NCBI RefSeq assembly: GCF_918797505.1
Contig: NC_092800.1
Span: 7,900,631 to 7,964,630, forward strand
Direction: 5' to 3'
Length of the DNA: 64,000 nucleotides
DNA from: Bemisia tabaci
Taxonomy: Eukaryota; Arthropoda; Insecta; Hemiptera; Aleyrodidae
The notes below the pieces were generated by a model, which was given only the letters and a program-made list of their open reading frames with translations, was not told the origin of the DNA and did not search any database. This document shows, piece by piece, positions 1 to 64,000 of the stretch (the stretch's first letter is position 1; the number at the start of each line of letters is the position of its first letter). Made by a program: the position numbers and the translations under genes.

Positions 1-169
1 ATTGTTGGATTCGCCTCTGAATTTGGGAGGCGGACAGTACCGAGTTACGGAGGGTATACACTCGATCGACATGAATCAATTGAAAAATAAAAACGCGAAC
101 TAATCGACGGAGTGCAGGGTTACTGGCCACCTGGTAAACCGAGATAATCAGGGGAGTCAAGGAATGTAT

Positions 170-290
170 GATGACCGGGAAAATTCAGAGAAGGGAATTT
201 GTGATGACCGGGGAAGGTCAGGGAATTTGTGATGACCGGAGAGGGTCAGGGAATGTGTGATGACCGGGAAAAGTCAGGGAATTTCTGACA
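170..290 (+). repeat. tandem repeat, about 28-33 bp unit, four copies
   Basis: Four units each start GATGACCGG and run to TCAGGGAATTTGT or a close variant; three are 28 bp and the first is 33 bp. They lie inside the family R element. Confidence 0.8.
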
Positions 291-449
291 CGTCTACTAA
301 TCATCAGAACATATCACTAGTCTTCCATCTGTTCACCTTCTCTAGTCATTTTTAAGGCTTCCCATCTTTTAACTAGTTACTGGATGCCTTTTTTCCCATA
401 ACCTGATCTCTATGAATGGAAACTTTGTTCTAAGTATAGCAAAAGCCGG

Positions 450-493
450 GTTTTTTTTTTTTTTTTTTTTTTTTTTTTGTTTTTTTTTTTTTT
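450..493 (+). repeat. poly-T tract
   Basis: About 43 T with a single G. It may be the tail of a retroposed sequence in minus orientation or a simple repeat; its length is unreliable in assemblies. Confidence 0.8.
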
Positions 494-1179
494 AATGGAA
501 CTTTTGTTTAAAAGGTCAGAGGAAGTCAGGGACTTGGACAATTTTTTGGTCAGGAAAAAGCAAAAATATTCAGGGAAAGACAGAGAATTTGAAGATGAAG
601 AATTATGACAACCCTGTCAGCGATCAACAAGTGTGAATAGATGCACAAACCCATGAGTTTAACGAAAAATCCGTGAACTGATCGACAAAGCCGTGAACCG
701 ATCGACAAACCCGAAAATCTGTCAAATTCTATCTATAGAATCGGTATCAACCGAGTCGGGGCGGATCGAATCGACAATTTAACAGTTTACCACATTTCAG
801 TCAAAAATATTCAGTTATGTTCATGCTTTTATTTTTCGATCGATTCATGTCGAGCAAATTGGCACCGGTAATTTAATCATTTTGTCGTTTGAATCGGTGC
901 CGATTCGTTTACGTCGATCGATTCCCGGTTTTATTTTTCGATCGATTCATGTCGATCGAATCCATACCCTCCGACTGTGCGGATAGAAAATTATGATATT
1001 ATATCAAATATCGCACACGTTTTTTGATGAAATTCGCCTTCGGCCTCGATAGCCGATCAAATTCCGAACCAGTTCCGCTCGAAGTAGAGCATTTAATGAC
1101 TGTAGGTCACTATGCAACATTACTCTTTGATCAAAATACCCCTTCAATTTTGAGCAAAGTGGAGTGCCACCATTCATCA

Positions 1180-1307
1180 TTTGGACGTATTTCTGCCCAA
1201 CGGAACTATGTGCATTGAGACATGAGCCCTCAGACCCATAAGAATATATGCGTAACAGGGCTCTCGTCATGATTCACATACTTCCGTTTGGCAGAAATAC
1301 GTCCAAA
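1180..1307. mobile_element. hairpin MITE, family D copy 1
   Basis: The sequence between TTTGGACGTATTTCT and AGAAATACGTCCAAA folds back over nearly its full 128 bp, with the inner arms reading GACATGAGCCCT and AGGGCTC. Other copies are at 23254-23382, 23926-24041 and 61883-62013. Confidence 0.75.
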
Positions 1308-1689
1308 TCTGCTAAGAACATTTCAGTCAAGTCCTCATTTTAAAAAAATTACCTAAGTAACGATTTCAGAGCTGCTGTCTTCCGATGTAACACTTGGACG
1401 AGACCGGTTCCCAAATTTGATCGTCGACTGTTGAGAAGTGCCAAACAGAATTGAGAGGCGCCTCTAACGTTATGATCAACAAGACATTTTATTCACCGAG
1501 ACATGTTTTCGATACTCTATTCACAATTTTTATCTATCGAAAAGAAAAGGTGCTTCTTATTAAAATAAGTATTACTTCAATGGTATTAAAAAAATATTGA
1601 TTGTACTCATAAACTGTTAAAAAACAATCATACCGCTCAAGTAGTTAAAAACAACACTTATCGAGCGAGATATATGAGCGTTTTGCGAC

Positions 1690-2020
1690 CAGGCAACTAT
1701 TCGTGCTCTTCGGCAGGTTTGTTGCCTATATCGCAAAATTGAAGGCGAATCATAAAGGGACGATGTCTATCAACAGCATCTTATGTCGTTCATTCACTCA
1801 TGCAAAGCCTATGAGCTTTTTTCAAATAGACAACTGCTGGTGCTCCTCTGTAGGTTTCTTGTCTGTTACGTTTTTGAAGGCAAAACTCGAGTAGATGATA
1901 TCTATCGACAGAGGCACACATGATTCATTGGATGGATCAAGCCTTATTAACTCAAAAAACAAGCAACTATACGTGTGCATTGGTAGGTTTATGTCATGCA
2001 CAACATTGAAGGCGAAGTTT
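1690..2020 (+). repeat. tandem repeat (family H), about 137 bp period, three units
   Basis: Related units start near 1692, 1830 and 1966. Each begins CAACTATTCGTG or a variant and runs through GGTAGGTTT to TTGAAGGCGAA about 50 bp later. Related units occur at 19679-19860 and 28805-28870. Confidence 0.55.
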
Positions 2021-2059
2021 AAGTATAGACGAAAGTGAATGAAGTTAGATATACGTATG

Positions 2060-3580
2060 CGTAGTAGAGGCAGCGAAATGCTTGTTTTGACGACAGGAAT
2101 ATATGTTTAAGAATGGAAGTCAGCGGAGGTATGGAATAATGTGTTAAACATATTTTTGCTTTACCAAAATGAAATCATCGACATAGTGTAATTCTTGTGT
2201 GGCACGACCGCACGAGGTATCGCTGCATTCAAATTTAAGGTAAGCCGTTTCTTTCTCTTCCCACTATGGTGTGTTACTTGACGTCAACTTAAGTGAAATC
2301 AATTTTTTAAGCTTTGTGAACCCTCATTGCCGTAAAGGGTAGTCTTCGCGTTAGTTCTCGGGAAAAAGTGCTTAAATGGTGTGCCCTGTTTTTAGGGCTG
2401 CGTCCGGTCTGAGTTTGTCAAGGTATATGGAATCCCAATCACTCAGCTTCCATGGGTGAGCTGCAAGTTGATTTTGCAAATACTGAATGCTTTCAAAAAT
2501 AGTTAGATTTACGGACGCAATTATCTATCTGCACATTCATAATTCAAAGAAACGGAAAATGTTGAAATTTGCGGGATATTTCACACGCTTTGGTCAAAAA
2601 ATACCTAGTCATATTTTCCATGTACTTGCCGTCTTATTTTACACAAGTAAAGAGATGAAACTAGGTAAGCACGGTAACTTTAAGATATCAAATAGCAAAA
2701 AATTTGGTAAAACTTGTGTCATCCACTAATTTTCTCCTAAACCTATTTCAAATTTCTCCTTGTGCAGTCATGTGCTTCGCCAGTTCAAGTTTAAAGATGT
2801 TTTTAAAAGCGACTCCTTAAAAGCAAAAAATTACTATGTGTCTCAATTTATAAAATGGATTGATCCAAAGCTTAAAGTTGATACGACTTTTAAAGTTGTC
2901 TCATTACTCCTGAGTCAAATCTTTCAAAAACAATTTGAATCGATAATGCCAGCTTATACTCTCTTCTTTCTTCTTCAAAATCCTCAGCATCACTCGGAGG
3001 AGAAAAGTTAAAAAGAAAAAAATAAATAAATAACTGTACCGAAAAAATCAAAAATATCGTTTTTCCTGAAAAATTTTAGGTTCGTCGATTTACCGTAACT
3101 GAATTCTCTTTGAAAACATAATGATGCGAGTCATTCTCTTCTATTCAGCTCGGAAGCGCTCAATCGATGGAGCAGTCTCCTGTAAAACGCCTTCAGATTT
3201 GAGGGATGCAACACGCAAGTCGCAACCAATACTTATTTTAATAAGCGTGTTGCGGTCAACCGCTAACAAGACGCATCAGTTCTTAGAAAGGAAAAGATCG
3301 TGAAGTAGGATCAGAACATAGTTACTGAATTACATCTTCATCGTTATAATTTGATGAAGAAAATGTTTAATAATTGGAAATCCTTCATTTAAAGCACAAA
3401 TAAAGAGACGAAAACGAACACCAAAAAATGTAATCCGAACACTGTAAGTAGCACGGTTGTAGAATAGTGCTGCGTTCACCGAGATGCGTTACATTACGGG
3501 AATAAAAGCCACAGAGAACAAACAAATAGAATTAGAGGCACTAAAGGTACTCTAAAGAGATCAATTCAAGACTGAGGTCG
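2060..3580. other. no supported gene
   Basis: AT-rich sequence with short chance open frames (for example 2487-2729, 2760-3011 and 3121-3303) that resemble no family I know and lack start or splice context. Confidence 0.5.
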
Positions 3581-3587
3581 GAGAGTT

Positions 3588-3825
3588 GAGGGGCTCGGAA
3601 GACAAGGCGCAGAAGTGCAGTTTTTGAAAAAATTGAGATACTAATGATTTCAAGTAACTCAATTCTTATTGCACATTCTGTGAAAAATTCGCTCCCAAAT
3701 TTCAATTTTTAGGCATCACAAACTCAGTTTGAATTTCCTTTCCAACATAAGGATCTATGCGTAATCACGAAACTTCTAACACGTATTTCTTGAAATGGCA
3801 AAAACTGCACTTGCTGCCCCTTAGT
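3588..3825. mobile_element. inverted-repeat element, family N copy 1
   Basis: Begins TTGAGGGGCTCGGAAGACAA and ends with an imperfect inverted version (GCACTTGCTGCCCC). A second copy is at 53030-53279, with both ends readable as GGCTTGGAGGACAAGGC and its complement. Confidence 0.5.
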
Positions 3826-4203
3826 TCTAGTAATTTTTAGTACTTGCTGACTTTGATTTCCCCACAGAATAGTTAGACACTATACTCTACCATCACGTTA
3901 CGTATAAATGAAAATGTGATTTTTATCTTTGTTTAATCAATGTTAACGCAAGTAGTGATAGGTATAGCATTTTTAAAAAAATCACGCTACTGATAACTAG
4001 ACTCCTGATCGATCAAATTGTATGAGCCCCAAGGAATAAAACCCTGAAAAATGAAAAAAAAAGGAAAATGGAAGATGAAAAAGATAAAAAAGATGAAAAT
4101 TTCCATTCCAAGTGTAATGAGCCCTCGAGGCAAGATGAAAAGCTCACAGAGTATTGAGTTGGAAAAAACTTTCAAAATCGGCGAAGAATTAGTTACAAAA
4201 TAG

Positions 4204-4209
4204 TTTATT
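4204..4209 (-). promoter_or_regulatory. candidate polyadenylation signal of the MARVEL gene
   Basis: AATAAA on the minus strand, about 300 nt after the stop codon. It was the first canonical hexamer I found downstream of the stop. Cleavage-site data are needed to confirm it. Confidence 0.35.
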
Positions 4210-4507
4210 GGTAGCTTACACATAGAAGTAGACAATTACAGGCTGTCATTTAAAAATAAATTAAAAAATATGTATTTAAGCTCAACAGGTAAGATTGGAC
4301 GATGCGGAACGAATGAAAATGTAAATGAAAATGAAAATGAAACGGCGACGATTAGAGGCGAGCGATGGTGGTGTATGGTGGATACATTGATTTCCTTGGG
4401 CACACAACATGAAAACATCGAGGTGAGGTCAAATGAAATAAATTAACAAATAAATAAGTAGACGATGAAAATGATGATGTGTACGGTCTTCTCAGGGTGG
4501 GCACATC

Positions 4508-4582
4508 TTATCCACCTCGGTATGATCGGTAGGCGAGCACAGAACTGACTAGATACAACGCTGTTAGAATCAACCCGAAGAT
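4508..4582 (-). CDS. MARVEL gene, last coding exon and stop
   Basis: A TTTTTGCAG acceptor is followed by 24 codons that complete helix 4 ([18 protein letters not shown]), the tail RSYRGG and a TAA stop at 4508-4510. The following 300 nt on the minus strand are a plausible 3' UTR. Confidence 0.86.
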   Translation of the reverse strand: MFGLILTALYLVSSVLAYRSYRGG

Positions 4583-7500
4583 CTGCAAAAAGAAACAGTC
4601 ACGTTAGGCTCATTTAAAAAAAAAAAGAAAAAATAGACTTTTAAATAGGGGAAAAACTTACAGTTCATTCATTTCTGAATCTTTTACGTCGAGCTTTGAG
4701 TTTTGGCGATAATAGTACGTAGACGTAAGGAATAGTACAAAACTAAGCACCATAGTAAATATTATCTGATACAAATTCCAGGTAAAATTTGGTGCACATA
4801 TGTATGTGTGTATATGTGTAGTACCTATAAGGGGAGAGTAAGGGCAGGTCGGTAATATGGAGGTTATGTCATGAAGCTTTTAGAGCCCAAGGGGGGGGGG
4901 GGGGCAGCAATAGCGTTAAAATTTATGTTCACAAAAACTAAGGTCTACTAGAGTCAAATTGAGCACCCAAATAATTTCAGCATATTTTACGATGACAGAA
5001 ATTTTTTCCCGGGTCGAACATTTTTCTTGAAAAGTTCACAAGTTCCGTGAAGGTAAAGGACCGATAATTTGCCGGACGGGTCTGGCCGATTTAACCCATG
5101 CTAGGTGTTTTTGACAGCGGGAAGTTTGAATTGAATGATTATAATGATGAGTTGATTTTTGAACTTTTTCATATGGTACTACATGAAATTTTAACGAGGA
5201 AATATGCCCTGGGGAAGTTTCTGTTTTACTATGTCTAGCGCGGTCCGTTGACAGTATATGTCGATGTATTGACATTGTCAACGATATCGTCATTGCGAGT
5301 TTATTTTGCACTCCGCGGCAATCGATATCACTCTAAGAAACCGCAAGGAAAGCTTTTTTGAAGAAAGAAATGAGAATGAGTATAAACCACCTGCACAAAC
5401 AAAAATGATGTCGCTTCTTTGTTGCTAAAAATGAGAAAAAAGGGAGTCACTGACCCTTCGGGACTACTGCCATGCTAAGAAAAAACGCCGTATAAACATT
5501 CGAGAGTTGCTTAATTTTCTCCAATGAAATGTTTATTTTTGAGGAGAGTCGTGAATATTTTTTCTGCAAATTTGCAGATAATTTACATCTAATTACGAAG
5601 AAAAATCTCTGAGAAATTGAACGAAAAATATTCACAAGTTTTTCTGATAATTCTTTTTTAATTGAAGGAAATTTGGCAACTGACGAAGGTTCGTACGGCG
5701 TACTTCCTTGGCACTGCAGTATACAAGACCTCTTATGCTCATTGCCACAAAATGTCCGTTCATGGTCGCTAAAAATAGTTGTTTTTCCCCCTAAAAAATC
5801 AACCCCTTGAGAGCCAATCAAAGGGAATTCACACTTGAATGATCCTCGTAGCTTTGTCCACACGGAATTCAAAACTTCGGTTACAAGAGTCAAACTATGG
5901 TTCATATGAAATACTGCTGTTATTGGTCGAGGCAACGGATATTCTCGGTCATATTAACCAAAATTCTGTTCAGATAAGTGAATGTTTGGTAAAGAATTGA
6001 GGCTTTTGTCAGGACCCTAAAAATTCGGTCATCTGAAACGGAGTGCGGTGTTATCACGGTCGAACACTTTGTTTGTCCAAATGAGAAACTTTCGTGTTCC
6101 ATATGGTTCGAATTGATTTTCTAATTTTAGTGCAAAAAGTTAGCCGGTTACATACTCGTAAAGTCAAATAAACTACATGGTTGACATTTTGGTGTTTGTT
6201 TACAATTAAAATCGTTTGGCCGCCGGTTGTCATTATAAATACTGTCATTTCCTAGACAAAATATCGTAACTACATCGCAGCGTTGCGCTGTGCAGTATCC
6301 ACTCATAAATTCTATTTCGTTGGAAATTTCTGACTGAATATTTCATTGATGTTCCTTCTGGTAACACTCAAATTAGCAATAATTTGGATAGGATTGACAC
6401 AGTGAATATTCATTATCTTTCTGTAAATGAATGAATTGTTTCAGGCAATTTTGCAACCTTGGAATGAAATTACGATCCTTCGTCTAATAAGAGAGATGAT
6501 AATTTACCGAATTTTAAAAAAGAACCATAAGTGTAAACTTACGGAGGCAACAAGGAAGGGTTGGTAGTAACCACCACCGAAGTTGGCTCGATTGACCTCA
6601 ACTAGGAACATGAGACACGCAATCAAGTAGAGTAAGAATGCTGCTCCGTGATAAATGAATTCCTGAAAAGATAAAAAATGACGTATTAAATCAAAGGCGG
6701 TAAATAAGATAAGTAGAAAATAAATTTAACTAAATTTTACAACAAGGAACTACCATTTTTTATTGATGCGCATGAATGCACTTATCGCATGGAGAAACTA
6801 GTTAATGGCATGTGTTGTTCCTTAAAAGCGTCAGAAATTGAAGGTCCTTCCTGCAAAATGTACTTAATCCAACTGAGGCACAATTACTGTCAAAATCGAA
6901 TTTAAAGTTAAACAAATTCGGGTAGCTTGTCCTTTCTTTTACTCGTATGTCCATTATTGCCCATGTGTTCTTTTCGCACGTACAAATACCGAGTGCGATT
7001 TTTTCAACACTTCTTTTCAAATCTGTGTGATTCCACAATTTTCTGAGAGCAACTAATTTCCTTTTTCAAAGACTACGTTTTTCTCTCTTGCCAAACTTGC
7101 GCGCTTAGTGAAAGCCATTTCATTAAATATGCAATTATGCGTATACATATATTATTTTACATTACTAAAGCATTATTGGCCAATGATGCTAAGGCACCGC
7201 TTTAAACTGAACTTATATATTACTGCTACTACCTTCTTGTTACAGCTTGTGTAAATTATTGTTCTTCTCGTTACAACTATATAATATGAGAAACTAATTT
7301 GTTTTAGTTTCATTTGCATGGCATAGAAAAAATATAAATATTTTTGACAATATTGGGGGAAACTTTTACTCTCATACACTGAAATTTTCCTGTTTCCAAG
7401 GCTGACTGTTGCAAGAAAACTGATGTAAAACACTTGTATATTACATTATTACATTCTCTTTTCCTTTAATTGCATGCTTTTTCATTCTGAAGAAACTTAT

Positions 7501-10500
7501 GACCAAATAAGTTTACGAATGAACCTTTCTGTTCCATTGTCATTGTTATCGTGTTCATGTGATTCAATCAGTGATCTCAAATATTTGCTCGCGTGTCTAG
7601 CTGCTTTGTGAAAGATTGGATTGCTTGAGTTAAGTTAACGATTCGTTGCTGTACGTTGGCTCCAATAAATTATTTAAATGGTTTCTAATCGGTAGGTTAT
7701 TTAACGTGATGTAAGCAAGCTTTTCCTATTTTTCTTGAGCAAACTTACGATATATCCTCAAGTGAAATGGTCTCTTGTCAAGCAGTGAGCAAATCATCAA
7801 ATGCAGCAGCATGCTTTTGATAGGCTATTTTAAGCATGCCTAATAAATGAGTTCTGAAAACTTAGTTCATGTACAGCTCCATGTCTGTAATAAATATCGA
7901 TGTTGCCATTTTGTCAGAGAGCTCATTGCAAAAAATGTCAGGGTTGAGGGTTGAAAGCCGAAATTACCGAGTAAAAACCCTCTCCGAACTACTTTCCCAT
8001 TATGAGTGGATGGCTCAGCACTGACCGGTTACCCTAACTATGAGACTGAGAAAAATTGAGCTCAGTTCCACAAATAAACAAATTTTTCTAGCAATTAAAG
8101 CGATGAGAAAAATACACGTTGCGTCGTGAGAACGATTTATTGATCATCCTAAGAAAAAATTTAATTTAGATCGAGAAAGTTGGAGGCGGCTAATAGACAT
8201 AACCCTCCGTGCGATGCGGTGTTGGTTCGGTGACTTGATCATTGACAATGGCTCGTACACTAACTTGTTTCAACATATTACAATTAATTAATATTTTCCA
8301 GCGGTTCCCCCTACTTTGAACTCACTACATAATACTAAATCATCATATATAATCAGAAATATTGTAATTACTAACAATGCATTTCATTCATTCACGCTTT
8401 CGCACAGTGTGTGAGTTGTGACGCTGATAATCGTGTTTTTCGAAGGACGGTACAGTGCCTCCGTTGATATTAGTTTAAGAAATCGTTTAGTTGACAGATT
8501 TACGTATTTCATTCTATTCTAGGAGCTCGAACCATAAAAAAATGATTAGATGACCAGCACGATTGACTAATTTACATCTTCAACCCCAGGGATAGATTCG
8601 TTCGGGGGTAAGGTGCACCCACAGCTTGAAGCCAGTGTCGAAGCTTGGTATGGTGGGTGCTAATTTTTTTTTGACTACCTGGAGGACCCAGTCTTTTTTC
8701 GCGTTGGATTTATCGACGTGGTAGGCCTGGATGAGTCCGGTTTCACTTACGTAGAGGGTTTTGGCGATGATAGAGGCCGTCGTGATGGAACACAGACAGG
8801 ACAGGAGGAGCAGCAAGCTCGCTATGAAGAATGTCGTCGCTATGCATAGGAAAAATAGGAGAGCTGAACTGAGGAAGGTGAAGGTGTATTTTTGGTCCTT
8901 GTAGTATACCAGGATCGCGATGATGATTCCGCCCAGGATCTGAAAACAAAAATCAGTGACAAATATTAGAAATCTAGCCTTTGAAATAACTTTAACATGA
9001 ACTTTTGGAAGTCATATACATCGATGGCTAAAGTGCGATACCACATACCCCCATTGCAGTGTTTCAAAATCTCCGCTGCTAGTTTATATTTCGAAGAGGA
9101 ACAAGTCAATTTTATGTTTGAAATGCATATCGATGGTGAAACTACAAAAATGCATATATCGGTTGCGGTGTTTGAAAATCTCCGCTCTTATTTTATTTTT
9201 TGAAAGGAAACCGAACCAACATCGTGGCTTGAAAGAGCCATGCACAAAAAGGGCCAAAAACGGCCCATTTTTGGGCCCTCGAAATTGGGGTCGAAGTGAG
9301 GTTTTTTTTCATCCTTAGGGTGACCCTTTACACATACTAAAATTTCAGATTGAGTATACGCACCGTTTTCGAGTTATGGGGGGGGGGGGGGCAAAGTCCC
9401 CGATTTTCACCCATTTTTGCAGGTGTTTTAATGTCGAACTCCGGCTGTTACGAGGTACCAGATCTAGATATTGAAGCGCGGTTTGCGGTGATTTGTTCTG
9501 CTATTCCTGTAGTATTTTTCCACATCTTTCACAAAGCCCCAAATGGTTTTTCGGGGGGCGGGGAGGGGGGCTTTATTCATACTATCATGACAGTTAGCGC
9601 ATCTTACTGACTTTACTTTGTTCTCTTCTCTCCACGCCGCGGTCACGATGGTATTTTCTGTTGGGGATTTTTCTTCTTCTTCACATTTTACCATTTTTCA
9701 TGTCCTCCCCCTCTTTTCCCTTTTTTACTCCCTCCCCCGCAATCCAAACACTTCCTTTCAAGTGCTTTCTTCCTGTAAGGCAGATATGACGGGGTCATAA
9801 ATGGGGGATTCTTTTCCTTTCATTGCGATTGATAAACTTTGACCCAACTTAATTCTCCCTTACAGGGCCCTCCTTACCCCTGTATTATCCCCTCCCCCCC
9901 TGCCCGCTCCACGCCGCGCTCCGCTCCGAAGTATATTGCTCCCTCCGCAGCAGAAATGACGATGTTTCTGGCAAATGATGTTTTACTTATGTTTAGGTAC
10001 TGAAATACTGAATACATGGGAGCCACCCTCCTACTCTTCTCCATTATTCCCCCTCTTCTTCCTCTTTCCCTTCCCCTCTTGTTTGTCCCTCTTTTGCCTT
10101 GTTCTCTTTACTTTTCACTTTTCTTCTACTTTTTACTACTTTTTTGTGGGAGTAATATGGTCGAGCGAAGAGAAAGTGGAAGAGAATGCACCTAGGAAAG
10201 AATAAATCAAACATAGAAGTGGAAAGAGAAACGTGAAAATTATGAATAAGAAACAATTCTTCACAGGAAAAATCGTCATTTCTGCTGCGGAGGGTGCAAA
10301 ATACTTCAAGTAAAGTGGAGCGGGTAGGGGGGGGGGGATAATACAGGGGTAAGGAGGGCCCTGTAAGGGAGAATTAAGTTGGGTCAAAGTTTATCAATCG
10401 CAATGAAAGGAAAAGAATCCCCCATTTATGACCCCGTCATATATGCCTTACAGGAAGAAAGCACTTGAGAGGAAGTGTTTGGATTGCGGGGGAGGGAGTA

Positions 10501-13500
10501 AAAAAGGGAAAAGAGGGGGAGGACATGAAAAATGGTAAAATGTGAAGAAGAAGAAAAATCCCCAACAGAAAATACCATCGTGACCGCGGCGTGGAGAGAA
10601 GAGAACAAAGTAAAGTCAGTAAGATGCGCTAACTGTCATGATAGTATGAATAAAGCCCCCCTCCCCGCCCCCCGAAAAACCATTTGGGGCTTTGTGAAAG
10701 ATGTGGAAAAATACTACAGGAATAGCAGAACAAATCACCGCAAACCGCGCTTCAATATCTAGATCTGGTACCTCGTAACAGCCGGAGTTCGACATTAAAA
10801 CACCTGCAAAAATGGGTGAAAATCGGGGACTTTGCCCCCCCCCCCCCCATAACTCGAAAACGGTGCGTATACTCAATCTGAAATTTTAGTATGTGTAAAG
10901 GGTCACCCTAAGGATGAAAAAAAACCTCACTTCGACCCCAATTTCGAGGGCCCAAAAATGGGCCACTTTGTGCATGGCTCTTTTCACAGAATATTCTTCA
11001 CATAGAGAAGAAAAATATCCGAAGTGCTCAATAAACGATCTTAAGTGGTTTTACATATGAAAAATAAAGTATGACAGGAAGTCTGCAACGCCGGAAACCG
11101 ATATACGCATTTCTGCAGTTTCACCATTGATATACTCTACTAACAGAGAAGAAAATTCGAAAAAAATTTGAAAAAAATACGTTGCTTAGTTCTCCGAAGA
11201 AACAAGAAATGTATGACTAGAAGTCTACAACGTTAAAAACGGTGATACTTGATTTCGCACTTTAGCCATTGATGTCAAATTTTGAGCGTTTTGTTGCGCG
11301 TACACCTCGCTGCAGCACAATAAAAGAACAAAATGTAAAAAAAAAATTAAAGTGCTTTGGATATTATTAAATTTGACACGGAACCACCAATATTTTAAAA
11401 ACACACATTATATTATTATTCTTCTTTAATAAATTCATACATATTTTTTTACCATCATTTTTTTCAAATGAGAATAATCAATGCAGAGTGTGCTAACATT
11501 TCAAAATCATGCGTTAAAAAACGCTAAATATTAAAGCCTAACAGAGCGGAGCGGCGTGCTGCCAGCGCGAGAGGCTCACTGGCGCCTACAAACCTAAGTG
11601 GATACTTCTCGCATGGCACACTGCTTGAAGTATCCACTTAGGTTTGTAGGCGCCAATGCGCGTTTCGAGCTGGCCGCCCGCCCGCCGTACGGTGGCGCCT
11701 GAAACAACTATTTCACAACAGAGGTGTTGCACAGTATTATACGAAATTGAACGTATTAAGAATGATAGACATCCTTTAAAAGTACAGATCTTTCCTCGCA
11801 AAATAAATCAAGATACTTATCGTACACAAGAAAAATCTAAGAGCTTTTAGCTGAGGCAAATATAGAGGTTTATCCGGTTCAGGTATAACAAGGTGCTTAT
11901 TTCTTGAAAGATAATTAAGTCCTGTTACACCAAAGAGGTGTAGAGAGTTTCAGTGAATTTGTCTCATGGAATTGACGCTCCCCCATTTTTACCAAAACTC
12001 TCAACTATATATTATTCTCCGTTGGACCAAACAGACAAAACAAAAAAACAAGCAAACCCTCATTCTTCCAAGACATCATACATTTTCATCCAAAAACGTC
12101 GTGAGCAATTGTCGTTTGTATTTACATTAACTTTGGGTCTCAACTGGCACGTGGACCAAAACTCCTGTGCCGAAAAAACGCGTGGACGTAAATTACTGGA
12201 AAAAACAGGTGCGCGGACAAAAAATCGTTGACAAAATGTCCTATAACCAAAAAAATATGACTGAATAACATATGGGGATAGTCTATAATAAAAGATATAT
12301 TTGATCAAATACAACTCAGTTCTGCGGGCTGATCGTTGAAATTGATTGGCAAAGCTATAGACAAAGAAGACAAACAGAAATGGTAGGGATCCTATTGGTG
12401 GAAACGGATAGTCGCGATGATAAGAGAGGTAATTACTAGACTAACTAACGGCAACCTACGGGAGACCCTTACTGTCTACCTTCGTCTATAGCAACCAATT
12501 GTTTCAACCATTAGAATCGCTCAATTTTTCCCTTGTCTTTTTTGTCCATGGCTTTGTCTATCAATTTCAAATATCAGTCGCCGGTGACAGTTATAGGATC
12601 TACGGGATTCTGAATGGTCATCAAACGATTGCTGTGATGGGCGTTAGCAGTCCGGTTCCTCGCAAGCTACGAAAATTGCCTGCTGCTTAAATGAAGGCGT
12701 TTCATGCCTCAGAAAATTCCGAGCGACTTCATCAATCAAACAGGACAACCAAGCATGCCTCGTGAATGATGAATGAGCTCGGATTGAATGCGTGCTTTTT
12801 GTGAATTCTATTTGTCATTCTAATAAAGGTAATACAGCAATTGGACCGTTCTTGCTCATTCAGAGTGATTGCTTAATATGCAAGAGATTAGCTTTTGTAG
12901 ACTTTGTATAAAAGCTCGTCATAAATAATGACACTACCGCCAAAAACTCGTGAGCTCTGAAACCCTACTCAGACAGGAGACCCAAGACTCATGAATTTTG
13001 GGCTTATCCCATTATTTATTGGTGTTCTGTGTGAGTTGAAGTGAGATGTTGCGTGAGAGTTTCGGGGTCATTAGCTCATACCTGTGTTGCCAATTTATCT
13101 GTCATTTTTGCTTGTATGCCTACCTTCAAAATTTGTTTAAGATATTTAAGATACTATACAGCCGGGCTAAGGGAAAACGTCGTATGAGCCTTCAGGCGTC
13201 GCCAAATTCCCTTCGATAAAAACCGAATTTACAGGGAAAATTGTGAATATTTTTTTCCAAAATTTTTAGACAATTTCGTACGCTATTTAATCTAAAATAT
13301 CTGAAAATTTCAAGGAAAAGTGTGCATAGATGTTGTCAAAAATGCATCTTTTATCGAGGAAAATTTGGCAACTCTCGAATGTTCTTACGGCGTACTTCCT
13401 TGGCACTTGAGTATTCACGCAGGCTCATCGCACGCAATTACTCTGCTGTACTAAAGAAAAACGAAATTCGAACGTTGCCAAATTCCCCCGGTAATATATT

Positions 13501-16500
13501 CATATTCGAGGAAAGTTATGAATATTTCTGCTTGGAATGTTCAGACCCTTTGGATTAAATTGCAAAATAAATTATCTGAAAAACAGAATGTACGAGTTTC
13601 TCTGGAAATTAGATTATCATACAAGGAAAAAGCGACAGCAAAAAGTTCACAGGGTGTTTTTCCTCGTCATAGCAGAACTGTTGAGTGTCAAAATATCCTA
13701 ATGACTTTTGAAAAGTCAAACTTTTGGGGCTCATTCGACTCAAACCTTATAATTTAATTTGATACGAGCGAATTGAAATCTTCTGTGCCCTCTCTGTTCT
13801 GTGTTTTCTTTCTTGCCCTTTTACACTTTTTTTTAGGTTGTTCTCACAAAATTTTTGGAGGAAAATTTTGTGGTGCCCTTTTACAATTTGTTTAGATGAT
13901 TCTCACGACACGGAAAAAAATAGAATAGTCGTCACAACTAGTAGCTGGTTAAAAATGCGCCTGCTACTGTGCGGTAATTTAGCTACTGTGGTAGAGGACA
14001 CGACTAACCTGGTAGTTACAGCAACTACCATGGTAGTTTTTGTAACTACCTATTAAATATTGTTACAGAATATTCTTTAAAAAAAATAGAAAATAATAAT
14101 AAATGAATAATTGAAACATTCATTGAAAAAAACTACAGTAAGTAGTCTCGCAAATATATAATGAAGAACAATGAGGGATCTGCAACGTCACAAATCTGGA
14201 TGCAAAGTTTCTGAGTTCAGTGATAGATACTTCAAACATCGAAACAAACTTTAAAGTGCAGTGAGTAAGAAGGCCCACTTTCGCTTTCTGAAGCTTTTAA
14301 AGAGCTTCGAATGCTAATGTATGACTCATTGAACGGAGCCCAAACTCTCGACATTCCTCAATGATACACACAACCCAGAGACAGTTGCAATGGTGCCAAT
14401 TTAAAAGTAAAAATTTGCATATTGTAAAGATTGCTAATGTATTTCGAATGAAAACATTCTGCGAACTCATACAACCACCGGCAGCATGGGTCTGTGTGAC
14501 TTCACTCTCATCATTACCTATTAATAGACGTTTTCATAACCGACAAAGCCTCTTCCCTGCACCGCGCAGCGCCACTGTCGCAGTTGAATTTTTTACGCGA
14601 GATGACTCACCGAGATGTTTGGAGATGGATCAAGGATTGATTGATTGAAAGAATCAATATTGAAGCGCCGTCGAGTGACTTGGAGGTCTCGGGTGACTAT
14701 CTAAATAGATTTCTCTGAGAGGACGGATGACTGTTTAGTATGGTAGGTGTGAGGCACTCTTTAAGAAGTTGGTAATGAGCACCATTGACTCGGTTTCTTT
14801 GAGAGGGGCATAAGTTCACAAAAGTAATCAAGCCACATCAGCTATGTCCAGGTTGAACAGGGAAATTTAATTTTTTACAAGAGCACGGTTGTGCAAATTC
14901 GTTTAACAATTGAAAGGGGTTTGCTTCGCACTCTATAGAAAATTCACTGAAAGCACAAAAATCCGAACAAGAGTTCTCAAGAAATTGAATTGGCCAATTA
15001 AATGTCCAAGTAAGGTGAGGTTGGGTAACTGGGCGGTGGGGTAACTGGGCAGTACCCTCTGTATTTCTACCAGATTAGTGCAAAAATTGTTTTCACTGTT
15101 GGCATACCTTCATTATGACGTAAACCATCTAGAACATGTAAACATAACTTCAAAAAAAAATTTTATGGTGAGTGGTGAAGTGCCGAAAATTGGACAGCTT
15201 TTTTTTCAAAACAACGCCGGAGGTGGTCCCGAAAAGAGCCTCATATCTCACTCCCAGCAAGTATTTTATTCAACTTTGACAATTCTTCTTCGTGTATGAT
15301 GTATTTGTGTAATGCGTGAGTAATTACAACGTAATTGGATGAAAATACTGGCTGCAAAGGGTTGATGCCCAGTTACCTTGAAAATTTTCCCTTTGTGGGG
15401 TAACTGGGCACCCACTCCAAGGTAACTGGGCAGGTGGCAGTGGTGGCACCTGCCCAGTTACCCATTGCAAGGTTGCTGTGCTTCGGTGTTTGTTCACTTC
15501 TGAAAATGTCAAAACTAATTGACTATTGTGGACTTTTAAGTGCCAAAGACCAATAATCAGGGTTCCCAGCACACTAAACTTCTAACTTAAGTCAATTATA
15601 GCATAACTTAAGCATTACTTAATTACATTTTTGCCGCTAACTGTTATGACATCACTTTTAACGACTTAAACATGGTTATATAAATTCAAATGAAATTCTC
15701 TGAAACCCTCATGAGAAGGACATTCTTTTCTGGCCAATGAGAATTACAAATAATGCCCCCCTTAAAAATTAAGGGAACTTTTTGGCGCCTGACTCTATCC
15801 CAGATCAGCCTTGCGGCTTAATTTTTTTTCATTTTTTAAAAATGTATCATGCTTAATCTCACTAAAAGTGGCCAAACAGTGTCCTGGTATACAATACTAC
15901 TTTATAAGTAGTAATACAGAAAGTTCTAAGCATTTATCTACGAGGAAACAATTTTTTTTTACCGTTATTCAATTCTCAGATTTGAGGGTTTTTTTGCCGC
16001 TAACTGTTACGACATCATTCTTAACCACTTAAACATGTTTATATACATTCAAATGACATTTTCTTAAACCTTCATGAGCAGGACATCACTTTCTGGCCAA
16101 TGAGAATTAAAAATAATGCTCCCCTCAAAAATTAAGGGGGGGTAGTCCAGTTACCCCACGACGTTGGGTAACTGGGTGAAAAAAACGGGAAATTTTTGAA
16201 AATTTGTGGGAAAAAATTGAAAGATGAAATTCGACTTTTGACTCTTCCTACATTTAGACAAGGTGTTGTACTTACTAAAAAAAATTTAAAAGTAGCCTCC
16301 ACTGTCAATATAATGATGGGAAAAAAATCATGAAGTTGAAATTTTGACATTTTTCTCCGAACTCCTGCCCAGTTACCCAACCTCACCTTAAGTTTAATTA
16401 CTTGCCGATGTAGAAATTTATTTGGACCGCGTTAAGCAGAATCGAACCAAGCTTTATTCGCTATTGCCAAATTTAACTGAGCCATTTAATTTTTTACATG

Positions 16501-17841
16501 AGGTATCATGTTGTGCTGATTTTTGTGCAAATTTCAGTAAATTTTCTGCATAATACGAAGAAAATCCATTAAAATTTTCAAAGCGCAAACGTTCTCTTGT
16601 AAGAGATTAAATTGCTTCGTTAAATTCGGCAATAGCTGATGGCAACAATTCCTTTCTGCCAAGCGCGATCCATTTTAAATTTGATATCAATAATGGTATG
16701 ATGTGATATTTGATTGTGTGCTGATTTTTACGTGCTGATTTTTACGTGCTGATTTTTTATTGTGTGCTGATTTTTGTGCAAATTTTAGTGAATTTTCTAC
16801 ACAATACGAAGCAAATTCCTCAAAATTTTCAAAGGAATCCGCACAAAATCTCTATAGTAAAAAAATTGTCCAATTATATGTAGGAATAGGTGATGTGACT
16901 TGGTTCCTTTCTGCTTAACACGATTCCCGACTGGACTCGAACCACTGTACCCCTCGCGATGGCGTTTAAAGCATCACAAAAATATGACAGCATGTCGAGG
17001 ACACTGCCAAAATTGTAAACGGAGCTTGGACAGTCCCGGCACATATTCCGCTTGTCGACCACGTTATTAGCGCGGCTGAGAGTGTGAAGGTTGTCCCCAC
17101 AAACTCCACCGTTGTCGACAAACCTAATTTTCTAGCATTTCCTACGGAAACCTCGAGGTTCAAAAGGCGTGACACGGCAACGCTACTTGTCGTTTGTCGC
17201 GATCATTAACTCTATTAGCAGTCTCTCGTTGAGAATTTTGTTTTAAAACGTTTCAAAAAGTAAGTGAGCAAACTCTGTAAGCAAGAGTTCCTATAACTTT
17301 CTTCAATTTTTTTGTATGACCATGGGGTATTTTTGTAATTTTTTCATTGTCGGTCTAAGCTTGAAAAACTGAGATTAGCAAACGGTGAGCTGATCTTGTA
17401 ATGAAAATCTGTTGGCAACGGAAGGTTACGAAACCAATTGCAACGTCTTTTTTTGGTGACTGCATGGAGTGTTCACCGTTTAGGAATTGATTTCCACCAC
17501 TATAGAACAGATCATAAAATCCTAAGTTTTCTGATCCCGTGCCTTTCTTTTTCGTTTCTGTTAACACGGCGACATCTACATTATACTTTTTTACCTCCGA
17601 TACAACCTCTGTCAATTTATCCTCTGATGAGTGGTTTATACGCCATGAAGCCGGTGACCATCTCCACCCCCCTTTGAGGCAGGGGCTACCAGCTGGGGTC
17701 CGCAGGCTTGCTAAACCTGTGACAGTACTGAGTACAGTCCCCCATACGGATAGGAATTGATTTCCGATCTGTTAAAAAAAAATACCAAAAAAACTAAAGA
17801 AATTGCACCGATTACTACACAAATTGCACCCATAAAAAATT

Positions 17842-17876
<35 letters not shown>

Positions 17877-20688
17877 AAGCTCATTTCCTTGAAGGTGGTC
17901 ATAAGTTACTTTAAATTCCCATCGTTTTATCTATTGAAGTATGAGGATTTTTTGCGAGTCTCCGTGAGGATTAACAACTTTTTTTTTTCTCTTCCGTATT
18001 TGTACTTTTAATTTGGAAGTACATAAAATACGGAAGAGAAAATGAAAGCTCGAAAATCTTAAATCGGATCGAGCTCGTGAAATTTATCGGCACGAAAGAG
18101 CAGAGAGAGAGAGAGAGAGAGACATGAAGCTCTTAGACTCTCTGTGAACAGATGGAATCGGTAAAATAAAAAGCGTCGACTTCTATGCTTTCAATCTTAT
18201 AGACTCCGTTTATAGACGTCACTCACCGAATTAGTTTTTCTTTCAGCGGCCACATTGATCTGCATTGCTGTCAAATGTATTCGTTAAAATTAAATGAAAT
18301 AATAAAAGTCATCAGTCTGTCAAATTAATTTTTTTTAAATAATTAATAATAATAATCAGTAAGAATGAAAGAGCAGTCAAATTCAGTGATTAAAATATGA
18401 GCACAATTATTAACTTGTCATGTCATAGAATGCCTCTTTCTCTCTCGCGGACAAATTCCTGTGCTCCTTTTTTAGTTCAGTCCTTTTAACTAATAAAATG
18501 AAGCCGCATTAGCTGTGAGTCATAAGTTCCGGATTGAGAAGCTGTTGTTGTTGCTTGGGCTCTGTATCTACAGTTCCTGAAACCAACATTTACAACTCCA
18601 AATCATAAAGAGGACAGCACTGCAGTATTACCGAAGGGCAACCGCGATCACATTTTTAAATGGAGTTCGACGTATATAATTTGAATGAACTGAATTGTTC
18701 TTTCAAAACAGCGAAATCCGTCTTGTTTTTATAAAAAAAGAGTTATGAGAGACCAATAAGTCTGCAGTAACCTGCCAAGGAGCATTAATTGCTGAACCTA
18801 ACTGCCAATCGTAAAATTCATCATTGTTACTCGTCAAAACAAATTAATAAAGTTTTCTGTTTCAACACACTTGGGTCCACTTTCCTCATAATTTCATTTC
18901 AAGAGTTAATTCTCTCTGTGGTAACACCGCAGAGTTTTTCTGTATAGTCCGTGACTATGATTATAAAATTTGAAGCTAGCGTTGTTACAATTTTGCAAGC
19001 AAATAATGCACAAAAGAGCTGCACCTCTGTTTCAAATTTCCTGTTTTAATTTTCCCATTATGTTGTTTCTTTAAAGTAATAATAACGCGATTACTTATTA
19101 TGGTTGTTGATGGAGTTTTTGAGTGTCTTAAACAAGGATTACTTTAAAAATAATGGCCTTTGACAGCTCGGAGAAGCTAGAATTGAGATCTGGCAACTGC
19201 ATCTCATGATTAATCCGCAAAATGTTCAAGACCCAAGCTCAAAGCAGCGAAATTAATGTTGCTGCGTCCAAAGTACAGACTCCAAATAAAATCCGCTTGA
19301 TGACCTATATATATCCACGTTCAATGACGTCAGTCAGCCGGAAACTTGACTTTTTTTAGTTTATCCAGACACCCAGGCGGCCACTTGAGCAGACGAAGGC
19401 CCGGCTGTAAGACTAGAGCAAGCTGCCCGAGAGCAATTTTGTTGCTGTACTGATCAGTTAATTTTTCTTTCCCGCAGGGATTAAATTATTGACTACTAAT
19501 AATTTCATATTTTTCCACCGTTATAGAGTTCATGGAAAGATATAATTATAGAAAATCTGTACAAAGAAAGCTGCAACACTCTTGGGTATTTCCTTCTTTT
19601 ACAAACGGAAATTGAACACGGCGGTTCTTAGTATCTCTGGCGACGGACGCATCGCGACATAAAAAATAACGCCTGGATACAACTATTCGTGCTTAATGGA
19701 TGTGCAGTGCGTGTAGCATACACACGAAATTGAAGGCGTTTCCACTTGCGTTGGTCTCTGCCGATGGACACAACACGACACTACAAATAACGCCTTGATG
19801 CAACTATTCGTTCTCGATGGATGCCCATGTTGCATACACACAAATTGAAGGCGTTTTAACTTGCGCTGCCTTTCCAGTGAAGCGTAATGTGCGGTATGTT
19901 CACACAACAGTGGTGAAAAAAAGAAAAAACTAAATGCGATTGGGGCGTTTTAACATACCCATTGTTGCCTTCTGCTGTTTATTGATACGCGATCATAATT
20001 ATGATATATTACAATCGTTATTATCGTGAATACGTTACTCATTTATCTAATATCATCATGGGTTTAGGCACTTGCAAAATGTGCAAAGTTAAGCCAAATT
20101 CTTACAACTTTATTTATGAGCTCTTACGAGCTATTTTGCACCCTATCACATTATATTGGCATTCTGATGCAACTTGCAACCAAACAATTTTAGGAAAGCT
20201 CCTATTCCAACGTGCTGAGGAAAAATGTCGTATGAGCCTCCAGACGTTGCCAATTTTTTTTCCTATAAAGCATGATTTTTTTGAAAAATTCACGAAAACT
20301 TTTCTTCAAATTTTCCAGTGAATTTTAGTTGCAATCGGATCTAAATTAACTAAACATTTCAAAAGAAAACATGCATAACGCTCCTCAAAAATTCTGGAGA
20401 AAATTGTGGCGTTATTCCTTAGCACGGCAGTATTGCTCATAATAATGAATGAAGGACAGTATCGTCAAAACTCCTCTCGCACAGACCGATTTGACAAGGA
20501 AGTCTACAAAACTGAAAACTCTTCTACTCTCTGTTGAAACTTTCAGAGGATTAATAAGTGGATGAGATACTGACCACTTGGGCGAGTTTGAGGAGACCGG
20601 GGAGGGTCTTGAGGTAGCCAGTGTTGAGGATGATCGCCGACGTACTGGTCGTCGTCGTCGTCCGAGTTACTGTCACCGTATGTGACAT
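4508..20688 (-). CDS. MARVEL-domain four-helix membrane protein (4 coding exons, 165 aa)
   Basis: This gene was assembled by reading the minus strand: CDS exons 20686-20688 down to 20575, 8939-8751, 6662-6543 and 4582-4508 give 38+63+40+24 codons and a TAA stop. Every intron begins with GT and ends with AG, and all joins fall between codons. The protein starts [10 protein letters not shown] and has a Thr-rich cytosolic tail (residues 6-16). Four hydrophobic segments follow, at about residues 30-52, 60-88, 108-124 and 137-158, with a short Tyr/Gly-rich loop before the last and a short basic C-terminus. This is the layout of MARVEL/CMTM (chemokine-like factor type) proteins, which act in membrane apposition, vesicle traffic and cell junctions. 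Insect relatives include CMTM4-like proteins and the myoblast-fusion factor Singles bar; which orthologue this is cannot be settled by eye. An AG acceptor just upstream of the ATG implies a further noncoding 5' exon. The family assignment is solid at domain level; the exact name is not. Confidence 0.88.
4889..4904 (+). repeat. poly-G tract
   Basis: An uninterrupted run of about 15 G, in intergenic sequence upstream-left of the MARVEL introns. Confidence 0.8.
5466..5720. mobile_element. MITE family A copy 1 (MARVEL intron 3)
   Basis: Family A is about 250 bp. It starts CTGCCGTGCTAAGGAAAAAC followed by GCCGTATGA, ends with the reverse complement of these, and has an inner AT-rich body with GAAATTTGGCAAC near the right end. 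Flanking TA dinucleotides suggest a TA target, as for Tc1/mariner-type MITEs, but this is not certain. This copy starts CTGCCATGCTAAG and ends CTTGGCACTGCAG. Confidence 0.7.
6543..6662 (-). CDS. MARVEL gene, third coding exon
   Basis: The exon is 120 nt (40 codons) between a TTTTCAG acceptor and a TCC|GTAAGT donor. It begins EFIYHGAAF, the conserved continuation after the second helix in MARVEL proteins, encodes helix 3 and then the loop [13 protein letters not shown] that starts helix 4. It is too short to appear as an isolated long open frame and was found from the family pattern. Confidence 0.87.
8751..8939 (-). CDS. MARVEL gene, second coding exon
   Basis: The exon is 189 nt (63 codons), bounded by a TTTTCAG acceptor and a strong TAC|GTAAGT donor. 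It encodes the end of helix 1, a polar loop with the KDQKY segment and the long helix 2 ([20 protein letters not shown]), ending in SIIAKTLY. Open frames continue past both splice sites, so a naive ORF extends about 170 nt into the intron; the splice signals and the family pattern decide the ends. Confidence 0.87.
8998..9200 (+). mobile_element. family C end fragments on the left flank of the large foldback
   Basis: Two related blocks (8998-9090 and 9125-9200), each with ATCGATGG near the start and GTTTCAAAATCTCCGCT or GTTTGAAAATCTCCGCT later, match the end structure of family C. Mirror-image blocks occur at 11050-11280, so the family C ends bracket the 9231-10985 foldback. Confidence 0.5.
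9231..10985. repeat. 1.75 kb foldback: two near-identical inverted arms of about 720 bp
   Basis: The left arm (9231-9965) and the right arm (10270-10985) are reverse complements with only scattered differences. Open frames read in one arm recur almost unchanged in the other (9618-9800 against 10426-10608, 9464-9694 against 10532-10762, 9350-9610 against 10616-10876). The spacer (9966-10269) is about 300 bp, pyrimidine-rich and unique. The arms include poly-G/C runs of 10-12. No transposase frame is visible. It lies in the 11.6 kb intron of the MARVEL gene and would be transcribed within its pre-mRNA, giving a very long RNA hairpin. Confidence 0.9.
11050..11276 (-). mobile_element. family C end fragments on the right flank of the large foldback
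   Basis: Blocks reading AAGTATGACAGGAAGTCTGC and TTTCACCATTGATAT (11065-11150), then a second degenerate set (11200-11276), mirror those at 8998-9200. This gives a nested palindrome of about 2.3 kb overall. Confidence 0.5.
11277..12244 (+). mobile_element. truncated copy of the 1.2 kb element S
   Basis: This stretch is the inverted counterpart of 48292-49284. It shares the 74-bp perfect hairpin at 11581-11654, a GC-rich GGCCGCCCGC block, and the terminal AGGTGCGCGGACAAAAAATC. The left end stops abruptly against family C sequence, so about 260 bp of the element are missing. Open frames here (for example 11953-12231) are also found in the other copy and show no protein-family signature. Confidence 0.75.
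11581..11654. repeat. perfect short palindrome in element S
   Basis: GGCGCCTACAAACCTAAGTG and GATACTTC are followed after about 16 nt by their exact complement. The same hairpin with a different loop is at 48895-48968. Confidence 0.85.
12335..12572. repeat. imperfect inverted repeat
   Basis: TTGAAATTGATTGGCAAAGC with the following GACAAAGAAGACAA near the left end is mirrored by TTTGTCCATGGCTTTGTCTA and TCAATTTCAA near the right end. Probably an old MITE. Confidence 0.45.
12600..13159. other. no supported gene (MARVEL intron 1)
   Basis: Ordinary AT-rich intron sequence; no repeat or coding signal was recognised. Confidence 0.4.
13160..13411. mobile_element. MITE family A copy 2
   Basis: Starts GGGCTAAGGGAAAACGTCGT and ends TTACGGCGTACTTCCTTGGC; the body matches the family, including AAATTTGGCAACTCTCGAAT. 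Confidence 0.7.
13905..14062. mobile_element. palindromic element rich in GTAGTT/AACTAC words
   Basis: Starts with ACACGGAAAAAAATAG and contains repeated and inverted ACTAGTAGCTGG, AGCTACTGTGG, GGTAGTTACAGCAACTACC words. It resembles other short palindromes in this window that begin with CACTGAAAAAAA or similar. Confidence 0.4.
15013..16388. mobile_element. 1.38 kb TIR element with GGTAACTGGGC subterminal repeats, TA target
   Basis: The left end AGGTGAGGTTGGGTAACTGG and the right end (GCCCAGTTACCCAACCTCAC then CT) are exact inverted repeats flanked by TA on both sides (15011-15012, 16389-16390). The word GGTAACTGGGC or its complement recurs near 15023, 15039, 15368, 15398, 15420, 15451, 16150 and 16368. 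Two direct repeats of about 140 bp (15632-15771 and 15993-16138) fill the middle. No transposase frame was found, so it is a non-autonomous element. Confidence 0.85.
15632..16138 (+). repeat. direct repeat pair inside the TA-flanked element
   Basis: Two copies of about 140 bp, each beginning TTTGCCGCTAACTGTTA and ending AAAAATTAAGGG, start 361 bp apart. Confidence 0.8.
16421..16675. mobile_element. MITE family K copy 1
   Basis: Ends read TTTGGACCGCGTTAAGCAGA and, inverted, TCTGCCAAGCGCGATCCA. Inner blocks GCTATTGCCAAATTTAACTG and GTGCAAATTTCAGTAAATTT recur in copies at 55226-55487 and 63686-63932, with partial copies at 14820-15008 and 16735-16930. Confidence 0.65.
16735..16930. mobile_element. 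partial MITE family K copy
   Basis: Shares GTGCAAATTTTAGTGAATTT and the right end TTGGTTCCTTTCTGCTTAAC with full copies; the left end is replaced by a short triplication of GTGCTGATTTTTACG-like units (16718-16765). Confidence 0.5.
16930..17215 (-). other. unassigned GC-richer block with a tRNA-like B-box word
   Basis: On the minus strand GTGGTTCGAGTCCAGTCGGG (16918-16945 region) contains a perfect tRNA B-box (GGTTCGAGTCC), but no matching acceptor or anticodon stem was found. Open frames here (16874-17062, 16966-17175) overlap and resemble nothing I know. It could be a SINE head or a relic of a larger repeat. Confidence 0.3.
17355..17760 (-). pseudogene. non-LTR retrotransposon fragment (RTE/CFDP2-like endonuclease N-terminus)
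   Basis: On the minus strand, 17480-17640 encodes [27 protein letters not shown] then a DLFYSG-like strand. This is the start of the apurinic-type endonuclease of RTE-like elements, with the conserved catalytic Glu in LTET. Downstream the frame loses similarity, and no reverse transcriptase follows. Upstream (17641-17760) lies a GC-rich segment of the kind found in the 5' leader of such elements. It is a dead 5' fragment. Confidence 0.6.
17845..17873 (+). repeat. (AT)n microsatellite
   Basis: About 13 AT units. Confidence 0.85.
17875..19678. other. no supported gene (MARVEL intron 1)
   Basis: AT-rich intron sequence with the simple repeat noted separately; nothing else was recognised. Confidence 0.4.
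18102..18121 (+). repeat. (GA)n microsatellite
   Basis: About 10 GA units. Confidence 0.8.
19679..19860 (+). repeat. tandem repeat (family H), two units of about 120 bp
   Basis: Units begin ACAACTATTCGTGC (19679) and GCAACTATTCGTTC (19799), and both reach AAATTGAAGGCGTTT. Related to 1690-2020. Confidence 0.6.
20209..20430. mobile_element. MITE family A copy 3
   Basis: Starts ACGTGCTGAGGAAAAATGTC and ends TTATTCCTTAGCACGGCAG; it is about 30 bp shorter than other copies. It ends 145 bp from the first coding exon of the MARVEL gene. Confidence 0.65.
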
Positions 20689-20702
20689 CTTGTTGTGTTG
20701 AG
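20575..20702 (-). CDS. MARVEL gene, first coding exon (with 14 nt of 5' UTR)
   Basis: Reading the minus strand, an acceptor (pyrimidine-rich, ending TTGCAG at 20703-20707) precedes a 14-nt leader and the ATG at 20686-20688. The exon encodes 38 residues: a Thr-rich tail, then the motif [14 protein letters not shown] that leads into the first membrane helix. The donor is GTG|GTCAGT at 20575/20574. The GTCAGT donor is weaker than the others, but the join to the next exon gives a continuous helix. The acceptor before the ATG means transcription starts at higher coordinates, at a promoter not identified here. Confidence 0.85.
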
Positions 20703-21800
20703 CTGCAACACACAATCATTCACCAAGAGTTAGTGGCCATCATTATTTCAAACATGCACACAAAAATAGAGTTGAAAAATACACACATTAATTTCCATTC
20801 ACTTGAGGACTTCTAGGGGGCACGCCGGGTACGCCCCCACATCGCTTCGCGGCCCAACCTCCGGAGACGTGGTGCGTTTCGCGTTACCCTGGTATGATTT
20901 AATATAGCAGAGGTTGATATTATATGATCTTCCTCAAACTTCACTCCAAAATTACTAATTTTGACGAGTAAACGTATACGCTAATTGAAACGCTGGGTGC
21001 CAAAGAGTACATTTATTAGTTGCGGTGTCTCGGAATGTTTGCTAACGCTTCATCCATTATAATTACCTAAAGCGAATGTATGGAATTCTTTGATACTGTT
21101 TCTGAATTTTCATTTTGATTTTTCAATGATGAACACGGCAAATTTCAGAAACTTCAACCAATAGTTTCCTCTCCACAATATTAATTGAGGATGGAGATTA
21201 GGAAACACTCCAACCAATAAATGCAATTCTGCACCCAACGCCTTAATTAAAAAATGCATCAGAAAATGAGGGACATTTTTGTAGAATCCAATTTTAAGCA
21301 CTTGGCCGAGAGAGGAGTTTATTTTTATGGCTTTGACCATCGCTAATTTTCGTTTTCCTGGGAATGGACATTTGGGATTTGCCAATTCGAAAGTAACACG
21401 AGTTTCTTGTTTTTCGTCTGATTTTGGAATTTTTCACGGCGTTAAACGTATTTCGCGTTACATTTTTATGAGAAATCAAAACCTGTGGTATGCTAGTCTT
21501 TGACATGTATAATGGTCCATTGCTTACGCTCTATGGATCAAAAAAAGAAGGGGAGAGAGGAGGAGATAGAGAAGAGAGGAGAGAGAGAATAGCTGTTTGT
21601 TTTGCATTAAAAATAAAGAGAGGAGTGGGATTGACGGCTGTAATTTTCTCGGAAATTGGGCTGAGCTCTGCGTGCCAACGTCTGTCGGCAAAATCGCGGG
21701 AGGTTCAAACGATCTCGCGCGCTTCCCGCGGATTTTATATCCGTTGTGGAAAGTAGAAACGACATAATATCATTACAATGTTCTCAAATTGTAGCTGATA
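20703..21800. other. no supported gene upstream of the MARVEL first coding exon
   Basis: Should contain intron sequence of the MARVEL 5' region, since an acceptor lies at 20703-20707. A short GC-rich patch (20815-20885) and a purine run (21545-21595) are present; no coding signal was recognised. Confidence 0.4.
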
Positions 21801-21811
21801 AGAACCAAATT

Positions 21812-21989
21812 CCTCGGAAATGTATGCATATTTTTCTTTAAATTTTTCATAGAACTTCGCGCACAATTTAATCGTAAGTTTTTCAAAATATCCAAGAAAA
21901 ATATTCATAGCCCTCCTTGATAATACGTTTTATGTCAGAAGAAATTTGTCAACCATTGAAGCTCATGGCTTCATTCCATAGCACGGCAG
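21812..21989. mobile_element. partial MITE family A copy
   Basis: Only the right two thirds are recognisable, ending TCATTCCATAGCACGGCAG. Confidence 0.45.
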
Positions 21990-22360
21990 ATAATATGCGG
22001 TATCCATGATTTTATCTACCGTTTAGAAAGCTCTGCAGTTGACTGCAGACATTCTTGAAGATATATGTGGAACTTATACTAAGTCCAGGTGCGAAACAGC
22101 AAGTTGCATGTAAGTTGCGTTATGCTAATTCCTCGCCACATCGCATTATTTCTAGGGCAATTAAACTTTAAAAAGTCAAACATTTTCGTATTTATGGTTA
22201 CACTTCAGATTACTCTGAGGTACCTACTTCTTTTTCGGCACGATTAACGCAAAGGACTTACTTGATTGATCGACAAAATTGTTGGTTATAACGACCAAGA
22301 CTGAGACTAAGGTTACTTTGAGATATTTGGGGATGAAGAAAGTGCCTTGCTGAACTTATC

Positions 22361-22866
22361 TGCCTTGCTAAGGAAAAACGTCGTATGAACATTCAGGTGT
22401 TGCCAAATATCTTAAGATAGAATACGAATTTTCAAGAACATATCGACGGTGAAACTACCAAACCACGTATCTCGGTTTGCGACGTCGCAGACTTCCTGTC
22501 ATACTTTATTTTTTAATTGAAAAACTACTTAACGCCCAGTCTTGAAAATTTCTGTGATTTTTCCTCTTCGTGCGGAGAAAATTCTGTGAAAATTTCAAGG
22601 AATGATATTGATTTGGTCTACTTCAAAAAAATAAAATGCGAGCGTAGATTTTTAAACACCGCAAACGAGATACGTGGTTTGGTAGTTTCACCGTCGATAT
22701 GTTAATATTTTTTCTCCAATTTTTCAGATAACTCAGTTGGCAATTTCACCTAAACCTCCTGAAATTTCAAGGAAAAATATTCATAGCTTTCCTCAAATTA
22801 AACCTTTTATTGAAGGAAATTTGGCAATTCTCGAATGTACATACGGCGTTTTTCCTTAGCACGGCA
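22361..22866. mobile_element. MITE family A copy interrupted by a family C insertion
   Basis: The A left end (TGCCTTGCTAAGGAAAAACG) runs to 22439 and the A right part resumes at 22702 and ends TTTTTCCTTAGCACGGCAG. Between them sits a complete family C element. Confidence 0.8.
22440..22701. mobile_element. MITE family C, complete copy nested in family A
   Basis: Family C is about 262 bp with long inverted ends: TATCGACGGTGAAACTACCA and AACCACGTATCTCGGTTTGC on the left, their complements on the right. Other copies are at 32421-32676, 46493-46760 and 58051-58310, with partial ones at 8998-9200, 11050-11276, 38705-38790 and 59400-59475. Confidence 0.85.
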
Positions 22867-23253
22867 GTAATGTACTCTTATGTTATCGATTTTACTCAAG
22901 GGTTGCGACTTGCAAGTGGCTATCGAATATATCACCAGTATATCACCAATGTGATCCAGTTTCGATCCTAGCGGTTCGCGTCTGATTTTTGAGAAAGATA
23001 TACATTTTCTATTCAAGGATTTAGTCAATGTAACATAGAGATTTTACCTACGAAACCTGAGGAAAAACTGATCAAAAATACTAATCGTTAGGTTACTAAT
23101 TTGTGTTCCACACCCGATAACAACACAGAATTTAGGTTGATTTTTCTTGAGTCGTCGTTTCCCTGAAGAGACTTCGCTACATTTCGATGTTGACAAACTT
23201 CCCCTCGCAAATGACATTTTCATGAGGCGAATCTTGTACATTTCTAACCGTAT

Positions 23254-23382
23254 ATTTGGACGTATTTCTATCAAACTAAACTATGTGCATTAAGACATGA
23301 GCCATGAGACCCATAAGAATGCATGCATGATAGGGCTCACGTCATAATGCACTAAGTTCCGTTTGACAGAAATACGTACATT
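23254..23382. mobile_element. hairpin MITE, family D copy 2
   Basis: Ends ATTTGGACGTATTTCTATCA and its complement; same inner GACATGAGCC/GGGCTCACGTC arms as copy 1. Confidence 0.75.
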
Positions 23383-23835
23383 TCACTGATTTTACATCTA
23401 ATCCCATGCAAAAATCGGACAAAATTTTGAAAAAAATGGGACATTCTTGTGAAAAATTGGATTTTTTTAGTAAATTTTGCAACCTCGGAATGGAGTTACG
23501 TTCCTTCGTCCGGGAAACATCGAGATGTACCACGGTTTCTCCGTCATATGAACTCGTTTTGAGCGATCTGTCCAGAAATCCGCGAGTTTCGCGCCACTGT
23601 GTGCGTGTCCGCGGTGAAAACAAGCAAAATCACGAGAGTGCTTTCTATGTTAATGGGTCACCAGCGACATTTCTCTAATTTTCTCGGAAGCGCGAGGGCA
23701 CGGGGTCACTCTCGTTCTGAGCTTGAATCATGCCGTTCCAAAATAGATCCTGCCGCCCGCCGACCGCGACACCGATAGGCAGGGGGAGAGGGGGGGGGGG
23801 CTCCCGCGCCCGAGGCAACACCCTTCTCCAGCGCT

Positions 23836-24210
23836 GTCGTGCTCAGAAAGAACGACGTATGAGCCTTCAGGCGTTGCCATATTTCCCTCGATAAAAAACA
23901 AATTTACTTGGAAAATTGGACGTATTTCTATCAAACGGAACTATGTGCATTAAGACATGAGCCCTGAGACTCATAAGAATATGTGCACAACAGGGCTTAC
24001 GTCATAATGCACATAGTTCCGTTTGATAGAAATACGTCCAACTGTGAATGCCTTACTCCAAATTTTAAGACAAACTTGTTCGAAATTTTGTCTAAAACAT
24101 CTGAAAATATCAAGGAAAAATTGGTATATTTTCCTGAAAAATACATGTTTTATGCGGATTCATGTGGCAACTCTCAAATGTTCATACGGCGCTTATCCTT
24201 GGCACGGCAG
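23836..24210. mobile_element. MITE family A copy with a nested family D hairpin
   Basis: The A left end (GTCGTGCTCAGAAAGAACGA) runs to about 23925. The hairpin D occupies 23926-24041, and family A sequence resumes (GTGAATGCC...) and ends CTTATCCTTGGCACGGCAG. Confidence 0.8.
23926..24041. mobile_element. hairpin MITE, family D copy 3, nested
   Basis: TTGGACGTATTTCTATCAAA and its exact complement bound a near-perfect foldback. Confidence 0.8.
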
Positions 24211-24239
24211 AGCGGGTCGATGCGTGAATCTTTATCGAA

Positions 24240-25120
24240 TGACCTTGCTCAATTATTCTCTACCATGATAACACTGTTTATCAATAAAAACGACCGATGT
24301 GCATGGGAAAATTAATGGCACATATATGATGTTTCTGAGATGAGCCAGACATTTTAGTTCCTAATTGCAAAATGTAGCACATTTGCACTGGTTGCTCGAT
24401 ATAACACACGGATGAAACCAAGGTGGCAGAAACCAGGGTAGGCACAACTGCGGTGGATGCTCTCATATACCCTGTTTTTTGAAGAGGAATACCTTAGTTA
24501 GTATTGAACATGGAAAGTTGGTGTTTGGATGAATATTATTCTTTTCTTCTACTCTATAAACTGAAACAAACAAAACACAGTAAAGAATTTGCACACAAAA
24601 ATGCATCACTGAGTTTGCTTAGTGAGATGAGTTCGCAGTATTTTTCATAATTTTTTTCTCCTCCGATATTTTCTTGGTAATTTCATTTTAAACATAAAAT
24701 TTACAACATTTTAGACACCTGCAAATTCTCTACTCTGTGACCAGCGCAACTGACCCCCTATCCCTATACATCCCGTACCACTGTCTTGGTACGTAGTTGG
24801 CGTGTATGTAAAAAATCCATGAGAACTAACTAACCTGAAATCATTTTGAGAACCCTGTTTGTAATCCTACGTATACGCGCACAGCACTTCGCGACACGTT
24901 ACACGCAAGTAATGAGCTTCACTAAAGCCAGACAAAACAATGCGGAATGCATCGAGTTTATCTCTCCTTTACTAATCACTCGTTCCGTAATTCAAGGCGG
25001 TTTTCGAGGTGTTTGACTCATACCCATCATTGTTCCCAGTTACGTTGAAGTGGTGTTCCCGGATGGAAGGAATGGCACGATGACGTTACTTTTCGATCCT
25101 GATGAATCAAAATCGACAGG
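24240..25120. other. no supported gene
   Basis: AT-rich sequence; nothing was recognised. Confidence 0.4.
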
Positions 25121-25124
25121 AGCC

Positions 25125-25292
25125 CAGTGGCGTGGCGTGCTTTGCGATGTATCGGTTGATCTGCCATTTAAACCTATGGAAAAGGATCGATTAACAGGGT
25201 GTTCGCAACGAACACCTTAATGAGCAATTCTTTACCATAGCTTCAAATGGAAGATATCGATAATCGATCATTTACTCTTTTCTTCGCCACTG
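25125..25292. mobile_element. hAT-like MITE, family B copy 1
   Basis: Termini CAGTGGCG and CGCCACTG, flanked by the 8-bp duplication CAGGAGCC / CAGGAGCA. The body carries inverted GATCGATTAACAGGGTGTTC and GCGAACACC words. An 8-bp target duplication with CAGTG-type ends is the hAT signature. Confidence 0.85.
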
Positions 25293-25462
25293 CAGGAGCA
25301 ACGTATACAAGTAGCAATACGTGCAGAACGAACGGGGTAGGGTTGTCAAACACGTGCAATAGTAAAAACGCCGTAGAAGCATTTGAAAGTTGCCAAATTT
25401 CCTCTTAGAAAACATTCATTTTTGAAGAAAGTTGGGAATATCTTTCCCTGCAAATTTTGCAA

Positions 25463-25950
25463 GGATGAAAAGTATAAAATATCGAGGGCACACAGGAAGC
25501 AATGCCAGTGAGATGATGTCTACAACTGACATGATCCTGTGAAATATTCGCAAAGAATTAGGAACTATGAGGAAATTATTTTTAGTGCAATCGAAAATGC
25601 AGCGCGACGCATGAGTCGTTTAGAATGCTGGTAATTTTGAGAATGTGCGCCCAAAAATTCAGTCCAAGAAGGAGATCTAATTTGTGCTCGGATTGACAAG
25701 CATTTTCTCGCTTTAATTAGATCTCAGTCTCAGACCGAATTTTTGGGCGTACATTGTCAAAATTACCAATATTCTACCGACTCGTGCGTTGTGCCGCAGT
25801 TTTGGTTGCACTAAAAATTTCTTTGCCAGAATTTCTAATATTTTGTGATTATTTCACTGGATTATGTCAGCTGTTAACATCATCTCACTGACATAGTTTC
25901 GTAGAAAACAGTTCCTTCTGTTTTCGATATTTTATATTTTTTATCATGAG
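25463..25950. mobile_element. 490 bp palindrome (family Q)
   Basis: The left arm (from ATAAAATATCGAGGGCACAC) is mirrored through the right arm ending CGATATTTTATATTTTTTAT. Inner arms share TGGTAATTTTGAGAATGTGC / GCCCAAAAATTC and their complements. It starts within family A-like sequence (25365-25460, AAACGCCGT...). Confidence 0.75.
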
Positions 25951-26424
25951 GGATGAGGTAATAAGACTGAATTTGTGGGCGCACGCTACAAAAGAAATTT
26001 CCTGTAAGTATGCATAAAATGTGATGCTTTTTTCTTACTTTTATCCACCGGGTAGTTCTATGAATTAGCAACATTGTCTGATAATTTCGTCGCGGTCTTA
26101 GACAAGGAGGTGGGGGCGTGAATACGCGACGAGTGACTGAGTGGGAGAAGCGGTCCTCACCAAAACGGGAGTAAGTTCGGTGAATTTTACGATCATTTCG
26201 GCTCCTCAAAACTGACCATCTCAAGGTCTGACCTACATTCCCACACGACCGAACACCCGTCTCAGTGTCGTGTCTGAGCACTGATACTCGGTATCATCGT
26301 TACGTCACTGTCAAATGATTGTCATTCACACAGATACGCTTGCCGTGCCCGTAAAAAAATATTTCAATGCTGAAATATCCGGTGAGCTCTTCAACGCGTT
26401 GACTATCCTACCCGCAGGTGTAGC

Positions 26425-26553
26425 CCATTCGTCGCTCCTCTGACGTAATGGTATATCTGTATTCCAACATGAGCCCTGGAAAGCATTGAATTATACCGAA
26501 AGCAGGGCTCACGTGGTAATGGAGATACGTCCTAGCGTCAGAGGAGCGACGAA
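26425..26553. mobile_element. hairpin MITE related to family D (variant D2)
   Basis: CGTCGCTCCTCTGACGTAAT on the left and its near complement on the right bound a hairpin with inner ACATGAGCCCTGG and GCAGGGCTCACGT arms. A second variant copy is at 39413-39530. Confidence 0.7.
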
Positions 26554-26870
26554 TTAGGTAAAGCGCGGGTGAGTTGTGTTACATTGAATGTCACAAATGG
26601 GAACTATCATATTGTATGGAGAATCAGCCTCCCTAAATGAATATAGTCGGTGAAACTGAAAAGAAAAAACCCGCTGAACTTAGTTTGGGGGCGCTTAAAT
26701 ATTACGCCACTTTTTATAAATGAATGAATCAAAATTGGAAACAATTCAACGTCATTTCTTGAAAGTTCTCCTGGCATACCCTTTCAAAGTGAAGAATATT
26801 TAGCGAAAATTACAAGCAATGATCCGGGTGAAAATTGGCAGATCAAAAGTTACTTCACAATTATTCCTAC

Positions 26871-27130
26871 ACGGAGAGAAAAACTTCGTGCATGGGACCC
26901 GACGTTGAGGTCATATGGATCTCTGAAGTTTCCGGATCACGCATCCAAAAACTTAAGGTCCAACTGCCGAAGTTCGGGTCAGACATCTGAAGTACATAGG
27001 TATGTACCGGATACTTCAGATGTGTGACCGGCAGCGGGACCTCAAGTTTTCGGATACGAGATCCAAAAACTTCAGAGATCCATGTGACCTCAACTTTTGG
27101 TCCCATGCACGAAGGTTTTTTCTCCGTGTA
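26871..27130. mobile_element. 260 bp palindrome
   Basis: ACACGGAGAGAAAAACTTCG and GCATGGGACC on the left are mirrored by GGTCCCATGCACGAAGG and TTTTTTCTCCGTGT on the right. The inner arms (CATATGGATCTCTGAAGTTT and complement) match too. The open frame across it is a palindrome artefact. Confidence 0.8.
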
Positions 27131-27365
27131 CCAACAGATAATGAACGAAAATCTCCTGCATTTCATTTTTTAGGGTAATAGAGAAATTTTAGGCAAAGAC
27201 TTGGATAATGTCTTCCGTCCTAACCACCAATATTTCTTTTAATTTTTTCCTCCATAAATCAAGGTCCTTTTCTTACTGGGCATTACACGTACATCATTTT
27301 CTGGTCTAACTTACAAAATCTCGTAATCTTAGACTCGCCTGCTGCAATTTCAACCTCACTGGAAA

Positions 27366-27585
27366 AAAAGTCTAACGGATCTGGAGTCCGGACTCTTAAA
27401 AAATTTGACAAGAAAAAATACCCTTGATTCAATCAGAGTTTTGCTTGAATCCAAAACAATCCGCTTTCATTAAGAGGCTAGGCTGTCGATTCAAGAAAAA
27501 TTCCGCGTGAATCAAGAGTACGTTTTTCTTGTCGAATTTTTTAAACGTCTGAACTCAGGATCGAAGCGATTTTTTTTCAGTGCTC
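27366..27585. mobile_element. palindromic element with CACTGGAAAAAAA end
   Basis: The left end CACTGGAAAAAAAGTC and the right end TTTTTTTTCAGTG are inverted; inner arms TTGACAAGAAAAAATACCCT and AGTACGTTTTTCTTGTCGAA also match. Confidence 0.65.
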
Positions 27586-27613
27586 CTCTCCTAAACGATC
27601 AAGTCCCTTTCCA

Positions 27614-27777
27614 CCAGTGGCGAGGTGTTAATGATCAATGCTCCATTTGAAGCGATGGTAAAGAATCAATTATTAAGGTGTTCATTGCGAACACCCTGTT
27701 TATCGATCCTTTTCGTAGGTTTAAATGGCAGATCAATCGATTTATCGCAAAGCACACCAAGCCACTGATTTCCACGC
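27614..27777. mobile_element. hAT-like MITE, family B copy 2
   Basis: CAGTGGCGAGG on the left, GCCACTG on the right, 8-bp flanks CTTTCCAC / ATTTCCAC. Confidence 0.8.
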
Positions 27778-28074
27778 ATTTGGCACAAGCACGAGAGGCG
27801 TTTAAACTTTCACTAAGGATCCAGATTAATCTCTTCGCTCACGGAGGGTTATATTTTGCGGCTTTGGGGGCCGATCTGACACTTGCGCGCGTGGGCAGAT
27901 ATGAGTAAGCCAGTGCGCTCGAGGCTGCCTAATTTTGAACATTTTATTTCTGCCTCTGCGTTTCATACAAATAAGATATATATTCTTGCATATTCTGACA
28001 ACGCTGTAGCTATATGAATGAACGCAAGGCTAGAATGCATGCTTGACGAGAGCGGGACTCGCGAACGCGTCGTG

Positions 28075-28232
28075 CAGTGGAGTGACGTGCTGTGCGATAA
28101 ATCGATTGATCTGTCATTTAAACCTGTGGAAAAGAATCGACAACAGGGTGTGCAACGACCCTTAAAAATCGATTACTTACCATAGATTCAAATGGGAAAT
28201 ATCGATAATGGATCATTCACGTCTCGCCACTG
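28075..28232. mobile_element. hAT-like MITE, family B copy 3
   Basis: CAGTGGAGTGACGTG on the left, CGCCACTG on the right, 8-bp flanks GCGTCGTG / GCGCCGTG. Confidence 0.8.
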
Positions 28233-28239
28233 GCGCCGT

Positions 28240-29170
28240 GCCAAAACGTCACGCCAAGTCACGCTGGGAAAAATTGAAGTTCCGAGGATCAAAATTTGTG
28301 ACAAACATCATGCGAAACAAACTACGATAAAATACGTGTTTTCTGTCCATAAACTTGTTAATTGCGTCCTTTGATGTCTGCCTTATTTACGTTAAAATAT
28401 TAGGTCCCTATCAAAATTGACAAAAAGAATGTTTAGAATTTGTTGTTCGATAACTTAATTTTGAGGAAAATTCATTCAAAATATTGATGCGTCAAGTGTG
28501 GGACTTAAAACAGTGGTATTTAGAGAGGAGGAAAACAACTGTACATCCACCCTCTTATGAGACAAAATAGAACTAAAGAATTCAACAAACTGTTCTTCAT
28601 GATTCCAGAGAACAATTTTCCATTGAAAACTCATGCAGAAACTGATTTTCCATTCAACTCACAAGGGATCTCTCTAAAATAATGAATAAATTAAAATAAG
28701 CATGAGGTAAGAAGATTGCCGAAATTGAATCGTCAGGCACCTCTGGTTACAGTTTTGATCGACGGAAATAATTAAAGTAACGTTCCTGACAACTCGATAC
28801 CTGCATGCAACTATTCGCACTCGGCGGATAGCCATATTGCATATACAAATAAGTGAAGGCGCGTTACCCTTCTTACTGGCTGGAACAATTTGATGCGACT
28901 ATTCATGATCGATGAATGACCGTGTTGCACATCTGAAAAACGAATCTGTCAATTTTTTGTGGAACAAATGATGATGGATGCCGAGGACACAGTATGAGCG
29001 GTTTCATTCTACTTATTAAAACATCCGCAATATGCTTAACTATCTGCACTGACAGTTGAGCGGCCATGAACACAGATCGGAAACACAAGCATCCGTTAAC
29101 ACCGCCGAAAGTGGCTACAACAGTCAACGACTAACGTTGCTCATTTCCTTTATAACACTCTCCGCCACTA
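28240..29170. other. no supported gene
   Basis: Holds one family H unit (28805-28870); otherwise AT-rich with no coding signal. Confidence 0.4.
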
Positions 29171-29178
29171 AGAAAAAA

Positions 29179-29211
<33 letters not shown>
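29179..29211 (+). repeat. poly-T tract
   Basis: About 31 T. Confidence 0.8.
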
Positions 29212-29783
29212 CTTTTGGTTAAAAGAAAAAGAAAATGCATAGTGTTAATTATCCCCCGTAAGGCTTCAAATTTTGAAAAAAAAATAATATTTTTTTCTTT
29301 TTAAAACTCGTCGCAGAGTCTTAAAAATGTGGTGGATGATCACTGTAACTTAAATGCAGTTCATTTGATACCGTAGCCAGATTAACCAGTAACTTTTGGC
29401 GCGTATACGTTGTTACCGCCTTTGCGATCGCTTCTCGACCCACCCATCGATAAATACCGAGTCCCTAGTTCATTTCGAAGTGACTTACCGCGACTTCTGA
29501 GATTTTCCAAAGGCGTGTTAAAAAGTTTAACCTAATCCGTCAATAATAATGATAAAATTTGTTTTCTCATTCTGGGGCTCGCTCAGTTTATGTGTAATAA
29601 ATACAAGACGTCTACGTTCTTGGTTTTTTTAAAAAAAACTTAGTATGGGGGCCGCCTGATTTAAAATATGCATATATAAGCGGAAGCAAGCGAACTGATT
29701 CGGGATGGCTGACCAGTTCGGCACTCTTGAATGAGAATTTCACTCCACTCCGTTTTGTTTCACAAACGGTTGCTTTGACTATC

Positions 29784-30008
29784 TCACAACACTGTTATCT
29801 CTTTCAAAAGTTGGTACTCCTTGCTCTGATAGCCGGGGCCACCAGGATAGTGGTAAGTGCAACTCAGTGATGGAGCTCGAGACTCATTAGACCCTTTGTA
29901 AACGTGCTCATAAGGAGTCCATAGCCTCTCTGTCCCACGCTCCTGCTTTGCGTCCGGCGTCACGAAGAACATGGGCCTTGGGTCCAACGCGGCCGTACCC
30001 GTACCCAA
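29784..30008 (-). other. unassigned open frame of 74 codons in a GC-richer island
   Basis: The predicted peptide (MGTGTAALDPRPMFFVTPDA...) has an ordinary soluble composition and stands out in base composition from its flanks, but I recognise no family, and no splice partner was found. It may be a repeat fragment or an exon of an unseen gene. Confidence 0.2.
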
Positions 30009-30113
30009 TTACTCAGCTTCATTAAACCATTTCACGTCCGCTAGGATTCATCCAATTTTCAAAAAAAATTGTTGCGCATGTATTTAGCATTTGGTTTCCT
30101 TATCTCGTTAAAA

Positions 30114-30190
30114 CACAATAAAAAGAGACCTCATTCATAAAAATCCGGCCGAATAGAAGAGAAGTTACAGTAATCGATATCCGAAGAAAT
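30114..30190 (+). repeat. dispersed repeat (family P), one of two copies
   Basis: AAAAAGAGACCTCATTCATA followed by GGCCGAATAGAAGAGAAGTT recurs in inverse orientation at 62523-62603. Confidence 0.6.
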
Positions 30191-30544
30191 CACAAAACCT
30201 CGACTCTCGATACGAAAAATAAATGAAGGGGAAAAAAGAAAGTATAAATTACATTAAATATAATTGACCTCAAAATTTGACAAACAATTCATTATAGTAC
30301 CTAACGCTGAAAAAAACTGGGCGAAATTACCAAATTTGCCTTTGCAAGGGCTCTTGTAAGAATTTTGACCTGAAGACACGGTCCGGAACTAAAACAGCAG
30401 TACTCATACAATACCACGGTGTGCAGAACGAGTAACATTTTCATACGTCAAATCGAAAAATCTTTATATTTTTAACTACAATGTTTCTTGAATCGTTTAA
30501 GCAGAAAAAAAAAAAAAAAAATTCGTCGAGGATTCTGGAACGCA

Positions 30545-31497
30545 AGCGCTTTAAAGTATTTGGGGCTATAATAGCTAAATCACCGGTAGTAACTCGTTAT
30601 AGTATTAAAAAGAAATTGACTCCATAGTTTAATTCCTTAGTTTCTTGAATACGATCTTTTTAAGCAATTAAAACATTTATACCACAATTTAAGCCATGGG
30701 GTGGATTTCCTGAGACGGCGGGTGGGTTGGGTCCCGCTCAACCGATATAATATCACGAATTTCTCATAGAACCTCACAGTGGCTTGCTTTTTTTGCTAGC
30801 GATTCGGCCATCGAACCGGAGCTTTAAATGGAAGCTGATAATTACCCAAAGCTCTGCGAAAATTTTGAGATGGTATAAGACACGGTTTGTTGTAGTAGCG
30901 GAGGAGAGGCGGGCAAAGCGGCTAAAATCCTATCTAATTTTTACAGTTTTTCTGTTGAATTAATGTTGCCGCGGGCTTCTGACTGTCCACACATAGTTCT
31001 GTTCAGCATATCGATACATAAGTATTTACATTTTACATACGTAGAATCTAATTTTCACGTCGGGGAGTTGACATATTTTGATTTTTTCGATTTTATACGG
31101 AAAATTGATGGTTTTTCGGGATTGAAATTATTATTGTTTCATGAAAAATAAATGCACCCAAAATGACTATAGCATATTGATTCTTACACATTTGCACTCA
31201 CAAAATTGGTTGGTAAATTCAACGAGTGGGTGCATCGACCTGGTATATCAAGTTTCTGCAATTTTTTACGGCAAATCAGTAGATTTTCGGGATGTAGATT
31301 GCTTACTTTCAATTCATGAATGAATAAAGCAACGACATGGTTGAACTTCTTTGCATGGAAAGACGTTTAAAATAACAAAATCAAGACGTATTTAATGCAA
31401 TTGCATTTATATCGAGTCAATTTCTTTTCAATAATATAACGGGATTTTTACTACCGGTGATTTGGGTATTTTAGCCCCAAAATACCTTTAAATCGAC
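30545..31497. mobile_element. 0.95 kb inverted-repeat element
   Basis: Ends of about 80 bp are inverted: GTATTTGGGGCTATAATAGC / TAAATCACCGGTAGTAA on the left and CTACCGGTGATTTGGGTATT / TTAGCCCCAAAATACC on the right, with AAAGAAATTGACTC words inside each. The middle has a degenerate direct duplication (31080-31150 and 31255-31325). No transposase frame. Confidence 0.7.
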
Positions 31498-31499
31498 TT

Positions 31500-32400
31500 T
31501 ATCTTCTAGGAGTTCGACAGAATTTTTCCTTTCTTCGCTTAAATTATTCCGTAGCACTTTTCTTCAAGAATCTGATAAGATTTTGCTTGAGGCAGATCAA
31601 AAAACTTAAATTCGATCGAATAGCTTTCTACTTTCACAATACACGGTCTCGTCAAGGTGCGTCTTTGACCTCGCAGTGTTGGATCGTGAATTCTCTTTTT
31701 ATGCTGTTTGCCTATTTTGAAATCTCTGTAAATGAAAACTAAAGGGGTTGATATGTGCGAGTTAATGACGCGCCTTATCAACACATTGTGTTGGAGTTCA
31801 CTGCTTGTTTTTTTTAGTAATTCTTTCAGTAAGATGCGCTGTAGTCATTGCTGGATTAGTGTCATTCGTTCAAATAGGGAAGTTTTGACGTAAAACATGA
31901 CAGCGCCGAACTAATCTTGCATCGAGGCTCCAGTTTCGGTAATGTTTGGTGTGTGACCGTGTGCTAGATGCAGTAGCTCGTGTCGCCAAATTCCCACATT
32001 TCAAGGAATCTCGACTCCAAGTCAATTTTTCTCGGATATCCTTACACCCTTACACATGTAACCGGAAACAAGCAAGCCTACCAATTCGGCTTATTTCGTC
32101 GAACTACGAGTACCTATCAATCAAATATGATTGAGTAAAATTATTTGAACGAGAAATTCAAAACTTGAATGTAGTAGTGTCTCCTGGCAATAACTGAGGC
32201 CATCGCTCTTAGCATTGCAGCTGTTTTTCTCACGTTCATTATGATTGGTACGCAGAACCATTAATTTTTGGTCATTATAATTTATGCCATGCAACCTCGG
32301 AGAGGTTTGCTTTTTTATTTTGTCAATTCCAGATACACACCGCCAAACATTAAATTACCACAATTGAATCGCGTAAGGCAACTCACAATCTGTCTCATCT
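31500..32400. other. no supported gene
   Basis: AT-rich; short open frames only. Confidence 0.4.
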
Positions 32401-32420
32401 TTATTTTTTGAAAAGAGACC

Positions 32421-32676
32421 TATCAACGGTGTGAGTCGTGAATCCCATAACTCGGTTTGCGACGTCGCAGATTTTCTCGTCATACTTTATTTTTTAAACA
32501 CAAAACTACTCAACGGCAATTCTTTAAAACTGCCGTGATTTTTCCTCTCTGCGCGAAGAAAATTTTGCATAAACTTCAAGGAATGATGTCAATTTGTTCT
32601 CCTTTAAAAAAATAACATAGAGGCGGAGATTTTCAGATACCGCAAATGAGTTATGTGATTTTCGACCTACACCGTG
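32421..32676. mobile_element. MITE family C, diverged copy
   Basis: The left part reads TATCAACGGTGTGAGTCGTG with CTCGGTTTGCGACGTCGCAG; the right end is degraded (GTTATGTGATTTTCGACC). Confidence 0.65.
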
Positions 32677-33136
32677 AAAAATGGCGCTATGTGAAAAATG
32701 GCGTAAGACTGCTAATAAAAATTAGGTCGGGGCGCATTTGGAATTGCAAGGATTCAAACGCCTGGAGTTTGAATTGATTTCGTTATGAACATTTACCAAA
32801 ATATATAAGGTTCCTTTTTTCTTCTTTCCATTTTCTTCCCTTTCTTCCCCCTCCTTTTTTTGGGCGAACGGGAGGGTGGAGGGGGGTTGCACATCCCCTA
32901 CACCCCGCTTGGATCTGCCTATGGGGTAAACGTCCCATTTTTGACAGTGCAAGCTCATTCGCTGAACAGACGAGTTCTTCTTCAATAAGCCTGTAGGCTT
33001 ATTGAACACATTATAGAATATGACCGAAAACTGACGCCATCCATTTGAAATAATTGCTGACTCCGGAGTCAAACTAACCACGAACTCCGAACGGAGATTA
33101 ACCTCAGCAACGGAGGAAAACTTAAATATCATGTTC

Positions 33137-33397
33137 TGCCGCGCTAAGGAAAAACCTGATCCTTCAAGCGTTGTCATATTTCCTTCAATATAAATCGAAT
33201 TTGATGGAAAAATTGTGAAATTTTTTCTCAAAATTTTTTAGACAGTCTTGTTCAAAATTCGATCCGATCGATCTGAAAATTTTAAGGAAGGATGCACATA
33301 ACTAACTTTCCTTAAAAAAACAGTAACTTTCCTTAAGTTTATCTGGGGAAATTTGGCAAACCTTGATTCTTCATACGGCGCTCTTCCTAAGCACGGT
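33137..33397. mobile_element. MITE family A copy
   Basis: Starts TGCCGCGCTAAGGAAAAACC and ends ATACGGCGCTCTTCCTAAGC + ACGG. It contributes the end of a 169-codon minus-strand frame that is therefore not a gene. Confidence 0.7.
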
Positions 33398-33419
33398 AAA
33401 TTTCTGATTATTCTCACGG

Positions 33420-33960
33420 TGTACGCACAGACACACCGACACGCACTCGTCGGGTCGGGGTGACTGCCCCGATCGCGCCATCGCCGCCGGATAGCGAAGA
33501 GAGCAGTAAGTGCATTTCTATATGAGCCATGATTAGCACACGCTTTTATGTGTCTCGAGGTTCATCCCGGCATGCACTTACTATCACGGCAGATCGATTC
33601 ATCGTGAAAATACATACCTCACGAGCCGAGCGGCCGAATTTCCGGGCGAATTCGGCGGTGATCCAGGTGATTATCCATAACGATGCGCCGGGCGGACCCC
33701 AAGACGGAGCCCGTGACAATAGCCGTGATTGACAGGGACTCGAGGGGGACTCTATTTCATGAAAGGCGGGGGGAAGGGGGGTCTGTTTACAGTGTAATGA
33801 TTCTGCGCACGAGCATAGCGCATCGCGGCGCATATCACGTCGACGGCGCGGCGCGACGCGCGGCCACGATCAAACGCGAGCGCGCGGGCGGACGCGATCG
33901 CCCGACCCGGTTCTTTTGTTGCCCGGGTCGCTGTTGCCACGGGATTACAGATGAAAAATT
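33420..33960. other. GC- and CpG-rich island
   Basis: A marked change of composition, with many CG dinucleotides and inverted GGCGGCGC-type words. Overlapping open frames on both strands are composition artefacts. It could be a promoter region or a foreign fragment; no product was recognised. Confidence 0.35.
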
Positions 33961-34213
33961 TCGTAAAATTTCTCTCGTGTGAAATTTTGGCAACTTTTGG
34001 GGATGCATTCAGGAGGCTAAGAAACGCCATCAAACAGTGATTCTCGATTTTGACATTCTTCAGCCCGAGCCTAAAACATTCACGCGTTGCGAATAGAGGT
34101 GCTATTTGGTGTCCATAGATATACATCCATGCTCTGAGCTTTCAAATATTTAGGGATTAAAGCCGAGTGGAATCTGCCACAGCAGATCTACTCGTAAGTT
34201 CCGTGAAAATTTG

Positions 34214-34290
34214 GCGCCACTACCGGATTTCAAACCCGGGACCTATTGACCTAGAATCGACGCGACCACTAGGTATAGGCACTTAGGCAG
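34214..34290 (-). other. tRNA-like SINE head or tRNA pseudogene
   Basis: On the minus strand TACCTAGTGGTCGC (A-box-like) is followed about 30 nt later by CCCGGGTTTGAAATCCGG, a close match to a B-box (GGTTCGAATCC). No complete cloverleaf was built, so an active tRNA is unlikely. Confidence 0.4.
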
Positions 34291-34455
34291 ATCCAGACAC
34301 TTCGAACGATCGGGGCGGAAGGGGAATCCGTGAAGCTTCCTTTGGAAAATTTTCGAAATTTTGAAGCATCCAATGTTTAGTTGGAGTCAATTTTGTCGTG
34401 AAGAATATACCAAGTATGAGCGTTCTTATTCCATCCTCTTTCATCCTCCGTACCT

Positions 34456-34705
34456 TCACTGAAAAAAAGGATCATATTCCCAACTGTACTCCTGGCTGAT
34501 TTTGGCGCCAGACATAAGAATAGTTACACTAGCCAGAAGTATGGTTGATCCAACCACATTTTCAGCTGACTGAACCATATCTCTGGCTTGTACTACCACT
34601 CCAATATCTAGTGCCAAAATCAGCTAGGAGTATACTCTCGTGCTCAACGCAGAGTATACTCCGTGCTAGGAGTTACCCGTGCAAGGAGTATACTCTCATG
34701 CCGAA
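34456..34705. mobile_element. repeat with CACTGAAAAAAAGG end and internal TATACTC words
   Basis: CACTGAAAAAAAGGATCA begins a segment with inverted TCCTGGCTGATTTTGGCGCC / TGCCAAAATCAGCTAGGAG and three copies of GGAGTATACTC. The right end is unclear. Confidence 0.35.
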
Positions 34706-35029
34706 AATCCAACAAGATTTTCCCGCGTTTTTTGGAACTTAACACTTTATAAAATAAAAAATGTTTTACCCATGCACCTCAAATTTTTAGGTGAAGTTCT
34801 TGAAAGTATTTGCAAAGGAATTCTGTAAAAACATTGTTTCAAGTTACACAAGTTTTTCTGCTATGATACATTGTTTCCAAAAAATTGAAAATGGCTTTTA
34901 TGGCGTTTTAGCGTTGCACAGCAGTATAGTTGGGATTGTGATACTTTTTTTCCGTGTTCCTGATTTCTTTCTTCCCATTTATTTCTTCTTTTTTCGTCTC
35001 AATGAGAAGGACGTACGTCGTGCGCTCGC

Positions 35030-35051
35030 CTCCCCCCCCCCCCCCCCCCCC
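35030..35051 (+). repeat. poly-C tract
   Basis: About 20 C. Confidence 0.8.
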
Positions 35052-35129
35052 TGGATTCGCCTATGCCACCAGGCCAATTTGGTCGATTGTGTATTGTTTT
35101 TAGGAAGAAACACAAATTAATAAATAAAA

Positions 35130-35620
35130 AAAAACAAGCGGGGTTGGCAACACCGCGGGCTGATTAGGAGTGAGCATCGGAGGAAACGGAAATAAAGAAC
35201 GGGCGGGCGTGCCTCTCTTCGCCCCCCTCCCCCCGGCTGCCTTTTTCTCGTACTTCGCCCACCTGATGGACGTCGCGATAGCCGCTTACATCAAGGTAGT
35301 CCTCGGACCGACCGCGTTGTAAAAATGCAACCGGGGATCCCTTTCCACGTCATTCAGTTTCACGAAAAAATCTGCGTCGGAAAAATCTGGCAACGGAGCT
35401 GCATTACAACTTGGCCTCCTGTCCTCGTTTTTATTACCACCACCACCCCCCTTCCGAGGCATTGTTTCCAGACACACGAGGGATGGGTGTGTGTGGAGTC
35501 GGCCGCCCTTCGCGCACTTGTTGGTGCACGGGAGAATTTTCGGGTATTCCATTGTGTTGTACTCGCGGGTTGAGGCTCGTGGGAACACGGAACGGTGTGG
35601 GTTAAATATGCATGTGGAGT
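35130..35620. other. GC-richer patch without a supported gene
   Basis: Open frames of 60-100 codons exist in several frames on both strands, the usual effect of fewer stop codons in GC-rich DNA. No family is recognisable. Candidate promoter or upstream exon region. Confidence 0.3.
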
Positions 35621-35919
35621 GATTATCGGTCGGTCTTGAGTATTACCCATCGTACGCACCATGCGGGAATGCAGTTATGATTAAAAATGGGTCATCAATT
35701 GTTGTAATTTGTTGTTGTGGTTTTTTTTTTTATTCCAATTTTCCTTTATTGCTGAAACATAGTACAGAAAGAGAGTATAAAGGCTAACTACTCTAAGTAC
35801 AATAAAATAAGACATATCAAAGAAAGGATTAAGTTAGGGAAAGAGAGAGCCGGAACCGCAGCGAAGCATAACATCAGCTCTTTCTACCCACCTTCCATCA
35901 GGAAGGATTTAAAGTTGTT

Positions 35920-36015
35920 GTGGTTGTAAAGTTGTTGTGGTTGATTTAAAGTTATTGTTGTGGATGGTATGGTGGTGGTGGTGGAGTGGTTGTTGTTGCT
36001 GTTCTTGTTTTTAAT
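35920..36015 (+). repeat. (GTT)n-like low-complexity repeat
   Basis: Interspersed TTGTTGTGG, GGTGGTGGTGG and TTGTTGTTGC words. Confidence 0.7.
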
Positions 36016-36137
36016 GTTTTTTTTTTGTTCATTGTTTTTCGCCATTTTAAGCAAACAATTGTGTGCACTAAAGTAAACTTAAGAAGGAAATAAATTACAC
36101 GAAAATTTTGAGCGTTTTGTTACACTGAATTTTCACA

Positions 36138-36342
36138 CTGAAAAAAAAAAGTTACGGGCTACATGGACATACAGTCCGTTCCGGGCTCAGAGGCTGGAAG
36201 TTTCGGGTGCTGGAGCCGTAGCTTAGACTGCTCCGGGTGCTGCGACCGGAACTCACGGCCTCTGAGCTCGGAACGCGGACGGTATGTCTATTCTATAGCC
36301 CGTAAAAAACGGCTTTCACGCCCGGAGTTTTTTTTTCAGTGC
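36138..36342. mobile_element. palindromic element with CACTGAAAAAAAA ends, copy 1
   Basis: The left end CACTGAAAAAAAAAAG and the right end TTTTTTTTCAGTG are inverted; inner arms ACGGGCTACATGGACATACA / CGTTCCGGGCTCAGAGG mirror the right side. A second, shorter copy lies at 57573-57720 in the pectinesterase intron. Confidence 0.7.
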
Positions 36343-37055
36343 ACAAAAGGGGACCGTCTCTAAATTACAGAACGCACTTTTTCGGAATTTTTAAGAGGTG
36401 CACAAAGAGGAGTTCGTATTTCAACTTCATTTCACTTGCTTGATTCTTCAGAGAAGTAGGGATCGTTCATGAAATACGTAATCGCTTTGAGAGGGAGGAG
36501 AGAGGATCTAAGCCTTCGTTTACGGGTGCGTTACAAGGGGGAGGGGATGTTAATGGATGCGATTTGAATCGTTTGAGCCAATTTTGTAACCTTGGAATGG
36601 AGTTACGCTTCTTCGTTCGGGAAACGACGGGGGTGTAAAGAGGTCGAATGAGATCGAGGGAGATAGGTTATCTTTGACTTGAACTGAAAGGGACTTGATC
36701 GTAGAGGGCATTGCTGTCATGACGATGACGTCACTACCAAAAGAGTCCATAGTGCGTGAAAAATCCGGATGATTTCAATCATACCCGACAACGCGCTAAG
36801 ACAACAAAGTAAGCCTCCCCGACAGTGACCTGTCAGCGGACGAACAATAAAAAAAGCTTGTAAAAAGGCCGCGGCCGACAAGCGAGGAACACGTAATGAA
36901 CTCATTTGAGAGAAAAGCCAAGGAGCGTAAACCTAGATTTCCCGCAATTTGACAAGCCCTGGGAAAAGAATGATTTACAAATTTCTTCGGAGCCCCGCCC
37001 GTGTAAAAGCACCCCCTCGCTACGCCCCCAACCCTTGCTCTGTTTTGCTCACCTT

Positions 37056-37219
37056 CAGTGGCGCGGCGTGCTTTGCGATATATCGATTGATTTCCATTTA
37101 AACCTATGGAAAAGGATCGATTATTAAGGTGGTCGCTGCGAACACCCTGTTTATCGATCATTTTCCATAGGTTTAAATGGCATTACAATCGATATATCGC
37201 AATTCACGCCATGCCACTG
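37056..37219. mobile_element. hAT-like MITE, family B copy 4 (perfect target duplication)
   Basis: CAGTGGCGCGGCGTG on the left, CCATGCCACTG on the right, flanked on both sides by CTCACCTT. The two halves are themselves nearly palindromic around GTTCGC / GCGAAC words. Confidence 0.9.
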
Positions 37220-38266
37220 CTCACCTTCCATTAACTTGGGGTCATCAAACACGGCGAGGGAAACTCTTGAAATGTGAAAGGTTCTCTCACGCTAGACTTG
37301 CGTCAATCTGTGCCGCGGCATGCCTAAAAATACTCTGCTGAAAAATCAATACGTAGATTGATCGAATGGATCTACGTCGAATAACTAACGACGAGATTTA
37401 TGCGTTGACTTTCTTGGATGTATTTTTACCATTTCAAGAGGATTAGACGTGAAGAATTGAGTAATTTTAATGTTATGATTTGAATTTTTTCATGAAAGCT
37501 ATTTTTGATTTTCAATACAGCGCACGCTTGCTAATTCGAAATTCAATGGGCCGAGGTTTTTTTCCGAATTAAAGGGTTTTCGAATTGGCGAGATTTCGAG
37601 TTACAAAGAGCGGTGGCAAAAAATTTCGAAGTAAAGGGTTTTTTCAAGTGGATCAGCCTCGCCTTCGAACTATAGAGCTTTTCGAATTAAAGGGCCTTGA
37701 ATTAGCGAGCGTGCACTGGCACTGTAACCGTAATAATTCAAGAATTTAGTCGGTTCATCATTTTGTACCTCATTGCCTCTAATGGACTACAGAATTTGCA
37801 GATAATAAAAATAGGTAAAAAAAAAAACTAAAAAAAAAAACTCAAAATAATCCACACCTTTCTTGATTGAACTGCACCCAGCATTTGGCATCCTGTACCT
37901 AGTTTTTTTTTTCTTTTCTTTTTTCTTTTTGCTCGATTACTTCTTTCTTCACTTCAAATTCATCTTCTCAAAAACGAACAAATTAATGTGAATTTGTGAC
38001 ATGTTCAAAAAATCGTTACCAGTTATTGAAAAAATATGCCCTAGAAGTTTCGGTCGCGAGTCTTGATCCACTATCTGATTCATAAATTTCATTGAAATTC
38101 CACATTTGAAATGTAAGTTTCCATTTGCTTTATATTAATTGCACTTCAATCACAATTCATGAATGAATTAAGAATCTTCATCCTTAGCATTTCATAAAAT
38201 CTGAGACTTCCTTTAACATAATAGATGACCGATCGCTCTTTCAACTCAAAACAACGTGAAGAACAA

Positions 38267-38697
38267 TGGTAGAATATACGAAGTTAGGTTTGAACTCAAC
38301 ATGCAACTATTTGAACTCCGCGTGGGCCGGGTTGCATACGCTCCATTTTGCAGGCGAAATGTGAGATTTGCCCACGGCTTTCGCGATAGAGTATACGGGT
38401 GCAATTAGTGTTTTCCTCTATCGTAACGACTATTTTAGTCAACTATTTGAACGCTTCTGTCGAACAGATTTTTAATGCGATTCTAACAAACTGAGATGCT
38501 TTCCGAAAAAGGAACTCGGAGGAATAGACGAAGTTGGGTTTGAACCCAACATACAACTATTTGAACTCCGCGGTGGGCCGGGTTGCATACGCTCCATTTT
38601 GCAGGCGAAATGTGACATTTGCCCACGGCTTTGGCGAGAGAGTACGGGTGCAATTAGTGCTTTCCTTTGTCGCAACGACTATTTTAGCCAGCTAAGA
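38267..38697 (+). repeat. direct repeat pair (family G), about 180 bp each
   Basis: Two copies (38267-38448 and 38518-38697) share CATGCAACTATTTGAACTCC, GGCCGGGTTGCATACGCTCC and GTGCAATTAGTG. The preceding word GAAGTTGGGTTTGAACCCAA resembles a tRNA B-box. Related to the palindrome at 45200-45470. Confidence 0.75.
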
Positions 38698-39412
38698 GGT
38701 TTTCTTTGTAAAAAATAGTGTATGATAGGAAGTCTTAAACGTCGCAAATTGAGACACGTGGTATGGTATTTTCAACGTAGTATCGATACAGTTATCAATC
38801 TACCCTCACCATCGGTGCACTAATTCCTGCAATAAGAAAGTAAGTCAATCGATTGAATTTTTACCCCTCTTTTCCGATTGATTTCGACAGAATAATCCCT
38901 ACAAATGACCAACAGTTTCGATACATGATTCAACAGAACATAGGTCCAAAGGTTCAATTCCAGCTGGCAACGTGCAACGGGAAGAGCAGCGTTGCCAATT
39001 CCGTCACGGAACTATCGTAAATACAATGCGGAATGGTGTGAATTAGAGATTTTCCGGCCCGAGTTGACGACTTCCTCTTGCAAGCTGTAAATCCACGACC
39101 GTGAAATAAGCACCGAATAAGGACTGATGGAGCCTGGCTCTGGAATAAACCAGTGTCGACCTTTCTCGTCGACCCTTCCGTCGCCCGCCGAAACTGCCAA
39201 GCGGAGGAGGAGAGCGTCACAAGATGACGTCATTTTTCCTGGTATTTATGATAAATGTGACGTTCATCCTGACTTCATATTCCAAAACACACCACAGCCG
39301 TTTCTAGTCCATTGAAATTTACTTCGTCGTGATGGAAAAACGTTCTCTATGGAGTTGTTTTCTCTTTGAGGTAGCCGAAAATAAAAATGGTAAGTGGCCT
39401 CTTATCGTCGCC

Positions 39413-39530
39413 TCTCCGATGTGAGGGGTCTATTTTAACATGAGCCCTGGAAAGCATAGAAATATATGGAAAACAGGGCTCACGTGGAAACTGAGATATG
39501 CCCTCACGCCAGAGGAGAAACGTTACAGTA
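39413..39530. mobile_element. hairpin MITE, variant D2 copy 2
   Basis: The inner arms ACATGAGCCCTGGAAAGCAT and ACAGGGCTCACGTGG match the copy at 26425-26553; the outer arms CCTCTCCGATGTGAGG and complement are more diverged. Confidence 0.6.
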
Positions 39531-39556
39531 TTACAGTCGACGTTTTCCATGCACAC

Positions 39557-39790
39557 GCACAATGGATCGATTCAATAGGAGAGGTCGGATAAAATTCAGA
39601 AACTTTAAACGCTTATAACTCCATTTACACAAAACTTTGAGGTTCTAAAAGGTGGTTCCATTGGTTTCCTCGTGAAATTTTCTTCTTGAGACACCCCTTG
39701 TAATTTGATATGTGACGAAATAAACATCAAAATTTGCAGCTGTAGTCAAAAATGGCATGTCCGACCTCTCTAATATTTACTCGATCCTCT
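39557..39790. mobile_element. MITE family M copy 1
   Basis: Begins GGATCGATTCAATAGGAGAG and ends with CTAATATTTACTCGATCCTC. Inner block TTTGAGGTTCTAAAAGGTGG / TTTCCTCGTGAAATTTTC. Inverse copies are at 56098-56337 and 60470-60712. Confidence 0.7.
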
Positions 39791-39988
39791 GTGACACGTA
39801 AGAACGTACGAGTAGTAAGTTAGCCTGTAGGCTGAGCAACAGAATCTACCACCTTAGATTCCTGAAGTGGGTTTCAAAATAATAATTAGAAAAAAACTTG
39901 TAAAAATTATCTTGCGCATTGAACGAAGCACTAAATCATTGTTTAGAGGTAAATGAAGTCGGGTATCCTCAAAACATTTAACGTAGAG

Positions 39989-40148
39989 CAGTGGCGATTT
40001 TGCAAGTTAGCAACACTGCATTTCCTTCATTTAAATCCATTAAAAATATCGATTTCAGGAGCTGCGGGCTGCTTCATCGAGAATCGATTGTTTTACATTC
40101 ATTTAAATGGAGGAATAGCGGTGTTGCCAACTTTCAGGAATCGCTGCT
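39989..40148. mobile_element. 160 bp palindromic element with CAGTGGCGATT end
   Basis: CAGTGGCGATTTTGCAAGTT and CATTTAAATCCATT on the left mirror AACTTTCAGGAATCGCTG and CATTTAAATGG on the right. A clear target duplication was not found. Confidence 0.5.
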
Positions 40149-40441
40149 GTGCTCGAGGACTTTCTTCGCCTACCGCTGGCTGCTGCGGGGAACTTGATGT
40201 GAAACTTCGAAACCAGTTGTAGCGTGGAAGCTGAATCGGTCCATCAAACAGTATTCCAACCTCTGGGCACGGGTCGACATTTCAGTTCATTTCACAAACG
40301 CAGCGGCATTTAACATTCCATTGAAATGTACCGACGGATTAGAATCTTTGCTCCCAAATCCGATTAAACGTGTCGGCTGCCGGATACCAAAGCAAGTGAG
40401 AATTGACAGGGCCATATGTCACTAAATGTGGTCGTTCAGAC

Positions 40442-40614
40442 CAGTAGCGAGGCGTGAATGGTCGATAATCGATATTTTCCCATCGAAGCTATGATAAAAA
40501 ATCTGATCTTAGTGTGTTCGTTGAGAACACCATGTTTATCGATCCTTTTCCATAGGTTTAAATAGCAAATCAATCGATATATTGCAAAGCACGACAGGCC
40601 ACGTCACGCCACTT
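40442..40614. mobile_element. hAT-like MITE, family B copy 5 (perfect target duplication)
   Basis: CAGTAGCGAGGCGTG on the left, CACGCCACTT on the right, flanked by GTTCAGAC on both sides. Confidence 0.88.
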
Positions 40615-40699
40615 GTTCAGACATCGAGACTCGGTTGGGTGTGAAAAAAATATAAAATGACCCAACCGATCCAATATTAGATCTCAAGCACAAACCGAT

Positions 40700-42200
40700 G
40701 ATGCGATGCCCTGTGTTGATTTTAAATTACCTAAATTCCGTAGGGAAAGTCAAGGGGGAAACTTAAAATTCCTTGAGTTTTAAAATTAAATGCTAATAGA
40801 CATGTTTGACGAACTTTTACTCGACGCTGTGCTCTGCTGCAGCTACACTTATTTATTTCGTTTATAAGCAATCCACGAATTATACAAATGAGTTTCAGTT
40901 TTTAAAACTTTTGGAATGTTTGTATGTATATTAATAAAAATGGGAGACCAATGAGATCTGTATCGATGGAAAAAAGAGAATAACTTGTTTTTAACGACAT
41001 CAATCCGTTTTGTTGGGTTGGTTGCATTCGGATTCATTGATCGATACTAGATACTACTAAAAAAAAGGTTATGCAGGTTAAATAGATTTGTTAAAAAGTT
41101 GGTATTATTAATCATCATGTCAATGGACCAAAACAGATGATTCCTCAACTTTCTTAATACCTATCTTGCGAAAAGCCAAATCATGCGATGCGACCTTTCT
41201 TCGCGCGAAAACACATTTCATTAGTCCATGTGTTACACGTACCTACATATCGCATTCGGTGGTGAAAATGTTACCTCGTTAAAGTACAAATTTGCTTTGA
41301 GGGAAAGTAGTGATAGATTATTTTTAATAGCGTTGCTGCTGACTGACGGTGATAACGTGGGCGACAACTAAGCTATTTTCAAAGAAGGGGAACCAAGCTA
41401 CTTCCGAACCTAGAAGTCTGCTAATATGTATGTAGTAAGTGCAGGAAAAAAAGTTCAGTGACATGCCCCTTAAGTAGTACGGGGATCTTTATCAGCCCTC
41501 TATTCTTTAAGTGCAATTAGATTTTTTTCCTCAGAACAACATTGGGTTTTGGGCAAATTGTGAGATTGATCAGTGCTCACTACCTAACATTAACAATAGT
41601 AAAGACTAGATAGAGCTATATAGAAGCCAATTTGCCATTTTCCTGGTATAAATCGCCATAATTTTTCTTTCAGTGATCACACACCGTCGTTACCCTCACG
41701 AAAGAACGTAACTACATTTCAATGTTGCCAAATTTGCCTTCAAAACTTGTTTTCTTACCAGGAAAATCATAGGAGCTTTTAACTGTAAATCTCAGTGATA
41801 CCACTGATACGACATTCAGAAAAAGTTTGGGCAAAGATTGCATGGCTTATTCTTGTAAAAAATCAAATTATTTGAATCAATGGACCATGCACCAGACAAT
41901 GTTTCATCTACAAGAGAAAAACACATGATTTCGTTTCAAATTTTAAGTAGAAGACGATTCACGTACAAGGAAGTTTGGATATCAGGTCTTGAACGAGATG
42001 TTCCAAATATATTTTTAACACAGATCAAATGGAACTTAGATGCTACAAATGACGTCATGTGTATTTTTTCCATTGAACTAATGTTAATTGTAAACACTAA
42101 CACCTTTTTTTAGGAGTTGATTTCCAGAATTCTTGTTGTGTGATTCGTTTTTCTCGTGAAACTTTAAAAAGAGAACAACATGCTGCATACTGATTTAATT
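40700..42200. other. no supported gene
   Basis: AT-rich sequence with short chance frames. Confidence 0.4.
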
Positions 42201-42306
42201 CATACTGTATTTACGGACCCATTTTGCAACCTCGGAATAGTGTTACGTTCCATCCTCCGGGAAAGACGACTTTCTTTTCTGAAAATTTGTTAAAGTTTAT
42301 TTGGAT

Positions 42307-42547
42307 TTAAAACGAGAGTACGTTCACCCCAAGATGGACCGCCCCACATAACCACATGCACCCCTTCAACACCCCCAACAACAAGCGACGACGACATGAT
42401 TCTTCCACTTTCTTATAACTTCCTTTTCTTCCATTATGAAAAGCGGTCATTAATTTATCACATTTTATTCAGAGTTAACCGAAAGACGTTCACCAAAAGA
42501 TGGACCGCCCCACATAACCCCACGCACCCCCGAACACCCCCAAGAAA
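42307..42547 (+). repeat. duplicated C-rich block
   Basis: GATGGACCGCCCCACATAAC and the C-rich run after it occur at about 42310-42372 and again at 42487-42547. Confidence 0.75.
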
Positions 42548-42559
42548 GCAATGTTATTG

Positions 42560-42920
42560 TTTACCTTTGGGTCGGCGACCGAGGTCCGTTCACATAGGCG
42601 TCACTGAGCGAGCGAACTGTTGCACCACACGCGCACCACGGACTGTACCCAACTCCGGCTCTCACTCTCGCCGCCGCGGTCTTCGCGGGCCGGTCGAAGG
42701 TTTTTCGACTTGGAGGCGCCACAGCCACCCGCCCCGTGCCCCCCAGCGCCCGGACCCCCCGTCCCCCCACCCGCGCCCGGACCCCATCCCCACCGCCACG
42801 CACCAGCACGCAACAGCCCCCCTCCCCCCTGCCCGGCTCCGGGACTGTTTATTGCCGCGATCGAACTTTACGATATTTCGGGCCCGGACCGGACTGACCC
42901 TTTCGTCATCGCCGCGGGAG
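42560..42920. other. strongly GC-rich island
   Basis: C-rich on the plus strand, giving proline-rich readings in overlapping frames on the plus strand and glycine-rich readings on the minus. The base composition alone explains these frames. The island is immediately followed by three family A MITEs. Candidate CpG promoter of an unseen transcript. Confidence 0.4.
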
Positions 42921-42933
42921 CTTTGAAGCTCCG

Positions 42934-43182
42934 GGCTTCTCTAAAAAGAACGCCGTATGAACTTTCGAGAGTTGCCAAATTTCCCTTGATAAAATATGCA
43001 TTTTTTACGGAATTCATTTATATTTTTCCCGAAAATTTTCACATATTTTAGATTACAGTGCGTACGAAATAAACTGAAAATTTCGAAAAAAATAATCATA
43101 TTATTCCCAGTGAATTCGGTTTTTATCGAAGGAAATTTGGCAACGTTTGAAGGCTCATACGGCGTTCTTCCTTAGCACGGCA
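42934..43182. mobile_element. MITE family A copy, first of a cluster of three
   Basis: Starts with AGAACGCCGTATGAACTTTC and ends GGCGTTCTTCCTTAGCACGG. Confidence 0.75.
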
Positions 43183-43291
43183 AATCTGCCGTTGGAATGA
43201 GCTTACTCGCCGACGGAATTCGCTTTTTGAGCGGCTCTTGACTTTGGCACCCGTTCGGAACTGATCGGAAACGGCCGATCGAATACCAATG

Positions 43292-43540
43292 CTGCCGTGC
43301 TATGGAAAAACGCCGTATGAACATTTGAGAGTTGCCAAATTTTTAAAAATTTAGAGTTTTTTAGGAAGATTATGAATATTTTTCCTTAAATTTTTCAGAG
43401 GCTTTATGGGTGAAATTGCGAAAAAAAATCATCTGAAAACTTGAATGGAAAATATTCATGAATTCGCTTAGAATTTGAGTTTTATCAAAGGAAATTTGGC
43501 AACGCCTGAAGGTTTATACGGCGTTCTTCCTTAGCACGGA
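43292..43540. mobile_element. MITE family A copy, second of three
   Basis: Starts CTGCCGTGCTATGGAAAAAC and ends GGCGTTCTTCCTTAGCACGG. Confidence 0.78.
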
Positions 43541-43564
43541 AGAATGCATATCAATTAAATGCGT

Positions 43565-43823
43565 ATACCGCACTAAAGGAAGAGCGCCGTAAGAGTCTTC
43601 AGTTGTTGCCAAATTTCCTTTGATACAATTTAGATTTTCAGGAGATTCTGCATGTGAATATTTATCTTTGAATATTTTTTGGAGAATTTTAATCGCGACT
43701 AGATGTAAATCATCTGAAAATTTCAAGGGAAAATATTCATAACTCTCGTAAAAAAAACAACATTTTTTCGGAGGGAATTTGGCAACTCTCGAATGTTCAT
43801 ACGACGTTTTTCCTTAGTACGGC
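43565..43823. mobile_element. MITE family A copy, third of three
   Basis: Starts TACCGCACTAAAGGAAGAGC and ends ACGTTTTTCCTTAGTACGGC. Confidence 0.75.
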
Positions 43824-43829
43824 AGTATG

Positions 43830-45190
43830 AACAATGTAGCACAGGACCCCGCACCCACAATTGGTGGAATGTAATTGAGTGAGGCCAAAGTTAAGTGCAG
43901 ATCAACGCTATTTTTCACCTGAAGATTAATGGGCAGCTTGTTGAACATTTTAGGGCGTTCAAAGGTTGCATGAGCATGTTCTGTGAGTGAAAATCAGGCT
44001 TTTCCAAACATTCGCTCAGTCAGAGCTGGGGTCACCTAAAGACACCAAATCCCCCGAAAATCGATATTTTTCCAAGTTCCCTTTTAAACTTGCCATTCGT
44101 ATTAATTGTGCCAAGACTGAAAATATTTAATATTCAACATCGCACAGGTACAATCTTCATAAGATATGTGTGTGCACACAAGATGCCCACAAGTGGTGAC
44201 TGTCGATAATTTCCTCTCTTGCTTTTACTCTCTCCTAAATTCATAATTAGTTTTTACACTGTCTCAAAAAGTTCAAAGAGTGTAGCGGCACATGTAAGCA
44301 ACGATAGTTAATATCGAGTGTCTAAATTAAACACGTTGGAGGGTTACCTATCAAACGCCCATTTCCTAGATTAAAAGTTCAATTTGCGTGGAGATAAAAT
44401 CAATTTTCTAAGTGCGTGAGTCACATTGGAACAGCTATCAACGAATAGGCCCGGCCGCACTTTAGGACGAAAGTTCAGAGGAGCTATTCAACATGACTGG
44501 ATGGAAAAAGCTAGGCGCATTGAACATACTAATATCCACATTCAAAACAAAATACGATAATTTTTCTCCCTCAGTTCATGAGTTAGGCCAAAGAAGGCCC
44601 TCAAGAGTCGTAATAGTAGTATCTGAATACCAAGTAAAGAGCACAACTACGCTCTGCCTATAATTCCGAGGATAGGCAAGAGAGGGTTTACAAAAGTCGC
44701 AATATATAGTCGTATTATAGTGGTATCCAAAAACGAAGTGATGAATAGGACGGCGTTTTATCCTCATCTCTATATCCAATTTCAAGCAAGCAAGTACCTA
44801 ATTCAGTGGTTTCATACGCATAGATTGTTAGGTTATGCCATTTAAAAAAATCTTAAACAATTTCACTCTTAATTTTAAAAAAAAGTACCCAAAACTATAT
44901 TATTTTAACTACTGATGCAGCATAAACATGTTTGCTCATTAGAACCTTGTCAGTAATTTTATCTGTTTTTACATAAAGAGCGGAGGACAGGGCAGTGTTT
45001 AATCTCTTTCAATTCATGAGATACGTAAAAATTACTCGTAAATCGGCAGACGTGCAACTCTCAGCCAATCGTGTTAAATTCATCTTTTGCGATATCAATG
45101 GGTCGATGTTTAAAAGATGTTTATAGGTAGCATCTGGATAAAATCTGCGCCTTTTCTTAAAAATCATAGGTGAGGGAACGCTCCTTTAAC
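43830..45190. other. no supported gene
   Basis: AT-rich; no repeat or coding signal was recognised. Confidence 0.4.
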
Positions 45191-45199
45191 TCAAAATAA

Positions 45200-45470
45200 T
45201 ATAACGCGAAGAGCAATGGAATAATATGCGAAGTTGGGTTCAAGCCCAACATGCAACTATTTTAACTTCGCGGTGGGCCGGGTTGCATAAGGTAGATTTT
45301 GCGGGCGAAATCTTGCGCGAGCGAACGAAAGCCGCGAGCAGATCTCAGATTTCGCCTGCAAAATCGAAAGTATGCAACTCGGCCCACCACGGAGTTAAAA
45401 TAGTTGCATGTTGGATTCGAACCCAACTTCGTATATTGTTCCATTAACTTACGCTCCGCGCATTATTCAA
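45200..45470. mobile_element. 270 bp palindrome (family G) with a tRNA B-box word
   Basis: GAAGTTGGGTTCAAGCCCAA, CATGCAACTATTTTAACTTC and GGTGGGCCGGGTTGCAT are mirrored on the right, where the complement reads GTTGGGTTCGAATCCAACAT, a perfect B-box core (GGTTCGAATCC). Related to the direct repeats at 38267-38697. Confidence 0.75.
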
Positions 45471-45794
45471 AAGCCGAGTTTATCCCTCATAAAGGCATCT
45501 CAGTTGATTCAACGCGATATTTTGTTTAAATTGTTTTTTCCTATAATTGCTGAGGAGCCTAGAGGAAATTATACATGATATACTCGCGTGATTCCAATTC
45601 CAAAGAAGGTAATGGAAAATGATGAAGGAAAATAATCAAACAAAAAATCATGTTACTTAGTACCTGCAATGCCCAAAATTATAGGTTTTTTTTTAGGTTT
45701 TAACCCAGCCAGTTAAAGCATAACATTTTTGTAAGAGTAAGAATTTAATCAAATGTTACAGAAGGAAATTCAGGAGCATGTATTGATAGATTCA

Positions 45795-46015
45795 CGCTGA
45801 AAAAAAAATATGGTAGATTTTACCGTATTCTGACACAGTGATAGACGTATGATAATAAACACTCTACTCTACTGTAACATTTCCCATAACATGGTAAGTA
45901 TCACCAGAGTTCTGGTGAATACTTTTATAATTCTGGCTATTTTCACTAAAAAGTATCACTGTATAAAAAATCGAGCAGACTTATAGCAGATGTTACCATA
46001 CTTTTTTTTTCATTG
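45795..46015. mobile_element. palindromic element with CGCTGAAAAAAAA end
   Basis: CACGCTGAAAAAAAAATATG on the left and TACTTTTTTTTCATTGG on the right, with inner ATGGTA / TACCAT words and AGTATCAC repeats. Confidence 0.5.
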
Positions 46016-46492
46016 GAAAAAAAGCCTCTAACCGCCGGAGAACCACAATGTGAGGGCACGGTGCTTTTATAATCTCACAAAGATGAGCTATGATCATCAA
46101 CTTCAAAGCCATCCCAAACGATCACTCTCATCAATATATCCGAACATCCTGAACATCCTGAGCATTATGAGAAACGTTAGTTCGAATCCATCAAATATTA
46201 ATATGAAGACGGATTCATCATTCCTCGTCCGAAGAATCAGGACTTATCGCACTTCATCCTTTTTCTTGCGAAACTCATATATAATGCACGTGCTTTTCAT
46301 TTCGCTTTTAGCTATTTATTAAGCAACTAAAGGCAAATATTTATACATTCCGCCTCGGACTAAGCGCAATTACTTAGTGAACTGAGGGCAATACCCCCAA
46401 AGGGCACTGTTTCCGCTTATCTTAGACCTATAAATATGGCATTTCGGCTCAATTTTGAAGTATTGGAAAATGGGCATTGGACGATAAATCTA

Positions 46493-46760
46493 TATCGACG
46501 GTGAAAACCCCAAACCACGTATCTCTTTACCGGTGTTTAAAAATCTCCGCTGCTGTTTCATTTTCTTAAAAAAGAACAAACCATTCTCTTTCACATTCCT
46601 TGAAGTTTTCTCAGAATTTCCTATGTACGGATAAGAAAAATCACGGAAGTTTTTTTTAGAATTGATATTAAGTACCTCTTAATATGAAAAAGAAAGTATG
46701 ACAGGTAGTCTGCAACGTCGCAAACCGAGATACGTGGCTTTGGAGTTTGACCATCGATAT
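46493..46760. mobile_element. MITE family C copy
   Basis: TATCGACGGTGAAAACCCCA on the left, CCGAGATACGTGGCTTTGGA then CCATCGATAT on the right. Confidence 0.75.
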
Positions 46761-46876
46761 ATAATGCGATGATTGAAACACTTTTACAAGTGCATTGAAT
46801 CATAATTTTTCAGGGTACATTAGAACGTCTTGCAGTGCTAATTAGTGCAATATGATCCTTAAAAAATATGTTTTCT

Positions 46877-46911
46877 GTTTAGTTAGTTGGTTAGTTAGTT
46901 AGTTAGTTAGT

Positions 46912-46955
<44 letters not shown>

Positions 46956-46960
46956 TAGTT
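46877..46960 (+). repeat. (TTAG)n microsatellite
   Basis: About 20 TTAG units with interruptions (TTGG, TTATAG). Confidence 0.9.
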
Positions 46961-46964
46961 TACG

Positions 46965-48250
46965 ACGATCAGCAACCAGCCTATTTACGTCGGGAACCAG
47001 GAATTTACTTTAAATTTTTAAATTTAATTGCTTAATGAGTTTTAAAATTTCGGTGTTTGAATTTGAATGAAACCAGAAATATATACTACTAGGGATGGTG
47101 TGGCGTGCGCACCATCTGACAAAGGGGTTGATTCCGCAACTTGACATTTATTTTTCAAGGCCTGCTTCATGTCGTGTCCCTCGTAATTCACGCCGGGGCC
47201 CCGCCTTAGGTTAGGTCACTGACCTCAGAGCTGTGCTTTCCCCGCGGACAAAGGCAGGGGAGAGAATTCGACATTTTGATTGAGACGTCGCGTCGGAAAA
47301 CCCTTCTAATCTTTTTTCCACTTGGTTAGGTAATAAAGGAATCGGGATCAAGTTTTCGCAAATAGTCTGCGCCTTTTTTCACACCGCGACAGCTGGATTC
47401 AAATGCAGGATATATGTGGAACCAAGCGAGTATAAAGGTGAGGGTGTGGAGGGAGGGGGAGAAGAGCTACTTTAATCAAATACGAGACATTGTAAGGGAT
47501 GAAATGAATGCTCTGCTTGATATGAAAGCTCTATTGATGGCAACAAAATATTATTCAGTCATTCGAGGAATATTATCATTGCCAACCTCAGTCGTCCCTT
47601 TAATCACTATAATGAGAGCATGATATGCATAAAATACCCATGCGTTGGAAATAATTATTTTAAGGTCTCCTACCAACCCCCACCCACCCACTCTTTGAAA
47701 CGCCTTTTGTGTAGAGATGTACATTGTATCAAAATCTGAGCCTCCCAAATGAGACATTTTACCAAATAACTTCTTGTTTAAATTCTAAAGGTAATGGAAT
47801 TTGTTGATCTGGTCTGGCTGGCTGTGAGGCTACAGAGAGAAGCTGAGAAGTAGGATAGGTTGCCCGCCTCTCAATTTGAAGGGGTTTTATACTGCTTCGA
47901 TTTTCAACGCGTAGACTCGGAGGATTGCTCGGATTGAGCACCATATCCATGCACTGAAAAAAAAAGCATCCCTCCTCCCATCGACATGAAGAGAAGCAAT
48001 TAAATGGCTATCAAATAAAGGAAAACAAATTTTAAAATGGTTAAAAAAATCATGCTTTTTTTAAATATTGAACGTAAATCAAGAACTTGTGTACTGTTAG
48101 AGTCAAATAATTAAATCAAAATTGAAAAATTTCTTCATTTAAGTTCTAAAATTCCATTATTTTCGGGCCTACTATATTTTGGTGTGAGACATGGAGACAT
48201 TACGGAATGAAATGGTATTCGACATTAAGAAGTGTTTTTTCAGACAAAAA
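46965..48250. other. no supported gene
   Basis: Contains a GC-richer stretch (47085-47280) and short open frames (47414-47623, 47551-47757) without family signature. Confidence 0.4.
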
Positions 48251-48291
48251 TTGATGAAAACCATGGTGCGCACCTGAGTGATGAATGGTTA

Positions 48292-49534
48292 TAGGACATT
48301 TCGTCAACGATTTTTTCCGCGCACCTGTTTTTTTTCCAGTAATTTATGTCCACGCGTTTTTTCGGCACGGGAGATTTGGTCTACGTGCCAGCAGAGACCC
48401 AAATTAATTGGCCCACATGTAAATACAAACGACAATTGCTCATGACGTTTTTGGATGAAAATGTATGATGTCTTGGAAGAATGAGGTTTGCTTGTTTTTT
48501 TGTTTTGTCTGTTTTGGTCCAACGAAAATAATATATATTTAAGAGTTTTGGTAAAAATGGGGGAGCGTCAATTCCATGAGACAAAATTCACTAAAACTCT
48601 CTACACCTCTTTGGTGTAACAGAACATAATTATATTTCAAGAGATAACTACCTTGTTATACCTGAACCGGATAACCTCTATATTTGCTTCAGCTAAAAGC
48701 TCTTAGATTTTTCCAGTGTACGATAAGTATCTTGATTTATATTGCAGAGGAAAGATCCCATACTTTTTAAGGGTGTCTGCCATTGTTATACGTTCAATTT
48801 CGTATAATACTGTGCAACACCCCTCTTGTGAAATATGCAGTTGCTTCAGGCGCCGCCGGCACGGCGGGCGGGCGGCCAGCGCGGAACGCGCATCGGCGCC
48901 TACAAACCTAAGTGGATACTTCAAGCATTGTGCAATGCGTGATGTATCCACTTAGGTTTGTAGGCGCCAGTGAGCCTCTCGAGCTGGCAGCACGCCGCTC
49001 CGCTCTGTTAGCTTCAATATATTTATACTCGCATAGTCAGCGTTTTTTAACTCAGGATTTTGAAATGTTAGCACACTCTGCATTGATTATTCTCATTTAA
49101 ATTGATGGGAAAAAAATATGTATGAATTTATGAAAGGAGAATAATTATATAATGTGTGTTTTTTTAAATATTGGTGGTTCCGTGTCAACTTTAATGATTT
49201 CCAAAGCACTCCACTTCAAATTTTTTCATTTACATTTTGTGCTTTTATTGTGCTGCGGCGAGGTGTACGCGCAACCAAACGCTCAAAATTTGACGAATTT
49301 GACCCTGAAACATCGATATACAATGAGTTAACAAACGTGCTTCTTGGTTTTGTTTCCTGTTTTATTCATTTTTACAGTTTCTCATGAATTTCTCACTTCC
49401 TTTTGTCAATATAATTTTACATACCGACTAAAATATAACGCTTGGACCAAGCCACTGTTGCTCTTTTTTACGTGTGGGCGTTAACTACTGACAAAAAAGG
49501 TGCGCGGACAAGAAATCATTGACAAAATGCCCTG
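48292..49534. mobile_element. element S, 1.24 kb, complete copy with terminal inverted repeats
   Basis: The left end (GGACATTTCGTCAACGATTT then CCGCGCACC) and the right end (GGTGCGCGGACAAGAAATCA then GACAAAATGCCC) are inverted over about 40 bp with few mismatches. The middle has the perfect hairpin 48895-48968 and a GC-rich block. A truncated inverse copy lies at 11277-12244. No transposase motif was seen. Confidence 0.78.
48895..48968. repeat. perfect short palindrome in element S
   Basis: Arms of about 29 bp starting GGCGCCTACAAACCTAAGTG; same as 11581-11654 apart from the loop. Confidence 0.85.
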
Positions 49535-50010
49535 AGACCGATGAATGCGGCACTTCTCTGTTTTTAGCATGAAAATATACTACAAGAATTGGCGTTCAGA
49601 CGGATCTCATCATTTCTTCAAGTTCATAACCTTGCTAAAAACGACTTTGTTGATACCATGTTGAAATCGCGTTAAAAAGACCATGTTGTTCCTTTTTAAC
49701 ACAATCTCGTCAGGGCAACAAAGTGAGACCCTCGAGCCTCAGCTCGACTAGCCTCTCAACAATCAACTAAATGTCGCATGACCATAAATTTAATATTTTC
49801 CACCGTACCCAAGGGGACATGAAAGGAGCATGTATCGTTGGTATATTCAATAAGCAAGACAAAATTTTACAAGGCTATAAAATCATCTCGCGTGTTTGCA
49901 GAAGATTCGGATTTTTTGGGACCAGTGCATAGATCTTCAATAGTTTTCGTTTCTAATTTCTCATGATGAGGATTTTTAACTCCTCTTCGTGAGAAATGAT
50001 GGTATGGTTT

Positions 50011-50222
50011 TGCTAAGGAAAACCGTCGTATGGGCTTTCAAACGTTTCCAAATTTTCCTTCATGAAAAATGTATGAATTATTTGCCTTGAAATTTTTAAC
50101 TAAAAAATATTCTAACAATTCAAAGAAAAAAAATGTGTAAGTCTTCTGTGAAATTCGTGTTTCATTTGAGAAATCATCACAATCAAAATGCTCATGAGAT
50201 GCTATAAGACACCTTGCCAACT
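50011..50222. mobile_element. partial MITE family A copy
   Basis: Starts TTTTGCTAAGGAAAACCGTC; the right end is lost. Confidence 0.5.
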
Positions 50223-50224
50223 CT

Positions 50225-51485
50225 GCTAAATGTTACAACCAGCGACAGCTGAAAACCCTTAGCAGAAGACCAACTTCTACTTGAAAATGAAGTTTCACAC
50301 GTATTGTGACAAAAGTTCCATACATATGTTTTATTGTAGGGTGCAGAAACTCGGATCAAAGCTTTGTCTGGAGCATGTAGTCAACTGCGTAAACATGCGA
50401 GGTCACGTGATCGTTCAACAGCCACATCGTGCAATTAATTCATGGAACGTGCGATCGATCTATGAAATTGAAGTTCGCAAGGTGGGAAATTTTGTATGAG
50501 GAAGTTAGCAAAATGTGTGGAAACGAACGATCTGGCAACGTGGAATTTTCGCAGGTAAATTTTTCGTATGTTTACTTTATGATGCAAACTGGGTCAAATA
50601 TTAACACAGTTTTGAATTTTGATGTGACATGTATTACAATGTAGTCCATTTTGGATGCAAAAATAATAATTTTGCGTAACTCCGCACTCAGGACACAACA
50701 AACAAAAATTAATTGTTTGGAATATTATTCTTCATTGGTCCTTGTGCTCCTTCTTGTATTTTATGAGGGAAAATTACTTTAAAGGAATTTTTACCCATAA
50801 GGGTATACATACTTAAGTACCTATGAGGAGCAATACCTTAAATTACACTTACTCTGCATTATTACGATTTTGATTGCAATGAAATTGGTCATATGTGACT
50901 TTTAGTGGGATTTTGCCGTATTATTCGACTGCCTTATCATCTGACCTCATTTTTTAAGAGAGGGGTTTAAACGGCTTTTCATGAAGTCAATGTAAGTTTC
51001 CGCGACAATGTAAGGCTAAGGGATTTTCTCAATGAAGCAAATCACAGCTCATGAAGTTAGAGATGATTTCGGAATTTTCTCTGCCGAGTTTTTACAACAT
51101 CGTTGATTAGACCCTCTTAAGAGGGTGTCATGAAAATATTACAGCCTATTACAGTGAAAGACTTATGGACATCATTTTCGAAAATTTTTTGCAAATCGCT
51201 GACCTAGTGGTTGCATGTCTACTTTTTAGAAGGCAAATTTTCAGTCTCTGCTTACTGAACTAATACTCAATGAAAATACCATCAAAAATGGAATATGAAT
51301 GTTTCTTAGGTGGTCACTTTCCGTGGGTTTTATTTCGAGTACTCTCTTTACGTTGGTAAGAATTTGTTTGGGAAAAGTTGCTTTTTCAACGTATTTTGGG
51401 AATAATGATGGGAAATGTTTCGGTCGGCATGAATCGATCAAAAAACAATTATGAGAACCGATTGACAGAGATGCAATCAACTTCA
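50225..51485. other. no supported gene
   Basis: AT-rich; nothing was recognised. Confidence 0.4.
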
Positions 51486-51489
51486 CTTA

Positions 51490-51870
51490 ATGAATTAAAA
51501 TTAATTAAAAGAGAACCAGTTTAAATTCGATCGATATGAACCGATTGAAAAATAATAGCGTGAATCATCGACAGCGATAACGATTGACAATGATTTGATA
51601 ACAAGTGAAAGATTCGATCGATCCATGGGTTTGTCGATCGATTTACGAGTTTTGCGGATCGATTCACAGGTTCGTCAATGATTCGTGGGGTTTTCAATGG
51701 AATCATACGTGTTTTTGGTAGAATCTATGTCGGTCAATCGATCGAAATAACCCTGATTTTTCAAATTAAATGTCGATTGAATCAGTATTGATCAAGTCGC
51801 CACCGACCGGTTCTCTTTTTCGCTTCTCGGTCGATTCATGGTGATCAAAACGGCACCTATCGTGAGAAAT
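51490..51870. repeat. GATCGATT-word repeat related to family R
   Basis: Repeated CGATCGATTCATGG, GTCGATCGATTTACG and similar words on both strands, as at 49-972. Confidence 0.5.
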
Positions 51871-51879
51871 AAACATATT

Positions 51880-53000
51880 TACATGAGAAATCTAAATGTT
51901 ACATTTCATTTACGGTTGATGCAAAAACTGCAAATTTCCTTCCTCGCATGATAGAACAGGTGAAGCAATGCATCTTTACAATAAAACACTCTGACAGGTG
52001 ATGCGTTGCACTAGTTCAATCAAAGACAGTTGTTTTGCAACAGTCTTGTTGCAAGGTGCGTGTAATAATATGTGTAAGTTGGAAGTCGAACATATTAGTA
52101 CTTTTTTATACCAGTTAACTAAATTATACGATCAAAATGGGGCCTCAGAAATTTAAGCATACGGTAGACAAGCTATTTTAAACTGTCAAATAAAAAATGC
52201 ACGAATTTTAGCAACTTAAAGAAAAAAATAAACAAAGCTTCCAATTATTTCATAAAAAAAATAAAATAAAATCACACTTGATTCGGTTTCTTATTATTGC
52301 ACATTTTGTTTATATGATAGTGTATCGGTTGTTTTGGATGAATAATTGGCTCTCTTAAGAATGAATCGTCAAGTGTAGTGCGAGTAAAAATTTAGAGTTA
52401 CACAGTACACTTAACCACTTCTAAGACGGGATGAGATACCTTTAATTGAAACATTATATTTCTTGCTGAATTTGCTGCAAATTTTCAGGTTGTATCCTCT
52501 CGACGAGTAAAGCTATCGCAGTCATATTTCGAGAGGTTGAATTCTTGGAGTTTGAAAAATCAAAGTCAAAGCCTTGATAGACATCGGTACTCGTGTTTGG
52601 AAATAAATAAGTTGTTCCTAAATTAATCGTTTAATCGTGTGTTCGGTTACTCAGAAAAAAAGTCAGACACTAATTTACTGGGCCCAAGGAGCCTTTTAAC
52701 AAGTCTGATTATTTCTACACCTGATCTTCCCCTCCTTCTCTTCTTATCCCTGTGAAAATGGCGGATCGAGAGGGTGATAAAAAAGGGGGAACTTTGGGAC
52801 ACCCCCCCCCCTCTTTAATCGAGTGGAATAAATCAGAGCCCCCCCCCCTCTCCCACCAGGATAATTTTGAAAACTCAACTGCTACTAAAGATTGATATTG
52901 ATGGAAATTCAGCTTTTGAGATTTACATTTCTTGATAAAAATTGAAGGGATTTGCCCCTTCACTTGATATTTCACTGCGGAGAGAACGAATAACAAAAAG
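51880..53000. other. no supported gene
   Basis: AT-rich, with C-rich runs at 52801-52812 and 52838-52850. The minus frames 52715-53059 and 52923-53240 overlap family N and look spurious. Confidence 0.4.
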
Positions 53001-53029
53001 ATAAAAAGTAAAGATAATACGGCAGAGAT

Positions 53030-53279
53030 CAATTGAGTGGCTTGGAGGACAAGGCACATAAGTGCAATTTTTGCTATTTCGAGAAATACATGTTTGAAGT
53101 TTCGAAATTACATGGATCATTATGGCGGAGATCAAGTTTAAACTGACTTTTTGAAGCTTAAAAGTGGAACTTGGGAACGAAGTTTTCACAAAATACGCAT
53201 TGAGATTAGTTTTACTTGAAATCATTAATATCTCAATCACTGAACTTATGCGCCTTGTCCTCCAAGCCCCTAAATTGAG
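53030..53279. mobile_element. inverted-repeat element, family N copy 2
   Basis: AATTGAGTGGCTTGGAGGAC + AAGGC on the left is mirrored by CGCCTTGTCCTCCAAGCCCC + TAAATTGAG on the right. It lies about 520 bp upstream of the pectinesterase start. Confidence 0.7.
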
Positions 53280-53562
53280 CGATTATTTTTTCTTTCTTTT
53301 CTTTTCAATAAAAAAAAATCTGTAAAATTACTACAATTGTGTGAGTACGTTATTGCACTGACCTTACCATAAAGATACCACAGTTCGCACATGCTATTTC
53401 ATGTAGGTGATATTTAGGATATGTACTTTTTTAGTCTTGCAGTTTTCTCTTCACTCCTAATTTCCTCTTTTCCGTTGTCTAATCCAAGGAAGGAACCATG
53501 TCACCATATATCCTCTCCTCCGAATTTGCCACTTTCTCGTAAATCGTCATCCAGCAAAAACC

Positions 53563-53726
53563 CAATGGCGAGGCGTGAATGCTCGATTATTGATATGTCT
53601 CCATTTCATGCTATGGTAAAGAATCCATCATTAAAGTGTTCGTTGCATACACCCTGTTCTACGATCCTTTTCCATTGGTGTAAACGGCAAATCAATCGAT
53701 ACGCCTTAACTCACGCCACGCCATTG
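53563..53726. mobile_element. hAT-like MITE, family B copy 6, 75 bp upstream of the pectinesterase ATG
   Basis: CAATGGCGAGGCGTG on the left, CACGCCACGCCATTG on the right, 8-bp flanks CAAAAACC / CAAAAAAC. It occupies the position where a proximal promoter or 5' UTR would be expected. Confidence 0.82.
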
Positions 53727-53801
53727 CAAAAAACTAGTGACTAATTAGTTGTTAGACCAGCGACGCAACTAAATAAATTAACTCTTTTCACTCTAGTTAC
53801 G

Positions 53802-54629
53802 ATGCATTACACCAACAGCAGATCATCAATATCAAATGCGCTCCCATTGTCCATCACATGTTTATTGGTCCTACACTCGACTGGCATCACAGAAGCAACA
53901 ATATGGACTCACGAAGCAGATCTTCAAATAGCGCAGAAAACCTGCGAAAATGCACGCTTTCCACTCCTCTGCATCTCGACATTGACTTCATTCCCGAATC
54001 TTGCCTCAAAATCCATACCACAGATGATCCGCTCTGTTCTCAACCATACCGTACACGAGGTCCATTCCTGTTCACACGACTGTGTTCATATAAAAAAGAA
54101 CCACCAAACCCTCGCCAATACCGAGCAGATAGCACTCGATGATTGCATACACTTGTTCGATGACACCAACTCGACACTGAGGACCGCTATTGCTGACCTC
54201 GAGCGAAATGAATTGGGCGACCTGCAGACCGCCCTCAGTAGAGCGATGACCAACTTAGGTACATGCCTAGAGAGCCTGGCTCATTGCGATAAGAACAAGC
54301 TTAGGGAGGAGGTTTCATTCGAGACTTTCTAAGCTCTCTAACCATGTTAGTAATTCACTGGCGATGCTGCATAAAGTGCCAAATTTGGGAGCCCCACAAA
54401 ATCTGAGGTGTTTCCGGAGTACGGGGAAATGAAAGGGGAGTTTCCGGAATGGTTGTCCGACTTAGATCGGAGGTCACTCACGTCACATGGTCCGCCGCGA
54501 GGCCATGGTCCACGCAAAAGTCTAAAGGCTGGTCCGGCATTCGATATTGTGGTGGCTCAAGATGGAAGTGGGGAGGTTTAAAACTGTGTGGGAGGCTATC
54601 AATGCGGCACCCGCCAACAACCGGAACAG
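53802..54629 (+). CDS. pectinesterase exon 1: signal peptide, PMEI domain and start of PME domain (with frame breaks)
   Basis: The ATG at 53802 is followed by a hydrophobic segment (ALPLSITCLLVLHS), a signal peptide. The PMEI domain then shows its typical Cys spacing: CENARFPLLC near residue 47, ALDDCIHLFDD near 112 and NLGTCLESL near 152. The frame stops at 54330, but the domain continues one frame over (KLSNHVSNSLAMLHKVP, 54331 on), returns to the first frame by 54405 (FPEWLSDLDRR, 54441 on, the classic PME linker; then DIVVAQDGSG), and shifts again at about 54576 into FKTVWEAINAAP. The exon ends AG|GTGAG at 54629. An upstream acceptor-like tract (TTTTCACTCTAG) sits just before the ATG, so a noncoding 5' exon is possible. 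The breaks remove no conserved block, which fits recent decay or assembly error. Confidence 0.8.
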
Positions 54630-57600
54630 GTGAGTTCCATTTTATATGCAAGAATTTGTTTATTTATAATTGAATGATGTCGCGCAGAAATCGCTAATGT
54701 CCATTTTTCAACTTTTAAGTATACTTTTCAAGAGTTGTTATAATCGTGAGTGTGGGGCAATGACTGATTTCGGGAATAAAATAATCCTAAAACGAATATT
54801 AGCATCGTTTTCATGGTTGCATCTAACTACGAAAAGATTATCAACCCAAAAAACTCAAGACTGAAAAAATGTTGTAGAAAGTTGGAAAAATAGACATTAG
54901 CTGTTTTTGCACGGCACGATTCAATTCGGAACAAATATTAAATATGTAGTCCTCTTTAATTCCTATGGTTAAAATTGACCACTAGACAAGGTACGACTTT
55001 AAGCATTCTAATACATATTTTTTAACCAGAATTTCACCTAGAACACGATTCTTGCATCGAAAATTACTGAATCAACTCCTAACTAAGATATTAACGTTTG
55101 TCGTTTTTATTTTACCCACAGTGACAGAAAGCTTTCGTATACGAAATTCTGACTCAATTTGTTCATAATAAACTGAAACTTTCGGCTGATACAACGATTA
55201 TTTTGTTACCCGTATTGGGTAGTATAAATGGACCACTTCAAGCCGAATGGAACCAACCCACATCAGCTATTGCCAAATTTATTTGAGCAATTTAATTTCT
55301 TACATGAAAACGGTTGTGCGGATTATTGTGCAAATGTCAGTGAATTTTCTGCACAGTACGAAGCAAATTCTTTTAACATTTTCAAAAAAATCCGTACAAA
55401 AGCTCTCTTGCAAAAAATTAATTACCCAGCTAAAATTGGCAATGACTGATGTGGTTTGGTTCCTTCCTGCTGAACGCAGTCCAAGTATGCTGTTATTGCT
55501 GTGAAGAATGAGAGCTGTTATTTTTTCTTGTTCTGGCTAATTGTGAAGGTTCACGATATACATTAAGGCCGGAGTGTACTGGGAAACTCCATGGGTCGTC
55601 AAGACTAAAATTAATCTGATGCTGGTTGGTGATGGAATTGGGAAAACTATTCTTAGAGGTTCTAAAAATGTCAAGGATGGGACGACAACATTCAATTCAG
55701 CTACTTTCGGTGCGTTTAGTTCCAGTTTCCAAAGTTAATAATGTGACGTTTGTGTGTCAGTGGCGTGGCGTGCTTCGCGATAAATCACTTGATCTGCCAT
55801 TTAAAGCTATGAAAAAGTATAGATAAACAGAATGTTCGTAACGAACACCTTGATAATCGATTCTTTACCATGGCATCAAATGGGGAAATCGTCACCTCCC
55901 GGCCAAAGCGCCATGCGACGTTTCATAATTTCCGTTGCCATTTTATTTTTTACAGAGGAATTGTTCAACAAAGCTGTCCGAAAGTTCTCTGAATTTTCTT
56001 TGTGCTGCCGATGAAATTTAGTGAATTATTCAACCGATTCAACGAACAAATTTTTCTGTAAAAAAATGAAATGGCGGTGAAAATTTTAAACGTCGCACAG
56101 TGGATGGAGTCAATTAGAAAGCGGACATCAACTTTAGACTTAAACTGAAAATCTTTATGTTTATTATGCAACATTTTAAACTTTAAGGGATGCTTAATAA
56201 AGTAAATTTCACGAGGAAACCAATGGAACGACTTTTAGAACCTCAAAGTTGTGTTTGAACGGAGTTATACGTTTAAAAATTCCAAATTTTGTCCGACATC
56301 TCCAATTGACTCGATCCATTGTGCGTCGCATGACGCTTGTGATACTTTGGCCGGAAGGTAACGAAATATCGGATAGGATATTCTATCACTCACGCCTCGC
56401 CACTGACGTAATAAACTCAACAGGTATACGTATTGGACTTTCTGTAGTGAATGTTTATTTACCTAATCTTGTAGGTGCCTTGGTATTATTTTAAACAGTG
56501 CGTTCTCTCTTGTTTTGTGCGGCTAAATATGAAGGTATACGATATACATAAAGGCCGGAGTTTACGTGGAAAATCCATGGGTCCCCAAGGAGAAAATAAA
56601 TCTGATGCTGGTCGGAGATGGAATCGGGAGGACTATTTTAAAGGGTAGTAAAAATGTTGTGGATGGATCAACCACTTTCACATCAGCCACTCTCGGTGCG
56701 TTCCGCTCAAATTTCCTGAAATACTTTTCATCGTGTTTCTTTCATATTTTCTATAGACGATTTTAGTGGTGACGTCACGGAGCGATATTGGTGGTTTGAT
56801 ATCTCGAAAGTCGAAATGTGCCCCAACAAACAAACAAACAAACAAACATAACCTCCAAAATGAACAATTGACGAAATAATGCTAAAACTAGCCTGAAACC
56901 AAACAATTAATCCATGGGACTTTAATATTATGAAAGCTACTCATTTACCAAAACGTTGAGATCACAATCACAAGAATTGATTGTAAAATAAACTCATAAT
57001 ATCATAGACAGTCATCGAGCGAATTCCCTACACCCCCCCCCCCCCCTGCCTATATCCCGCAGATTCCTCCATGTTCGTTTGTTGGGGCACGTTTCGACTT
57101 TCGAGGTATAAAAATTATAACGAGATGTGACGTCACACTAAATGCGTCTATTGTAATTGACTCATTCACATGTCATTCATTTTAAATGCCAGGGACTCGT
57201 CTTTATTTTGAAGAAGGGACGATTGAGTGGATTTTCTGACGTTTTTAGTTTTCAGCATTATAAACTTATACAGAACAATTATGAAGAAAATTCAGTAAAA
57301 GTTTTAACGGACTCCACACATTTGCTTTATTTACAGAGGATGAAACTTTAACGCATATCCTTAGATACCGCAACCGAGAAAAACCCTCTCTGTACTCAGC
57401 GAATTAATTGATTGGAAATTTCAAAGCTGGGCCTTAACTCTTACCTCTGTCTTTCCGCGAGAGGTCGTTTTGGTAAATTGCACCTCGTAATTTCAGTTTA
57501 AATGCCACCTATCTTTTCTTTTACCGAAGATATTTTTTTTTTTTTTTTTTTTTTTTTTTGGAGCACTAAAATATCAGTTACGGGCTATACAGACATACCG

Positions 57601-57991
57601 TTCGTTCCGGGCTCTAAGTTCCGGGTGCTGGAGCCGTCGTTTCAATTGCTGCAGGTGCTACGCCCGGAACTTTCGGTCTCTGAACCCGGAACGCGGACGG
57701 TGTGTCTACATAGGCTACTAGTTCCAAAGTGTACAATGTCCATAAAAGCGATTCGTCACAAAAACGCAATATAACTGCTTTGGGTACTGTCCGTTTTGCT
57801 GCGGCCTACCTTCTTAATACTGCTAATTAAAAAGGATTTTGGCTGTTTTGGCACACAATTAAATTACTTTCCGATTCTTCTTAATGACTGATCAAAAATC
57901 CACTCCTAACTCAATTTCGACCAAACTGGACATTGTACTCTTTGAAACTAGTAACCTCAGTAGCCCCTCCCTTTTATGGCTTCCCCGCCGA

Positions 57992-58030
<39 letters not shown>

Positions 58031-59057
58031 CATTTTGGCAAGTTTAAGAATATCGACGGTGAAACTACCAGACCACGTATCTCGATTTGCGACGTTGTAG
58101 ACTTCCTGTCATTCTTTATTTTTTAATGAGAAAACTACTCAACGTCAATTCTCGAAAACTTTCATATTTTTTCCTCTCTGTGGGGAGAAAACTCTGTGAA
58201 AATTTCAAGAAATAATATTGATTCGTATTCCCTCAAAAAAATATAATGGGAGCGGAGATTTTTAAACATCGCAAACGAGATACGTGTTCGTGTAGTTTCA
58301 CCGTCGATATGCTTTCATCAAGTCACTATATTTCCCAGCGTTAACGTAAATCCTTCTTTCAGCTGTAATCGGTAACGGCTTTATCGCCAGAGGCATAACC
58401 TTCGAGAACGTGGCTGGCTCCGTGAAGCACCAAGCCGTGGCGGTGCGGAACAGCGCCGACATGTCCGTCTTCTACCAATGCGCCTTCCTCGGCTTCCAAG
58501 ACACCCTCTACACCCACGCCGGCCGCCAGTTCTACCGGGAGTGCCAGGTCGCCGGCACGATCGACTTCATATTCGGCGACGCCGCCGCCGTCTTCCAGAA
58601 CTGCGACATCATCGTCCGCAAACCTGATCCCTCCCAGACCAACGTCATCACCGCCCAGGGTCGCGAGGACCCTCGTTCCAACACCGGGATCTCCATTATC
58701 AACTGCAAGATCTACGCCGGGGCGGATTTGGCACCTGTCAAGGCGCAGTTCAAAACCTACCTGGGTCGCCCCTGGAAGATGTTCTCGCGGACGGTGTTCA
58801 TGAAGTCCTTCATCGACGATCTGATCAACCCTGCCGGGTGGCTGGAATGGGATAAGGGGTTCGCCTTGACGACGCTGTATTACGGGGAGTATCAGAATAC
58901 GGGGCCAGGGTCGAATACGGCCGGGAGGGTCAAGTGGTCCGGGTACAGGGTGATTACTAATGAACAGGAGGCTGGGATGTTCACCGTGGATAAGTTCATA
59001 GCGGGGAATACGTGGTTGCAATGGACTGGTGTTCCCTTCTTTCCTTGGTTAAGTTAA
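53802..59057 (+). CDS. plant-type pectinesterase (PMEI-PME, type I), horizontally acquired; frame-broken first exon and duplicated exon
   Basis: The product would be a secreted pectin methylesterase (carbohydrate esterase family 8) that removes methyl esters from plant cell-wall homogalacturonan, preceded by a signal peptide and a PMEI-like pro-domain. The exons are 53802-54629, then either 55549-55709 or 56535-56695, then 58363-59057. Splice junctions are GT-AG and phases agree (2, then 1). The coding total is about 560 residues, the usual size of plant type-I PMEs. Catalytic motifs are all visible: GVYxE, QAVAVR, FQDTLY, DFIFG and YLGRPWK. As assembled the first exon has at least three frame breaks (near 54330, 54395 and 54576), so this copy is either a pseudogene or carries sequencing indels; the last exon is fully intact. 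The PMEI+PME fusion is known from plants, not animals. Its introns contain MITE families shared with the rest of this insect contig, so it is integrated here. Confidence 0.85.
55226..55487. mobile_element. MITE family K copy in pectinesterase intron
   Basis: Ends AATGGACCACTTCAAGCCGA and its degraded complement (CTGCTGAACGCAGTCC), with family blocks GCTATTGCCAAATTTATTTG and CAGTGAATTTTCTGCACAGT. Confidence 0.68.
55549..55709 (+). CDS. pectinesterase alternative exon 3a (161 nt)
   Basis: A pyrimidine-rich tract and a GAAG acceptor precede, and a CG|GTGCGT donor follows. The exon encodes FTIYIKAGVYWETPWV and MLVGDGIGKTILRGSKNV, the first conserved PME block, with no stop. It enters in phase 2 and leaves in phase 1. 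It differs from exon 3b at 11 of 53 residues by my count. Either copy makes a correct join with exons 1 and 4; using both or neither would break frame. Confidence 0.78.
55758..55912. mobile_element. hAT-like MITE, family B copy 7 (degraded right end), between exons 3a and 3b
   Basis: CAGTGGCGTGGCGTGCTTCG and the family body are clear; the right end is mutated (CACCTCCCGGCC). A further terminal fragment (CACGCCTCGCCACTG) lies at about 56390-56405. Confidence 0.65.
56098..56337. mobile_element. MITE family M copy 2, between exons 3a and 3b
   Basis: CACAGTGGATGGAGTCAATT on the left, GACTCGATCCATTGTGCG on the right, inner TTTCACGAGGAAACCAATGG and AGAACCTCAAAG. Confidence 0.72.
56535..56695 (+). 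CDS. pectinesterase alternative exon 3b (161 nt)
   Basis: Same length, phases and splice signals as exon 3a (GAAG acceptor, CTCG|GTGCGT donor). It encodes YTIYIKAGVYVENPWV and MLVGDGIGRTILKGSKNV. Residues VEN, PKEK and VVDGST look closer to the common plant consensus than those of 3a, so 3b may be the ancestral copy; this is a judgement by eye. The intron sequence just before both copies (a TCTTGTT tract, then GGCTAA and a GAAG acceptor) is also similar, so the duplication included intron sequence. Confidence 0.78.
56768..57148. mobile_element. TGACGTCAC-ended inverted-repeat element in pectinesterase intron
   Basis: GTGACGTCACGGAGCGATAT and TCGAAAGTCGAAATGTGCCC then CAACAAAC on the left are mirrored by GTTTGTTGGGGCACGTTTCG and TGTGACGTCAC on the right. 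Contains a (CAAA)6 run at 56825-56848 and a poly-C run near 57033. Confidence 0.7.
57532..57559 (+). repeat. poly-T tract in pectinesterase intron
   Basis: About 28 T. Confidence 0.8.
57573..57720. mobile_element. palindromic element, copy 2 of the 36138-36342 family
   Basis: TTACGGGCTATACAGACATA, GTTCCGGGCTC and GGGTGCTGGAGCCGT match the other copy; the complement GGAACGCGGACGGTGTGTCT closes the right arm. Confidence 0.65.
57994..58030 (+). repeat. poly-T tract in pectinesterase intron
   Basis: About 36 T directly before a family C element. Confidence 0.8.
58051..58310. mobile_element. MITE family C, complete copy in pectinesterase intron, 52 bp before the last exon
   Basis: TATCGACGGTGAAACTACCA on the left and TAGTTTCACCGTCGATAT on the right; very similar to 22440-22701. 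Confidence 0.85.
58363..59057 (+). CDS. pectinesterase last exon: main PME catalytic domain
   Basis: A TTCTTTCAG acceptor at 58362 opens an uninterrupted frame to the TAA at 59055. Visible active-site blocks are QAVAVR (58431-58448, oxyanion Gln), QDTLY (58497-58511, second Gln and general-acid Asp), DFIFG (58563-58577, nucleophilic Asp) and YLGRPWK (58758-58778, substrate Arg/Trp). The C-terminus ends TWLQWTGVPFFPWLS, as in full-length plant enzymes. The exon is clearly richer in G and C than its surroundings, and intact, in contrast to exon 1. The first frame codon after the split one is at 58365. A long open frame on the opposite strand is only its shadow. Confidence 0.9.
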
Positions 59058-59155
59058 GTAGAGATTGATGATTACTTGTTCGTCGAAAATTAGGAGAGTA
59101 GATTTCTGTTTTGTTACGTTACAACGGAAAATACATAAGTTTCTTCAAAAAATGC

Positions 59156-59161
59156 ATTAAA
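59156..59161 (+). promoter_or_regulatory. candidate polyadenylation signal of the pectinesterase gene
   Basis: ATTAAA about 100 nt after the stop codon, in an AT-rich run. A canonical AATAAA also occurs at 59335-59340. Which is used cannot be told from sequence. Confidence 0.3.
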
Positions 59162-59399
59162 AATTAAATATATTTAATTTCTTGGTTACATTCTGCGACG
59201 ATTTTCGCGGACTCACTCTGTCGAAAACGTTATCCGAATGTGTGTGTTATTATTTTAACGGACAGGTGTGGAAATGGACCAATAGACAGGTTCCCTCAAT
59301 TTTTTATCTACAAAATTTGGAAAGTAAAATTGATAATAAAACATCATACTTATGTCAGGATTTTCAAAACTTTCAGTTTTTCCAATGGGTTTCTGTGAC

Positions 59400-59475
59400 C
59401 GTCTCGCCGGTGAAACTACATACCGGGCCACATATCTCAGTTTGCGACGTTGTAGACTTCCTGTCATACTTTTTT
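59400..59475 (+). mobile_element. partial family C end downstream of the pectinesterase gene
   Basis: CGGTGAAACTACATACCGGG then CTCAGTTTGCGACGTTGTAG and CTTCCTGTCATACTTTT match the family C left half only. Confidence 0.55.
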
Positions 59476-59519
59476 ACTACTACATTTTCATAGCAATACA
59501 GCATAGGCATAAGCTAATC

Positions 59520-60460
59520 AGTCCACGGCCCGAAAGAAAATGAATCGGTTTCTGTTAGACGGGTGTAAGTTTAAAAACTACGAACCCTAGCGTACATGCT
59601 TGATCAACAAAAGCCAGGACTCATGAGTCATTAGACTAATGACCATCGAAAGAAACCGATTCAATTATCGGTCAACCACCCTGAAAATAATTCTCGGTCG
59701 AATACGATTCCACGTAGGAATAGACAAATACAATTCGGTTCTTTAAGGCCGGCATCGAGTAGTTAGGAGATCAAGTCATACGTGCGTAAAAAGTTGCCTG
59801 AAGTGTTTATTGAAGGGGTTTTATTCACGCAGCCGTTCAGCGAACAGCGATGCCTCGTTCATCTACTCGCTTCAGTTTATCGTTACTTCTATCATCATTT
59901 TAATTTCAATTCTGGTCAGAATGGATGGAAAAGAATCTATGCATTATAAATTTGAGTAAATTCAGAGCAGATTGCTAGGGAACATTTTTTTTTTTTGTGA
60001 ATTTTAGCATGAAATGGAATTGATAAAGAAATGTATAGGAGACAAAAACAAGTAAGCAAGGAAAAATTGGATGGGATAACTTTTATCAAGAATTTGCAAA
60101 ATGACCCTGAGTTGTGAGTAAGTGAAGCAAAGCGCATCATACAGCAAAATTCATAGAAAATGTGATCTTTCGAGAGTGATGCTTGGTAAAATGGATTCTT
60201 AAATTGGTTAATATTCGAAGGAACTTTTTTTGTAGACGTATTAAGAGCTAAAGAGGATTATACGGCTCAGAAAACAAAAGAACAATGCCATGGAAACTGC
60301 ACGCACATGCATTCTCGTGAAGATTTGCTTTGAGGAAGAGATTACCTAAATTTCATGTATGTAGGTCATTGTTATATGCAATATTTTCTTTTATCTGTTT
60401 TTTCTCTTTTTATCGTCCAAATTCCAGTACTTACGTTCCCCATACTTTAGCATATCACTC
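59520..60460. other. no supported gene
   Basis: AT-rich; short chance frames only. Confidence 0.4.
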
Positions 60461-60469
60461 GCTGCCCGT

Positions 60470-60712
60470 CACACAGTTGACCGAGTCAATTAGAGAGGTT
60501 GGACAGAAAATTTTTGACTTAAACTGTAAATTTTATGTTTATTCTGTCACTTAGTAAATTTTAAGGGGTGCATCTAGCGGAAAATTTCACGAGGAAACCA
60601 ATAAAACACTTTTAGAACCTCAAAATTTTGTATAAACGGAGTTACAAGCGTTTAAAGTTTCCAAATTTTGTCCGATCTCTCCTATTAACTCAATCCACTG
60701 TGCGTCGCCTGA
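60470..60712. mobile_element. MITE family M copy 3
   Basis: ACACAGTTGACCGAGTCAAT on the left, TAACTCAATCCACTGTGCG on the right; closely matches 56098-56337. Confidence 0.72.
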
Positions 60713-60714
60713 GT

Positions 60715-61880
60715 AAGTTAGCATACCATTTTTTAATCATTCCTGGAGAGAGAGAAAATGTGCTGAGCCAAAGACAATAATCTGACCTACACCTTAGGAG
60801 GCCGGCAAACTTGGCTTGTCCAGACTTTTGGCTCCAAAAATACGCAATGGATCACCACGTGATCTAACGCACCAGGCACTGATTATTAAATAAAAAACAC
60901 AAAGTCAAGGGACCCATTCAGACCCAATAGCATGCATCTTCAAAATTAAAAGAATTTACCAAACGAGGCACCGAAATGTCATAATTAATTCGCATCTCTC
61001 TCATTATTTTTCAATTTTCCGTGTCACGTTGCTCGCACTTTTTTTCGGCACGCTTTGGCCAGCGCGTGCTCAGTCAAATATACACAGGTGACAATTATTG
61101 ATGGCTGATGACGCACCTCCTCAGATTACAGAAAGTCAACACTAAGCTGTTCATTCATGGTTGCTATATATTGATCCATGTGATCCAACCCGCAATTGCT
61201 ATTTCTAATTCAATCTTTTTCGCACATTTGTTTCGACATGCCTCCCGATTTTCAGGATCAGTATTGCAGATTGTGACCCTATTTAAATGAAAATTAATTT
61301 TTCGAATTAATGTTTACACAGTTGCTTCTGTCTTCTCCCGATCCGAGTCCTCGCGCATGCTAATAGTTCCGCGTCCCGGTTTTGTGCGGGAAAAATATCC
61401 GATATAGCCCCGTGAGACATGAGTCAGTTCATATTCATACATTATTCATAGGTGTCCCGATGGATTTTACATCGCAGTTGTGTACATATCGCGGTGAGAT
61501 TGGTTCACTAATACTTATTCTTCTCACGGTAAGTCACTTTTACTTCAAGTAGTTTTTCTTGTCATTGAGAGCTGGTGACAATGGATTAGCTGTCGAAGAC
61601 ATTTAAATCTCTTATCATGTAAAAAAAAAATATTCAAAGCATTAAAGAGATTATTGTTTTCCATTCACCCTATTTCACTATACGCAAATTTTTGCGAATG
61701 GGTGTGATCTCATTTTTCAACCAGATCGGAAGGATGGCAAGCCAAAAGAAAAAAATACTCTGCTGAAGTTAAGGACTAAATTTAGTTGCTTGATGGATTG
61801 TACCCAACGTTTGTATCCATCTACTTTTCAACCCACCATGAATTTTGGATGTGGTGGTCGCTATTGCTATCAACATGAAA
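60715..61880. other. no supported gene
   Basis: AT-rich; nothing was recognised. Confidence 0.4.
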
Positions 61881-61882
61881 AT

Positions 61883-62013
61883 CAAATGGAAGTATTTTTG
61901 CCAAACGGAATCATGCGCACCAAGACTTGAGCCCTGAGCCCCATAAGAATATGTGCATAACACGGCGCACGTCATAATGCACATAGTTCCATTTGATAGA
62001 AATACGTCCAAAT
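61883..62013. mobile_element. hairpin MITE, family D copy 4
   Basis: AAATGGAAGTATTTTTGCCA on the left, GATAGAAATACGTCCAAAT on the right, inner GAGCCCTGAGCCCC arm. Confidence 0.65.
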
Positions 62014-62522
62014 GTTGTAGCGGTACCGTCGCCCGGAAGAAATTTCGTTTTGTTGTAACGGATGTTGGCAGTAAATTAAAAACTTCACCCTTATTCGCTT
62101 GCAAAAAATTCGCCTGATATCCCATTTGAGTGTAACAAAAGAAAAAAAATTCTATTTTTCAAATGTTATTCGATATTATTCATTTCCAGATTAAACTGAG
62201 TCCACTGTAATTTTGGGTCGAAATGCCCCTCCCCCAAATGGGATAAAATCTAAATAAAAACAAGTAGAAAAATCCAACATGAATATGTTGGAAAAGCGTG
62301 CCGAATAACTAAAATGTTGGACACATACCTACTATTTTCACGTCTTTGTTATTTGCATCAATTGGTACTTTTTGCTAAATTTGGGAGAAAATATTGATTC
62401 ATGAACGTTGAATGTAAATTGATTTTAAAGATTCCGTCCAATTATCTTGATTTTAAGCTGATATGCGGCATTTCGCACGACCGTGATTTGGGCGAACTGC
62501 CGTGCATCGAAATCGCGTTGAG

Positions 62523-62603
62523 TTAATCTCTTTGGATTTCGAACTGTAACTTCTCTCCTATTCGGCCGATTTTTACAAATGAGGTCTCTTTTTATTTGTA
62601 CTT
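62523..62603 (-). repeat. dispersed repeat (family P), second copy
   Basis: AACTGTAACTTCTCTCCTAT then CGGCCGATTTTTACAAATGA, inverse of 30114-30190. Confidence 0.6.
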
Positions 62604-62609
62604 TAACGG

Positions 62610-63680
62610 AAAGTAAGGAAAAACTCGCTAAATAGACGGAAAACAATTTTTGTGAAAATTTGGTGGATCCTGGCGTCACGGTGAATGGTTAATCGGGCGT
62701 GGAAGATAATAGGTTCGACGAGGCGACCCTCTCCTCGCCGTCTTTTATTGCCTTGCTCGAAACCTGACACCCAAAGCCATATCGGGAGATAACTGCAGTG
62801 GTTTGAGTGGATTTTTGCAGGGGCCACGGTTAGTACATGGTATAAAGAGTCACGAGGCTCATCACAGATTGCACTTGCAGTGCAAGACGCTCATTGGCTA
62901 AACAGTTTTGGCGGGAAAGAAGGTTCTAGAGTTGAGTCCTCCGAGCGTAAGAAAGCTTCTATGAGGTTTTTGTCAAATGAAATAATACGGTTTTGACAGG
63001 AAAATGTTCTCAAGGGTTCCCAATTAGCAGTTCATTCGGTTTTTTTGGTAAGAGACCATCAGGGCTTGACAGTATAATGGTTCAAAGACAAGAAAACGGG
63101 TCCGAGGAAAAAAATATTTGGACGGCCCGTTGAATAGCATTGGTTGATCGGTGTGCTGTACTATGGTACATCCGAGTGATTTCAAAAAGCGAGCCCTACT
63201 GGCACGCTTAAAACCTACAGCCCCCCGTAAAAATTTGGATACTAATGTTATGTATGCGATTGTTACGTTTACGCGAGCGAGCGTGACTCCCAACTAACAA
63301 CGATCTATCCAGAGTTCCTCCAGCAAAACGAGCCCGCTCATTTTTTGGGGGTATATCATAAAATTCAGATTCAGCAGGGTGTCCTCATAACGTTACCTGT
63401 CATGGGTACTCTAGGCCAGAGCCTTTTTTGACAACCTATCCATAGCATTCTTTATGAACATACCAGACAAGCGTCTTGGTAAATCGTAATAGTGAGGTCC
63501 CAAAAAGTACGAATAATCTTCATGTGAATGACGGGAAAGCAAATATTTGGACAAAATGAGAGATTAGGCACAAGAAATTTTGCAGACCTTCGGTAGGCCA
63601 CAGTTGCAAGAAAAGGGAGCGTTTTTCGAAAAAATAGATACTTACCACAAAAAATTCTTACTTTTACCCGAAAAATTGAA
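62610..63680. other. no supported gene
   Basis: Minus frames 62603-62827 and 63024-63293 have no family signature I can name. Confidence 0.35.
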
Positions 63681-63685
63681 TCACA

Positions 63686-63932
63686 TGGACCGCGTCTAGC
63701 AGAAAGAAACCAAGCAATCGCCAAATTTAATTAGGTCATTTAATTCTTCACGAAAGAACGTTTGTGCGAATTCATTTGAAAATTTTGAGGAATTTGCTTC
63801 GTAGTATGCAGAAGATGCATTGGAATTTGCACGGAAATCCGCACAACCGTTGTAATGAAAAAAATTAATTTGTCCGGTTAAATTTAGCAATAGCTGACGA
63901 GGCTTTGTTCCTTCTTCTTAACGCGGTCCGTT
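63686..63932. mobile_element. MITE family K copy at the right edge
   Basis: ATGGACCGCGTCTAGCAGAA on the left, TTCTTAACGCGGTCCGTTTG on the right; inverted inner blocks CGCCAAATTTAATTAGG / GGTTAAATTTAGCAATAGC. Confidence 0.75.
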
Positions 63933-64000
63933 TGTAAACCATCCGTTAATTCTGAGACATCCTATATTTTGGAAGATATTGGAACACCGGACGTTCGATT

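What the first reader, a model, noticed from the sequence alone, without database searches (positions are those of the whole stretch)
53802..59057. Plant-type PMEI-PME pectinesterase embedded in an insect contig (horizontal transfer from plant)
Seen: signal peptide, PMEI domain with its Cys pattern, the FPEWLS linker, and all PME catalytic motifs, split into exons whose introns carry MITE families A/B/C/K/M also found in and around an animal MARVEL gene. Known: the PMEI+PME fusion is a plant architecture, the pectinesterases of beetles are of bacterial type without PMEI, and plant-derived genes have been reported in Bemisia tabaci. Inferred: a plant gene was acquired by a sap-feeding insect and could loosen pectin along the stylet path.
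Basis: partly seen in the sequence, partly recalled or inferred. Interest (0 to 1): 0.92.

Follow-up and report, generated by a model that had tools for sequence, protein, structure and literature searches.

The report
Plant pectin enzyme gene in whitefly
The whitefly Bemisia tabaci carries, inside one of its own chromosomes, a pair of genes for a pectin-softening enzyme that came from a plant; the transfer is already published, but this copy indicates that the plant introns came along and that one exon was later duplicated.

Summary
The window lies in a 610-Mb assembly; its exon 3 is 228/231 identical to 'pectinesterase-like isoform X3 [Bemisia tabaci]'. It is very probably the CE8 pair Bta11221/Bta11222 reported as acquired from a plant (Colinet et al. 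2025, PMC11800479, section 9). Added here: (1) the two introns flanking exon 2 sit where plant relatives have introns, so intron-bearing DNA, not processed cDNA, was probably transferred; (2) exon 2 is duplicated in gene 1, both copies open with splice signals; at 161 nt each only one fits in frame, so mutually exclusive use is predicted, not shown; (3) the PMEI exon of gene 1 has three frame breaks in this assembly, while the RefSeq model is open: recent loss or assembly error; (4) a second, intact gene starts at 61460 and runs past the window; no further PME or PMEI match was found in the genome. A legume donor fits best in likelihood but is not established; one of two trees puts the whitefly proteins beside, not inside, the sampled plants. 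The MARVEL gene is not confirmed.

The parts
52001..52055 (+). Gene 1, 5' coding exon of the RefSeq isoform X3 model; GT donor at 52056
   Evidence: tblastn of P0124, 18/18 residues at 52001-52054; splice context
53797..54629 (+). Gene 1, exon 1: Met at 53802, PMEI domain, linker and first part of the PME domain; AG acceptor, GTGAGT donor. Three frame breaks in this assembly between about 54.29 and 54.58 kb
   Evidence: PF04043 E 2.7e-19; frames; P0124 alignment; borders
55549..55709 (+). Gene 1, exon 2a (extra copy), open, AG acceptor and GT donor
   Evidence: 78% nt identity over 196 nt to the other copy; 78% aa identity to P0124; borders
56535..56695 (+). Gene 1, exon 2b, the copy used in RefSeq isoform X3
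   Evidence: 54 of 54 residues found in P0124; borders
58363..59057 (+). Gene 1, exon 3: catalytic part of the PME domain with the active-site residues, stop codon included
   Evidence: PF01095 E 4.2e-107; 228/231 to P0124; residues
61460..61528 (+). Gene 2 (intact paralogue), first coding exon; the other exons lie beyond the window (L006:3682-3930, L006:8441-8992, L007:2413-2577, L007:4744-5442)
   Evidence: tblastn of P0167, 24/26 at 61460-61537; other exons; GTAAGT donor
55758..55889 (.). Interspersed repeat in the intron between exons 2a and 2b
   Evidence: Relatives at 53595-53726, 25125-25250 and others
58046..58314 (.). MITE-like inverted repeat in the intron before exon 3
   Evidence: the repeat finder I5; relatives at 22440-22701 (85%), 32448-32657 and 46492-46760

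Best explanation
This is gene 1 of a tandem pair of plant-type (group 2, PMEI-PME) pectin methylesterase genes of the whitefly Bemisia tabaci, most likely acquired once from a flowering plant as intron-bearing DNA and then duplicated. Shown here: domain families, plant affinity, place on the chromosome, introns at plant positions, tandem paralogue, duplicated exon 2, frame breaks in this copy. Inferred: the intact protein is secreted, its PMEI part acts as a folding or inhibitory pro-region that is removed, and the PME part demethylesterifies plant pectin during feeding. Also inferred: one of the two exon-2 copies is chosen per transcript, because exon 1 ends in phase 2, exon 3 begins in phase 1 and each copy is 161 nt, so only transcripts with exactly one copy keep the frame. 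In the individual assembled here gene 1 may not make a full protein, while gene 2 is open.
For: Species: P0124 (578 aa, named isoform X3 [Bemisia tabaci]) matches exon 3 at 228/231, exon 2b at 54/54 and its 5' exon at 18/18; P0167 (570 aa, B. tabaci) matches gene 2 at 92-98% over five exon segments. PF01095: 5 matches of 7 candidates in the assembly; PF04043: 2 of 2; all in this pair (the tool calls counts of large families lower bounds). Plant origin: 100/100 split of 49 plants plus 2 whitefly rows from 12 bacteria; whitefly pair 98/96 in the full-length tree. Introns: of the 120 proteins listed, 95 are under 300 aa, and 76 of these 95 begin homology at P0130 residues 316-320; where the match starts at Ala318 with a residue before it, that residue is S, A, T or P in 47 of 48, as read-through of NCAG| in phase 1 gives. 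Of the 110 proteins new (9 more of its 119 hits were listed earlier and not examined), 49 end homology at 263-269; in the 47 that could be read, Arg264 is followed by Y or F in 24 (which coding sequence would also give, so not telling) and by stop, Q, S, L, H or C in 23, all as read-through of AG|GT or AG|GC in phase 2 gives; 24 of 110 end at 316-317. P0242 reads through both introns, showing one plant-type gene with both. The Morus model P0157 carries an insertion exactly at the second site. Both whitefly genes have borders and phases at these two sites. Exon 2a/2b: dN 0.175, dS 0.617; 7 of 2000 random placements gave as few amino-acid-changing differences, 1422 of 2000 gave a stop. Literature: Colinet et al. 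2025, section 9 in full.
Against: No reads, transcripts or assays were available. As assembled, this copy does not encode the full protein. In the tree with bacteria the two whitefly proteins do not pair and the 49 plants form a group without them at 85/85; the nested place depends on a root that I set on five plant rows, and the tool warns that long branches meet. Plant introns were inferred from proteins called on unspliced DNA, not from plant genomic sequence. Nothing that I read shows this protein in saliva.
Confidence: 0.92

Rival explanations
1. Plant contamination or a chimeric contig: plant DNA assembled into an insect contig.
For: The protein is plant-like, up to 72% identical to Arachis over exon 3.
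Against: 99% match over exon 3 to a B. tabaci RefSeq record, repeats of the window inside all four introns examined, two diverged tandem genes 7.9 Mb inside a 47.5-Mb contig, and conserved synteny in MED and SSA reported by Colinet et al..
Confidence: 0.01
2. Gene 1 is a pseudogene in this lineage: real frame-breaking changes have killed the copy, gene 2 alone is active, and exon 2a may be a relic.
For: Three frame breaks within about 0.3 kb of the PMEI exon and none seen in gene 2's five exon segments; no second copy of this PMEI exon by profile search.
Against: Exon 2b is identical to the RefSeq protein over 54 residues, exon 3 differs at 3 of 231, and PMEI residues 51-169 differ at one, so loss would be very recent; exon 2a is open with splice signals.
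Confidence: 0.38
3. The frame breaks are assembly errors and gene 1 is intact in the animal.
For: The RefSeq B. tabaci model has the same exon open, and the neighbouring exons are highly conserved.
Against: Gene 2, about 1.7 kb of coding sequence in the same assembly, shows none; no reads available.
Confidence: 0.58
4. Two independent transfers, or one transfer of a plant tandem pair.
For: P0167 is no closer to gene 1 (69% over exon 3) than Arachis is (72%); in the tree with bacteria the two do not pair.
Against: 98/96 for one whitefly clade in the full-length tree (long branches meet, so with caution), adjacent places, and the same conclusion in Colinet et al..
Confidence: 0.13

Closest known systems
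Bemisia tabaci MEAM1 Bta11221 / Bta11222 (CE8, event BtaV24; Colinet et al. 2025, PMC11800479)
   Same: Tandem pair of PMEI-PME genes of plant origin with conserved active-site residues; very probably the same locus (identifiers could not be matched letter by letter).
   Different: The paper's main text has 0 hits for intron, splic and isoform; intron positions, duplicated exon 2 and frame breaks in this assembly are described here. Its supplements were not open to me.
RefSeq 'pectinesterase-like isoform X3 [Bemisia tabaci]' (P0124) and 'pectinesterase-like [Bemisia tabaci]' (P0167)
   Same: Gene 1 and gene 2: 228/231 over exon 3, and 92-98% per exon segment.
   Different: P0124 is open through the PMEI exon and uses exon 2b; the window breaks frame there and also carries exon 2a.
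Plant PME/PMEI 39/40-like group 2 pectin methylesterases (for example Arachis stenosperma P0130)
   Same: Domain order, catalytic residues, and introns at the same two sites in relatives.
   Different: 72% identical over exon 3, 61% over the whole P0124; the linker of gene 1 is about 12 residues longer.
Bacterial-type PMEs of beetles and plant-parasitic nematodes (recalled; mentioned in PMC11800479 section 9)
   Same: CE8 enzymes gained by plant-feeding animals.
   Different: Of bacterial origin; without PMEI (recalled).

Membership tests
CE8 pectin methylesterase (PF01095) | Significant match to the family profile | tested here: met
   E 4.2e-107, 357.8 bits against a cut-off of 27
CE8 pectin methylesterase (PF01095) | Catalytic Gln113, Gln135, Asp136, Asp157, Arg225 of carrot PME (numbers recalled) | tested here: met
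   All identical in exon 3
CE8 pectin methylesterase (PF01095) | Demethylesterifies pectin | not testable with these tools
   No assay
Group 2 plant PME (PMEI-PME fusion) | PMEI domain (PF04043) N-terminal to the PME domain in one gene | tested here: met
   PF04043 E 2.7e-19 in exon 1; P0124 and P0167 are listed with both domains
Group 2 plant PME (PMEI-PME fusion) | One uninterrupted reading frame across the fusion in this copy | tested here: not met
   Three frame breaks in exon 1; the RefSeq model and gene 2 are open
Plant-to-whitefly horizontal transfer | Protein groups with land-plant proteins, apart from bacterial ones | tested here: met
   100/100, though beside rather than inside the sampled plants there; fungal and beetle PMEs were not in the tree
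Plant-to-whitefly horizontal transfer | Integrated in the animal chromosome | tested here: met
Mutually exclusive exons | Tandem homologous exons, both open with splice signals, lengths that forbid joint use | tested here: met
Mutually exclusive exons | Transcripts that contain one or the other copy | not tested
   No RNA data; isoform X3 uses 2b, and isoforms X1 and X2 are only implied by its name

The most novel reading that the evidence does not exclude
A plant gene that entered an insect with its introns kept them working in the animal and was then remodelled there: exon 2, a plant exon, was duplicated after the gene duplication to give mutually exclusive exons, so that one acquired gene yields two pectin methylesterases with different N-terminal PME segments.
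Probability: 0.4. Interest if true: 0.65.

Novelty: already known. Interest (0 to 1): 0.38.

Why it matters
Plant-to-animal gene transfer is rare and whiteflies are its best-known case; how the genes travelled is open. [quoted passage not shown] The gene pair itself is published.

Tried and rejected
Contamination was considered and rejected. A bacterial origin was rejected. Reading exon 1 as one open exon was rejected. A third PME gene as source of exon 2a was considered: no further PF01095 match over the threshold, and dN between 2a and 2b (0.175) is below dN of either to gene 2 (0.255, 0.212). Donor: holding the whitefly pair with Fabaceae gave a log-likelihood 8.2 higher than the free search (p-AU 0.701); asterids 17.0 lower (0.178), cucurbits 7.4 lower (0.231), a monocot/magnoliid/basal set 9.2 lower (0.024), Malpighiales 18.2 lower (0.054), a Malvales/Sapindales/Celastrales set 18.2 lower (0.049); a legume is favoured, not shown. 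A sixth planned test (Arachis alone) did not run for lack of time. Plant rows for the trees (49, 48) were picked by hand from the 229 proteins listed. My first pattern count of intron read-through misfiled proteins and was replaced. Gilbert and Maumus 2022 (10.1093/gbe/evac141) is not held, so whether it discusses introns of these genes is unknown to me; Colinet et al. section 5 says that their method added only one plant-derived candidate to those in the literature, so these PMEs were known earlier. A DNA search for a second copy of exon 1 and the genome-wide copy number of an intron repeat were asked for and never answered. Papers: Colinet et al., abstract, sections 5 and 9 in full and passages elsewhere; PMC10933598 and PMC12448838, passages only; the rest, search listings.

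Full report
What is there. The window is G000:C8:7900631-7964630, from a 610-Mb assembly of 151 contigs; contig C8 is 47.5 Mb long. Exon 3 (58363-59057) gives 231 residues with Pfam Pectinesterase at E 4.2e-107, and the 53802-54332 frame holds PMEI at E 2.7e-19. A protein search scored on exon 3 found 'pectinesterase-like isoform X3 [Bemisia tabaci]' (P0124, 578 aa, 99%) and 'pectinesterase-like [Bemisia tabaci]' (P0167, 570 aa, 69%); among plant rows Arachis stenosperma has the highest identity that I saw, 72%. So the organism is B. tabaci; differences of about 1-8% from the two records suggest another cryptic species or strain, which I could not name.

Gene structure. tblastn of P0124 places a 5' exon at 52001 (18/18), the PMEI exon at 53797-54629, one exon 2 at 56535-56695 (54/54 residues) and exon 3 with 228/231. 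A second copy of exon 2 lies at 55549-55709; the two copies are 78% identical over 196 nt, which includes only some 35 nt of flank. tblastn of P0167 finds gene 2: first exon at 61460 in the window, then L006:3682-3930, L006:8441-8992, L007:2413-2577 and L007:4744-5442, at 92-98% identity, each segment in one open frame. Exon 2 is single there. The genome search gave 5 PF01095 matches of 7 candidates and 2 PF04043 matches of 2, all in these two genes.

Frame breaks. In the window the PMEI exon changes frame three times between about 54.29 and 54.58 kb. The RefSeq model is open there, so intact copies exist. Outside this stretch the match is close: PMEI residues 51-169 differ from P0124 at one place. 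Without reads I cannot choose between assembly error (my preference, 0.58) and recent loss (0.38).

Plant introns. Many hits look like open frames called on unspliced plant DNA: they run into introns and lose homology at exon borders. Of 120 proteins listed, 95 are shorter than 300 aa; 76 of these 95 begin homology at residues 316-320 of Arachis P0130, 49 of them at Ala318 and 24 at 319. Where a residue precedes Ala318 it is Ser, Ala, Thr or Pro in 47 of 48, as read-through of a phase-1 acceptor NCAG| gives; spliced proteins have Val, Phe or Leu there. Of the 110 proteins new, 49 end homology at residues 263-269. In the 47 that could be read, Arg264 is followed by Tyr or Phe in 24, which says little because spliced proteins have Phe or Tyr there too, and some of these run on for two more residues; the other 23 have stop (7), Gln (7), Ser (3), Leu (3), His (2) or Cys (1), all of which fit read-through of AG|GT or AG|GC in phase 2 and none of which speaks against it. 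Another 24 of 110 end at 316-317. P0242 shows both introns in one gene: 28 foreign residues between Arg264 and the next exon, and a second break after SATF. The two whitefly genes have introns at these two places and phases. Two plant introns at plant positions argue that intron-bearing DNA was transferred. I found no statement of this for these genes in print: searches, and 0 hits for 'intron' in the main text of Colinet et al.; Gilbert and Maumus 2022 is not held.

Exon duplication. Exon 1 ends in phase 2 and exon 3 starts in phase 1; each exon 2 copy is 161 nt. Taking none or both breaks the frame; taking one keeps it (borders). Both copies are open with acceptor and donor dinucleotides; pyrimidine-rich stretches upstream were seen by eye. 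They differ at 36 of 162 compared sites (the last two are the donor GT), dN 0.175 and dS 0.617; random placement of as many differences gave as few amino-acid-changing ones in 7 of 2000 trials and stops in 1422. This shows constraint on the pair, not on each copy. dS between genes 1 and 2 is higher (1.04 over exon 3; 1.7 or saturated over exon 2), so the likely order is transfer, gene duplication, exon duplication. A search for mutually exclusive exons with horizontal transfer in insects listed 8 papers, none on this by title and start of abstract.

Phylogeny. With 12 bacterial CE8 proteins, 49 plant rows and both whitefly proteins, plants plus whitefly are apart from bacteria at 100/100; the plants form a group without the whitefly rows at 85/85, and the whitefly rows do not pair. 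Both have long branches. In the full-length tree with 48 plants, rooted by me on five of them, the whitefly proteins pair at 98/96 and lie inside the plants (the tool warns that long branches meet). Holding them with Fabaceae improved the likelihood by 8.2 over the free search, whereas five other placements were 7 to 18 worse, with p 0.024 to 0.231. A legume donor is the best guess only.

Surroundings. All four introns examined and the downstream flank hold stretches that recur elsewhere in the window, for example 58050-58311 with 22440-22701 at 85%. The MARVEL gene of the finding was not confirmed.

How it probably works. From established knowledge of group 2 PMEs (recalled, and in part in Colinet et al. 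section 9): the PMEI part is cut from the active part; the PME part demethylesterifies homogalacturonan, which can then be cut by other enzymes or stiffened by calcium. B. tabaci also has a horizontally acquired PL1_4 pectin lyase (passages of Colinet et al.). Secretion into saliva or gut is inference.

Verdict. Added here are introns at plant positions, a duplicated exon with predicted exclusive use, and the broken state of this copy.

Noticed in passing
L006:3930-8441 (gene 2): Gene 2 has an extra intron of about 4.5 kb inside the PMEI domain that gene 1 lacks; gained or lost after the gene duplication.
   Followed up: no
window 54462-54575: The linker after the PMEI in gene 1 is about 12 residues longer than in the plants, and the place of the plant RRLL/RKLL-type cleavage motif (recalled) reads RRSL (P0167: RRFV); relevant to whether the pro-region is still cut off.
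   Followed up: no
window 58363-59057: GC at third codon positions is 0.80 in exon 3 of gene 1 but 0.41 and 0.44 in exons 2a and 2b: uneven composition within one gene.
   Followed up: no
plant fragments, Arg264 site: Nine of 47 fragments read on with Gln or His, which implies a GC-AG intron at this site in some plants; the whitefly genes have GT donors.
   Followed up: partly
   Followed up: partly
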